Shown here: positions 1 through 64,000 of the stretch, piece after piece
How the letters are laid out: each line of letters opens with the position of its first letter
How positions within the stretch are numbered: position 1 is the first letter of the stretch
NCBI RefSeq assembly: GCF_019649055.1
Contig: NW_026570225.1
Span: 558,001-622,000 of the forward strand
Origin: Paramacrobiotus metropolitanus
Lineage: Eukaryota; Tardigrada; Eutardigrada; Parachela; Macrobiotidae
Length of the DNA: 64,000 bases
Direction: 5' to 3'
Made by a program: the position numbers and the translations under genes
Notes under the pieces: generated by a model
Database searches by the model: none
What the model was told of the DNA's origin: nothing
The model's input: only the letters and a program-made list of their open reading frames with translations

Positions 1-97
1 TTTTAACGCAATTTTCACTCTGCACCGTTTCTTTGCAGTTTTGTAGACGTTTTTGAATAGAAGGATATTCTTATTTGATCGACTTGCCATTACCAAA

Positions 98-3000
98 ATG
101 GCGTGGAACAGAGTAAGTTGGTATTTAAGCGCAGCTAATTGATTCTTGTGACTTTGGAGTAAGTACATATCTAGATGACTGCACTGACGGCTGTTGAATC
201 TTCGCCGCTCTCTAAATCGCTGTGCAACTTTAGGAAGCAACCGTTTTTGTTCTGGATGTGGGTGCGGGGATGAAAGACGTAGTGGAAGGGAAAATGACTG
301 CGCTGGAAGTCTCAACGACGTGTATGACGAGAATGCTGCACAATAAAGTGAGTTCCAGCTCGAATTATCTCGCTGATAATTATTTGCTGGATTCTTCAGA
401 TTGCTTGAGGTTTCATGGTTTGCTTATTTGAGTAGCTGTTCACGGAATCCAAAGATGAATTCGCCCTAATTCTGTGCGGATCTGAGGAAACCGAAAATCG
501 GCTGAACAGCGATGTCGCGAATGAGCGTTACGACAACATTAAAACCGAGCAAGATCTGAAACTAGTTAGCTGGGAAATGCTGGAATCCATGGTCAACCAG
601 GACCAGCCGACAGCTATCCAAGGCGATGGTACGATTTTAATTTTGATTACAGCTCATTGTTAGAAACAGTTTATTAGTAACAGGTTTTTTTATTCATTTT
701 GCCTTCCATTCGGCAGTACGTAGCGTTGAATGTTTTGCAGTATTTGACGCTATTAGAGTGGCTCTGGACATTATTGAACAAGATGCGGCTGCGTCGAAAA
801 GGTAAAGGAAAATGTCCCAAAAAAAAGAACAGCGATTTTGCATTGACTAGATATCTTTCGTTTTTATCGTTGATTTTTCGTCATACGTTAATTTTTTCCT
901 TTTGCAGGAAGCGGTTTGCCAGCCGAAGAATCGTTGTCTTCAGTAATCTGAAGTCTCCCACCGCCTTCAGCACTTCGCAAGTGGACACGCTGGCCAAAGA
1001 TTTGCAGCAGGCCAATGTCGGCGTGTTGCAGCTGATGTACGAGTGATTCGTTCATGATTTGTTGGCTTGATCTTTCACTGACAGCGCGCTGTTGTAGTGG
1101 TCGTGATCTGGATGCTGGCCCGATGGAACCGGCTGTCAGAAATGATAAAACGCACGGGAAACAAGCGAAGGGATTCAGTGATGCCGCTAAAATGATGAAT
1201 CATTTATTCGAGAAACTGATTTCATTGAAAATACAGGACACAAAAGAATCCTATTCCTACGAGTGAGCATGACGATTTTTGAACCTGGAAAATGAATTTA
1301 CAGCGTTCATTCTCTGAGTTTTAGTTTGCTGTCAGTTTACTGCATGGAGATATAAATAACTGCGCATCAAATATCGTATAATGCGCTTCGCATTGGATTT
1401 TCTGTTTTTACGACTGATCGTTTATGAAAGCAAAAAATGCGTTGATATTATAAATTTATAGAGATGCAGTGGCTTATTCAACGGAATTTACAACTCGTGT
1501 TGTCCGACCAACGCCATGGAAAGCCTTATTGGAACTAGGCGAAACATTGAAAATTCCCGTTGTAGCGTATTCAGAGGTGGGACACATCCTTGCGATCTGC
1601 ATGGCATTAAAATAACAAAGTGCTGATTTCAGGTAAAACTAGCGGCGCCTAAGCAGACCTGGAAGAAAGCCATCGCCCAAGATGTAAATAATCCCATTCA
1701 GCAATCAGTCGAATACTTCATTCAAAAAGGGCTGCAGAGAGAAGAGATCAAACCAGAAGACGTGATTGAGGGTACGCTGTTTGTCGAAGGAATTTTGATT
1801 GATTATAATTTTTTCTTTTCTGCAGGACATAAATACGGTAGCACATTGGTTCCTTTCACAGCCGACGATAAGTTATCCATGAAATTCACAAATATTGGGA
1901 AATGCCTTAAAGTACTGGGATTTGCGTCTGCCGATGAGGTAAATGGGGTAATTTTAGTAACAAGCCATACTTAAAAGAAGTGTAGCCGAAAGCTTAAAAG
2001 AAGTAGAAGTATAGGAAATTAAAAGCGATCGATCTGTAAGAACGCAGATAACAACAAATCGCACAAAATAAAGCTTTCATGATGACATGTACGTACTTTT
2101 TGCACTGTACTTGTAACGTCAGACGTGCAACATTAATTGTGCAAAATGCAGATTGTTTCGAAGAGACGCAAATAGTATGATAACTGAATTATTCATCTAG
2201 GTGAAAAACCATCTATATATGGGCAGTGATGTTAAAGTGATGACAGCACCCGAAGGCGACCAAGCCGCTCAGAAAGCGCTATCCGGTCTGGTGCACGCCC
2301 TGGAAAAAGAGAAAGCCGTTGTTATTGCCCGGTTTGGATACAATGCCATCAGTGCCCCCAAACTGGTATCCCTTTCCCCACACATACGCGAAGATGAAAA
2401 AGAACACTTCGAAGTACGATAAAAATATCCGCGTAATGGTTTGAATTATGTTTAATGCTGAAGTTTTGCGTCATAACATCGCACTTGCAGGGACTGTACT
2501 TCCATTATTTACCGTTTGCCGATGATCTCCGTATGTTCACATTTCCATCACTGACCGACGATGATCAGAAGGATAACACGAAGCCGAACGCCGAACAATT
2601 GACTACCATGGATGCCTACATTGACAAGCTAACGCTGACAGAGTACGTTCTGCAGCGAACCCTTTTGCTCTTACCTTTTTTTAAATTACTGATCGAATTT
2701 CGTTGTATCTGCAGAGATAACGACGAATTCGAAGCTACCAGCCCAAAACAGATCAACAATCCATATCTGCAACGTTTATATTTGGCTCTGCAGTTTAGAG
2801 CGCTTAAGCCTGACGAACCAGTGCCTCCTTTAGACGAGCGTTTACTGGATAAACTCCGTATGCCAGATAGATTGGTTAAGCTATCGAAAGCGGAAGTGGA
2901 GCAGATGACAGGGTTGTTCCCGATGAAAAAAGTCGAAACCAAGCCACGATTTAAAAACGGCGGCGTTTTCCAAGATGAGTAAGTCCATATCTGTAGTCTG

Positions 3001-4049
3001 TACTATATCTGTATAGTATAAAAAAGATTTGAGGTGTTTTAAGTTTTGTTGGTTTTTTCGTCATGACTAGAGCGCATCCTGGTGATGACGGAAATTCGAG
3101 TGTAGTCGCATCCGATACCAAAAATGATTCCAAGGCAGCCCAGGATACGGTCAAGAACATCGGTACCATTGCACCGGCTGATGATTTCCGGGTGATGGTT
3201 AGCAAAGCCGATGATGGGCACTTTGCAAATGGTAGAACTTTCTTTTCGGATTCAACTTTCGGCTTTAAAGCTTTTCGGGTTATTCGTAGATGTTACTACG
3301 ATACAGTATTAGTTTTATTTCTGATTTGTTCAACAGTGATGAAAAAGGCGGTTGCGATTATCAACCAGCTCATCTTCAAAACCTTCGAGGGATCGGTGTA
3401 TGCGGATAAAGTGATCCTGTTGTTGTACGCTATGCGGGAAGAGTCTGTCAAAGTAGGCGTACGGTTTTCTTTACCGCATATACGAAATTCATGGACGTTT
3501 TACATTTTTAGCGGAATTTACCCGGTTCATTCAATGATTTCCTGCGATCTTTCAAAGATGACCTATTGGAGAAGAATTTCGATGATGTGTGGAATAAGAT
3601 TGTCGCAAGTATGCGCTTAACACTGTTGTACAGACTTTTTTAATATGGCGACAGGCATGATTACTGCGGTATGTTACTCGCTGTGTGGGGATGGTTAAAT
3701 ACTGGCTGTGGTAACATTGTAGAAAACCTCAACCTCATATCGAAATCCGAATTGACAAGCAGCACAGTGTCATCCCACCAGGCTACAGAATTTCTCCAGT
3801 CACGCAAAGAGGTGCCGAAGGAAAAGAAGAATATTCCAGTTGCCGCTAAAGAGGACGATATGGTAGGTCTCAAAATCTCGAATGAAGATCGTTCTATAAT
3901 TTTCACTTTCGGACTTCTACAAATGTATAGTAAGATAATGTGTACTCGTAGCTATAGTATAGTGTTGACCATATGCTCATGTCTCATGATATGGCTCAGA
4001 TCTGTTCATGTGGATCTGTGTTTTGCAGTTCGATGAAATGTTCAGCTAA
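98..4049 (+). CDS. XRCC5: Ku80 (XRCC5), DNA end-binding subunit of the Ku heterodimer
   Basis: Ku80 pairs with Ku70 to ring broken DNA ends in non-homologous end joining. The gene is split into about 13 exons; the first is 98-112 (MAWNR), followed by 234-347, 436-628, 741-801, 908-1042 and 1098-1262. Visible in order: the vWA-like alpha/beta domain (FVLDVGAGMK, RRIVVFSNLKSP), the Ku core beta-barrel (YGSTLVPF, GKCLKVLGFASADE, FHYLPFADDLRMFTFPS, NPYLQRLYLALQFRALKP) and the C-terminal helical domain (IGTIAPADDFRVMVSK). The last exon, 4029-4049, is spliced on to give an acidic/hydrophobic tail, DDMFDEMFS, at the stop. This resembles the C-terminal DNA-PKcs-binding peptide of vertebrate Ku80. The start ATG at 98 is followed at once by a perfect gtaagt donor. 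Some middle exon limits are approximate. Confidence 0.93.
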
Positions 4050-4616
4050 ATTGGAGTCCGCCGGTTCCGTTCCAGAGTCGTTTTCCCGCTCTTCCTGTCA
4101 TGTTTCATGGAGCCACTGTGAAGCAAAAAAGTATTTGCTACATACGTATTCTTTGTCTCGTGTAAAGCAGAAAATAATTTTGCGAGTCTCGTGTTTTGCG
4201 ATTCGTTCGTTGCGTTAACGCTGTGAAGAAAACCATGGTTGTGGTTTCTATTGTTTTATCGGTTTGATGTTGTAAGAAAGGAATGACTTAGTATTGTATG
4301 ATGTTTATTGCGACAACGCTTTAATTTGGAAGTAATAAACATTTACAATAAAATAACGTACTTTATTAAAGCTAGTATTCGCACTTTTCCTTGAAGGCGA
4401 ACACCACAGCTGATATTCTCACAACGAGTACAGAAATTGACAGGTTCATCAGATATTCCCAGTAGCGCCGAGCGCGTAACATGCAATACATTATTTGGAT
4501 TTTGGAAACAAATTGAACACCACCATTCGATAAATTTTTGGAATGGCGTATTTGCAAATGTCGGGGAATCTAGCAGCAAGGATGTGCACAAAGCTCTAAA
4601 AGCATCCCAAGAAACG
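4050..4616. other. Tail-to-tail intergenic region (Ku80 / SF3B6)
   Basis: The 3' flanks of two convergent genes. AATAAA-like signals occur near 4333-4352. No gene or RNA is recognised. Confidence 0.6.
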
Positions 4617-6500
4617 TCACGCTGCTGTTTTCAAACCATATTTGGTTTTCACTTTCTCGAGTTGTTCAGCTTGCTTTTCCGTATCAATCTTTTTGAAAGC
4701 CTTAAAAAACAAAGCAGATTACAAAACCTAGAATTAATTACGTATAATTACGGTCTTTATCACTGCGCGTTTGAGTAGTACCTTATTAGACTGGTAATAG
4801 AGGACAACGAGATAACGATTGCACACATTGAATCCCGAAAGGTGATCACACGCGTTTTTTGCATCGAATATATCCTCATACACGACGAAGGCAGTCCCGC
4901 GGGTTTCTGGAGTGTTGCCCCTAAAAAAACAGAAAATAAAAGATTTTAGGGGAAGTGCTTATTAACAGGGTGCAATAAAACTAAGTATTTCATACAGTGC
5001 ATCGACTGTGCATGGGTGTACTGTACAATTTGTTTGTGCAGCAACTGAGTATCAAGTTATCAAAACACTTAATTAATTTCTTGCATATTTCCTGCCCCGC
5101 GTTTTCTGCTCTTCAGCTTGCTTCGCTTGCTGTGTGTACCTGCTTTTATATATTCTTGAGATGACCTTGCGTAACATTGCCTAAGCGCAATGCGATGACC
5201 GTGCATCCCAGCTTTAAATTGTCAGCTGTATTACAACGTTAGACAGCTTCCGGTCAGCATTATCGCCGACACGGTCACACGGGCCAGCCTTTCCCACTAA
5301 CAGCCGACAGAATAAAGATCGTGGAACGCTGACCCATTAGAACAGCCATAACCGGCCGTTGTAATACGATACAATAATTTTAAATACTACTTCTGTAGCT
5401 ATGAATTACCAGCAAAAAGCGAAAATTTTTAAAGTGAATTGATCCGATAAATACTCTTCCAGAGTTCTTCCCGAGATGAGCATCGCTCACAAAAATACGT
5501 TCAAAAATTTTTTTGACTTTTTTCGAAATCGGTGTGCCTAACCGGCCCTAACGAGTAACGATAATACTGTAAACGCAAGGAGCACAATAAATGCACCTGT
5601 ACAGTTTTAAGAAAGAACGAAGATTTGATAATGTCAACAGCTAATTTAAGCATCCATCCACAGTTAAAGTTGACTGCTAACGGATCTGAAAGCTGAGAAA
5701 ACGTGACATGGGAATGGGGCTTAAAAGACCTCGCATTATTTGGATCCTATGGCGCTATATAAGAGCGTTCAGCCGTATTCAATTTGTGTCGAAGAAAAGG
5801 AGAGCTTTTCAGCACTCCCCTTGATAAGGATGGACACAAATACGGGGTGGCACAGTCGCCTACTTCGCGGCTCCCGTACCCAATTTTTTTCATACAAAAC
5901 TGCGAAAAATACTTTTTAAACTGTCAAGTCGATGTTCTGATAAGGTCCTGAGTCCTGACCACCACGAACCAAACTCAGAGTTCACACAGCTATACCACAC
6001 GACCAAAACATCATTAAACAATGATTTTTTTATTTTTAAAATTTATGGGGAAAAATCAGAAAATGTAAGCAACTTATTATTACTGCGCCTTTCACATAAA
6101 TAACACCAAAGAAGCGAGCTAACGCACTACAGCCACTTCAACTTTCTTTTACTTACACTCGTATCTGCCTGATCGGTCCGTATTTTCCGAAAATATCGTA
6201 CATATCTTCCGCAGATATCTTGTACGGGAGATTGCGAACGTATAATATCCTGTTGACTTCCGGCGGCAAGCGCACCTACAGCGGAAATTTGTAATAATCA
6301 AAAACTATGCAGAACGTTTACGCTAGTTTTTGCGCTGATTTCAATATGACTGCTCCACGAAATCACTACTCTTCGTTGAATAAACAACTATTCTTCGTTC
6401 ATCTTTTTCGAAACTACGGAAAATAAAGACATAAAAAACCATGTTCGAATTCCCACAGGGGGAAGTACTCATTTACCTTTGCTTTTTGTAGAAGAGCCAT
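4617..6500 (-). CDS. SF3B6: SF3B6 (p14/SF3b14), SF3b spliceosome subunit at the branch point
   Basis: SF3B6 is the small RRM subunit of SF3b that sits at the branch-site adenosine. SF3b is shared by the U2- and U12-type spliceosomes. Four exons, read on the minus strand: 6477-6500 (MALLQKAK), 6157-6275 ([19 protein letters not shown] through GPIRQIR), 4782-4920 ([20 protein letters not shown] to [10 protein letters not shown]) and 4617-4700 ([18 protein letters not shown] to the stop). The sum is 366 nt, 121 residues, the usual family length (about 125). All junctions are in phase with GT-AG borders, and the protein is near-identical to other animal p14 proteins across the RRM. Intron 2 (4921-6156) is by far the longest and contains the U6atac snRNA gene on the opposite strand. 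Confidence 0.95.
5228..5367. repeat. Short foldback element with 11-bp terminal inverted repeats
   Basis: GTATTACAACG at 5228-5238 is repeated as its exact reverse complement at 5357-5367, enclosing about 120 bp of unrelated sequence in the long SF3B6 intron. It is compatible with a small MITE-like remnant, though arms this short can arise by chance. Confidence 0.35.
5754..5763 (+). promoter_or_regulatory. TATA box of the U6atac gene (type 3 pol III promoter)
   Basis: CTATATAAG lies 24-31 bp before the predicted RNA 5' end, the spacing used by U6-type genes. A proximal sequence element should lie about 50-70 bp upstream (roughly 5715-5740), but no lineage consensus is available to me to mark it. 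Confidence 0.7.
5786..5888 (+). ncRNA. RNU6ATAC: U6atac snRNA (minor spliceosome catalytic RNA)
   Basis: U6atac replaces U6 in the U12-dependent spliceosome: it pairs with the 5' splice site of U12-type introns and with U4atac. The characteristic elements appear in order. AAGGAGAG (5797-5804) is the 5'-splice-site-pairing segment; then come AGCACTCCCC and CTTGATAAGGATGG, the U4atac-pairing and intramolecular stem-loop region; then the conserved CCTACTTCGCGGC 3' stem-loop; then a run of seven T (5884-5890) acting as pol III terminator and source of the U tail for LSm2-8. The 5' end is placed at GTGTCG by comparison with human U6atac, which begins GTGTTG. A TATA box lies about 30 bp upstream, as expected for a type 3 pol III gene. 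It lies antisense inside intron 2 of SF3B6. Confidence 0.92.
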
Positions 6501-7177
6501 AACGAATGATTCTTACTGCCAAACACAAGCAGGAAAGGCAGGAGATTTGCGGTGGTTTTCCAAAAGACCGTGCTTCTAACAGCACATTCTTCCAGTTAGT
6601 GTTAGATAATCAACAAAAATGGAGAAGCTTCAAAACTATGTTTACTGTTAGATTTACCAGATTGCCCCGGTCGAAACACCCTTTTCTGACAACATAAACG
6701 GCAAATGACAAACCTACAGTAATTGATTTTTGTTTTTGCTATTTTTAATTTTTTAGCGGAAGAGTGAAGAAAAAAGAGGTAGAAATCGAAAAACGTTTAC
6801 AATTCGCCCAACGACACGATACGTATGGACATTCGCGTATGCGCCTACGTCGAGTTGCGTACCTAATCGTCCGCTCCTGTGATTGGTGAACATAATCCTA
6901 TTTAGGCGGTACCTCTTTCAATCCAGCTGCTTTCATTTGTCTTTGCCAACTGTCACGCCTTACGGCTGCTACGCAATAACCTTAAAAAAATAGATTTTCC
7001 GGAAACAGCGTATGTAATATACAGACCATGGCGTAAGTCTGGTACAAAATCACGGCACGTTACATCATACAATTTATTGCTTGAGAGTCGAGACTTTCCC
7101 TGGGTACTCCCATATCGGTAGCTTTCGGCAGATCTGATTTAGTATTCTCTTTCTCGTGATTCTTCCTGAAGTTCATC
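6501..7177. promoter_or_regulatory. Divergent promoter region (SF3B6 / cytochrome c)
   Basis: The 677-bp head-to-head space between two housekeeping genes. It must hold both promoters and 5' UTRs. Open frames inside it show no homology. Confidence 0.55.
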
Positions 7178-7513
7178 ATGCCTGAAGAAGTTCCTGCCGG
7201 CGATGCGGAGAAGGGCAAGAAGATCTTCGTCCAACGGTGCGCCCAGTGTCACACGGTGGAGAAGGGTGGAAAGCACAAGACAGGACCTAACCTGCACGGT
7301 CTCATAGGCAGGAAAACAGGCCAGTCGCCTGGTTTTGATTACACTGAGGCAAACCAGAAGAAGGGCATTACATGGAATAAGGATACGCTCTTTATCTATC
7401 TGGAGAATCCTGCCAAATATATTCCGGGTACCAAAATGGTTTTTGCGGGATTGAAGAAGAAGGACGAGCGTGGACATTTGATTGCTTATCTTGAAGAATC
7501 CACAAAGAAATAG
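7178..7513 (+). CDS. CYCS: Cytochrome c (mitochondrial electron carrier), intronless
   Basis: A soluble haem protein of the intermembrane space that carries electrons from complex III to complex IV and triggers the apoptosome when released. The 111-residue frame has the haem-attachment motif CAQCH (residues 21-25), the axial Met in PGTKMVFAG, and the invariant [21 protein letters not shown] and RGHLIAYL blocks. The start fits the family: [17 protein letters not shown] carries the short N-terminal extension usual in invertebrates. There are no introns in a window where nearly every other gene is split, so a retrotransposed origin or intron loss is possible. The frame is fully intact. Confidence 0.98.
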
Positions 7514-8702
7514 AAAGGGAAGTCGTAGCAAGTAATTCTCTTCGTGGATGTAATGCGTTGTTTGAGTTTCTTTTATCGTAAGTTATTGTTCTTGTGGGTA
7601 GTTAATGTGTGCAGTTTTGCAAGCCCTCTTGCAGTCGTGGAGTTCGGAAATGCGGTACTGTCGTGTAGTTCCTGGTGTTGATTGTGAAGACTGAAGCATA
7701 TCGTGGTTTGTTGAGTTTGACAGTTGCTCATGCTGTTAATCCCTTGATCTTGAAAGAAAAATACTGATTTCAGTCTGGGAGTCCTGGACTGAACTTGCGT
7801 GGGAAACGCCACTTAAATTACACTAAAGAGTAAAGAATACATTTTAATAAGGTGGCCATAAATTTCTACGATACCGGTAAACGTAGGCGACGCCCATGAC
7901 AAAATAATTTGTAGTGTAGCGCTAATTACGGCGAAACTACTGTACAATCTTCTGCTATCGACCATGTATGCTCGATGTAATCCTGAAAAAATGGTAATAT
8001 ATCTATATTACCATCCCGAAGATGTATCAATTACCAAAATTCACACTACAGAATTGATTGCATCATATTTTTATTAAAATCGTAAGTACGCACTTCTACA
8101 GGGTGTGATAAGCTGATAGCGATAATCCAAGGGTAGACCAATTTATTAAGTGAGTACATGAATTAACAACTCAGTGAACTCACAGAATGATGAATGATCT
8201 ACTTTAAACGAGCATGTACTGTGCACTAACCAGGTGAGTGCAGTACAGTACATAATTTTTATTATTTTATAGTTATAGTATTGTATAATAATAGATAATA
8301 TTATAATATTTTTATTAAATGTGTACTACTGGATTAACCGATACTGCACGTGGACCACGTACTATGTAATTAGCAGGTTTTACTTTCAGATTGAATTTGT
8401 GAATTATACGTACAGTACTTAACGTTATTTCTAACTAAAGATTCTGGGGAACGGGTGCTTTCGCCTGCGTCGTCATAATTATTTCAATGCGGAAAAAGAC
8501 CAGTTTTTGTTAATCCGACAGTTTGTAAAGACACAAATTAAGCCGTTCTAAAAAGCAGATGTGACAAGTCGATATCAACCAACATGAAAACTAGCGTAAA
8601 GATTTGCTGGCGTACACTACGTAAAAAACTTAGATTTCCCGACACAATTCCAAAGCACGGGAATCAGATTTCTCAATTCGGAATAAATGAATCTTAAAAT
8701 AT
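7514..8702. other. Intergenic region between convergent cytochrome c and eIF3g
   Basis: AT-rich 3' flanks. Several AATAA-like sites follow the cytochrome c stop, and the stretch 8260-8320 is almost pure A+T. No gene is seen. Confidence 0.55.
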
Positions 8703-10467
8703 TCAAGATTTTGCCGGATTCGCCCAGTCGACGTTCAAAACCATATGGAAATAGCGATGCCCATTTACCGCACTGATAGCCTTATCCGCGCTGGTCTGAT
8801 CATAGAATGTAACAAAAGCAAAGCCCTACAAACAAAGCAAAATGTATCAACACGCGACATCAAAGATCACAGGCATTTTCTCCTTACCCGAAAATCGCCT
8901 GTCTTTTTGTCCTTGCCGAGATAAACCTTCTTAATTCTGCCGAATCGATCAAACAGCTCTCTAAGATCCTCTTCTTTGACGTCTTGCGGGAGATTGGACA
9001 CCCGAATCGACGGAAATGAATCCTGCTGCATGGAGGATGTCGGCAAGGACGCGCCCATACGCCGACTTGGTGGGACATACTTCCCACCGCCACCCGGCTC
9101 CGGGGCGGAGATATCCATTGTTGACGCTGCGTTAGAGGCAGACACATTCCACAAACTTCAGAAAGAAAACAAAGCGAAATGACATACTTTCGGGTTCAGT
9201 AACTCCCAAGAATTTCTGGCGGATCTGCGCCTTTTCGGCCTCCGTAGCGCCCTGGAATTGACACTGTGTGGTCCAGTGGTTTCCTTAAAAATCAGAAACT
9301 TTTGAGGGGCAGTTTAAATATTCTGGTACTTACGTACGTACGTAAAAAAATTGACAACAACGATAACAATCACAGAAAACACAATCGTGAAACAAAGACT
9401 GCTATATTATTGCCACCATAGGACAGCGGCATTCCGTGTTCGTATATGCCGAACATTTTCTCATTTACTATATATATATTTATACTATATATATATATAT
9501 TTATAGTGTATATTTATCTTAATAAAATGTCCTATTACTGTTATAATGAATACCGACAATAAGGTACAGTATTTTACCAGAACTATTGTTAGTGTAGTCA
9601 TTAGACGGCTGTTAATTATAAAATTCTTACCTCCGCAAGTTCGGCAAAGGACTTGCGCTTTGTCTTTAATGCCAATCGTCGGAGCGTCAGTGCCCATTAC
9701 CTGAATAAGCCGAGCACTGTTACGGCAAAATCTTAATAAACAAAATGATAGCGAAAACGCACATCTTCACGACCGGTGATAAACTGCATCTGGATTTCTT
9801 CCGCGACGACGGTAGTGGCCGTCTGCGGACCGGGAGGATCATCCAGCGCATCTCCAAATTTCTTCCACAACTAGAAAACCACGCCAAACACGTAGCCGTC
9901 AGTGATTTTTTCCTTGAGTATCCAACGTAAATCTGAACCACTTACTTTACGCTGCGCTACAGCTTTCGGGACTCGTTTCACGACAATCTTGTATTCAGAA
10001 ACAACCTGCAAAGTTAACAGCTGTGTTCATGTACACCAAAACCAAAACTGTCTTAGCATATGATAAACCACCAATACCACGTTACTATGATAGGTTGACA
10101 GTTTAGCGTCGTTACACAATCAGGTACCTTCTGTCTCTGTCCGTTTTCTTCTCTGATTTCGGTTACCACCTTACGGTCTCCGATAATTTTCGTTCCTATT
10201 TCGATCTTAGGTCCTTCTGCACAAGACACAAGGCATGATAATATTAGAACGGTCGTTCTACGGGTTCATAATTCCATAAATAATTACAGATAACTTACCA
10301 AGCTTATCTTCCAGCTCTCCGGCCCAATCGATCCTATAAAAAATAAATAGTATAAAAGCGCTGATTGTGCGTACTCACTTGAGTTGTAATAATAGAGCAA
10401 ACACATTTTTAGCAGATTGACGAACTGCTTACTGTTGATCTTCGGTGTTTTCTGGATAAAGCGCCAT
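8703..10467 (-). CDS. EIF3G: eIF3 subunit G (translation initiation factor, RRM protein)
   Basis: eIF3g is an eIF3 subunit on the 40S ribosome that supports scanning. Start MALYPENTEDQ (10467) is followed by a gtaagc donor. Recognisable blocks follow in order: VVSEYKIVVKRVPKAVAQRK; RWKKFGDALDDPPGPQT and FITGRE (about 9760-9870); the zinc knuckle CRTCGGNHWTTQC, split between exons near 9630 and 9285; GKYVPPSRR (about 9080); and a C-terminal RRM with IRVSNLPQDVKEEDLRELF, KKVYLGKDKKTGDFRGFAFV and NVDWANPAKS to the stop at 8703. The order and spacing match human eIF3g. Intron near 9470-9500 holds a (TA)n microsatellite. About seven exons; inner limits are approximate. Confidence 0.93.
9466..9505. 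repeat. (TA)n microsatellite in an eIF3g intron
   Basis: Two blocks of alternating TA separated by TTTATAC. Low-complexity DNA, likely length-variable. Confidence 0.8.
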
Positions 10468-11322
10468 TCTTAACGGAAACTGCGTAGTAGTCAGAAAGTG
10501 ACTAAAGCAAAAAGCAAGCAAGTTCCCTCACAGAGCCTCTAGTCAAAATGACGGTCCTGACAACGAGCAACAAGATCTTCGTACGAGTAATAAGCTGGAA
10601 CGGGATACTGGTCACCGATATTTCGTTGTGATTAAAACGGTAACACAGTAATAGACAATCTATTCGGCAAATAATATTATTTTCGGAGAAAAACCCGGAA
10701 AAATCTTTCTTCTTTAAGTACTCGTATTCAAACACAGTGATTTCAAATTTCCTTGATTTTTAAGAACCGTACGGCGTACGTAAGTTTTCGGAAACATAAC
10801 GCAGTCATTGACTGAGAGTCAGCGGCGTAGTGAGGTATGGGCCCAAGGGGTCGTAGGTTTGTGCGACGGTGCGAGTGATGGCTACTGGCCAACAATACTG
10901 TAATCAGCCGGAAGTCAAAAAGGAGCTAGCGACTGGTGAAGCGCGAGCTGTTTGTTTTATTGTTGAGTTATCTGTTTTCAACGAAACAGAAATTCTAGCC
11001 ACTGGCAAGTAAATTTTTCATGTAGATATACAGCATTGAAAAAGAAAGGCAGCAAAAAAATAAAAAAAAACTATTTAACTACATAATATAATACAGCAGT
11101 ACACACATGATACATATAGTACAGTACGTTGGTACTACCAAGCTGTTTCACTGCCAGTGTTGTGAAATTGAATTCAAGCTTTACAGCGAGAAAGAAAACT
11201 ATAAACATTACGCGTAAAACGAGTATAAAACTTTAACATTCCAAAAATGCATAATATCACGGGTCCAATAACTGAAAGCACGTAAAATGGGAACATTCTC
11301 TAACGATCCTTCCGTCGAAGTA
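10468..11322. promoter_or_regulatory. eIF3g upstream region / TAF1B 3' flank
   Basis: The 855 bp between two minus-strand genes. It must contain the eIF3g promoter. No coding potential is recognised. Confidence 0.5.
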
Positions 11323-13923
11323 TCAACTGTCCTTCCCGTAGAGGCTTTCTTCCATCAACAGAACTTGACCCAACAGAGAAGCGGGATTTTGCTCAATTAT
11401 TTCCGCACAAGTGGTCAACAGCCATCGCAGTGGCTGTGGCAAGTATCGCAAAGGTAACTTTTCGTGAGATTCATTAACCATAACTTGCGAGCGTAGTGTA
11501 ATTGATTTTCGGCAATTTTCAACACCTGCCAGGTGAATATTTTTCAAAGATTGCAGAATTTCTTTGGCTTCTCCATCCGGCATTCCCCTGGGAAGCCAGT
11601 TGGAGTCGTTAGCAAAAAGGTAGCTTATGGAATGACTACTAAAGTCACATGCCAGATCCGGATGCAAAACGGCAAGTTCTTGCGTGCAAGCTCGAAATGG
11701 TCGCAGAGTTACGGGAACGGTAACAAAACGAGAAACCAAATCATTAACTCCTCGTGAATCCTAGAAATCGTGCACGATTAATGCATTCGATTAAATGGAA
11801 GATTATTATTTTAAAATTAACACTCTTTCTTACTCTGAAAGTAAGACCGGTGATTTATTCAACCGCTCATAACTTTTAACAACAGATTTTCTCTCACCTT
11901 GAAAGCACGGGAAAGGTCGCCATAAACCTTCTCATATTGTGTGTTATTTTCCAAGATGCCTTTCTTAATCCCTTTATGCCAGTCAGCTTGCTCCCGCATA
12001 AATTCCATCATAGCTATGCCATCACAGGATTGCAGCAATGACGTATGTTTAAACAATGCTATTCGACGCAAATTTATGTAGTCAATCCATTCTGCCAGAC
12101 TGAAGACAGCAACACCGTCGATAAGACGTGCCAAATTATCTGCTTCCACTAAAATCGCTTCCCAGACATCGTCAAATCCAAAAAGAATTCGTAAAGTGTG
12201 GACAATCAAAGCCATTGCGACGGCTTCAGGATTTCGCGCAACACGCATGCAGTCCCGCGAAGCGACTGGATGTGGAATTTCATATGTCGAACAGCCGGAA
12301 CACTCTATGACTTGTGCTATTAATGGCACCAACGCAGCCGGCAGATTTAATTCCTCCAGAAAGCGTGTAACTACAGACATAATTTCAACTCTTGGTGGCA
12401 CAAGCTTCAAATGCCTAAAAATATTTCAAGCATTAACCACACGAGCGCCGCAATCATTGATGAACACACGTAGGCATACACGTATGTAGCCTGACGTAGG
12501 TACAGCGGAATGAAAAAGTTTCGCGAATGAACAAGGACACAAAAACCAAAACCGATGGACAGAATACTCTACAGAGAATATGTAAAATATCGAAGCAAGG
12601 TTATATTGCGGTTTTACCTTATCACTTACAGTTTTACTGTTTACAAAATCAAAAACAGCCAAAAGAAACTCAAAGATTATACTGTTAGGCACATCATCTG
12701 CAAAAAGCTAACCATAAGGTATGCTTGAGTTCTGTGACAAAAAAATAATGAGACAGCGTAATAAAAAGGAAGTAAATACGAGGCTGCTAAAAAGAGACTT
12801 ATTAATTACTTATTACGAAAAGCCAGCATTAAACTCTAGGGTAGTCGCCTTATAGAACCACAGACCTGTTCAGATTCCCCAACTCCCATTCGAGAAAGGC
12901 GTACTCCACATCGAAACCCTGAACACGAGCGATATCCAAATAAATATGCATCTGCTCTGCTGGAATAAAATCCGATGGCATAGCACACGGTAACAGCATC
13001 AGACGAACCCATCGTAATATGTCGCTAATCAGAATATCTTCTCGGCAGTGCATTAATCCCGTCACAAGTACCGCTAGCATCCGCGGCAGGGTGAGCCGCT
13101 CGGGATGAGTGCTTTTGCGTTCCGGTTTAATGGACGTTGCCGACTGGACATCCATCGTGTCGTTCTTATTCTGGAAATTCTCGCGATGGAGTCTGAGCAT
13201 GTCATTCACTTCGTCTGCCTGGCAAGCGAACAGCACCTGCCAATCGGATTTATGCAACAAGCTGAACCGTCTTTCGTCCATAAAGACTCCATCACACAAA
13301 GCCTTCATGTCCGGCAAAGACTTTTCCACATAGCTAAAAGCAAATAAATAATTTAGGCTGTGGAATTATCAAAAGCCAGCGAACCGATAACACTCTGCAC
13401 TGCACTGAAGTATTCTGCCTTAAACATCATACTGAAATAGTTTGTGCCACAAATTACAATTATTTACAATTAATTTACATGCTTTACATTAACTGCAAGC
13501 GCTAAACCAAAATCAGCGCCCACACACACAAGCACAATGCCAAGAGGCATGGAAATCAACCTGCACAAACCTTATCCAAATATGTTGGACAATTTCATCC
13601 AGCTCTGGTTTGACTCCGGCGTTATCTATCAGCCATTGCACCTGAGCGCGTAACACAGTGCTGGCTTGCACGAAACGACATTCTGGCGTGGCCTCCTTAA
13701 ACAGCCCTTTGCCTTCGGGAACCGTTCTGGTCTCAAGAGCATCTTCCTCGCTCGGTGCAAAAGCGGCAGAAATCTGGAAGCGCCTGGAATAACCAATGAT
13801 CGCTTCATCTGCATCGACGCCAGTGATATGGAGATCTGCACACTGTGTGGAACAAGTGTCGCAATAATACAATCCGTCCTTCTCGAAGAACTTCGCACCA
13901 TCGCACACCGCGCATCTCACCAT
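11323..13923 (-). CDS. TAF1B: TAF1B (Rrn7 family), RNA polymerase I initiation factor
   Basis: TAF1B is the TFIIB-like subunit of SL1 that recruits Pol I to rDNA. Five exons are readable on the minus strand: 13571-13923, 12866-13333, about 12629-12699, 11898-12414 and 11323-11760, with in-phase GT-AG borders where checked. The N terminus, MVRCAVCDGAKFFEKDGLYYCDTC, is the Rrn7 zinc ribbon (C-x2-C ... C-x2-C). The next exon holds the cyclin-like repeat resembling human TAF1B (LPRMLAVLVTGLMHCREDILISDILRWV). The 11898 exon has VARNPEAVAMALIVHTLRILFGFDDVWE, like the human second cyclin fold. Overall identity is low, as usual for this fast-evolving family, but the zinc ribbon plus block order make the call firm. 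Confidence 0.85.
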
Positions 13924-14736
13924 TCTGATTTATTATGCTAATTGTGGTAACGACCAACTGTGCAAACGAAACGTAATATTAATACCGAGACATGCACTGA
14001 AGAACTACGCGTCCGGAAGCGATTTAAGATTTCTAATTGTAGACTTTCTGAGTCTTGCTCTCGAAGAGAGCTTTCTGTTCGGCTGTTTATTCCGTCCGAT
14101 TAAGTTAGGAAATATCCCATATCCAATATACATCTTTGTTACTTTGTAATAATATGTATTGTAGGTAGGTAACTCCAGTAATTACGTACGGTGTACCCCG
14201 GCATTCACGAGTCAATTAACAACAATCATACTTCCATATTTTCAAAAAGCCAAAAGATTCTACCGACATGCTCCATGGGAGTAATTTATGAATTCATGAA
14301 TCACGATATGAAATCTACGATTGTTAAATGTTACGGATTGTTATTTGTAACGACCAAAAAGAGTCTGTACTCTGCGACGTCACACCACCAATGTTGTGAT
14401 TTTGAAGTGTTTCATAATCAGTGCAGCAGCTCACAATCAGTGCTCACATGCTGTCATTTTATCTCGTTCACCTTCACGTGCACTTTTAAATTCCATTCTA
14501 GAAGTAATAAGGTAGGCGTTTCCACGAGTTTACCGTTTACGATAAAATTTTGGATATCCATTTGATTGCTTACCACAAAGCAGAAACTGGAATAACTTGT
14601 TTTAGCTGTGGCGAAATGATCATGGCTTAATCTGACTCTGACTGCATTGGTTTCGCGACATTGTATTAGTTCTCTGAGGTACTGTAACGAAAGCGGACGA
14701 TTTTGCATCGCGAACCACATCCTTCCCTTTTTCGAG
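13924..14736. promoter_or_regulatory. Divergent promoter region (TAF1B / PTTG1IP)
   Basis: An 813-bp head-to-head gap. Open frames here lack homology and acceptable splice context. Confidence 0.5.
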
Positions 14737-16287
14737 ATGGATCAACGCTTCTTTTCCGTGCTGATCTGTTTTGCTGTCCTGTTTGTTCCCTATTCCCAAT
14801 GTCAGGTCACAGACTTACCGACTACGGTATCTCCGATTGTCAACACCACTGCTTTAACACCAGATCAGCGTAAGCCAAAAAACTCTTATCGTTTTAAGTT
14901 TTAAGATTTAGTTTGCATATTAATTCTTAATCCGTAACATGTAAGCTGCTCTGTAGGCGTTTTTGATCTTCCTGTTTGTAGTTTGTCGCACGAAGTCGAC
15001 CTGCGATGAATGCGTGGCGGTGGAAGGCGCAAAAGTACGCACTATGCAGTAGCCAGTATGCACTGCCATTTTCCGTGGTTTTGGTTTGTTTGCTCCTGCA
15101 CTCGGGGGAGCCGAACCTAATGGCGTTTCGTTATTTTGTTGGCAGTGCTACTTTTGCCACAACAATCAGACCAATAACTACGGATGTCGTCTGTATCCTG
15201 CATCCAAAGTCTTCCCTACCGATGACTGTCCTCTGTCGGAAGCGCGTTGGGGCGTCTGCTGGGGTGCATAAACCTACCCAGATATCCGTAGTCAGTGTGG
15301 AATTTTCACGGATTTTTATGATGTTGCAGTGAATTTTGAGGCATTGATTATCGCCATGTCAGTCATTGCCGGGGTTCTGCTTATTGCCATTGTAACGACT
15401 TGCTATTGCTGCTGCTGCCGCAACAAGCGCAGGTAACGATTGTCGAAAGATTTAAGTGTATTCAGTTGAATGCTCCGCATAAAACATTCCCAATGAATTA
15501 TCCCAGTATTTTAATGCTTGTAATCATGCATTTCAAACTTTTAATGCGTTGATGTGTTTTGAACTTCAAATTATTAATTCTTTTACAAAAAAGGTGATCT
15601 GTTACGTTTCCCTTGGGCCTAGATATGCCACTCACTGTGAGAAATGATGATGATACTGGTCTTTTTACCTTCAAAATATTTTCTCGAAGTTTTATTTATT
15701 TTATAATCTATAGTTTCGTTTAGTTTTTATAGGCATTCAATGTTGTGTGCCATTGAATCGCTCTCGGTGTAAATAATGATTGATATCACTGTTTTCTTGC
15801 ACTCGAACCGATTGTGTATCTCTCGGATCTATTTTACTTGTGTCGTTACTATTTCACTTGTTTCACTCGTGTCGTCGTTCACTTGTGTCGTGTATCTCTA
15901 TTTCACTTGTGTCGTTACTGTACTTATTATTTGCAGCTCCGTGGTGGATCGGACGACCTTAAAATGGGAACGGGAAACCAGAGAACGAGAGCAGCGTCAC
16001 GCTGACCGGTGGGCTAATTAATTTATTATTATAACTGCGGTGTTCCTTGTTTGTATAAGAGATTTCGTTACGCAGACGTGCTGAACGAGAAGCAAAGATG
16101 GACGCGATTCGCCAGAAATATGGTATGCTTAACATCGATACATCTTGCTGTGCATTGATCTGGCCTTCTGTTATTGAACGTCAGATTTCTGTATTGTCGG
16201 TATTTGAGCATTGTTAGGTTTATCGCTTTTGCCTTATCGATTACAGGACTTAATCGCGAAACGTCTTCGTACAACCGGATGGCTTAA
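14737..16287 (+). CDS. PTTG1IP: PTTG1-interacting protein (PTTG1IP), single-pass PSI-domain membrane protein
   Basis: A small type I membrane protein that binds securin (PTTG1) in vertebrates. Seven exons: 14737-14869, 14992-15034, 15146-15263, 15330-15432, 15937-16008, 16076-16132 and 16247-16287, all in phase. Order: signal peptide (FFSVLICFAVLFVPYSQCQ), a short linker with N-glycosylation sites, and the Cys-rich PSI domain (TCDECVAVEGAKCYFCHNNQ ... LSEARWGVCW). Then come a transmembrane helix beginning VNFEALIIAMSVIAGVLLIA, a palmitoylation-type CYCCCC cluster and a charged coiled-coil tail (KWERETREREQRHADRR ... KMDAIRQKYGL). The ARWGVCWVNFEALI block is almost identical to human. The last intron-rich half contains a tandem-repeat intron. 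Confidence 0.93.
15835..15925 (+). repeat. Imperfect tandem repeat in a PTTG1IP intron
   Basis: About five copies of a ~14-nt unit resembling TTCACTTGTGTCGT, some interrupted by TTACTA or TTACTG. It lies just upstream of the polypyrimidine tract and acceptor at 15936. Confidence 0.75.
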
Positions 16288-16941
16288 CGAGGATTCGCTC
16301 ATTTTATGGGCAACACTTTGGAATTTAGAGCGAAGGAAAGCGCGAGTCTGCCCTTGCCGTGGTTTATTATCCATATCGTAAACTCAAGGGTTAACTTATC
16401 GCTTTACCCGGATTATCAAAATAATTTGTACCATTTGCACGTTATCTGTCATACGTCCTTCGTAATTTTCTCGTTTTTTTGCTTCTAACTGTTTTCCGAA
16501 TTATGGCTGCTTGAGCGGTTCTTTTTTGCTCCACTGTTTTGCCCGTGTACCACAGCACTCGGCCAGATGACGATCTGAAGAAATCTTTCACGATGTATGA
16601 GCAAGCGTTGACGGCAAAGTTGTGATTTCACCAATTTTCAGACTGGAGTCCAGCTGCAATTTGCTATGTCCATTGGCCTGCAACAGTATTAAACCTTGGT
16701 GGTATCTTGCGGCATTTTCCACATTTACTAGATAGGTGCTAATGAAGTGTAAACCACCGCTTGAATCCTACGTACCACCACTAACCTTTCGTATTCCATA
16801 CAGTCTATATCTATATTTTATTTTTACGCTATAATTATGTAGAAAGTATAAATACACAACCAGATGATAAACATCGTGGCTCCAGAGATATTCTAAGCCT
16901 GTCTAATAAATGAGAAGTCTGCGTTTTGTGATATTTTTTTA
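16288..16941. other. Intergenic region between convergent PTTG1IP and kinesin genes
   Basis: Presumed 3' UTRs. An AATAAA-like TATAAATACA site and a T8 run lie near 16850-16940. No gene is recognised. Confidence 0.5.
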
Positions 16942-19900
16942 TTACAGAAGTAGCTGCTGAAGTTCAGCAGCTGAACTTTCTACAGTAAGAAATTGAACAT
17001 AATTATGCGAAAAACAGAAAAGATCACCTACCATGAATGCTCCGTGATTCTGCTGGCGAATTCTGGCCGCGGCTCGAACGCGATTAAGCGCCCGATTGAA
17101 AACAACTGCTTCGGGATGGCGATCTTCCAGTTCGGCTAGTTCATGTCTGTAGCGTTCCGCTACACTGGCAAACTGTCACAATAATATAACATTCAGTTTA
17201 CTACGGTCAATGCCAGCACGTCTTTTCAAACTTCAAAAGCGAAGACAGTCAGCGAGACACATATACCGGGTGCTCGCGTAAACAGAAAATCTGTGGATCA
17301 CGACTGCTTGTTTGCTTCGAAGCTTTGCCAGAATGTTCCAACTCCGCATTAGTCTGGGGACCGTCTGCTGTGACCGCGATATTATTGTTGGCAGGTAAAT
17401 CAGGTGTTTCCATTGTGACCGGTTTTGCAGAGAGCTCAACATATGTACGGGAAAACCAGTCTTCGAATTCTGTTATACACGAAAAGGTCAGCCATAGCCC
17501 GTAATAATGCTTCTCGCCAGCACCCTTTTGTCAACTCGTATGTGTGGCATGAACTAGAACTTAGTACCGTAAAACATTTTTTTCCGATGGTTCGATAGGT
17601 TTTCGCGTAAATCAGATAGTTGATTCTTCGCACTCTCGATATCTTTGTATCCTGTTTCAATTAGGTTTCGTAGATACTATAAATAAAAATATAACATCAT
17701 CTTAGTTTTACGCGCATATGGATTCCCAACATTGTCCTTTTGGCTAATTTGCACTTTACAGAATGTTCATCTCTGTGAACCGCATACCTTGATTTTCTTG
17801 TTATTTTTGAATTCTTCGAAGGTCACAACCGGTGTTTCTCCGGTATTTTGCGGGCGATACATCAACCGATCAGATCTCAACCGATCGTAATTAGTCTTAG
17901 CGGTTTCCAACTCGTCGATCCATTTGTTGAGCGCGTCGACTAATGCTTCCGCATCTTTTTCGCTTTGAATTAGGTTTGCTATAAAAAAAGCGAATATTTG
18001 TACTACGAAGTAGGATAATGGAAGTTTATTGTCCTTGCAACAGAGAGGTTGCCCCCTCTAGGCTTCAGACAGCAAGTAGTTGCTTTACAATTAAGTACCC
18101 CTGTATTCGCTCTACAGATGCAAATCCATAAATATCTACAATCATATACAATTAATAAAAATTGCTTATAATTAAGTACTGTATCTTACCGCGCGTTTTT
18201 GTGATCTCGGATTTAAGAAACATAGCGCTTGGCACGTCCTGTGCAAACGCTTGAAAAGCTTCTGATTTGGTAAAGCATTTCGGCGCAGGATTGCCATTAC
18301 TGGCAACGCCAGGCGTAGCCACATCTACTGCATTTTTGTCCGGTAAACCTTGCCGAATTTCCGGCGAAGAGTCCAGCTTCGGTGATTCGGCTCCGGTATC
18401 AGTCTGTATCGACAATTGCAAAATATGCACTGCAGCAGGATGTATTTATTGTATTTGGGATTTGCTGTGAAAACTGTACCGGCTTCTGATCGGTCTTGTT
18501 GTTAGTCTCACCCTTCCGCTGGGATTCCACTGGAACATCTCCTCCCGGCGAAATGGCACTAGCATCTTTAGATGCCTCACGTTCTTTCTTCTTTCCTGAC
18601 GTATTCTCCTTCCCGTTCTTTTTCGGCGTAACCACACTCATCTTTTCCAGTTTAGTCTTCTCTTCTTTTTTGTCGTCTTTTTTCTTCTTCATCAGAGGTT
18701 TTACATTTTTTCCCTTGACAGTGCTGCCGGGTGTGCCAACGCCGGTTCCTTCCCGTTCGTCCAAATCGCCCACTCCCTCGATATCTAGCAGTTCTTTTGG
18801 TGGACTTGACTACAAAACGCAATTAGCATCTCATGCTTGTAAAACTACGTTTTTTTGCATTGCTTCCTTTCAGTACGTCCTGCACCACTAGTAAACAGGC
18901 ATGCCAGTGGTTTCATTCGAATGATGTATAAAGGCACGAGAAAATTTTCTACAGATACGTATCTGTAAATGAAAACTGTACAGATTGCATGAAAATTTCT
19001 ATGAAAGCTCTGTACTTCTACAATAACAGGTTTGTCAAGTGCAGGTTACTACACCCAGCAATGAAAATGAAAACCGACTCACTATCGGAAATTCTACTGC
19101 TGCTGTTATTTCTTCGTTACCTTCCCATCTGCATCGATTTCAAGAACGCCAATCTGAGTGGTTTCTCGATTGGGCAAGTCCAGCATATCCGGTGGATCAG
19201 TGGGAATGTCACCGTCTCTGCACCCATTCAGACTGCCTTATCATTGAGTAACAAAAGTAGAAGTGTACGAGACGAGAAATTCTGACACGTGACCTTTCGA
19301 TTTTACAGCCGTAGACATTTCTTATTACTTCGCCGTTTGCCAGCGAGAAACAAATCTGGCGCCTACTTTGCCAGTCTTTTGAGTAAACCCATAAACTCCT
19401 CTAGTTGTTTTAAGGTTGCAAATTTCGGCATAGCGATGCGACCTTCCACGAAGTTCTTGACTTCCCGTGCAGTATGGAAGACATCCCTGTTTTTTGATTT
19501 AAGCGAATAATCCAAAGCTTCTCGACCATTCTGCAAAAAACATATCTTGCTTACTTTATTATCAGCTGAAGCACGGTCGGCACTCGGCAGTACCTACTGT
19601 ATATATAACTGAATCTTAGGAAATACGGATAAATCATTCAGCGATGATCAGCTAGCAAAGAATTCCAAGGATAGAAACGTAAGAGTCGTTCTAATTGACG
19701 CTTTGGCGAATTCCATTAATTTTATGAACTGCTGTTTTCGTTATGTATTAATGTGTATAACTGTACGTATACTTCAAGTATAGATATACTGCTGTTTTCA
19801 TTATGTATATCTATATCTATATACAATACACGTTTCGTTATGTTGTCGTTATTTTATGAACTGCTGTTTCGTTATGTCAGCAGCATAGTACTAGCTAGCA

Positions 19901-22586
19901 CAGTTTCGATAATGTACAACCGCTTACATTTTACTTCACGGATTACAACTTTGATTTATACTGTCATACATCAATGGAGCTACGATAAAAACTAAACACA
20001 TATGGAAACCTTTACCAACAAGTCATACATTCGCAGTTCCATTTTCAGCATTTCCGCTTCTTCTTTCAGGTAGGTGTTGAATTTTTTTGGATCAGTTATG
20101 CTGTGTTCGGCGGGCGAGCAATTAATACCCGATAGTCGCGATGCAAACTGCAGTGTCGCTAACTGTCAAAATCCAAGGTTTCCCAAATAGTTTATTTTAT
20201 GATGACCCTTGCGCCGAAGCAGTGAAAAGGGGAAACCGTGCATAATAAAGATAACAAAACGATGTTGGTTTTGGCCGTTAAGCGAGTTTTAGCTTGCAAT
20301 TACATGCAGGCACAGTACTTTACCGATTCTTTAAGGAATGCTGCGTCACCGGAAATGCAGGCCATCACATAAACGCTTGACGATCTTTTTGTTAGAATGT
20401 CTTGCATTAAATGCGCTAGTCGAGTTTGACGACAAGAAACGGAATGCGCTCCGTTGTGTTTCTGTGTTCGCGATTTGATCACTTGTTCCAAATGTCCCAA
20501 TGTTTTGTTCATATCCAGCAACATCCCATGCTGCTCCATTGAAATATGCTGTAATATTTTGACACTAAGCCAGTGGCGACTTATGTACAGTAATTCTATA
20601 TATACTTCGTACAGGTAGTGCATAAAGATTCCGTTTTTTTCTGTTTTGTACAAACCTTACGACCAAAATGACTCATAAAATTATTGCTCACCGGCTTGTC
20701 CTGAAGGCTGGTAAAGCTTCCCAGTCTGATGATGCTGACCTTTGAAACTTTGAATGTTGGAATGGTCAACAGTTTCGATTCTGTCTATATAAAAGTTTAT
20801 TTGTACTCGACGCAACCTTGCTGATGCTAAAACAAGTTTCATGGGATCTATCATAATTTTGTTGCTTTTCCAAATAAACACCGGAAGAAAATTTGTGCAC
20901 TCGTATGTACAGTAGTCACAAATATTTACCTAACTGTTTATCGTCGCATGCACACCTGAATAAAGAAATTGTAGATGCTGTGATACTCCACGGGTGGTCC
21001 ATTCCGAAATCGCTTAAAAAACCGTTTCCGGTTATGAATCGCCTATTGTTAAAGTCAACTCGCATCAAATCACGGATACAATTGATCTGCATATTATATA
21101 TCTTTGCATCTACAATTGCGTGAGCTGCTGGCAGTAAGTTTTTTTATGATCTTAAACTGATACTATGCAAGGCAAAAGATAGTGCTACTTCAATTAACAA
21201 TTAGAAGATCTGTGAAGTACCGTGTACAAAGCAAACAGCGCTTCTTCTTCATCGCGTACACGGGTATAACCGACTTCCTTCACATAGCTCAGGTTATGAT
21301 AACTCCGGATGGTCATCGTTCCCACGGCTTCTGCAGCCAGAAGGTCCACTAAGGTGTTTCCAATCATATCAAAACAGGACATGCTATTAAAGATTTGCTT
21401 TAAACGATAGGCATATTATATCTATATGTTTACCATACGCATGCTGTTCATACAATTAGCGGACGTGCATGTTGTGCCGTTAAACGGTTAAACAAGATTA
21501 AAAAGCCATCTACAAGTACCACTCTCACATATAATTATAGAGATCCTACTGTAGATGCGGCTAGATCAACTAACCATAAGTAGACTGTAGAGTAAGGCGT
21601 GAACAGTAACAGATTACAAGGATAATTTATTATACCCGATTATTCGCTTGGCTTTTTGCAAAATATACGTAACTGTATTGCGATTTTTAAATTTGTACCC
21701 AGTTAAGCTGGTATGCGACTAAATTAGTTACAGTAACCTTTTCCTGCTGTGCAGTGTGCACTGTGCACACAAACTAAACTGGTACCGGTGTTGAGTGGCT
21801 GGTTAAGGATACCTTATGCTTACGTCATAATCAGCGTTTCGACCGTGTATTTCGCTGAAAACGTCCTGTATTCCCCTAGGAATCATTCCGCGGAAATCGA
21901 AATTCTCTTCCCCAACAGCGGAAAATGTTTTGCCACTATTATTTGCTCCACACAGTAGTACGACGCTGCTGAACCCATCCAGGGCGTCGATAAAATGTCG
22001 CTTCAAAACGTCATTGTATATCTGCCGCTGCGTTCCGCCATACACGCACTGTATGCCACGAAACACAACCTCAGAAACCCCGGACGGGTCGCTATAGGGC
22101 TTAGATGGAGGTGCAATGCGAATGATCTTAAAATAAAAATACCAGCTAGATAGTTACAAGAATTAATTTAATGTTTGTACAGGCAAGTTAAGCGAATTTA
22201 GCTCACGCCAATTTAGCCAAATGCGATAACAATCCTTACATTCCGACTGCACTTGCGATCGATGCAACGGTGTAAGTCAATTAAAAAAATGAACGAACCG
22301 AAAGGTCACCATAAAGCGGATACCGCCTTACTTTTTCCTTGTCGTCAACTACCAGCGCCCTTGGATCAAAATGGGTACTTGGACGTATGCGGCACAAGAC
22401 GTTGTAATTCCCGCTCGCGGCTATCACGACATTCTTCCTGTCCGAAAAATTTTTTCTGGGAATGTGTGGCAGGCGTTTGAAGGGTTTTTTCTTCGGTGCA
22501 CGTAGGGGTTGTGATTTCGAGTGTAAAATATTCCACAGCACTTTGTTCACACATTTCTTGTTTGGGGATGATGCAGCAGCTGCCAT
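16942..22586 (-). CDS. Divergent KIF6/KIF9-type kinesin with degenerate switch regions
   Basis: A ciliary-type kinesin-9. First exon 22332-22586 has NYNVLCRIRPSTHFDPRAL (motor strand beta-1). Exon 21813-22126 carries the P-loop GANNSGKTFS and IPRGIQDVFSEI. Exon 21221-21383 holds the continuation ISMSCFDMIGNTLVDLL. A block with NKTLGHLEQVIKS and RLAHLMQDIL (20340-20530) aligns with the KIF6/KIF9 LHYLEQVI region. LATLQFASRLSGI and the neck LKEEAEMLKMELRMYDLLVK follow (20010-20160). The C-terminal half (16942-19500) is charged and coiled-coil, with PVVTFEEFKNNKKIK resembling KIF9. Switch I (usually NxxSSRSH) and switch II (DLAGSE) are not recognisable in the 20670-21110 exons, although the P-loop Lys-Thr is kept. 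Tail exon limits and the stop (16942) are uncertain. Confidence 0.72.
18430..18780 (-). other. Lys-rich disordered linker exon within the kinesin gene
   Basis: Minus-strand frame with a basic, low-complexity tract (GKNVKPLMKKKKDDKKEEK and following) and Gly/Ser/Thr-rich flanks. It corresponds in position to the Lys-rich linker between neck and stalk in KIF9 proteins. It is part of the gene above, not a separate gene. Confidence 0.55.
19718..19877. repeat. Three dispersed copies of a GAACTGCTGTTTTCGTTATGT unit
   Basis: Copies at about 19718-19750, 19787-19809 and 19851-19877, spaced 60-70 nt, inside a kinesin intron with TATATC microsatellite between them. Looks like a decaying tandem duplication. 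Confidence 0.6.
21384..21812 (-). other. Intron with a U12-type 5' splice site
   Basis: The minus-strand donor reads AG|GTATCCTTAACC (21812 downwards), matching the U12-type consensus RTATCCTT at all eight first positions. The acceptor is TTTAATAG|C at 21383. The junction is fixed by protein homology: Asp-Val-Ser-Ile, then a split Ser codon, then Met-Ser-Cys-Phe-Asp restores the motor strand. No perfect TTCCTTAAC branch site is seen; TCTTTAAT ends 2 nt from the AG and ATCGTTTAA lies about 16 nt upstream. Confidence 0.65.
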
Positions 22587-23241
22587 TTAATCCTGTGTTA
22601 TATTAAGTAGTGTTCTAATCACATTCACCGCCGCATTGTGAATGCTGCAGCTGTGAATAATAATAATAATGAGGACTGCACCCAGAAATAGCTATGTGGA
22701 CAATGTCGGTTACGTATCAAATCCGAAATCGCCCTGAAACCGAAGTCCAGAAAGAAAACATAAAAAGCAACGGTTTAATCAACTTTTCTCCTTCTGCTCA
22801 AGTTATTAACAGAATACGTAAATAACGTGTTAACACATTTAAACATTAAGTATTGTAGTGATATATCGTAAATCGCGATCAAGTATTCTGCTTGTACACA
22901 TACTGATTCGGTCAATTTTACCCCGTATCTAGTAAGCACTGTCTAGTTAAAATTTCCCGTGAATAACATAACAAATCATTAGTGCACAAATATTATCACG
23001 ATTCCATGGCAGCAAAAACAACATTCTTCGTAGGGCCGTAACATTAACAATTAAGACAATTCATAAAAACCCAATGCTTCAAGATCGCCAAACTGCCGAC
23101 CCACTGAAAGAATCGACAAGCGCAACAATTCCCTCCCATTTAAAAAAAATCGTCCCCAGTGAACATTATCCAATAAAAAAGGGCTACCAAAACTGATCAC
23201 GCAACAAATACACACCGCTTCCATCTGCACCACAAACCCGT
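22587..23241. promoter_or_regulatory. Kinesin upstream region / zinc-transporter 3' flank
   Basis: Two minus-strand genes in tandem. The kinesin promoter should lie here. AT-rich; no gene seen. Confidence 0.5.
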
Positions 23242-26047
23242 TCATGCTCCAAAGGCTCTTTCAATGTCCCCTTCAAACCTGGCGATCACCACCATAATGC
23301 CCACACCGACCAACAATCCGAGATTCTGCAGTCCCAGATGCCACAGTGGCGATTCATCGCGGCGCGCCTCCACCGGTCGTAACTCCGGCAGGAGATCCAC
23401 AAGAGCGATGTATAGGAAGCCACCGGCAGCCAGAGCGAAAATCCACGACGGTGTCGCGTCATGGCTCTGGCCCAGTACCACACCAATGCACATGCCCACA
23501 AAACTGATGACACTGGAGACTAAGTTGTAGAAGACAGCCAAACGGACGCTCATGCCGGATTTCAGCAACACCGCAAAATCACCCAATTCGTGGGGAATTT
23601 CGTGTAGGAGAACGGCCAGTGACGTGCTCATCCCGCCGGAAACCGTACGGAAAGCCACGCCAACCGCCAATCCATCGATTCTAAAAAATAAACGATTTAT
23701 AAAAACGCCCACAAAATGTCCCCAGAAAAATGAAAGATTTTTTTAGACAAATCTCATAAATCTTTCAATAAATCCTGTTTATACGCGGTCACTCATGGAG
23801 TAATGCGCCAAACGTATCACTTTGCAAACCCAGCAACAATAATCAATCCCATGCGTCCGTGTCAAATTCTGCTCAGTTCAGTCATATTTCGCACTTCTGC
23901 CCAGTTTATTTTGGGAGGATTAACTTACAGATTGTGTCTGAAAGCAACAAAATGCATCATAAAAAGATAAGTACGTATACTCAGCTATGACATTGCACAC
24001 TCACATTCCATCGCCCAGTATAACCATCCAGGCGACCGATGCTATATTCGTTGGAGCCGGAGATGCTGTTCGTCCATGGGAATGACCATGATGGTTGTGG
24101 TTAGAATGGGTGCTATGATCATGTCCATCGTTCGCGGCATAATCTTTTTTGGTCTTTTCCAAAAGGGTCTCCATAACCAAGCTATCAGCCGGATTCCGAG
24201 AAATGCCTATAAGTGATATCATATGTCAACAAGAGCTCTGCAGTATGTTAAAGTATCCAAATCTTCGAGATAAAGGAGCGGCATTTAATTAAAGTTATTA
24301 AACCAACTGATATGCAAAACCATCTATTCTTGTTGATATCAGTCAGTGTACAAATAAGTTTTCCAGTACTTGGAAAGGAGTACTGATAAGTAAGTAACAA
24401 ATTCGCAGTCGCTTCTGAAGTTTGGCCGATATACTGTCCGAGAGTATCACAGCATTAGTGTTACATAATTCACGTGTGGACTGTTGAAGAACAACTGCTT
24501 ATTGCTCAAACTGTAGCAATAGGGATATGTTACACATGCAACGATTTTCACTAGGAATCAAGCTAGGCTAGTATCTGAACTACATTTAAATAACCTAATT
24601 AATTCTCGAGCTATTTGGCCTAACACACCCCAGCCCGTGGTGAGTACAAGACTATAAGCTGATAATTTTTTCGGCTCATGAAGTCCCACACAAACACTAG
24701 ACAATTTAAAAATGAAAACGGAGAACATGCGCACGGTCGACGCTGCAAAGACTGTACTGGAGGCCACAATTTAACCGATATCGCTAGCAGGTAATTTTCA
24801 GTAGGCATACTGTGCTTACACTTAAATATTTTAAGCAGTACGCACGCATACGACAGAACTGAAGTTAAAAATTTGTTCCACTGGAAATTGTACATGCTGA
24901 AAATCCTGAAATGCAGGTCGAAATTTGAGCCTGAGTGAGCACTTCCTTAATACGTGTCAGTGTAAGAGGAAACGCTGCACCTTTGTTTACAGACACTTCC
25001 ATCACCATTAAAAGCGCAAGTTATCACCATCCTTTCCGATAAGAGCAGTTTACTGCCGTAATCGGTAATCTCACCATTTTTGCCATTTTCATCGTCACAT
25101 GTGCGGATGCACTGATCAGCCGTTCCGGAGAATTTGAATCCGACAACATGCGTGTGGCAGTGGGGGTGGTCGTGAGGGTCGTGTGTGACACGGCTCAGCG
25201 ACACACTGGCCAATTCCCGTCGGCGCTTGTACTCACGGAAGATCTCCATCAGACGTTCAATCAGGAAGAATATGTAGATGCCCGCAAAGCACACACAGCA
25301 CTTCCAGACCGCTGCCGTTTTGGCTGCGTCATCATGCGTATGTGCCGCGACGGCAGGGGATGACAGTGTGTGATTATGTAATGTATCGTTCTCCGCATGA
25401 TCGTGGTGGTGATGATTATCGCCATGATTATGCACTGCCCCAGCCGACGGAGCATGCACATGAAGACCCAGTGCTTCCGGCAACAAGTGCATAAGTGCAT
25501 CCCCTAAAATAAACACTGAAATGCTAAAGAACTTGCAATTCACGCTATTACGACATTAAATTTTGGGATAAAGCCATTCATAATGGTAAAAATACAACAC
25601 AATAATCAAAGAACTTTCAGAAAAAACAAGTACTGCAGTTATTGAACCGTGCACTTAGGGGTATAGTGGTGCCAAAAGAATTTCAAAAATATGCTCGTAT
25701 TTACAGTGTTAAGCAAAGTGCACATTAAAAATTTCTCAAACAAACATGGGTGTGCAGCCACAGCACCGATGATCTGATCATCTGTGTATTCAGAGTAGAG
25801 CCACGGCTAAATATACAGAAAAGCTTCACGAACCCGCCAGCGATCCAGCAGCCATCGCAACAAGAAACTGCAGAAGATGATTGTACAGCACCCGATTGAC
25901 AACTGGTACAAGGAGTATTCCCAAGAGGCCGACAAGACTGAGGACCAGAATGGCTGTCGACGCGAATACCCATGGCTGCCAGTGGTGAATACTGTAGGTT
26001 TCCTCTTTCATCGAATGCGCATGCCCCTCCAAACCATGGCCGCTCAT
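23242..26047 (-). CDS. SLC39: ZIP zinc transporter, LZT (LIV-1) subfamily
   Basis: Imports zinc (or related divalent metal) into the cytosol. The start, MSGHGLEGHAHSMKEETYS (26047), leads into TM1 without a large ectodomain. Exons include 25834-26047 and one ending at 25503 that opens with GDALMHLLPEALG. It continues through a His-rich loop (HNHGDNHHHHDHAE) and a charged cytosolic stretch. The 24001-24222 exon adds a second His-rich loop (HDHSTHSNHNHHGHSHG). The core metal site is split: GDG at the end of that exon, a 9-nt microexon (23929-23937) supplying His-Asn, then IDGLAVGVAF and HEIPHELGDFAVLLKSG in the last exon (23242-23696). HEIPHELGDFA is the LZT signature. The first residues contain no obvious signal peptide. 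Closest animal types are ZIP6/10/12-like; I cannot assign one. Confidence 0.9.
23929..23937 (-). other. 9-nt microexon completing the ZIP metal-binding motif
   Basis: Minus strand reads TTGCTTTCAG|ACACAATCT|GTAAGT. Joined to the upstream exon (ending GGC GAT GGA AT) and downstream exon (starting A ATC GAT GGA) it gives GDGIHNLIDGLAVG, which has the spacing of the family motif GDGxHNFxDG. Without it the His-Asn pair is lost although the frame is kept. Confidence 0.85.
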
Positions 26048-27374
26048 TTTTTCCGGGGATCTGGGCAGCTTTCCGAATAATTACACCCGCTTGTTAGATT
26101 GCAGATGGCCTCGTTGTTTGGACAGGTCCTAATAGATGGAGATTTTAACACCGAATAAGCCTGCTCGGTCGGATGGGCAAGAGGTGAAGCAACACAGCAC
26201 ACATAATTTAACGTCTAGCAGCTCTAGCTGACTGCAAATCGTAATATAAAAGCATTTCCGATTGGTAAATCATAAATTTCCATAACATTACAGCGATTAC
26301 ATTCACAGATTGGAACAGTAAATCAAAAGAACCGACAACTGAATGAACACCCAGACAGACTGCTGATAAAATTAGTACGCTCACGAGTCACGGATGACAC
26401 TTCATCGCCAAAAAGCGTTTCCGCAAATTATAGCAGTACTGGGTATGTACGAGCGTCAGCATCGACCCCATTGGAAACAGCGCGATCACCACAACAGTCG
26501 TGCTCCTTTTCCCGGCGTAAAGAATTTTTATACCAGTGTCTAGAATTAGATGTGAAATTTCGTTAATCATAAAACAGCGTCAGAAAAAAAGGGAAAGCCA
26601 AAATGAGTATCGGAATTGCTTCAAAATGCACCGAACGCTTTTAGAAACCCAAAAAATTGACTGTGAACAGTGGGCTGGAGATCTGGAGTGTACCGTGCCG
26701 AACCTCCTGCCAGCAGAATATAATTTGTCCATCATGTTACGATTACGGGGTCGTTTGCCTTTAATAGGGAGCTTGCCAACCGCTAACTTCCTTTGGTCTT
26801 TGTCCCGAATCGTGATAACGAAGGAAACGAACGACACGTGGATGCTTCATGCTTGAACATAAAAGGGCTTTTCTTGATTTAATTTTATGAGATAAAAGCT
26901 ACCCATCTTGGAGTGGGAAGTCCGGAACTACTCCAAACTAGAAAGTAGGAATCTAGCCGAGTCGTGACTGGACATACCGTAACTAATACTAAGTGCATAC
27001 TCGTAAATTCGTAATTCAAACTGCCACAAAAGCCACGGAAAAAGAAAAGCTCCCAAACGTTCTGTATCGGCCAAACGAGTTTTTCTGCTTTTACCTTGTA
27101 AAATAATCTTAAGTACAGTATTATAGTAAATTATGGAATTTAAAATAAATCCTGATATTTAGCAAAAAATTCTTCTGGTCAAGCCGACTCAAGCGATCGA
27201 GGGTTTGTAAAATTGTATTAGCTTTCATACTTACCTATTATACAGATTAGTTGTGCTGTGCTTATGTCGCAAGGGGTGCCTCCGTAGGATTGGCTGTTCG
27301 AACATTGGTTGCGTGTCAAGAAAAACTTTTCGTTGAGGTTGCAGATTTTGAATTTTATCCGACGACGACAAGTA
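26048..27374. promoter_or_regulatory. Zinc-transporter upstream region; no certain gene
   Basis: Contains the ZIP promoter. The only frames with an ATG are short. One (26388-26570) is listed separately; another minus frame at 26580-26837, with Lys/Arg-rich residues, has no recognisable homology. Confidence 0.45.
26388..26570 (-). CDS. Possible small single-pass membrane protein (60 aa)
   Basis: An ATG-initiated 60-residue frame with a hydrophobic segment (VVVIALFPMGSMLTLV) between a short N terminus and a basic C terminus (YNLRKRFLAMKCHP). The layout resembles small inner-mitochondrial or SMIM-type proteins, and the PMG motif faintly recalls NDUFB1, but I do not recognise it. The frame may also be chance. 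Confidence 0.2.
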   Translation of the reverse strand: MINEISHLILDTGIKILYAGKRSTTVVVIALFPMGSMLTLVHTQYCYNLRKRFLAMKCHP

Positions 27375-27650
27375 TGGCGTACAAAACGCGCAAAATTAAA
27401 ATTACGTGAAGTGGTGAGTTATGAATGGTGATCTATAATTAGTGAATAATAACTGCTGATAGATTAGTGTTGATTAGAAAATGGTGATGTGAAAGTGATG
27501 GTTTGAACGCGGTGATTTTGAGTTAATTGGTAATTTATATGCGTGAGTTCAGAGCGGGGAGCTAAGAGCGGTGAGTTTAAACTCCTGATGTAATAGTGGT
27601 GATTTGAATGTGGTGACTTAGTAACGTAACTGGCGCCTTGTGCACCGGAA
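27375..27650 (+). repeat. Left terminal inverted repeat with GTGATT subterminal repeats
   Basis: Starts TGGCGTACAAAACGCGC after TA (27373-27374). The first 50 bp are near-identical to the reverse complement of 44781-44830. Inside, degenerate GTGATTTGAA-like units recur every 14-16 nt, and homology with the right copy ends at a shared ...CACCGGAA / AACCGGAA block. Confidence 0.8.
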
Positions 27651-27840
27651 AAGCGATTACGACCTTTGTGGTTCTGCTGAGTCATCTGTGTCTGTCATTC
27701 AGCTGTGCTAGCAGCTAGTTTTACTGTTTACACTTTACACTTTACAGTACTTACTTGCGATTTGCGAATATGCGTCTAGCTTTTAAAACTGGATTCTTCC
27801 CGTTCTTCCCATTTTTTGGGTTTCCGTTGATGTCACAGTA

Positions 27841-28350
27841 TGTCTCTACGAGTGGATATCACTTTGCAGCCTGCAGATGTGTTTGCGTCGAGAGCTGCGA
27901 CTGTTCCAGAGAACCAGTTGGCCGAAGTGTATGACGAGGTTCCTATTGAAGTTTGCTTTCCTGGAAAGTTAATCGTAAGTGCACTGATCCAAAATTAATA
28001 ATCATTTAATTATGTGATTATCTGAAAGTCTCTAATATAAAACGGTTTATTTCGTGTGCAGCTTGCAGTCAGGCTGGGATAAATTCACCGCTGAAATGGT
28101 GGAAAAGATTAAAAAGGTTTGTGAAAAGTTAAGGATTTTCATCTTGCTCGTAATCGCTGCATTTCGGTGTGCAGCCAGCTTGCGTGGTCGATAGTACTCG
28201 ATACAGTTAAAGTTTTTACACGATGATGTTGTCTTGTGCAAGTTGCTGCGCGCAAGGACGTTACGCTTGCAGTGGATTCGGACGAGATTGATATTGAAGG
28301 AAAGACTTTTTTGTGGGCGTGCTGAAAATGAAGAACGATAAAGTTGAGGT
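27841..28350 (+). CDS. Unrecognised split gene or fragment near the left end of the element
   Basis: An ATG exon 27841-27975 (MSLRVDITLQPADVFASRAA ... EVCFPGKLI) ends in a gtaagt donor. A second likely exon after TGCAG at 28069 reads SGWDKFTAEMVEKIKK, and a third near 28242-28350 has DVTLAVDSDEIDIEGK, but the frame breaks in a T6 run. No family is recognised. It may be an element gene or another captured fragment; the break suggests decay. Confidence 0.3.
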
Positions 28351-28755
28351 TTGTGTAAAATTAAACAGGTTAAAGTTTTTCGAAATTTGAAAATCAATTT
28401 TCAGTTTTTATAAGTATTTATAAGCTTACTAAATTTGTGATTAAATTATGGTTTAAGTGTTGTTCCGATAAAAGATAATTTGCACAAAGTCAAGTGTGCT
28501 GCGTGAGTAGTACCACGGTTTTTCCGTTTACTTTTTTTTTGAATCAGGTTCTGAGATCTTTTTGCACAGTAATTTTTATCCTACTTGATCTTTTTCTGCT
28601 TCCTTATGAGCTTTGCCTCATCTTTTTATAAAAAGAATTTTGATGTCAGCAGCTAAAGATGGCTTGCTCTAAATTAATGGAAATGTCGCATCTTTTGATT
28701 TTAATCGTGTGCTTTTGTTTTGGTGAGTACGTATACGGTTTATTAAGTGACTAGT

Positions 28756-30020
28756 AGACCCCGCGCAAATTGCGCGCAATATATAGGCTACCGGCTACGG
28801 AATAGGAACGATTTAAAATCATAAGGATATCATGATTATTATTATTTATTTTTGATGAAAAATATCACGGTTAACTTTTCGTATCATGCGTTGTATTGTA
28901 TGTGCGAATAATTTTTCATGGCCACGTCACAAACTTGGAGCAATCGTAAATTCCCAAGGTCGGATGCCGGAAACAGCACTATGACTCAGAACTATGGAGC
29001 ACATGTTGCTCATTTGACGTTTCTGGTTTCTGCATATCCCACCCGTAAAAATAATTTTTCCACCCATGCCCTTTAAATCCGAAAATATCAGTATGGGAAA
29101 TGGTGGGAAAGCGGAATGCAATCCCGTGCAAAAAAATTGCCACGATTAATGTTTCACTTGATGCCCCGCTCGCGCCGCAGCTCGGCGTCGCCTGCGGCTT
29201 TGTCTTCGGTTCTTATTCCACACGTTGGAGAACAATCAGATTTTCTGAAAATTTATGACGCAAAGGAAAAACCTACTCTAATGATCCGTGACATCTGGAG
29301 CCACCGTTGCCTACTCTTCTCAAATCAAACTTTTGCTGGCTCTGCTGCTGACTTTGATATGTAAGATGTGTATCGAATGACAGACCCCGTGCAAATCGCG
29401 CGGTTTAAATCGGCTTCGTAATTCATATCGTTCTGTAGATAATGTTTTGCTGCTGATTTTTATTACATTTTTAAAACGTTTTCTGCCAGGCTGCTTCGCC
29501 TTCTGCTGGTTGTCACAGATTTTACAAAACAGAAATTTTAGAAAATCCTTTGTTACTGCTTTCGAGCCGGCAAATTCTGCCAAAAAATGCGTACTTCCAA
29601 TGCTCACCAGTCACCAGCTGCTGCCCTTGGGCGCGCTGCTACTTTAAAACTGGTCAGACTTCTGCGGAGGACAGTTGTCTTAATGATCATGCTTGAACTG
29701 CGCGATACGCTTCGACTCTTCGTTGCTTTTTTCATCAAACCCTCCTTTCTTTCGGAGTCTGAATTTCGATGAGAAATTAGAAACGCATTTATAAACATTC
29801 AAGTTTCGTTCCAGTGAAACGTTGTGCAAGCCCGTGGCTGCTTGGCAGCAAAAAGGTTTTGGCTGTTTATTTGAGACAATGGTGAGGTGGTCGGTTCTGC
29901 AATGGTGGATTCTTCACTTCTCCCGTAGACTCGGCATGTTACGTTTTTTCAATTTTTTCATGAAACTGGAACTGTTTTTCTCAGATCTAACTTTTGATGG
30001 CTCTACTACATGATGAGAGC
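28756..30020 (+). repeat. Degenerate direct repeats in the left arm of the element
   Basis: AGACCCCGCGCAAATTGCGCG at 28756-28776 recurs as AGACCCCGTGCAAATCGCGCG at 29382-29402. The words CTTTTGCTGGCTCTGCTG (about 29328) and CTTTTGATGGCTCTACTA (about 29990) recur with the same TATCGAA neighbour. This indicates an old internal duplication of about 0.6 kb units. No coding function is apparent. Confidence 0.5.
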
Positions 30021-30029
30021 TATCGAACG

Positions 30030-31943
30030 ATAGCAAGATATCGAAGTTTGGTCTTGTGTGTGGCTGGGGCTGACTCCCCGCAGTTGAATTTTGAGCACTT
30101 CTTATTCTTTTAGTATAAAGGATGTAAGCGTCAAACGACGGTTCGGGACTTTTGGTTTTAATTTGGTAGTGTTAAATAAAATATCATACGAATATGTTCT
30201 TCAATGGCAGTCCCATTTTTCTTTCTTAATCTTACAGCTTGTTAAATCGTTTAATAATTAATGTACACGTAGTACATAGAGTAGGTGTTTCGAGAATAGA
30301 AACCACCGCAATATGCAGTGGCATTTTCGTGTTTGGGTATTACTCAATACTTAAGCAGTTTACCGGGTGGCCGTACAAAATGTCGGTCTCCTGATTTGGT
30401 TTGTTTCTCGCGAACCATTTGTCCTATCGTAAAGTAGTTAGAGGCGTTCGATAGAAAATTTAATTAGCTACCAGAAACAGTAAAATCTGTTTCAGAAAAT
30501 TAAAACATGCTGATTAACAACAGTGTTAATACAAACGTGTGGAAATTTATTTGTCCCGCTCGCAAACTTGTGAACCTGGTGTTACGTTTTTCCACCACGC
30601 AAAATTTTATTTTTTTCACCTGTTTTACTTAGCGAACACTTTCTGCTTTTTAAAGAAAAACAGGTTGTTTGCATGGTCAAATGGTGCATGCTCTGAATGA
30701 GCTATGCAGTTCCCGCATTTTGTGACCTTTCGAAAAACTGCAAGTTTTTTGTCAGATTTTTTCGCTTATTTTAGGGAAAATTTTTTGCTCCAAAACAGGC
30801 TGCAACCAGATAAGCCGATTCGGCTGATAAATTTAGCTAAATGATTGCTCTTATGGGAATACGTTTAAGCCTTGTCAGTTTCTGAAGCGTCAGAGAGAAA
30901 TTTGTTATTAAAACACCGGCTAGCTGATTTCACGAGAATCGTATGTGCGGTACTTTGTGCTTACCGCTTTTAGCCCAAACACATCCAGCAAAGGTCACAT
31001 GTTTTTACTTTTGTAAAGCGAGGAGATGAACAAGAAACATTTTCCCTCCCGAAATAGTAAGGTTACACCCATGAAAATACTTCGTCGAATAACGGCAATT
31101 TTGAATTCAAAAATGACAAAGTTCAGTTTTGGTTTCCGGGACATCCTCCAACTTCACCCATTTTTTCAAAAGAATTTGTAAAAAATTCAAAGCTTTGTAT
31201 GATATTGGTTTCTCCTGTTTTTTATATGGAACGGACACTGCTCTTTCAAATGAAACTAGAAAGCTGTCAATTAAAGGCTGGATGGACCAGCAACACTTCA
31301 AAGAACGGACCGACATTTTTGTTCGGCCACCCAGTACAAACACAGCTACGTTTGGATTTCACCATTTAAAAACTTTTTTCGGTTTCTTGTTCCCGGGTTG
31401 GGGCTATAATACAATAAAAAAGTAAATAAATATACGTAAAATTTTAAATTTTAACCATAATCACCCACCCTTGGCGTGAGACGTGCTCGTGACATCCAAA
31501 GTCGGCCGGCAGGCGCGACTACAGACGTTTCGCCACTGGTTGTCACTTGATTGTAAGTGCTTTCGCTACGTGTCGTTTTATTAAAATTTAAGTACCACCA
31601 GTGCTCTTGCGTTTAAACGAATTGTCGTAAAAGCCTACGATGAACGGTTTATCGTAAACTTTGCCATGCTTGCGATGAGAATTGCGAGGTATTTGATTTG
31701 CTACAATTCCTGCAACAGTACCATCTTGGACAACATCTTTTGTTTGTAATTAGCGATGTTTTTTCGTCATAATTAAGTTGATTTGAATGCTGTGTTCAGC
31801 CTCTGTACCCCTTGACACTGTAAACCTGCTTGTGCATACAGACAGCGGCCGCCGCAGGTGCTCATCCGTACGTTTATATTTTCGTAGGGCTGCATATCGC
31901 TGGTTCCTCCCTCGGATAATTTGACGTTGCTGATACCTTCATT
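30030..31943. other. Noncoding part of the element's left arm
   Basis: No gene recognised. Frames at 31107-31425 look open on both strands but lack homology or splice support. The stretch before 31944 may include the former ANT promoter. Confidence 0.4.
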
Positions 31944-33320
31944 ATGGATGCGACAGCAGTAATCAAGGATTTTATGACCGGGGGAATTGCCGCAGCCATT
32001 TTCAAAACGGCTGTAGCCCCGTTAGAGCGTGTCAAGCTCATTAAACAGGTGCAGAAAGACTATAGAAAGCAGCAGCGCTATAAAGCATGATGGGCGCTTT
32101 CATTTGTATTTGAAAGAGCGGGAATAAATCAATTTCTGATGTGGTAATCAGGCCAACGTCTTTCGTTATTTCCCCACGCAAGCCTTGAATTTTGCATTTA
32201 AAGGCCAATGTGAGCGCATCTTCTTGTCGGGCGATGACAAGGATAAACAGTTTTTCTCCTTCTTCTTGGGCAAGGTTCTGGCCGGGGGTGCAGCTGGTAT
32301 GAAGTCGCTGGTTTTACCTTGGATTTTGCCCGAACTCTGCTTGGTATGTACTTGTACGAGTACTATATACTTTCTGGCTCTTTGCGAGAAAGTTTAGTTC
32401 GTCGTTTCCATTTAACCGGATCGAAATTGCTGATTATCCGTTATTGCGAGTAACTGAATTATTTTTCTAAAATTAATAGATTTATGGAATTATAGCAGCT
32501 TACAGTCTAGAACTTGGATTCCGAGTTAATTACATTAAGACGTATGTTCCAATCCCTCTTTCTGTTTTCAACAGTGTTTTTCGGAATTGACATCATTTGT
32601 TGTGTAATGTTATGTGATTTCCATAATTTAGTCTCAGAAGTTTGGAATTTGAACAGTAAACACAAATATTGTACAATAGTATTGCAAAAAGATTTCAACA
32701 GTTTAGTACAGTAGATCGGACATGCATGGAATTGCTGGCTGACTGGCTGACTACGTATGAAATGAGCTGTTTTTTAGGAGTGGATGTCAGTAAAAACGCG
32801 GGGACTCGTGAGTTCACTGGTTTATGGAACTGTATGAGAAAAACCTACCAAACCGATGGCATTCGCGGCTTGTATCGCAGCTTCAACGTTTCCATCCAGG
32901 GAATATTTATTTATCGAGCTGCATATTTTGGTGTATCTGACACATTTAAAATTTACTTCGAAGAAGGCAAAGTGCCCATCATGCTTAACTTTATGATCGC
33001 CCTCACCGTCACGGCGATTGCCGAATTTATGGCGTAATTCTAACTCAGCTCCGTTATAAGTACGTTTTCTGATTTTTGTTTGTGCTTTAGGTATCCGCGG
33101 GATACCGTGCGACGACGCGTGATGATGTAGTCGGCAGGCAAGGAAATTTTCTACAAGAATTCACTGGACGCCATGATGAAAATTGCCAAAAATTAAGATT
33201 TCCCGACATCCTTTATGGGCGCCCTGTCCAACATGTTCCGTGGCATTGGTGGTGCGCTGGTGTTAGTTATTTTCGATGAATTGAGACACGCTATGGAACT
33301 GCGGCCAGGTGCGAGCAAGC
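31944..33320 (+). pseudogene. Adenine nucleotide translocator (SLC25A4/5-type) pseudogene
   Basis: ANT exchanges ADP and ATP across the inner mitochondrial membrane. The copy opens [20 protein letters not shown], with [13 protein letters not shown], and contains [50 protein letters not shown] and YPRDTVRRR. The last is the ANT signature region RRRMMM with Met changed to Val. Frameshifts occur near 32085-32160 and 32285-32330, and in-frame stops at 33128-33130 and 33193-33195. The intron between about 32345 and 32785 is retained, so it is a DNA-level copy, not a processed pseudogene. It lies on the plus strand within the putative transposon, opposite to its neighbours. Confidence 0.9.
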
Positions 33321-33424
33321 TCGGTCATTAACTGGACACCGTGTGGAATTGATTGCTATTTCCGATTACCGCAGTTATCGAAGTGTTCAGCTCGAGATTT
33401 TCTTGATGTATTTGATTCCTTTGT

Positions 33425-33484
33425 CATAATGATTTCTTTACTACAATTGTATAAAAAAACAATTGTAGTAAAGAAATCATTATG
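33425..33484. repeat. Perfect 26-bp inverted repeat (hairpin, 8-nt loop)
   Basis: Arms 33425-33450 and 33459-33484 are exact reverse complements, with loop ATAAAAAA. It follows the ANT pseudogene by about 100 bp. A transcript would form an uninterrupted 26-bp stem. Confidence 0.95.
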
Positions 33485-33539
33485 TTTTACATACTTAATT
33501 CTGTCAAATTTATTTGTTAGATGTTTTTAATATGAGCCG

Positions 33540-34183
33540 CACAGATCATGATCCAGGTGGGCGGCGCGCTTAACATTTGAGTAATAATAGATGTTTTTTA
33601 AGTATGCGTACCGGTTAAAAGTTTGAAAGTCTCGCGTGGGAAATATTGTAGTTGGCTCCGAGTAGTCGGTGACAGATTTTTCGGCTGACGAACGTCGCGT
33701 TTAATTAAAATCAGTTCAGTTTCTCAATCATAACATAAAACAAGGATAACAAATTACTGAAATTAATTACGCTGGAACATAAAGAAAATTCCCGTTGCCG
33801 AAGGAACTAGTACTCAAATGCCATGCGGCTATTCATATGCTATGCGGCCAGCAAAATGTGCTGGAGAATTTCCTATAAAACCAAACAGATTTCCACTTAA
33901 CGGTTATCAAAGCCATTAACAGCATGTTGCAAAACTAAATGAAGTCCAATATTCCGTAATCCATTCAAGTCGGATACAAATTCAGTTGATTATTCCACCC
34001 AAAACAGGAACGAAAACAAATCCGTAATTTCTCACTCCACACGACTGCCCAGCTACCGCTTAACAATCCCTCAAAAATACAGCGATTTAGCAATAATTTA
34101 ATTTAATTATGTGATTTATGGTTGAATTAGGGTGTTAAAAATTCAAATAGTCATTAATAAAGTAAATTTCCCTTACACGTTAT
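33540..34183. other. Noncoding spacer inside the element
   Basis: AT-rich, with no gene or clear repeat. Confidence 0.45.
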
Positions 34184-37100
34184 TCATTTCATCTGGAAAA
34201 ATCCCGCCATCTCGCTGTCTACAGATAAAATGCACTCGCGAAGGTGCAGCCGCAGTTTGTCCTTGGACTCGCATCCGATGGGTAGCATAAGCTTATGGCT
34301 GCATGTAGATGCCTGAGGGCGACGTTCTTCTTCTCGTCCAACGGAAAAACAATTGCGATTTTCGGAGTGGCCGGAATGCGGTACCCGGAAGTAACAAAAC
34401 GGAGCAGTTGTCGTCGTTCATGGTGGCTAAGGTCGTGTTTGACAATTTCATCAAACCAGTTCACAATCTGCAGCTGCTCAGCCATCAGCTCATCGCTAAT
34501 ATCTTCGGCATGTTCATTGTACGGCAGAAACTCTTCCAGCAAATCGTCTCCTTCTTCAAACTCTCGATAAAGGCTTTTCTCGAAGAATTTCCATTGAGCA
34601 CGTATTTCTCTCAGCTCCTACAACGATTTTATTGCAAGTAAGAGCAATCACACGCACTGAAAAAAGTGATTCATACCTTTCCCATCGTTCCGGCCAGCAA
34701 ACCTTCACTTAGATATTTTAAATTAGAGGCTCGCTTCCCGCACAGTTCATACTCGGCGATGTGTCGACACAATTTCTGGCGTCCTTGTTGCACCAACGCA
34801 ACAGTCTGCAATATAACACTTCAGTGCTATCCACAATTTAAAGACGTTGTTAGTTGTTCAGTTTTCTTAAATTTAATATTATAGGGCAATTTCGTCGAAT
34901 TTTACCGGGAAAGCTGGATGATTCTCTGCCCAAGTCTGCAAGGATGTTTCATTTGCCCAGACGATCGGCCCCGTGCCCGATAGGATGTCCTTGATGGTAT
35001 CGCCGGTTCCAACGTTGAAGCGGAAAATATCATTCACTTCTACTGGCAAGTTCAGAACGTACCGGAAAGCGGAATTATTAAACCACTGAGGAAACGGACT
35101 CCCATGAAGTATTGCTTCACGCAGAAGAAATCCAAATGCCCGCAAAGCCGAGATGCCGCCTTCTGTTGTAATAGCTTTTCCGGTTACCAAAGTAATCCCA
35201 TCAGTCACTTCGAATAATTCCATATCAACATCCGGAATCTTGTACGAGCGGAATCCTTCCAAAAGCTCCGTGATACATTCTTTGAAAGGCCCGTCAAAAT
35301 CCGACGCACTACAAGAATAAACTTTTTATGTGCATGTTATCTTTAACACGGCGTATTTTAACACAGTTTTCAATACCGGCGCGTAAACTACTGTAGCCGC
35401 TAGATGAAGTGAGACCACAGAGTCTGGTGTACGGAAAAATGCACGCCCAATATATGTACTTTGCTCCATGCAAAAATGTTTTTGATTCCCTCTGCTTCTA
35501 CCAACATTTGACATGTTTTACTGTTCTTTGCTATTTTTTAATTCTTTGCAACGAAAGATATTTGTTTTAAGAGCACAATGACACAGCTCTAATAGTTTTC
35601 TATTTATAAATCTGGTTTGTTGTGGTTTCTGGGGTGCCCCTGGCAGGGGCAGCACAATACTAAATGCAATGCAAAGTGTGCGCCGCCCGGTGGGAGGAAG
35701 GCTCGTGCTCAATGCCTGACGAGTGGAAGGCAGCGCCCGGATCTAACAGTGGTCTCACTTCATCTAGCGGCTACAGTACATAATACAGCTCACAGATACA
35801 CCCGTGTCTGTTACAGTAGCGCGCTTATATACATGTCAAAAATAAAAAATCTTCAAACTGAAAAGCACAGTTATTACACTTACTCATCCATTTCCACCTC
35901 CATTCTTCCGCCATAAGCCAAACCATCAGCACGCGCATAGTAAAAGTCGATAAAATTTTGTACGTTGCTGCTTCCTTTAATCCAAACAAATACGAAGTCG
36001 GATTTGACCATTGGTCGCTGACCGGTAACTTTTAAGCACAGCCGAGATCTCATGCTTTCAATCGATATTTCACTTGCGCCTGGGTCAACTTCAGGAAATT
36101 CAGCGACTTCAATAATCTGCAAAATAAAAAGCATAAATTTTTGTTCGATTTAATCGTTCAAAACCAATAACCTGTTCTGTAACTGCGGGACTACTGGCCG
36201 CGACAACGTTCTTCTTCTCCTCTTCAGCTTCGCTGTTATCCGAGTCACCAAGTACGATGACGTTATTGTTTAATTGACGACCAGAAGCACTATCGCTGAA
36301 CATTAATCGACCGCGACGACGGCGAGGCAAATCCGGTGAAGACGGCGGAGACGGAGAAGTATCGTCTAACCGTCCCCGAAAGGAATTCCTTGATGCAGAC
36401 ACACTTCCAAAGCCGTATGTAGAAGCAACGGAGGCACTTCCGAAGCGGGAGGATGCACTGGATGCACTCCCGAAGCCGAATGATGCACTGGATGCACTAC
36501 GGAAGCCGGACGTAGAAGCACGGTCGGCACTCCCCAAGGCGGGTGTAGAAGCACGGGAGGCACTCCCCAAAGCGGATGTAGAAGCACGGGATGTTTCTCG
36601 CAGACCAAAAAGCGATCGGGGATTTGTGATACCAGCTGGAAAAGTCTTCTTCAGTAACGATAGCAATATAGTTTTGACCTCGGATGTATTTTTTACTTGG
36701 AACGTTTCGTAAATCCAGTTCTTCCACAGTTCTTCCTTGATCCTGTAAACACATATTATCATAGCGGCATACGTCATATCGTTTCGTTAATACAAACTAT
36801 TTACCGCAGCAAATTCCTCAAAGATTTCCCGCGGAATATTCAGTGTACCATGAGCTAGAGCGATATACATGCGTCTTCGCGCTTGGTTTACGGCCCTCTC
36901 GGTGTATCTGAAAATCGTATGCGACAGTTCAAACCAGCAGAATATTCTATGCGAAATTACCGCTTTAACATTTTTCACTTTGTACGTACAAGTCTTGATC
37001 CGCCCACGATGGAGATAAAATATCCAAATCTGTTGGCCAAATAAACGGACTCTTCAGCTTTCCCGGCTCATCAAGTCGGCTCAACAACGTCCATTCCTGG

Positions 37101-37216
37101 TTGCCAAGACAATCCCCAAACGTTTCGGAAATTTTTGCGTAGATGTGATGACCTTCCAGTACGTCAAACTCAACTTGCCGAATTAGTCCCGCTTTCCGCA
37201 TGAAATCTAGTTCCAT
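34184..37216 (-). CDS. HECT-type E3 ubiquitin ligase (G2E3-like), element-associated; possibly frameshifted
   Basis: HECT ligases accept ubiquitin on a catalytic Cys before passing it to substrates. Start ATG at 37216 (MELDFMRKAGLIRQVEFDVL). Exons follow at about 36803-36906, 36173-36742, 35880-36119, 34886-35308, 34678-34803 and 34184-34612. The middle exon has a Ser/Ala/Gly tandem repeat then an acidic, basic-patch linker. The HECT N-lobe has ITLVTGKAITTEGGISALRA and GFLLREAILHGSPFPQWF; the C-lobe has LRFVTSGYRIPATPKIAI and the catalytic RPQASTCSHKLMLP. Between the last two the reading frame changes: either a one-base shift near 34316-34352 or a 38-nt GT-AG intron (34313-34350). The C terminus ends AGFFQMK at 34184. 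The resemblance to multicopy G2E3-like proteins is from memory. Confidence 0.7.
36390..36610 (-). repeat. Coding minisatellite in the HECT-ligase gene
   Basis: About six 33-39-nt units encode 11-13-residue repeats of the type SRASTSALGSA / DRASTSGFRSA / SSASSRFGSA. A disordered Ser/Gly linker, likely length-polymorphic. Confidence 0.8.
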
Positions 37217-37385
37217 CTGATATTCGCTGTAAATAACATCAGCTATGAGGAAAACGTATACATTTCAAACATAAAACGTACTTAAAAATCAACTAGAGTA
37301 CAAACATTTTATTTTTCAATTAAAACTAAACAGATATTTAAGATTTAAATTGTTCTCTAATAAGAAACCCTTACACCCACAAAAT

Positions 37386-38165
37386 TCACAACCCCACTCG
37401 CTGGGACGGAATCTGATTTCCTTCGGCGCTACGAAAAAAGTAAATCTCCATGGGATATTTACGGTGTACTACTGGCCTCTGATTCACTGGCTGTCCGAAT
37501 TGGTTTGAACCGGTCATTGAGCGAAATTCCTCCGTTCTGGGTCGCTTGACTGCATACTGCTGCCCGCCACGGCCTCGCCGGCTGCCCCGGCCACTGCCGA
37601 CCGGCAAAGATAAAATTCCCACATTCGAATTGCTTGAAAATCCAGGTGGTACAGATCCACGTGCCGGTGCTCTTGGAATGCCTGGCTGTCCACCGCCAAA
37701 TGTACTCCAAGGCAACTCACGCTGCTGGAAGTTTCGCAATGGATGTACTGTACTACTTGCCAGGCCGTAAGGTTCCATACTAAAGGCTTGATATTGACCC
37801 TGCCCCGCATTTCCTGTGAAACCCTGAGCTCTGCTTCCAGAAACTGGCGGCTGAACAATTTGTGCTCCGCTTCCTTGCGGGCTGATATCAGCGTGCTGGG
37901 CCGTAGTTGTGGATCCGGTGATACTTGCAGCATTTTCATTTATAAGGGAGCGATGGCTAGCGGAGTTTCCCATGTAAGAATTCAATTCGAGATTAACAGC
38001 TGCCGATAAACTACAGCGAACATGCAGACCGTACTCGTGATTACATCCAAAAACACTGCATTTAAGCCCGCCCAACGGTCCGCTCCAGGAAAAATCGATG
38101 TCAGCCTTTAATGGGATCACACATGGGCAATCTCTTACCCCACATTTATAGCTAAAATCAACCAT
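37386..38165 (-). CDS. Cys-rich N terminus / RGG-tail protein, unrecognised
   Basis: A single-exon 259-residue frame from MVDFSYKCGVRDCPC. The first 50 residues have a zinc-finger-like arrangement of Cys and His (C-x4-C-x-C ... C-x4-C-x-H ... H-x2-C). The rest is Ser/Gly/Gln-rich and disordered, ending with SGRGSRRGRGGQQ (an RGG-type nucleic-acid-binding tract) and a basic patch VKRPRTEE that looks like a nuclear localisation signal. It lies directly upstream of the HECT gene on the same strand, so the two may be co-transcribed element genes. No family is recognised. Confidence 0.5.
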   Translation of the reverse strand: MVDFSYKCGVRDCPCVIPLKADIDFSWSGPLGGLKCSVFGCNHEYGLHVRCSLSAAVNLELNSYMGNSASHRSLINENAASITGSTTTAQHADISPQGSGAQIVQPPVSGSRAQGFTGNAGQGQYQAFSMEPYGLASSTVHPLRNFQQRELPWSTFGGGQPGIPRAPARGSVPPGFSSNSNVGILSLPVGSGRGSRRGRGGQQYAVKRPRTEEFRSMTGSNQFGQPVNQRPVVHRKYPMEIYFFRSAEGNQIPSQRVGL

Positions 38166-39023
38166 TTTAGTCACACACAGGAAACGCAAAACAAAAAAAT
38201 GTTTTGTCAACGAAAATAAGATAAATTCGATGTTTCTACGCTCCACTTTAAAAGAAACCGACTGATGTGAATTAAGCTGAATCTGCCGCTTAAAATAAGT
38301 TTGACAGTTCTTACAGTAACCCATGCGTAAGGCGTGGCAATAACTGACCAGCTACGAGCAAGCTGCGAATAAATAACCATTGGCGCCACAGCAGCTTATA
38401 GCGGCATGCTGGTGGGAACAAGAACAGACAGCCCACTTGCGGTAACTTAGTTCTTCCATGCCGCTCGCAAATCAATTGTCTACAAATTTTGGCCGGCATA
38501 AAACAAAGGCTTCCGCTTATTAGTCGTGTTCCACTGCCGATTTTTACCATACGCGTATTGTTCTCGACAACAAACTTTCTTGTGAAACGATTTTTGCGGA
38601 AAAAAGTAAAATAAATCAGCAGAGTAATTCATTCGTCGCACACGGTTCCGGTTTAGGATTCAGCAAAGTATTTTTCTGCAGTAACATCATGCGCTTTGTA
38701 AAAAACACATAAAATTTTATTTGCAATGCATTCAACACATTATGCGGCAAACGAAGCTAACCGCCGGTCAAATACAACTATGGAGCTTTGGTTTTTTTGA
38801 GCATAGGATTACTCAAACAACTAACAATTAGTAGCAAAAAAACGAGTGCAGTTATGATGATGCAGTTATGACGATCCCGTTATCTTGCACAGGCTAAAAA
38901 ACGAACGAGAGCGAAACCAAAAACATAACGGAATCATAGGTGAGCCAGTTACATACTTTTACTTAGCGCGTTATAATACTGTAACGACAGACCTTAGCTC
39001 TGTTTATGTCTTTTGGCATGGTA
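38166..39023. other. Spacer between RGG protein and AMT pseudogene
   Basis: AT-rich. The upstream extension of the RGG frame (to 38324) has Cys/His residues but no ATG advantage. No gene recognised. Confidence 0.4.
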
Positions 39024-40660
39024 CTAATTTGCTTGCGCAAAAGGCATTTTCGAAACTTTTCCCTCCACAATCTGGTTGCGCACTTTGATTCGCAAAGGTG
39101 TACCAGGCTTTGAAAGCGAGGTGTTCACATAATCCATCGAAATATTTGTTCCCAAGGACGGTGCGGGGCATCCACTAGTAACCTTGCCAACTTGTTCTTC
39201 TTTCTCGTCGACAATAGCATAGCTCTAGGTAAAAAGACAAAGTCACAGCAAATCTGGATTTCGCATCCATTAATATTTCCAGAACACAAAACTTACAGAA
39301 CATACAGATTTACAAAACATTTACGGACAAACTCCAAGTTTGCAAAGGCACTGTTTCGATGACATGCAAACGATGCCAGTTGATAAATCGCATCCATACA
39401 ATTTCGTGCGTAATATGGCCGCAAGTTTTCACACTTCGGGCAGGTGCTCCAGTGGAAATAATTCCAACACGTTTTTTCTGCGCGCCCCCTCTGATTTGGG
39501 GAAGTATTTTCTCTGCACCCGGAAATCCACCCTCTTTGCGACGGCGTTTTCCTACAATAACGCATATATTTCCAACAATTACAAATTTTTGGGAATACTT
39601 TGAAATTTCGTTGCTTGCTTTAATAGGTTTACCTACTGTCCAGGTCAGGTCAGCTTCTACCGGTGTCGCTTGTTCGTTAATATCGTTTCCGGACAAACAC
39701 AGATCGGCTTCCAGCCGGAGTGAATCCCTGGCTTCCAAACCAGCCATTCGTACCTGCCCCTTAACGTACCACGTACCACGCGACTTTAACAATATATCAC
39801 ATAAAGGCGCAGCATCTTTGGAAAGACAGGATATCTGCAGCAAGTTTGAATTATGCATGGGAACACTAGAGCGTCCATCGTGTAAGCACTGAGCACGTGC
39901 CTCCACGCCATCTTCGCCGGTGTAGCCGCATTTGGTAATTCGGCATCCCTCAAATCCGTACAGTGTACAAAACGTAGTCTGCATGAATTCCAAGCTATCC
40001 ACCGAATCCTTTAAGCCGGGCTGAATAACTCTTGACATTTCCGGTCCTAATCACTGAAAAAAGGACATATATACGGCAAAAGGTTAAGTGTCACTGTGAC
40101 CGTAACTTCGAATCAAACGAACGAAATCGAAAGCACATTTTTCTTTAACATAATGCCGAATAGGTACAATACTGACAAAAAGTCTGTTTTTATCGGTAAT
40201 ATGATAACTCCATGCCAATACATACTTTTAACAGTTTTTTAAACGTCGTCATGCTGAAACAGAACGTGAGCAATTACTTATATAATCCGAACAGCAATTA
40301 TGAATGCAGATTTCCGTTACAACAAACCTTGAACAGCAATCAAAGCTCTTTCCTGCACAGTAACGATGCCAATTTGAGCATCCTTCCCTTTCTTCTGGAA
40401 GCCCAAGACTTTTTTCGTTAAATATTCTAGATCTTTTGCCGCACAACCGACGTTAACAACAGCGAAGAGATGTCCGCGACTGGTATTCATCTACACCGTA
40501 TCATCAATGATGCCACCGTTCTCGTTGGTTAACAAACTTAATGTGCCGCTGTTTTCCGGTTGCTTTTTAACATCCGACATGCAAACAGATTCCCAGAATT
40601 CATGCCGATCGTTGCCGTGAATGACCAGCTGTTGCATGTGACACCTGCACAACAATAAAA
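39024..40660 (-). pseudogene. Aminomethyltransferase (glycine cleavage T protein) fragment with a premature stop
   Basis: AMT transfers the aminomethyl carbon of glycine to tetrahydrofolate in mitochondria. The copy begins mid-protein at VSHMQQLVIHGN (about 40650) and continues through GTLSLLTNENGGIIDDTV, a TAG stop (40491-40493), and NTSRGHLFAVVNVGC. Later exons carry CGYTGEDGVE, GLEARDSLRLEADLCLSGND, TPVEADLTWTVGK, KRRRKEGGFPGA, GKVTSGCPAPSLGTNI and VSKMPFAQAN to the natural stop at 39024. Introns are kept. The first ~80 residues (mitochondrial presequence and substrate pocket start) have no exon upstream. Apart from truncation and one stop the frame is well preserved, so capture or duplication is fairly recent. 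Confidence 0.9.
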
Positions 40661-41025
40661 ACAGCATAACAAAAAAAGTAAACATTCACAAGTTTGAACT
40701 TTTTTATTCAGACAATCCGATGCATACAGCCATGTAAATATTATTTGGACTTTACGGCAGTGGTAACATAAAGGATAACGTAATCTGCAGTACAGTATTG
40801 TAAGCGCTGACTTTCTGACCATCGCTGACCATGAGATACTTAACAGGTATTTTTTAAGCATAAATTAATATTAACACGAAAACACACTGCAAAATACACG
40901 AATTTAATACACTGCAAGCGAGAAAAATGCAAGACCTTCCGTCAGCAATACTGTACTTTCATCAAAAATACTGCAGTGTTTCCGAGTATGGATGTGAGAT
41001 TCCGAAATGGACTGGTCTTGATAAA

Positions 41026-42074
41026 TCAACGGCATTGACCGGGTCTTCCTGCAAAACGTCTGAGGAAGTCAAATCTGTTATGTTCTACTAAAACGCTCAT
41101 ACCCTTGCGATACGAAATCATTGCACAAGCGAATGAAAACTTTATCCCTGATGCCAATTCCGTTTTTGGTGGCTGAAAATTACAACGACTATGCCAGTGT
41201 GTAAAATCGTCGTCCGTGCTAGTCACCAAAGCTGCGATCGAATAATTTCTTCGTTTGATGTCGTGATAGGCGTCCACTCCAATCACCATAAGGCTCATCT
41301 GATCTTCTTCTGAAAAACAAATTAACAATACGAAATTTGTTGTCATTATCTTCATAACAGCAGATTTAACCTTACCTTGTCAGCATTTTAGCCATGCGCC
41401 AAATGGATCCACCCAGCTTGCAATTGATTTGCAAAGCGATTTTCTGCACAATTGCGCGCAAACGATCTGCTCTTCCCAGTGTACAACTCACAATGACCTG
41501 TGAAGCGATTAAACAAGTTTAGAAGTGTGATATCCATAGAAAACCTTGTTTAAATTTTAAGCTAGAGCAAAATATTATACTTTGTCTTCGACCGCGGCTT
41601 TAGCAATGCTATGGGCATATGTGATGTTTTGATCGGCAGTTAGCATGATAATCTGCGGATTTCCGAACCGCATGCCAGAACTTTGACTGACGTCACGGAA
41701 GGCGCGAGCAAACTCTTCCGCACATTTTTGGTCCCGCTTTTGGAAAACCAAGGTCCAATGTTCCGCCCCTCTGGGATCTATAAGCATTCAGCACGTCTTT
41801 AGGAACTTCTTCCGGTGCCATTCGGAAAATTACGTTTTTGGACGACTGTCCAACAGCACGAGTGCTTTGCACGCCACAATAAGTAACGATGTAATTTCTG
41901 CCGGTCTTCATATCCATGGGAAGATGACTGTTGAAGCGTTATCCAAGTCAACCGATCCCGCGTGCTTGCAAGGATGCCAAACTTCCTTAACGCAGCTGAA
42001 CGAGACCAGAAGCAAACCAGATCAATTCGCATAATAATTCCGACACAATAAAATAATGCACACCAATCTATCAC
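41026..42074 (-). pseudogene. PIWI-clade Argonaute fragment
   Basis: PIWI proteins use piRNAs to silence transposons. Minus-strand exons give LIDPRGAEHWTLVFQKRDQK (MID/PIWI border), FARAFRDVSQSSGMRFGNPQ, KIALQINCKLGGSIWRM and MSLMVIGVDAYHDIKR, which includes the first catalytic Asp of the PIWI RNase-H fold, then FTHWHSRCNFQPPKTELASGIK. The frame ends at 41026 before the second catalytic Asp (usual RDGVGDGQ) and His. No N-terminal, PAZ or complete MID region is present, and frames switch near 41780. It is therefore a partial, non-catalytic copy within the element, flanked by the AMT fragment and the transposase. Confidence 0.85.
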
Positions 42075-42492
42075 ATACTTTGTAACTTAAGTTTTGACAG
42101 CGGGCATGTACGGAACAGCTCTTCATCGGACTTACGTGTAAGTGTCGTTAATAACCGGCGGAACGTACACGTATTTTCACGAGGCGGCGTACTGTATTAA
42201 AAATTCTTCTGTCACCGCAGCGGTTTCTTCTCAGTTAACATGCTTGCCGCAAATTTAATTCTCACCAAGCCGTGTTGCGTTTTCACCATGAAAACAATGC
42301 ATCCAACAATTACAAAACGTTAAATTCAGCAGAAGCAGTCAATTACAACGCTAACTTACTAAAGCAATAAACTCACTTTCGCTTTCTGAAAGATTAGCTA
42401 GCTTCTAACACTGCCGGTAGTAATATTATCAACGGAAAGCAGTACTAAGGTTTTTTTCTAAAATTCGGACACACTGATTTGTCAGTCTACCA
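42075..42492. other. Spacer between PIWI fragment and transposase
   Basis: 418 bp, no gene seen. It presumably holds the 3' end of the transposase transcript. Confidence 0.45.
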
Positions 42493-44290
42493 TTAACCAA
42501 AATAATGTTGTAACATTTCTTTCGCTTCGCAAAAAACCTGAATTCCATGAAATCCATCATCCCGCATCAGATCCATACTAGCCCGAATTACCTGAGCTTC
42601 AACAGGGAAACTGCTGATTTTATCGCACACCGGGACAGAATCCCTTGAATGGCCAACTTGATTTCTTAAGTACTGAGGGAAATTTTCTGCGACATCCACG
42701 TCGGCGTTAGGCAGTGCATTGTCGACCGATAAGATTTCTTCCAGAGGAAAACCTTTCAGTCCCTTCTGATTGCAGCCGAGAACAAACAACTGCCTTGGTG
42801 ACTTTTCGCCCTCCGTGCGCAATTTGTGGTTATTAAAAAAAGAAATGAAGCTATTGAGCTTATTCTGTATTCTTTCCGTGAATACTAAGTGCAAAACCAT
42901 CATGTCGCGGGCACTCGTCATATCCAAAATTTGCATATTTTCCATGTGAATGAAAATAGATCGAAATAATTTAATCACAACGCGACCCAAGTCTCTCCAC
43001 AGCCGTTCTATCCGCTGATTGTGAACTGACGGTCCCATAATGATACTGGCGCGGTTCGGACCCATATAATGCTCCATCCAGCGTGCAACTCCGAAATTTT
43101 CACCTAGTTATACAAAATAGTAAAATCAGTCAGAACTGAAAACTGTCAACTCATACACAGAAAAACACTGATGAAAAGCAACAATCGCAAAACTGACAAA
43201 GGCGCAAAACAGTATTGTACACCTTACCGCCGCAATCGCTTCTCACTCTGGACGGCACTCCCCAAGCTTCAGCGCCAACGAGGAAGGCCTGCAGCACTGT
43301 ACTTGCGCGATTGTTCGTTGCAACGACGAGAGCAATAACCATTCGAGAGTAACCGTCAATAATCCCGTGTATTACGAATCCCCAGCGAACCAACTTGTGA
43401 TTGCCATCAATGTGCCACAGCGCGTTTGGGCCAGCATTTGAATAAATGCGGCGAGGGACAAAATGGAAAAACCGATTAGCTATGCCATACGGATCCAGTC
43501 TTCTCATAGAAGCCAGAATTCTCGTGCGTTGGACTGTTAAACCTCCTGATTTTAACTGGCCGTTAATGTAACGATATCCTACGTTCGGGAACGAATTTAA
43601 AATATCCACAATTACGCGATCCAAATCCACATCACTCAATTCCGAATACTGAAAAAGCAAACGAATTTAAATTAACACATAGCCTGCTTATTACGTATAT
43701 AATGATCAAAAAAGGTAAAAATTCACCAATGCAAATCTGCAACGAACTAAAATATCTACGAGTACTGCACCCAACCGTGCCGTGATGCTGGCACATACAC
43801 TTACTTTCCTATTCAAGCCAGCATCTGCCAATCTGTACGTGACTGTCCTCTTAGAAACTCCATAAAGCTTAGCAATATCATTCACAGTAAATCCCTCGAA
43901 CCGCAGTTCAGCTAAATCATCCTCCAGAAGGAATATTTTTCCATCTACTTTGGTGTGCTGCGTGATGGGAAAAACGGACGCAGTCCCGTTTTCGTCTTCT
44001 TGCAGTAGATCCCGTAAGCGACTGGAGTAGTTAATTAAAACATCAAAAAGCTCTTGCGCTTGCACCGTCCGCTCCTCCGGAACATTTTCGCAGATATCTC
44101 TAGTATATCTAACAAATAAAACATTCAAAATTCCAACAAATTGATTTGTCAACCGTTGCTGTTTGGGTAAGTTACCCAAGCAAATAATCCATCTGCGTCA
44201 GCGCTCCGTCAACCCCATCTTGATCTTGATCCCCATTCTGGACTGTTAGATAACGCTCGCACGTCTTACAACCGAGTACGCAAACTCAAA
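42493..44290 (-). CDS. DDE integrase-type transposase (rve core), apparently intact
   Basis: Catalyses element excision and integration. Minus-strand exons: about 44167-44290 (Cys motif CVLGCKTCERYL, then MDYLLG), 43807-44107, about 43227-43650 and 42493-43103. A helix-turn-helix (FTVNDIAKLYGVSKRTVTYR) precedes the RNase-H-like core: first Asp in LWHIDGNHKLVRWG, second Asp in RVRSDCGGENFGVARW (Gly codon split by an intron), Glu in VHNQRIERLWRD. A tail with FFNNHKLRTEGEKSPRQLF follows. This arrangement is that of a eukaryotic integrase family with many fish, cnidarian and arthropod copies (I believe IS3EU/Ginger-like; class not certain). No stop or frameshift was found in the core. The N-terminal start is unresolved. 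Confidence 0.85.
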
Positions 44291-44555
44291 AACTGATCCA
44301 TTTCAAATTTCTCTTGGTTTTCTAACAAATAAAGTGGGAAGTAAACACTGAAAACATTAGAGACTTGCTCTTAAATGGATCACCAACTAATCCAGATTCA
44401 CTAAGTATACTGTAGTACCATTAGAAGAGCCTTTCCAGTACAAATAACTGTCACTTCCAAAAAATACGTTAAATTCCACTCACTCATTGGAACTGGTAGG
44501 GTGGAATGGGAATTTACAAAAACTCAGAAAAAATTATAAGTCCGGAAATTAGGCT

Positions 44556-44830
44556 TCCGGTTGACGAGGCGGCAGTCACGTTGCTGAATCACCACTCTAT
44601 CATCACCACTTTTTAATCACCCCAGTCTTATCATCATTGTTAAATCAGCAGTATCTAATCAGCACTATTTAATCAGCACTATTGATTCACCATTTTGAAT
44701 CACCACTTAAAGATCACCGATTTAATTAAAATCAACAGTTATTAATGAAACGTTATTATTCACTACCTATAGCTCACCACTCATAACTCACCACTTCACG
44801 TAATTTTAATTTTGCGCGTTTTGTACGCCA
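44556..44830 (-). repeat. Right terminal inverted repeat
   Basis: The reverse complement starts TGGCGTACAAAACGCGC, next to TA at 44831-44832, and continues with GTGATT-type units, ending at AACCGGAA. It matches the left end over its first 50 bp almost without change and more loosely over the rest. Confidence 0.8.
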
Positions 44831-44832
44831 TA

Positions 44833-45793
44833 GACAAGCCCTGTGAAGATAGGAAAACTACATTTTCTGGACATGCTTAACGGAATCGAAATGTCTTTAC
44901 GGAACCACTGAAAAGTACTGTAACTTTTATATGTTTTATTAGACCGCGTGCGATGACAAAGTGCTGCTTGTGGCAAAATTCAAAATGCACCATTAATTGG
45001 ATTTACGCCCATTTTTTTACTGGAATTTTCAATATTTTTAAGTTAAGCAGTTTGACATGGTAAAGGTGCTGTGCGACTGAAAAAAGGCAGTAGCAATATG
45101 CATGGAGAAACATAAATTCAAAGATTGTTATTCGTAACTGCTAGACAACGGGAGTACGGCACGACGACACAGTAGATTTGGAATTTCAGACACTCTCGGC
45201 ATCTCCCCGAAGACGGGAAAATGAAAATTCCAAAAATTCGGTTTTTTGGAATTTTCAGAAGATGACAGGTTCAGCCAAAATGCTTAGCCTGGCAAATTTC
45301 CGAGCCGAGCTAAAACTCTGACCAATCACAGCTTCCTTGGCGTGACGTCAATTTCAATTTTCGGTAGCACGATCATTTTCGACTTCCGGTTGCATTTTGC
45401 TTTGGAGCAAATCGCACTAGGTACATTAGCTTTTGATTAATCATCTTCGTCGTTGATAAGTCCTTAAACGTCTTAAAGTATACTCGTAGCCATCGGCCCA
45501 TCCATTTCAGTGCTACCTTCTTGGCTTTTGTTAGTTTCGTAATTTGAAAGCTGAAAGCACTCCTTGTTGTTAGATGGTAGTGACTAGTCCTTACTTCTGA
45601 CGGATTGGCGGCTTCTGTTTGCACCTGCCAAATCTGCAGCCGACACGGACTTTGACGCAAGTATTTATGTCATGCATAATACGAACCTTCAGTTTCGCCA
45701 AGGAACGGGCACGTATATGTGAGTAGCAGCTGCCACTGATTGCCTGCATGGTCCAGCCTTTCATCCACGTACATTCTGCACGTCTGCGCGAGA
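44833..45793. promoter_or_regulatory. Upstream region of the first GALNT gene
   Basis: Contains a short perfect hairpin at 45223-45256 (arms AAAATTCCAAAAA / TTTTTGGAATTTT). No gene is recognised. The minus frame 45373-45660 lacks an ATG. Confidence 0.45.
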
Positions 45794-48700
45794 ATGAAGC
45801 CTCACAATCCCAGATTCACGTTATCGCGATATTTCCGCCGCATTCCTCGTTTTACCTTGGCATTCTGGTTCAAAATCGGCATCCTAGTGTCCATTCTGTG
45901 TTTAATTTTCATCGTGCCATTCTCCTCGCGCGAGGCGTTCGTGGGAACGAACGTGGATTCGGATGCCCATCGCAACCACAAACTGCGCGTCCTGCGACGG
46001 AGCGACATTGACGATGTGCCACGCGACAACCAGGTGACTGTTGGCACACTTGCTTCCCTCTCGCGTTCACGCTTGCAACAGTTTTTATCATTACCAAGGT
46101 CGAATCTCCGGAGGGCAATGAATTTGTCCATGAAGGCGTGAATGAGGAGAAGAATAACGACGGCCACAATCAGATTGCACTGCCCGGCGCTGACAACAAC
46201 GAACTGCTGCACGGCGCGCAAGCTGTGATTGATTCTGTTCCGGCGGGCGACAAGAGTCCGGAGGTGCACGGGAAGATCCGCGATCTGACCGGCGAGGAAC
46301 AGAAACGCAACATCCGTCCACCCGTTGTCCGCAAAACGGAGAATGAAATAGAGTCGAGAATCAATAAGCCAACGAAATACAAATCGGTTGTTAAAGTGCC
46401 ACCCAATGTTAATTTGGACACATTGCCACCGCAGGATGTGGCCGATGAAAATGCTGCCAAGGAGTCCGGAGCGGAGAATAATTTATCCATACCTTCGTTT
46501 AAGGATGGTACTGTGGGAAGTTACGAAGTGGTGGCTAAACCCAGACAAGGTGCGGGCGAACTAGGCGTTGCGGTGCATTTGACACCGGAAGAGCAGAGAG
46601 CAGCGAAAAAGACACATCATGAATACGGATTCAATGAGGTTGCCAGCGAGAAAATCTCTCTTGACAGATCCATTCCCGATACGAGGCCAAAAGAGTAGGT
46701 CTAACGGGTGGCGGTATGCCGATGTGGAATACTGTTTTTTCGGAGCTGATTACGGACGAAATTAATTTGTATCTGCTGTTGTTTTCGCAGGTGCAAATTC
46801 TGGCACTACCCTTCGAAGCTTCCGAATGTCTCCGTTGTGATTGCGTTCCACAATGAAATGTGGTCGACACTGCTCCGAACCGTGCACAGTGTAATCAATC
46901 GCACGCCACCGCATCTGTTGGCCGAAGTTCTCCTTGTTGATGATTTTAGCGACAAAGGTAATATTGCTTATAAACAAATTGTAAACAGTAGTTTGTGCGC
47001 ATTGATTTGTGAAAAACCAGTTGCCGCATTTTGTGGCTTAGTGTGCGCCGTGAACGTAGGCAGCAAAAAATACCTACTCCTATAACTTTTTAAATAGATC
47101 TAACATGTTGTAAAATGTTACTGTTATATTTTTTTGTTCTGATGCCGGTTGCTTTGGTTTTCTCAGTTCGACTGAAAGATGCGCTGGATGAATATATCAC
47201 GCGATTTAAAGGGAAAGTAAAAATCGTCCGCAATCAGGAGCGGGAAGGCCTGATTCGAACGCGCAGCATTGGCGCTCGGAAAGCTGTCGGAGAAGTCGTC
47301 TTTTTTCTGGATGCCCATTGCGAAGTGAACGTGAACTGGCTGCCTCCGTTGTTAGCCCCGATTGCGAAAGACAGGTAACTTTTGTTAGTCAGATTGCTCA
47401 TACAGTTCGCTGTTGACTGTATCCTTCAGTAAGTAGCGAAGCATTTTGATTGTCGTCAACGTAAATAAACTTCGGTGCAGAATATCCTTTTTGAAAATTT
47501 ATGTGTCATTCGGTCGTTACGCTCTGCAGGACAGTTATGACAGTTCCCGTGATTGACGGAATTGACTCGGAAACCTATGAGATTAATGTTCAGTATCAAG
47601 GGCAACTCTTCCGAGGAATTTTTGAATGGGGTTTGTTGTACAAAGAAACGGAACTGCCGATCAAGGAAAAGGCCCAACGACGATACGATACTGAACCGTA
47701 TAAGTGAGTGATGTTCAGTATGCACATTTGTGGTAAAAAATTTGAACGCAAATAGGTATTTGAATAAGTTTTATTTTGTATAGATCTCCGACGCACGCCG
47801 GGGGGCTTTTTGCTATTAATCGAGCATATTTTCTCGAATTGGGTGGCTACGATGAAGGACTGCAAATTTGGGGCGGGGAGCAGTATGAACTGTCTTTTAA
47901 AATTTGGCAGTGCGGCGGAAGCATCGAGGTAAAATTATCAACATCACAGCATGTGAAACGTACGTTTAAAAATATTTTGGAATTGAATTTTTATTTTTCC
48001 AGTGGGTGCCATGTTCGCATATTGGTAAGCAAGACTGTAACATCGTCCTACCACGAAAACGACCCAATCTAAATATTTTCAGGTCATATTTACCGCGGTT
48101 TCATGCCGTATGGCTTTGGGAAGCTGGCTGGGAAAGGTCCAATCGTTTCGAAGAATCTCAAACGTGTTGCTGAGATATGGATGGATGAATACAAGGAATA
48201 TTATTATATTCGTGTATGAGCAGCTGTTTTTTCTGAAGATTTAACCGTGTCTCGTATACAAGTATTCTTGCTGATCACACAGGAGCCGTTGGTCAAAGAT
48301 CTGGAAATTGGTGACATTTCCCAACAGAAAGCTCTACGGGAAAAATTACAGTGCAAGAGCTTTAAATGGTATATGGAAAACGTAAGTTCTGTTCGCGTTT
48401 CGCTTTGAGTGTTGTGACTTACCTGGCTTATGATTTCATTTCCATGTTGTAATGAGGACTGTTCACTCACCATCAGCTTCAAGTTCTCTTGTTTTTCCTT
48501 CAGGTGGCTTACGATGTTGTTGAGAAGTATCCAGTTTTACCTCCTAACAAAATTTGGGGAGAGGTAAAGTAATATCACTGAATATCCTTAAACTGTTGGT
48601 GTATTTGTTCTGTGTACTGCCAAGGACTTACAAGTTACAACCGATTACAACTTATTATTTTGTGCATTTTGTGGTAACCTGCCGATATAGCAATTCGCCA

Positions 48701-49095
48701 AAACATTCGTGGAAATTTGCTTTCTATACTCATAGTTGCGAAGCTCATACGCTGGCTGGCAGTGTTGGGATTCCGAGCACGATGCACCAGCCAAACTAAA
48801 AATGCGACCGTGTACGCACGCTGGAGGCCAGCAGTTGATCAGATTGAACACGGAAGGGCAGATTGGTATTGGAGAGCGTTGTGTGGAAGCATCCGGTACG
48901 GATCAGGTGGAACTAGTGTACTGTGAAATGGGTCGAGTGGATGGACCTTGGGAACTGATAGAGAAATCCTTTCTGGTCAGGCACAAGACCAAGGCCAAAT
49001 GCGTAGAAGTTATGTCGGATAATACGCTATACCTCAGACCGTGCAATCCAGAGAATAATTCGCAGAAGTTTGAATTTGGTATTGTGGAGAGATAA
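45794..49095 (+). CDS. Polypeptide N-acetylgalactosaminyltransferase A (GALNT)
   Basis: Starts mucin-type O-glycosylation by moving GalNAc from UDP-GalNAc to Ser/Thr in the Golgi. Exons: 45794-46033, 46099-46694, 46791-46957, 47167-47374, 47530-47702, 47784-47928, 48003-48024, 48083-48213, 48283-48381, 48505-48563 and 48736-49095, all in phase. It is a type II membrane protein: a short cytosolic basic N terminus, then a signal anchor ([18 protein letters not shown]). A long acidic stem (about 200 residues) precedes the catalytic domain with [20 protein letters not shown], the metal-binding FLDAHCEV (DxH) and [16 protein letters not shown]. The C terminus is a ricin B-type lectin domain (GWQCW ... 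QKFEF). The start at 45794 is the first Met before the anchor. A paralogue lies 5.6 kb downstream. Confidence 0.95.
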
Positions 49096-49794
49096 CGAAA
49101 CCTTGTCCGTTTGCTAGGTTGTGTTTCCATTATTCCAGTGAATGTTTATGATAACACCGAGTGCCTTTCAAAAATGCCCGTAATCTGGCTTGCTTGTTGT
49201 CGTTTTCTTTTTTAATTATGCTATTGTATTAATTTTAAGTTGGGAAAATCGTCTTCTAGGTGTTGTTCAGTTTGTCTGAATGCGTTTAAGAAAGAATCAA
49301 AATTATGTAAACCAGATGGTTATGACTTGCGGCTAGCATGTGAAGTCATTTCAGGGTTTTTAGAACTGCTACCGATGAACCAAACAGCAGCAGTATATAC
49401 CTACAAACAAACGTCTGTACTGTACCGTACAATGCGGAAATGGGTACAGACTAAAGATGCTTTTGGTAGCGGTTATAGACTTAGTAAGAAGGTGGCCAAA
49501 CTCCATGAATGTAAGTATTTATGAAGAACGATAAATCAAAGACTAAAACGTAACAGCACCCTTTCCATCTTACACAATGCACACTCAAAGAGGGGAAAAT
49601 TAAAGCAAACTTAGCAAAGAATTATCCTGCAATATAATTTTTCGAACGACATGGGAGCATGAAAAGACGAAAATGAAAACTATTTGTATGTGTGCTGACT
49701 TTTGTAAGTACGCCCATAGTGTGTACGCCTCTCGTCAACCTTCCACAATCGAGAAATTGGAAGTAATGGCCATCCTACCGCACCGGCATTAATT
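49096..49794. other. Intergenic region between convergent GALNT-A and rhodanese genes
   Basis: Mostly 3' flanks, apart from the Cys-containing frame listed at 49240-49511. Confidence 0.5.
49240..49511 (+). other. Possible exon or gene fragment with a Cys-x2-Cys motif
   Basis: A 90-codon open frame without ATG, starting after TTTTAAG and ending exactly at a gtaagt donor (49512). It encodes RCCSVCLNAFKKESKLC and a basic helical stretch (TMRKWVQTKDAFGSGYRLSK). It looks like an internal zinc-finger or DNA-binding exon, but no partner exons are seen nearby. It could be an orphan piece of a mobile element. Confidence 0.3.
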
Positions 49795-51148
49795 TCAAGC
49801 AAGCGGTCGTAAGGGGTAATACTTGAGGGGATCCACCTGTCCTGAAGTTTCTTTTTCGAAATAATCATCCATGCTTCCTTTGTAGTTTTTAGCGCTGTAA
49901 ATACGTACGTTGCACAATCAGGCTTCGGACAAAAACCAAAGGAAATAAGGAAGTCAATAGACGTAATTCATGTACTAACTTCACAAAGCCCAGTGATTTC
50001 GCGATTTTACAAGCCTGCTCGCTGCGCACACCCGCTTTGCAGTGAAAAACGATCTCATCGTTTTTATCTGTCAGATTCTGAATTTCATATTTCTTTACGA
50101 AATCTTTAATAGGCATCCGAAGAGCTTCCGGGATATCGCTAACTGCAAATCAAAGCATATGGTACACACTTCCAAATAAAAAGCACGGTAAAAACGCATA
50201 TAACAAGTAAATATACAGTAGTACAATGTCGGTGACAGTATGAACAAGCGCTGAACGATGGAAAGCAATGTATAATTTAAAATTTAAATTATTTCTTCAA
50301 AAATATGACGACAATGTAACCCTTACAATAAAACCAGTTCTACTGGTTAAACGAGAGCAGACATATTATAGTATGTCTGCTCTCGTTAAACCCTTACAGC
50401 AAAACCGTTGCAACATAAAAATATATTGTTTAAGTGATTAATTAGTGACTTTAGACTAACCGAGCCTAATTCTGATATGGTTTTACAGGAAACTACCCCA
50501 AATTACTTCATTTTCCCGAAATAACTTTAAACCCTTCAGCCTATACTTACGAGGAATATTGATGGAGCCTTTTATCCTTCCCTGCGGACCCCGTACTTCG
50601 TCGGGATTCCTGACGTCGATAATTACTCCTAGATTCCCTTTAATCATCATCTTGACGTAGTTGTAATCCACAATCTCGATTTGGTCCGTTGATGTCACAT
50701 TGTATTTTTCATCATGGTTGAAAGTGGACTGGTATCCGCGCTCTGCGTGCGTGAAAAATGCCACAAATCAGAAGTTTATGTTCAATACATTTTCGCTTTA
50801 GCTATTATCTGAAAACATCTTCAGTAATCTGTAACCCGTGAGCAAATTCACGAGATATTTACGAGTAAGTTAAAATCCCGCTCATCGGCCATTGATCAGA
50901 CCAAATAAACTGCACGTACTGCTGTATCTCGCAATGGGTTTGCCACTGACTGTGGCGGGAAAAATGCCACTTAAGGACAGTACATTTCGAGATGTAACCG
51001 TTGGAAAACTGGAATTACGATCACAGAGAACGGACGAAGAAATAAATCGGCAGTTGCGTAAAACCAATTCCTCTGCTTTGAGGCGACTCGCTGACTGCAG
51101 TAGGGACGTAGCAAAATGAAAAGGACGCAATACTCGAAAAGGCAACAT
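49795..51148 (-). CDS. Single-domain rhodanese (thiosulfate sulfurtransferase-like), mitochondrially addressed
   Basis: Transfers sulfane sulfur through an active-site Cys persulfide. Four exons: 50920-51148, 50551-50742, 49980-50138 and 49795-49894, in phase. The first encodes a Ser/Arg/Leu-rich leader lacking acidic residues at its start (MLPFRVLRPFHFATSLLQSA), typical of a mitochondrial presequence. The rhodanese domain follows: VIIDVRNPDEVRGPQGRIKG, SINIPR, and the active-site loop FHCKAGVRS with the catalytic Cys, then LGFVNAKNYKGSMDDY. The protein is like TSTD3/HSP67B2-type animal proteins and ends YYPLRPLA. It is divergent from the downstream hydrophilic protein gene, sharing a 545-bp promoter gap. 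Confidence 0.88.
50350..50387. repeat. Perfect 16-bp inverted repeat (hairpin, 6-nt loop)
   Basis: Arms AACGAGAGCAGACATA (50350-50365) and its exact complement (50372-50387), loop TTATAG, in an intron of the rhodanese gene. Confidence 0.9.
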
Positions 51149-51693
51149 ATTTCGATAAGAATTCCTTTGCGTCAGTGTAAGTAAGAGTTCGGAGCTAATA
51201 AATTTTATAAGGAGTCTTCAAATATTTGTACCTCGTAAATCGTAATGCGTACAGTATCTGTAGCTCCTGCTCCAAAAACAGTTTTATATAAATTATAATT
51301 ACTAATAATTGTATTATTAATTTTTTCTGGTCAGTCAACAAAACTGCAAAAGTGCAAATCAAGAAGGGTGCGAAATATTCATTTAGTTGTCAAAGGGTGT
51401 TCGCGTACTTGCCTAGCTTGGACTATTGCAACTATCCTGGCACGCGATTTACGTTGATTTTAGATGTCGTGGAATTTTCCGCAGAAAGGAAAACACAGCT
51501 GTTTTATGGTTTATCGTGCGTGTAAAAGTTTGGAAAAACCAGTTGTCTATTTCAGTTGGTCGTTTGTCCTGATCTGCATATCACTTGTGACTCCCAGATT
51601 TTGCAGATTATAGTTCTCTCTGTATCTTTAACTTGTGAATTTCCTTAAGTTAAAAAAATTAAATTTTGGAAACGTTCTTCTGAAATCGCACCA
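51149..51693. promoter_or_regulatory. Divergent promoter region between two mitochondria-addressed proteins
   Basis: A head-to-head 545-bp gap. AT-rich, with no coding content. Confidence 0.5.
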
Positions 51694-52383
51694 ATGACTA
51701 CTTCCATGCCTGTGCTGATGTTTCGCGTGGGACAGCGCTTATCCACCACGGTTCAGGTTACCAGCGTCCGCTTTGTGTCTGCAGGCGATCAACGAGCGCG
51801 TACTTCTCCTGGTCACTCAGCCAAGCTGCCTGGCAATGTCCACCGCGAGGAACGACCCGCTGTAAAGAGCCTTATGCAGGAAAAGCCAGAAAACGATAAC
51901 AGGAGGGGGCCAGCTTTCAAGGGCGCCGAGGAAATCTTGCACGAGGCATACGAAGAAGGTGGTGTGAAGGATGGAGGCATGGAGAAACGTGCTGTTCATG
52001 CACAGCCTGTCACCGGTAATCAATCAACCGCGGAGAAGGATCCAGTTGGCAGACGCCGCTATTCCACGTTCATGGGCTCGATGAACATTTTTCCCGGGAT
52101 CAGAGGTCGGAAATTCAGTACGGATGTTTGCAAGTGCAGAGAAGCAGCCCCTGTGACGGGCGCTAAAGGAGTTAAGCCAGACCATGATGTGGATTACGAT
52201 GCCAAAACCAGCGGCGGCCAAAGGCCCAAAGTGAAGAGTCCTGTGGGGCAGGTTATTGGGAAAGAAGGTTTAGAGTCAACGGATGGCGGGAAGCATCAGG
52301 AATCCAGTGATGTTAAAGCCAATGTAAAAAACAAAGAAAAGCCTGGTTGGGGCAAAACTTCAAACATGTCGCCGACGTGTTGA
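51694..52383 (+). CDS. Hydrophilic, intrinsically disordered protein with a mitochondrial presequence-like N terminus
   Basis: An intronless 229-residue frame with ATG. The first 30 residues (MTTSMPVLMFRVGQRLSTTV to VRFVSAG) are basic, hydroxylated and free of acidic residues, as in mitochondrial leaders. The remainder is strongly hydrophilic, rich in Gly, Lys, Glu, Ser and Pro, with no predicted fold, plus a central less hydrophilic block (RRRYSTFMGSMNIFPGIRGR then KFSTDV). R-x-[FY]-S-T occurs twice there and resembles peptidase-cleavage contexts. A Cys pair (CKC) is present mid-protein. The overall design recalls mitochondrial LEA/heat-soluble proteins of desiccation-tolerant animals (RvLEAM, MAHS), but I see no 11-mer LEA repeats, so the function is open. 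Confidence 0.6.
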   Translation: MTTSMPVLMFRVGQRLSTTVQVTSVRFVSAGDQRARTSPGHSAKLPGNVHREERPAVKSLMQEKPENDNRRGPAFKGAEEILHEAYEEGGVKDGGMEKRAVHAQPVTGNQSTAEKDPVGRRRYSTFMGSMNIFPGIRGRKFSTDVCKCREAAPVTGAKGVKPDHDVDYDAKTSGGQRPKVKSPVGQVIGKEGLESTDGGKHQESSDVKANVKNKEKPGWGKTSNMSPTC

Positions 52384-52999
52384 AATCAGCAGTTGCTGCT
52401 GTTTGTAATAATTCTGATGTGAGCTAATGGTTGATTTAACGATCAGATAATATACCTATGCTGGCTGTGCGTGGGATATATGGGAGAGATGTATGCGTAG
52501 TCGTAGTCGTAATAAAGACATGGGTTGGTTTTCACTTCATTGCTTGAAAATATTATATATTATTTTGATTTGTGCTATGTATCTGCCCTTTAAGAGTGAA
52601 TTTACTCGTATCCTGTGTGAGTTTTAATTCTTTAAGCAGCTTTAAATTGTTGACTGGAATATTTGACCATTGCGATAAAAAATTTCCCATCGCTATATAG
52701 ATTTCGAGCTTTTATATCATGTAATTAATTTATTATTTCGTTTATGCTTTTTGGTTTGGTAATTACGTATACAACGTTTGCGTTAATTTTCCGTTTCCTT
52801 ATTACCATTTTATTTTTTGTTGGGACGACTCAGGCAGTCCTACCAATCAATTCAATAAGTACTAGTACCTTGTACTATTATTAGGTGACCGTCGTCACGA
52901 CTCACGAGTCACAACTTTCAAACGTATAGGTATAATTATATCGTATAGGTATTTTTAGGTATATTTAGGTATTTTGTAACGTGTAGACTGTTATGCTAG

Positions 53000-53610
53000 G
53001 GTAGTTTCTTGCCGACAGATCCGTTCATCGGTTCGTTCTTCGATCCTCATGGTTTTTGCAGTTTTTTACGCTTTTTTGTTTCATGTCCAGCTGTTTTGAA
53101 AATGCGGTGGTGGTACATTACAGTAAGTCGCCAAGAACCGAACAATTCACGTATTCAGTTTGTCCATGACCATATATCTCAAAATGGTTTTCCTAGAGTC
53201 GAATTTTTTTCTAACAGTTCCAAGTTTGCTTAATCGAAAATCAGTCACTATACTTCGGTTTCTATTGTAAATTTTAAATTTGCGTACAACGGACTTACTT
53301 ACTTTTACCTTTAGTTAAAAGTTAATATATATCGGAGCAGACCAACCATTCGTCACTAGATGATTACAGCAAAGATCTCAAACGCGTCATTGAATCAAAC
53401 GGGATCTCTGTCAGATTTGTGTCTATCTATTCTGCTAAAATGGGCCGCAAGAATCTCTTTGCGCGTGTTGGTTCATTTGCTCATGAATCGGATAAGATGT
53501 TTGCCCCTGAAAACTGGCCCCCTAACATTGGGGTGCGTGAGTGGATGTTTGCCCCCAAGGAGGGTCAGCAGTCTGTTTTTACTGTTTACATTTTCAATCA
53601 TTTTAATTAG
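53000..53610 (+). pseudogene. Degenerate open frames, possibly a retroelement gag/ORF1 remnant
   Basis: Two adjoining frames, 53009-53233 (RIQFVHDHISQNGFPRVEFF) and 53360-53610 (LKRVIESNGISVRFVSIYSA ... FARVGSFAHESDKMFAPENWP). The second resembles RNA-binding gag-like regions of non-LTR elements, which often carry a [DE]NWP-type motif before the C terminus. The similarity is from general pattern only. Stops separate the frames and no reverse transcriptase is present. Confidence 0.3.
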
Positions 53611-53686
53611 TTTCTACCAGCGTAAGCTTATTATTATGTGAACTGGCCATTGCCGAATTAAAAGATATATATCTATACGAAGTAAC

Positions 53687-53731
53687 CATAATATTACTAA
53701 ACTAAACTAAACAGTATTTAGTAATATTATG
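53687..53731. repeat. Perfect 15-bp inverted repeat (hairpin, 15-nt loop)
   Basis: CATAATATTACTAAA at the left arm and its exact reverse complement at the right, around a CTAAACTAAACAGTA loop containing a CTAAA direct repeat. Confidence 0.9.
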
Positions 53732-54744
53732 CTATAACGTATAGATGTAAGAGTATGCTGCCGGTGGTACCGGCATTTCAGACACCGGTGGGCGATTATG
53801 CTGTTGTGCCGTATTGGCGAGATTGTCTTTGAATACTGAAGTACTGCAGATCGGATTATTAAATTTTGAAACATTCAGACATTCTAAGCTGGTAATCTTT
53901 GCAGTTAATTATGTATACTTCTAAATCCATAAGTGAAAAAGAAGCAGTTTTTTTGCTTATGACTGCGAGTTAAAAACTTCTATTGAACGGTGTGTTGGCC
54001 GCAGGTCTTGTACTGTCAGAGACGTATTCGTCTACAATGTTTATGTGGGCAACCGGTACGGTGTTGGTGACGCGAACACACTTCACAATTAATATTTTCA
54101 GACTATCGGCTATCTGCCACCAAAATGCATGGTGCCGCATTACATCAGTAAACCGAGAATGTCCAGAATTATGTTTCTAAATGAGAAATTTCTTTCCTTT
54201 CTATGAAATTTTACGAAAGCATTTTGCGAGAGTTTTCACTTGATAATAATGTCTTTGGTCTGTAGTAATAGTGCTGTGTTCCTGAATCTGTTCTAACATT
54301 ACTCATTACTGAGTTTCAAAACGAGATGTACAAATAGACCCAGTGGTGCGCTCTAGGTACTTGTTCACATTCAGCAGTTGGCCGCTTCTGAGTTTTGTTC
54401 GTAATACGTGGCACGTTTGCGTGCTCGCAGACGGATTGCTCCACAGTACGCGACGAGTTCCTTGGATTTTATGAGATTCTTGATATCGTTTCTGGTTGCA
54501 AATGATTTAAATCCGACGTGGGACGATGACTGGGAACACTGATGGCAGGCGCATGATTGCATCCAGCTTCAGCAAAGGCTAAAGTTCGCGCAGCCTTGGA
54601 ATTGTTGCACTAACTGCTGGAGGATCTCCATTTTTTTGGCATTTCCATCTTGCTTTGATTCAACAGTCGTCATTTGTGAAGTTCGAGGTGGTTAAACAAA
54701 TTTGGTTCTGCATTTGCCGCAGGAAGTGTGGAGCAGCAATCAAA

Positions 54745-57700
54745 ATGGCAAATTTTCGTATTTCGAGGCAGTATCGTCTTCCCAAACTTTACGTCAAGAT
54801 CGCACTCGTTGTTGCTATTGTGCTGCTGATTGGCATACTCCAGTCGCTTTTCAGATCTCAGGTTGCGGGGCCTTTTAATGGCAAGAGTATGGAAGAGGTA
54901 AATAAAGTTTATAGTTAAGATAAGTAAATAACTTTATGATGTCTTTATCCTTTTTAATTCTTTTACACTTTTACTGAAATTTGTTTTTTTATTTGTTCCG
55001 CTTTCATTTTTTCGAGATCCCTGCATTTAAGAATATTCAGTAACCACTGTAATTATTTCTGTTTTATGGACCCTAATTTGTAACGTTACAATATGATTGC
55101 AAAAAATTTAAGTATTTTTGGAAACTCAGGTTTGCATGCATATACGTCCTGTTTACAAGATTGCGGAATGTCGTATAATTGACGGAGATATTTTTCAACA
55201 TTTTTTGTTATTTGTTTTTTATGCAAGTTTTGCATGCATTCATTGACTGTCTTGTGGATTTTTTGGCAGCGAGGACACGACCATAACGTGGAAACCGTGT
55301 TTAAAGATCAATTTCTGGGCAATTTTGAGTATGTGGAGAAAGAGAAACGCGAAGGCCCTGGAGAGTACGGTGCTCCTGTCCAGGTGGAGGGAGGAGTGAA
55401 TTATGGGGATGAATGTGTCAAGGACTGGGGATTTAACCAGTGTGCGAGCGAGAAAATTTCCCTAGACCGAGCCATTCCGGACATTCGACCTCCAGAGTAT
55501 GTGATCTTGATAAAATCATAAAATTCAGCACATATTTTAGGAGTGATTACAGTTGTTGACTGTTTTAACTTATGTTATGGGCCTCAATAATACTGAAATA
55601 ATCAACAACGATTATTACGGATTATATGCATACAGTAAATTTCGAGTTTACGTACTCTAGGTAGTGCCGTAGTGTTGATATAGGCGATTGCAGATGGAGT
55701 ACAAGATTGTTAATGTAACACCACCTAGAAAATTTTGCTAATCAAATCCTGCTTTGGTTAGATGCAAGTGGTGGCATTATCCGGAAGCGTTGCCCAAGGC
55801 ATCGGTGGTTGTCGCTTTCCACAATGAAATGCCCTCGACGCTGCTGCGCACTGTGCATAGTGTTCTGAATCGCAGTCCACCTCAATTTTTGGAAGAAGTT
55901 TTGCTCGTTGATGATGCAAGCAATCGAGGTTAGCGAATTCCTGTTAGCTCATTCATCTTGTTTGAGGCATTCCTGTTGCACATCGCCGTTTATGGATGGA
56001 ACGTAACTAAAAAATTCTGGTAGAGGTATTAAAGAAAGAACTGGAAGATACCATTGCGAAGTTTGATGGAAAAGTGCGTTTGGTCAGAAATGCAGAGCGT
56101 GAGGGCTTGATTCGAACCCGCACCATCGGAGCTAAAGAGGCTCGAGGGGAAGTGGTTATTTTTCTGGATGCGCATTGTGAAGTTGGATATAATTGGTTGC
56201 CACCACTACTCGCACCTATTGCAAAAGATCGGTACGTGTCTGCTAGTAGCTATCGGCATAATGCTTTGAAATTGTAGGTTCGCTTTACGCTTTGAAAAAA
56301 TGTGGACTGGGATAGTTAGTTCCTAAACTTGATCATATAGTTAGTTAATGTATTGTACTTAATACATTTATATCTGTATATTATGTGCTCGTAATTTCCG
56401 CGATATAATTTTGGTTCCGATACTTAACCGTGCATTCAATGAGGACGTAATGTCCAAATAAGAGAACATGGTTGAAGTGCATGGTGATAACTTCTAAAGC
56501 AATTTTGACAACAGTCGGTATGGGCCTCTTTTATTATTCGGCGAGCAGCGTGGTGGATTTTAGCGAAACGACAGTATTAATTTTGTCGGGATGGTTTTCG
56601 GTGATTTGTGCTTCTCGACAAGTACAAATACGAGCACTAGTACTTATTATTAGGATATGAAATAGTATCATCTTTATGCGCTCTGTTGCAGCACGACAAT
56701 GACTGTACCGATTATTGACGGCATCGATGCCGATACTTTCCGGATTGAATCTGTATACCAAGGCAAAAAAATGTTTGCGGGTATCTGGGAATGGGGAATG
56801 TTGTACAAGGAGATTGAAATCTCTGAAAGAGAAACCAGTCGGCACGAGCACTATAGCGAACCATACCGGTATGTGGACAACTTTGTATACTCGTAGGTCT
56901 AGTTTGTAGGATGTGCTCTTGTTTTCGATTATGTGACTCACTATAGGTCTCCCACACATGCTGGTGGCCTGTTTGCCATCCATCGTGGCTATTTTGAAGA
57001 GCTGGGATGGTATGACGAAGGTCTGGAAATCTGGGGTGGCGAGCAGTATGAGCTGTCCTTCAAAGTGTGGCAGTGCGGGGGCAGCTTGCTATGGGTGCCG
57101 TGTTCGCATATTGGTGAGTTAGCGGCATTGATTTTGCCTTGATGATTCACGAGGTGGCTGTTTCTTGGCCCGCATAACCTCGACGTTCTGGGCATTCATT
57201 GACTGACTGCTGAAAATCGTCGTATTGGTGATATACAGGTCACATTTACAAAAAACGATCGTCCATCCATCAGGATCCACTTCCGGAAAAACTACAGAAG
57301 AAAGGTCATTTAGTGCACTTGAATCACCGCAGAGTTGCTGAAACCTGGATGGATGAATATAAGGAATACGTTTATATAAGAGTACGGATTCCTCACACTG
57401 GCGGATATTTTGATATTTCTGTAGTAACATGCGTTCACCTTGTTTACAGGAACCGTTAATGCCTGACGTGGATTTTGGCGACATTAGCAAACAAAAAGCA
57501 GTGCGGGAGCGACTAAACTGCAAAAGCTTCAAATGGTTCATGGAGAACGTACGTTAGTAAACTGGTTATATAGTAAACCTCAAGTGGAGAGTGAAAGGTG
57601 ACAGGTTGAAAACTTTTTGATGTTGTTCTACACAAAATAACGAAAAAGTTAACTCGAAAGGTTATAAACAGTCTCAATGAGAACTGCTGTAGGAATTCGC

Positions 57701-58272
57701 ATGGTTTTACTGAACTACGTTGTACTGTGTGATAAGTAATGTTATATCTCCTTTTGCAGATTGCGTACGATGTTGTTAAAGATTTCCCTTTGCTTCCTGC
57801 CAATCGTTTCTTCGGCGAGGTAATTATGTATATCCGTGTAGTGGAGTTTCTGTCCCATCTGTTCCGAAATTTGAAGTATTTATGTTCGGTCACTTATTTG
57901 CTGCAGCTGCGCAGTGTGGGTGATAGCCCGAAATGCTTCGATACATTTGGACGCAATGTACCAACAAAACTGGGAGTATCCGGCTGCCACGGTTGGGGTG
58001 GAAACCAGTTCTTCCGTTTCAATGCCGAAGGACAGCTTGGTTTTGGTGAACGCTGTATAGATGCGGACCATACCAACCGAGTGGTCATGAAGGACTGCCC
58101 GAAAGGTCGTGTGGACGGTCCCTGGGATTTAGATGCAAATACACATCTTTTTAAGCACAAAACGAAAAACCTGTGCGCGGAAATGAACGATAAAAGTGAA
58201 TTGTGGGTGAGAGACTGTGATTCGACAAAGAAGGAGCAGCTGTGGGAATTCAAGGAGATTCATCCTAAATGA
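54745..58272 (+). CDS. Polypeptide N-acetylgalactosaminyltransferase B (GALNT paralogue)
   Basis: Same enzyme class as the gene at 45.8 kb. Exons: 54745-54897, 55270-55496, 55762-55928, 56024-56231, 56692-56878, 56947-57113, 57239-57381, 57450-57548, 57760-57819 and 57907-58272. Signal anchor: [19 protein letters not shown]. The stem is much shorter than in paralogue A. Catalytic blocks: [78 protein letters not shown] and WVPCSHIG. Lectin domain: [33 protein letters not shown]. Most intron positions equal those of paralogue A, but the junction after WQCGG that splits A is absent here (one exon 56947-57113), so one intron was gained or lost after duplication. Confidence 0.95.
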
Positions 58273-61200
58273 TCTGATATGTGGTGCTGCTTTCTGCCTT
58301 CTAATATGGGAAACTTTTAGTGTGGGTTTCTCGACCGCCATTTTGTGCCTACATTCCGGTGCCTTAAACAGGGTGGAAGGAGGTTTGCTCAAAGAGTTTT
58401 ATGCGTCTGGGTTATGTCGGGCTGCTGTCTTACCAAACAGCGGAGGGGACGTTGAATATTCCATCCAGAGTCCATTTTGTTTCTGCGTTGTCGAATATGG
58501 TTGTGCTAGCCCTTGTTATGTTTACGAGGCCGCAATCGTATTCTCTCAAAAAATTGTTACTGTTATTATTATATTTGTGCTGCTTGTTTTAAAAAAATCA
58601 GCACTTGCTATAAGATCGTTGCAGTCGCTTAAGCTTATTGTAGGGTTCCCGTTGTCGTGTTGTTTTCATTGGCACAGACACTGCAGGTTATTGCAAATAG
58701 AACTTATTGCTATAAAACTTTTTCTGTAACCTTACGGTTACCGGTTCGTGCGCAGCCTTGCTCGATACGCGCGAAGTCCTGACTGCTGACAGTTTTGTTA
58801 GAAAATAAATTGAAGTTTAATACCGGTACATATCATGTTTGGAATAATTACTAATTGTCGCACCTACAGTAGAATGGCCGACAGCTGACAGCAATCGTCC
58901 TAAAATTGCTGACAAGACTCGAGTTTAACGACTGAACAACGCACACCTCCTCACAAAGGTGACTTGCAGATAATACTGCACAGTGCTTAGCCACTGAAAA
59001 TTTATGTTTTTAAAAACTCATAGAGTTATGTGTTTGTTGTTTTAACATTATGAAATCGTCTGTTCCTGCGATGTAGAGTACAAGCAGTCTCGCTACTTAC
59101 ATAAATTATCATAAAAATAGAACGATGTAGACATAAATGGTCAGAACTCCATATACTCGTAGGTATCCAAAATCTCGCGCGGCTTTGTATTTGGTTACCT
59201 GTGGTCTTTAAGATGTCTGCCATGTGCGGCAGATCGTGTAGAGGACCAAAATGAGCTAGTCAGCCATCCGGTTCGAGTAGCTTTAGCAAAGGTCACAAAA
59301 GGTGTAACCGTATGCTTTCGAATCGGTGTAACCAACTACCTCATTTTGCGTTCCGGTTATTCTAGAACAAAATGGAACAATACGTATTTTCCGCGTTGCA
59401 TTTTCCATCCCGAAAAGGTCAAGCGTACACTGTTATTGGTGAGAATACAGAGGAAAGAATTGGTGAAATATCTTGACAACTTTCTGGACGACTCCAAGAA
59501 TCTAAATCACAACCTGTATTAAATTTGTGTTTGTATTATATTACGTACACATGATCGCACGGCCTATAGTTATACGGTAATTTGTTGTCAGATCACGTAA
59601 CAAATATTATGTTTTGCTCATGTACATACTATACGAGTATTCGAGTAGGTACTGTATCTGTCTACGTATTTAAACTAATTTATATAAAAAGTATAATAAA
59701 AAAATTATAAATATATTTCTTTGTAGACCGAGATATAGAAACTTACGGTTACAGAGGCTATAATCACGTGCAGTACTAAACTGTGTGCATGCACCTTGAA
59801 TAAAGCTAAATTATATCTGCTTATGATAATAAAGTTTTATGCATACTTGAAGTACGCCATGCTCTACTACGAGCAGGTAGCACTGATACTCTGATAGCAG
59901 GAATGGATGCCAGCACGGCAGCACCGGAAGCAGGGAGCGCACTCATACTTATCCTCATCATCTCATGTCCGCAAATGCAGTATCATAATCAAAACGATAT
60001 AATGCACAATTGTTTACTAATAAGGGAGAATGGGGAACTAGAGCAGCGCAATTTCGGCACGTGTTGATGGAAATGCAAGATTTGAACATCTTGCAGTTCA
60101 GGGTAGGATGCAAGATAAGGGATTTCGCGGATGAACAGTACAAGTTTTGTAGACCATGCGGATCAGTAACGTATACGTATTGCATTATTGGCATACAGTC
60201 GTCATAGTTATTGCCACTGTCCACTGATATACAAGTACAGTAATTCCACCGCCGTCTCCTTAATGCGGGTGAAGAGTGGAAAACTTTAAAAATTTCGTTG
60301 GAAACAATCGAGTGAGTGCGTCATAATTTTGTTTATGCTTACTGGTTAGCTGAGATAAAAATTCTACTTGACTACAACACTGCATCTTCGTTGTTTGTTA
60401 TCCGCGCGAGATTACTCTCGCGGTCGTGGACTTGTGATAAAGATAGAGGAATGAATCACACTGGTTTTTATGCAAGGTTCGGATTAGATCATCGCAGATT
60501 ACTAATACCGGCACTCCTGCTGAAATTGTAGATCAACATGAAACTTTGCAGACAATCGGCATGACGTCACTATTATTACTAGTATTGTACATGCAATTAG
60601 GTGTACAAGTAGGGTAACTTTGTAAGTAGGTAGCCGAAAACGATTAATTACTGTATGTGATAACGAGTAATTATGTGCTCCATACAGAATAAATCACACA
60701 ATAATTTTATGCATATAGCCTTCCACTTCCAGTAAGAATATGGATTAGTGACGTAGTTTAACAACATTAAAATAGGTACAAGTATATTTAAGGAAATTGT
60801 TTTTCCTATAAAGGGCACTCGCCTTTTGTGGGCACTGCATGACCGAAGCGTACGAGTATAGCCAGATTTCATCAGAAAACTATGCAGGCAGCAGCGCTAA
60901 TGTTAGCGCAGTTTTATTAAAATTAAAATAGACGTCATAAAGTTCAGCAGATGCATAACAGAATTTCTATGATTGTTAAATCCACATGGTAAGTAACAAG
61001 AAAACAATTATTACGATTAAGTTAGCCCACCCATTTAAAATTTTATTAAGGGATTAGGTACAAGTTAACTGTATGTACGAGTACGGCTTTTAAAATTTTA
61101 TGGTGTTAAAGCTCACTGCGTCTCCTTCAGCATAATTTGTGCTAAACGGCATTCCACAAAATTATAAATGGCTTTTTTTCGTTCCGAGGATGTTGCGGAT

Positions 61201-61801
61201 GGTTTTCTTATGCAGCAGCCGCAGCAGAGTACTTAGTTGCTCTTGTAAGTCTTGTTCCATACATAAGTGAACTGCTGTCAAGATTGTTTTGTCTGTTTTG
61301 AAAATTGTTATCGTTTTTACATTTGTTACAAGTCGGATTGCCGATTGTGGATCTGCTTCCTGTTTAATGAAGCAATATTATTGATTAGGTATTGTCTTAC
61401 ACCTTTGACGGGAGCGTATACACAAACTTCTGTGCCTTTGACAGGAAACATTTCATCTTCCAGTATTCTCTGAATGCTCGCAAAGCCACAGTGATTGTCG
61501 ATGGCGCAGTAGTTTTGCTAGACACGGAATAAGCCAGCTAATCGTATACCCTTTTATTCGTGGATTGATCTTGTTTCTTTGTCTTAACTATGGACCGCAG
61601 TACGATGCCTGTGGAAGGAACCCTTCCGAAAAAGATAAAAGGTGCCCCAGTCACTATTTGAATTTCGTCTAGTATAATAAGGTTGTCCTCTCGTCTTGCA
61701 ATGCAGTCGCAAGACTCGCAACTTGTAGGCAGTGAGCGCTTCATGTTAAGCCTTTAGAATGGCTTCACTGCCACAATCTGTGTTAGGTGTTTTTAATAGA
61801 A
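58273..61801. other. 3.5-kb AT-rich region without a recognisable gene
   Basis: Short ATG frames occur, for example at 59371-59476 (MEQYVFSALHFPSRKGQAYT, followed by a GTGAG donor) and 61538-61744 on the minus strand, but none has homology. Numerous TACGAGTA/TACTCGTA-like words are scattered across this part. It includes the GALNT-B 3' UTR at the left and the OTUB promoter at the right. Confidence 0.45.
61538..61744 (-). CDS. Possible small protein, head-to-head with OTUB (68 aa, uncertain)
   Basis: ATG at 61744, 58 bp from the predicted OTUB start on the other strand. It reads MKRSLPTSCESCDCIARRED, then a mixed hydrophobic stretch and a Lys-rich end. No homology is recognised; the position opposite a promoter makes either a bidirectional transcript or chance possible. 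Confidence 0.15.
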   Translation of the reverse strand: MKRSLPTSCESCDCIARREDNLIILDEIQIVTGAPFIFFGRVPSTGIVLRSIVKTKKQDQSTNKRVYD

Positions 61802-63796
61802 ATGCCTTCCGATACGATCAGGAGTGAGTTAAAAACAGCGTCTGTTCGCAACATTCTGTTTGGTGAGAGTCGTGGGACTTCTGTTCGTACTTCGTAGTAA
61901 TAACCGCGTACCCTAGCAGTAGAGTAGAGCTACCACTGTTCGTTGAGCATGTTGCGAATTAAGCACAACCCAGTCAGACCAATGGTTCAATCGGGAGCTG
62001 TTTCGCAGTGGACAGCGAGCCGGAAGGCAGCAGTCAGAACGGCATCGAGGACAAGGTTGCATACGGCGAAGCGGATTCCTCCAGTGAGTATTACACTGCG
62101 CACATGTCCAGTGGTCCGGAAAGGAGCGAGTTGCCAGCGGAGCCAGCAGATCTCACCGGTGCCGTGGATGTGCGGGATGGGCCCGCGGACGAGGAGCCGT
62201 CGACTAGTGCTGGCAGCCGCGGCGAGCCCCTGCAGGCGCTGCTGGACTTCGTCGAGCCGCAGTATGTGGACGAACGCACCCAGCAGCAGATGCTGAGTAT
62301 TGAGAATGAGGTACTGGCTGCAGTGAGTCATGGCAGAAGGAGGGTTTCCTCTGTTCGTAACGAAAGTGTGATTGGACAGATTAAGGAACACGTTCCCTTC
62401 GTCTCTGTGAAAGAGAGTTTGGACATCTTGGAGGAGGAATACTCTGACCCGGTTTATATTCAGAAAATCGCGGTAAGCAATTATTTCAACGGTACTTGCT
62501 TGTTTTAATACCGTTCTCAACTTGTTATGTAAATATTTACCATATCCAGAGTTAAGAAATTCAAGAATCGTACGTGCTGCAGTCAATCACGGTGTCACCT
62601 TTTGCATTTTTTAGTGTTATGGGTAATTTTTGTATTGGGTATGGCACATCGACACACAGTTAATTGTATAATTGTATAATTTTAATGACATTAAAATTGT
62701 TTTCTGCTGTTGTGGATCTTGATGTTTTGTCTGTTTTCGGTGGATATCTTATCTTAAGATTTATTTAGTTCTAAACACTCACTTCTACAACGAATACTAC
62801 TTCTACATAATTATTTCTTGTGGTGTTCGAATTCTGTTTCCGGGCACAAGTTAAGTGTTGAGATTTCGACAAATGGTAAGTACTACTTGGTAATACGTTG
62901 TCTTACGTGACCTTGCGATGGCTCACAGTGGGCGATTGATACTGCACATTTTGGACTGAATGACTGAATTGATCGCTTTTTCAGAATCTGCAAATGAAGT
63001 ACGAGTGGCTGCGTCGCACTCGTGGAGACGGGAACTGTTTTTATCGATGTTTGGGGTTTTCCTTGTTTGAAAATGTTATGCTGTCTGGCGATCAGGAAAA
63101 AGCTGAAAGGTTTCACTATGCAGCTTATCATGCCGGTGTAATACTATTATTACCATAATTTTCGTAACTGTTAGATTGAAAGCCTTAATGGTGGAATGCA
63201 AAGATCGGATACTCAAATTTAATTACCCGAAGTTGACCATGGAGGATGTAAGAAATATGAATTGCTTTATTTGTATGGTGTGGTTGTAACTGTCTCTTGG
63301 TTTTGTTTATAGTTTTTGGACAACGTGAGTGAACGCTGATTAATAAAATCTGGATTCTTATAATTATAATTTTTATGTCTGTTTCTCTCAGTTCAACGAT
63401 CAGTTGACACGTCTGATGGAGACTCCGACAGAGGAGGAATTATTGGACATTTTCAATAATCAGGGATGTTCGGATTTTATTGTTGTGTGGCTTAGATTCC
63501 TTACCGTGTTGCAGCTACGCAGCGATCCGGAGTTTTACGGGAATTTTATCGAGAATCATGCCAACGTGGAAGATTTCTGTAGAGCCGAAGTTGAGGTGAT
63601 GTTTCGCGAAAGCGACCACATTCACATCATTGCCGTAGCATCGTTGCTCAGTGTCAAAATACGCGTGGAATACATGGATCGTGGTGGAAGTTCCTCGGTG
63701 ATTGCCCACGATTTTCCCGAAACCGAAGCTGAACCGGAAATATTCATGTTGTACCGGCCTGGTCATTATGATATTTTGTATAAAAAAGGAACATAA
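61802..63796 (+). CDS. OTUB1/2-type deubiquitinase (otubain)
   Basis: A cysteine protease that cleaves Lys48-linked ubiquitin chains and can inhibit E2 enzymes. Proposed exons: 61802-61823 (MPSDTIR plus one base), 62009-62472, 62995-63109, 63175-63247, 63313-63324 (12-nt microexon) and 63392-63796. The acidic Ser/Glu-rich N-terminal region is longer than in human OTUB1. The OTU core shows the catalytic RTRGDGNCFYRCLGFSLF (Asp and Cys) and LTMEDFLDNFNDQLTRLME. It continues with QGCSDFIVVWLRFLTV, VEVMFRESDHIHIIAVASLL, RVEYMDRGG and the catalytic His in LYRPGHYDILYK. The first exon is inferred: it ends in A at a gtgag donor and the next begins TG after TTTCGCAG, so the junction codon is Met. Confidence 0.9.
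63313..63324 (+). other. 12-nt microexon (Phe-Leu-Asp-Asn) in the OTUB gene
   Basis: TTTATAG|TTTTTGGACAAC|GTGAGT. Adding these four residues between MED and FNDQ restores the spacing of human otubain (EDFHNTFMDLI), so the exon is needed for the normal alpha-helix. Confidence 0.8.
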
Positions 63797-64000
63797 ATGC
63801 GTTTTCATGGTTTTCTATACAGTTTGCCATAAAGATTTCTGTACTCACGTTTTGATTTTGAGCTTATTGGTAGCGTGTTTTGCACGATCTAACGACATCA
63901 GTGCTTTTACTAATGATTTTCAACTTTATTTTGAAATTACTTTGGGATTTACTGGTATTTATTCTTATAAACTGACTGGGGACAGTGGAGCTGATATAAT
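63797..64000. other. 3' flank of OTUB to the window edge
   Basis: No feature recognised. Confidence 0.6.

Follow-up and report, generated by a model that had tools for sequence, protein, structure and literature searches.

The window analyzed here, a 64,000-nucleotide stretch of the genome of the tardigrade Paramacrobiotus metropolitanus, contains a mobile element that spans 17,460 bp as one unit (27373-44832). This is very probably a 17.46-kb IS3EU-type transposon that carries predicted transposase and HECT genes together with decayed copies of four host genes, likely acquired by template switching during gap repair. Six separate sites are occupied: five of them by two-ended copies, including the window copy (W), and the sixth by a derivative of 979 bp that has both ends (C88). 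W differs from the C26 copy by 18 substitutions and 94 gap openings in an alignment of 17,482 columns, and from the C112 copy by 20 substitutions in four blocks. We read the excess of gap openings as long-read assembly error, such that single-base frameshifts are untrustworthy.

Table 1. Features of the element and its flanks, in window coordinates.
Feature	Position	Strand	Basis or remarks
Left target duplication GACAAG	27367..27372	.	Read from the sequence; perfect 6-bp duplications in 6/6 paired insertions
Left terminal sequence TATGGCG...	27373..27650	+	Bases 1-103 pair with the right end
DNA resembling C62:691.0-691.2 kb, near host ANT	28536..28745	+	80% identity
Nested dispersed repeat	28740..30123	.	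Multicopy in the genome, identity up to 98%; not in C2 or C34 copies
Second nested dispersed repeat	30361..31337	.	Many copies, mostly 75-87%; absent from C2 and C34 copies
Whole ANT gene, decayed	31345..33529	+	Host C62:685.8-688.1 kb; 80% over 2,298 columns; in-frame stops
Predicted HECT gene	34219..38351	-	Parts united by inference here, and by NCBI models in sister copies
HECT domain	34219-35325	-	PF00632, E 2.6e-6
HECT gene, Ser/Thr-rich linker	36109-36786	-	
HECT gene, Cys-rich/RGG N-terminal part	37386-38351	-	
Second PIWI part, beyond AMT	38622..38739	-	82% identity, 119 columns; longer in C34 and C2 copies
Aminomethyltransferase (AMT) DNA	38740..41040	-	Host C6:1125.7-1128.0 kb; 89.3% over 2,360 columns; within the PIWI piece
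PIWI-clade gene DNA	41040..41789	-	Host C2:261.2-262.0 kb; 85-89% identity; 95 bp missing at 41509/41510
fn3-domain gene DNA	41793..42201	-	Host C2:1497.6-1498.0 kb; 82% identity; Pfam fn3 in host copy
rva_4 DDE transposase gene, ~4 exons	42493..44302	-	Pfam PF24764; NCBI model P0001 of C112 copy; third-position-biased differences
Right terminal sequence ...CGCCATA	44560..44832	-	Final 103 bases pair with the left end
Right target duplication GACAAG	44833..44838	.	Read from the sequence; same 6/6 comparison

Captured Host DNA

The cargo derives from four loci of the host (an fn3-domain gene, PIWI, AMT, and the whole ANT gene), introns included, and is 7-15% diverged. A reading of the window from its sequence alone (hereafter the sequence-only reading) had counted pieces of three host genes; the fn3 gene is a fourth source, and ANT, described there as a broken fragment, retains each of its three coding exons plus further DNA, with in-frame stops. 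That reading was right that the ANT, AMT, and PIWI copies contain introns; host counterparts of PIWI, AMT, and ANT, with introns, are found on C2, C6, and C62. Profile searches of the window matched Piwi (E 7e-9), mitochondrial carrier, and GCV_T/AMT families, and the host PIWI copy matches EfPiwi (E 3.4e-63). The fn3, PIWI, and AMT pieces lie between the transposase and HECT genes and ANT lies beyond HECT; a second bit resembling the C62:691.0-691.2 kb region is found at 30121-30232 (73% identity). The AMT piece takes the place of bases 1100-1575 of the PIWI parent. Divergence from the host copy is 6.7% for AMT, 13.6% for ANT, and 15.4% and 7.7% for the two PIWI parts; AMT is thus less diverged than ANT or the first of these PIWI parts, the outcome expected from nesting, while the second stands at 7.7%.

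Three sister families hold other DNA in the interval between integrase and HECT, each bounded by TATGG...CCATA ends: AGO-clade and NDUFS2 DNA in the C4 family, DNA from C15 and C3 in the C28 family (with two C15 pieces in opposite orientation), and DNA from C34:662-665 kb in the C8 family. This DNA likely derives from host genes, although the C34:662-665 kb source (no Pfam family below E 0.06) and the C3 source (no Pfam family) are only presumed to be such in view of their missing Pfam assignments. C8 and C2a were both considered as capture-free controls; C8 was rejected, since it holds a foreign piece, which C2a lacks. C2a is an unfilled sister element of C8: it matches C8 on either side of the 1,801-bp insert, its own two blocks being only 3 bases apart, and the sequence TGATATT at the left junction is common to the host, filled, and unfilled copies. 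As C2a is a diverged sister (81-84%), its state could, less probably, reflect loss of the insert.

Proposed Mechanism of Capture

We propose that the element moves by cut-and-paste through its transposase, that breaks would arise within it, in many cases in the interval separating the transposase gene from HECT, and that their repair would copy unrelated host DNA into the element through gap repair and template switching. The enlarged element would remain mobile because its ends and transposase are intact. Microhomology was clear at only one of the eight junctions examined, so the argument for template switching draws mainly on the mosaic structure. Capture could instead have proceeded through insertion of another mobile element, or through RNA copies; the source DNA in the C8 insert is colinear with internal gaps, and ATATT-like bases stand on both sides of that insert. 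This route is nevertheless unlikely: the introns of AMT, PIWI, and ANT are retained, GT..AG borders are lacking at the three larger gaps in the source of the C8 insert, and pieces from unrelated loci are joined, with the two C15 pieces oppositely oriented.

Argonaute-Family Captures

Argonaute-family genes account for two of the nine sources, in two families, one being of the PIWI clade and one of the AGO clade, raising the idea that this captured DNA is not neutral and that RNA from these pieces lowers host silencing, either as a decoy or by giving rise to small RNAs against host genes. The rough chance of at least one more Argonaute-family source among the other eight is 0.5-1.2%, assuming ~17 Argonaute-family loci (grouped by hand) of 6 kb each and an available share of the genome of 40-100%. 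The sequence-only reading had envisaged antisense PIWI transcripts; the PIWI piece is oriented like the transposase gene, and read-through RNA would therefore be sense. Both pieces are in sense with the transposase, the PIWI parts are 7.7-15.4% off the host copy and the AGO piece of the C4 family is 84% identical to its source, seven of the nine sources have no known silencing link, and the tally is small and was in part made after the fact. A silencing effect is accordingly improbable, though the AGO-clade piece keeps the wider idea open. We likewise give little credence to a fuller model, by which HECT-bearing IS3EU elements would draw host DNA into one repair hotspot and lineages with Argonaute pieces would spread as their RNA weakens silencing. 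The two captures nonetheless offer a testable case of element-versus-silencing conflict in tardigrades.

Substitution Patterns in the Core Genes and the Cargo

Differences between W and C34 at the first, second, and third codon positions number 11, 6, and 47 in three integrase exons and 2, 2, and 12 in two HECT exons, versus 43, 40, and 45 in ten captured exons of ANT, AMT, and PIWI. Third-position bias differs between core and captured exons (Fisher p 9e-8); the RGG part of the HECT gene has no such bias (6, 7, and 5). Judged by these substitution patterns, the integrase and HECT are under selection and the cargo evolves neutrally. Both subfamilies keep pieces of ANT, AMT, and PIWI, as might be expected if the captured genes still yielded useful proteins, but this is very unlikely given their lack of third-position bias, the 27 synonymous against 81 nonsynonymous changes in their single-change codons, and the stops that interrupt the frames of ANT, AMT, and PIWI exons in W, C34, or both. 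We regard the captured genes as passengers as far as proteins are concerned.

The HECT Gene

The HECT ligase and the Cys/RGG protein had been listed separately between the ends. The PF00632 match bears out the former; the Cys/RGG open reading frame and HECT are probably one gene, as NCBI models of two sister copies (P0121 and P0122) join them, while P0123 is without the RGG part. P0121 matches PF00632 with E 3.9e-15. C859, which we take to be the catalytic cysteine near the C-terminus of the HECT domain, is invariant in all three aligned HECT proteins, and a TCS motif was seen by eye at the equivalent place in the window copy.

HECT looks like a core gene of the element rather than cargo, given that 18 of the 19 distinct HECT places (grouped by hand) fall within 10 kb of an integrase place, and its capture as cargo was rejected on this clustering. 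In a one-exon search, about nine of the 27 integrase places had no HECT match within 10 kb. No relatives of the HECT protein outside P. metropolitanus were present among the best 7,993 and 7,988 candidates scored, in searches limited by word sensitivity. The predicted protein is likely an element-encoded helper. In our literature searches the pairing of HECT with an animal IS3EU transposase was not found in print, and no paper with both words was returned. A HECT gene as standing partner of such a transposase suggests that the element may act on host ubiquitin pathways.

Ends, Target Duplications, and Probable Membership of the IS3EU Superfamily

The inverted arms (27373-27475 and 44730-44832) are 88% complementary and are the sole inverted pair of at least 40 nt found in 24 kb. 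Searching the genome with the terminal sequences showed that both recur together at other sites with shared internal content, in keeping with the paired ends proposed earlier. All six W-family insertions have perfect 6-bp target duplications, with six different flanks, and five of the six have TAYGG..CCRTA-type termini at both ends (C88 has TAAGG at one end). The TA noted beside each end is part of the terminus (TATGGCG...CGCCATA): lining up the copies ruled it out as the target duplication, which is the 6-bp GACAAG. Window positions 27700-28450, considered as a candidate fifth captured gene, match only the element's own copies, C88, and short stretches near the ends of the C4 family, with weak or short matches on C416 (75%), C52, and C1.

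The short two-ended derivative C88 might hint that two unrelated short elements flank a segmental duplication by chance, but there is virtually no prospect of this, as the whole unit recurs at five sites, where its borders coincide and each insertion is flanked by a 6-bp duplication of its own. The view of one giant cargo-carrying element thus stands on its paired ends, target duplications, and common internal content, and its counter-case, end repeats from two unrelated MITEs, is excluded, the lone MITE-like copy C88 itself having both ends.

The DDE integrase gene reads inward from the right end on the minus strand, as had been described, and matches PF24764 rva_4 (E 2.6e-32 and 2.1e-35). 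It was also called intact-looking, which is true of three exons (open frames 43706-44197, 43151-43666, and 42493-43107); the first, inferred exon has a stop in the NCBI-model frame. P0001 and P0002 match PF24764 and rve, the latter slightly below the curated cut-off. No HHCC motif was seen by eye in this integrase-like DDE transposase, and relatives of the integrase occur in other animals and fungi. IS3EU-type TA..TA termini are also present in the C2b, C4, C28, and C8 elements; the target duplications are perfect in C2b and C28, agree at five of six bases in C4, and measure 5 bp in C8. Sections of two papers describe IS3EU elements by TA..TA ends (TAYGG..CCRTA), usually 6-bp duplications, and a DDE transposase (PMC10045372; PMC12730594). 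The termini, 6-bp duplication, and rva_4 DDE transposase of the window element fit this superfamily.

Comparison With Known Systems

Polinton-type polymerase B and capsid genes were not detected among the window frames scanned, a subset of all frames. Polinton/Maverick elements carry a protein-primed DNA polymerase B and capsid genes, and Polinton, Teratorn, Helitron, and Terminon have ends or enzymes that differ from those of the window element. These giant transposons, as portrayed in parts of one review, resemble it in size and extra genes (PMC6431247); the word HECT is absent from the main text of that article. IS3EU/GingerRoot elements share the TA..TA and TAYGG..CCRTA ends, 6-bp duplications, and DDE transposase, and their fungal TET-bearing members also hold extra genes, namely alpha-kinase and TET/JBP (PMC10045372; PMC12730594). 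The tardigrade elements differ from them in having a HECT gene in place of alpha-kinase/TET, a length of 14-17.5 kb, and decayed captured host genes.

The comparison with Pack-type transposons made by the sequence-only reading holds insofar as host DNA lies captured between the ends of one DNA transposon, yet a transposase and a HECT gene, both under selection, are retained here, whereas plant Pack-MULEs rely on a transposase supplied in trans, according to a portion of one review (PMC6431247). Animal Pack-TIRs, in the part of the survey drawn on here, likewise have host DNA between DNA-transposon ends, with gap filling or fork switching proposed as the mechanism; inserts in that survey were restricted to 100-5,000 bp, and only four multicopy cases were reported (PMC8277862). 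At 17.46 kb and with its transposase and HECT genes, the window element lies outside that size range, and it further differs in drawing on several host sources and in belonging to one of four families in one genome that hold such DNA. By the same portion of the survey, animal DNA transposons pick up host DNA mostly in short single-copy events (PMC8277862). Here, the small genome of a single animal has four large capturing families, and in the family that was tested both the transposase and an accessory gene are under selection; since the sources are still present and one filled/unfilled pair is available, the order, relative age, and borders of the captures can be read directly.

Ends, copies and insertions

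The sequence-only reading had proposed one giant transposon with paired ends, and both points are borne out. A scan of 24 kb for inverted repeats returned one pair with arms of 40 nt or longer, the element's ends (TATGGCG...CGCCATA). Searching the genome (169.8 Mb in 533 contigs, the window lying on C5) with both end sequences located paired ends at six sites, on contigs C5, C26, C112, C34, C2 and C88, and partial matches on C82 and C126. Perfect 6-bp target duplications flank all six insertions, borders match between the copies compared while flanks are unrelated, and the element moves as one unit.

The window copy differs from the C26 copy by 18 substitutions in 17,482 columns and from the C112 copy by 20 in four blocks; the C34 and C2 copies differ by 24 in 15,177 columns. 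Gap openings (94 for window/C26, 116 for C34/C2) are about five times as numerous as substitutions in both pairs, an excess that we read as long-read assembly error, and single-base frameshifts were therefore given no weight. Copies of the window type and the C34 type share 78-95% identity, block by block. Two insertions, about 21.6 and 3.0 kb long, are nested in the C112 copy, and one end of the C88 derivative reads TAAGG.

Positions and properties of the element, its captured pieces and related elements (bare coordinates are window positions)
Feature	Position	Size	Detail
Element	27373-44832		terminal inverted repeats
Target duplications		6 bp	GACAAG, AGTGAC, GTGATG, CACATT, GTACAG, CTTCAG; perfect in 6/6 insertions
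AMT (aminomethyltransferase)	host copy C6		89.3% identity
PIWI	host copy C2:260-262 kb		82-89% identity
ANT	host copy C62		80% identity
fn3 gene	host copy C2:1497 kb		82% identity
Repeats	36389-36589	~33 bp each	Ser/Thr-rich linker of HECT gene
Enlarged copy	C112:159810-201641	41.8 kb	nested insertions
Derivative	C88:417214-418192	979 bp	both ends, 6-bp duplication; resembles window copy at ends only
C4 element		16.1 kb	at least 6 copies at ≥99% in integrase-HECT interval
C28 element		16.5 kb	C3 piece flanked by two C15 pieces of opposite orientation
C8 element		14.3 kb	insert of 1.8 kb, colinear blocks of C34:662-665 kb
Scattered matches to NDUFS2-bearing C4 interval	C10:1789-1831 kb		possibly a local duplicate family

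Integrase and HECT genes

The transposase has an rva_4 domain plus a weaker rve match (Pfam). Genome searches with integrase and HECT exons gave 33 and 21 matches, grouping into 27 and 19 distinct places, respectively. An integrase place lies within 10 kb of 18 of the 19 HECT places (the exception is on C56); for nine integrase places this one-exon search gave no HECT match within 10 kb. In the C8 copy a single NCBI model of 897 aa covers the HECT gene (PF00632, E 3.9e-15), and its Cys-rich/RGG N-terminus resembles by eye the Cys/RGG frame of the window; P0123, the HECT model of another family, is without this part. HECT is accordingly a standing partner of the integrase rather than captured cargo, and the Cys/RGG frame, originally listed as a protein of its own, is probably part of the HECT gene. 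In the C3, C421 and C61 elements HECT is oriented opposite to the integrase, and on C88 (19-26 kb) and C45 it lies upstream, so gene order has been rearranged.

Between the window and C34 copies, differences by codon position number 11, 6 and 47 in three integrase exons and 2, 2 and 12 in two HECT exons, with 55 synonymous to 17 nonsynonymous changes overall, patterns as would be expected of selected proteins. The RGG exon has no such bias (6, 7 and 5) and was excluded from this sum. The integrase had been called intact-looking; its first exon in the window has a stop in the frame of the NCBI model.

Captured host DNA

AMT, PIWI and ANT, previously named as captured genes, do have host copies elsewhere, and introns are present in the captured DNA; fn3 brings the sources to four. 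The PIWI source belongs to the PIWI clade (top match EfPiwi, E 3.4e-63). The integrase-HECT interval holds fn3, PIWI and AMT, all in the transposase direction, and ANT lies past HECT on the opposite strand. AMT is nested in PIWI, the order being PIWI parent 2432-1576, AMT, then PIWI from 1099 on; the C34 and C2 copies share this layout and retain more PIWI on both sides.

Substitutions relative to the host are 6.7% for AMT, 7.7% and 15.4% for the PIWI parts, 14.5% for fn3 and 13.6% for ANT; between the window and C34 copies they are 5.8% (AMT), 6.7% (ANT), 7.3% and 8.7% (PIWI) and 12.5% (fn3). On these figures AMT probably arrived later than ANT, shortly before the two subfamilies split, if rates were similar. 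Ten captured exons differ evenly by codon position (43, 40 and 45), with 27 synonymous to 81 nonsynonymous changes; set against the core ratio, this is neutral decay. P0001, the NCBI integrase model of the C112 copy, is a predicted chimera with a C-terminal stretch from the fn3 piece; this tail may be genuinely transcribed with the integrase or may be an artefact of gene prediction.

Sister families

Each of three sister families examined (C4, C28 and C8) has IS3EU-like ends and foreign DNA in the integrase-HECT interval. The C4 interval carries 1 kb of an AGO-clade gene from C20 (PAZ; human AGO1, E 1.7e-20) as well as an NDUFS2 piece of 3 kb from C10, and one C15 piece in C28 includes EF-hand coding sequence. 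C2a, a further element, matches C8 on both sides of its insert without containing it, with 3 bases between the two blocks, and thus appears to be its unfilled counterpart. Source, filled and unfilled copies all carry TGATATT at the left junction; the other junctions inspected have few bases in common. In all three families, 5-6.5 kb from the HECT gene to the far end could hold further captured DNA.

Argonaute-family genes are two of the nine capture sources, in a genome with about 17 such loci (search matches, grouped). If PIWI is counted as given, a rough estimate of the probability that the eight further sources include another such gene is 0.5-1.2%. Given the small numbers, the partly post hoc reasoning and the sense orientation of the pieces, a link to silencing is suggestive only. 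Three of the nine sources (ANT and AMT in the family of the window copy, NDUFS2 in the C4 family) encode mitochondrial proteins, which may be chance.

Capture mechanism and comparison with known systems

Internal breaks in the element, repaired with template switching, would capture host DNA. The mosaic of sources, the introns, the nesting of one piece in another, the presence of a single locus on both strands and the unfilled sister fit such repair.

The open-licence literature searched yielded no published account of IS3EU with HECT, of captured Argonaute genes or of tardigrade gene capture. Published IS3EU families begin and end with TA and usually duplicate 6 bp of target (PMC10045372), and fungal TET-bearing members end in TAYGG..CCRTA, with alpha-kinase and TET/JBP genes aboard (PMC12730594); compared with these descriptions, our element is alike in its ends and duplications. 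For animal Pack-TIRs, one survey, with an insert limit of 5,000 bp and four multicopy cases, proposes the same break repair with template switching (PMC8277862). Unlike Pack-TIRs as presented there, the elements described here differ in scale, retain selected core genes, draw on several host sources and occur in four families within one genome.
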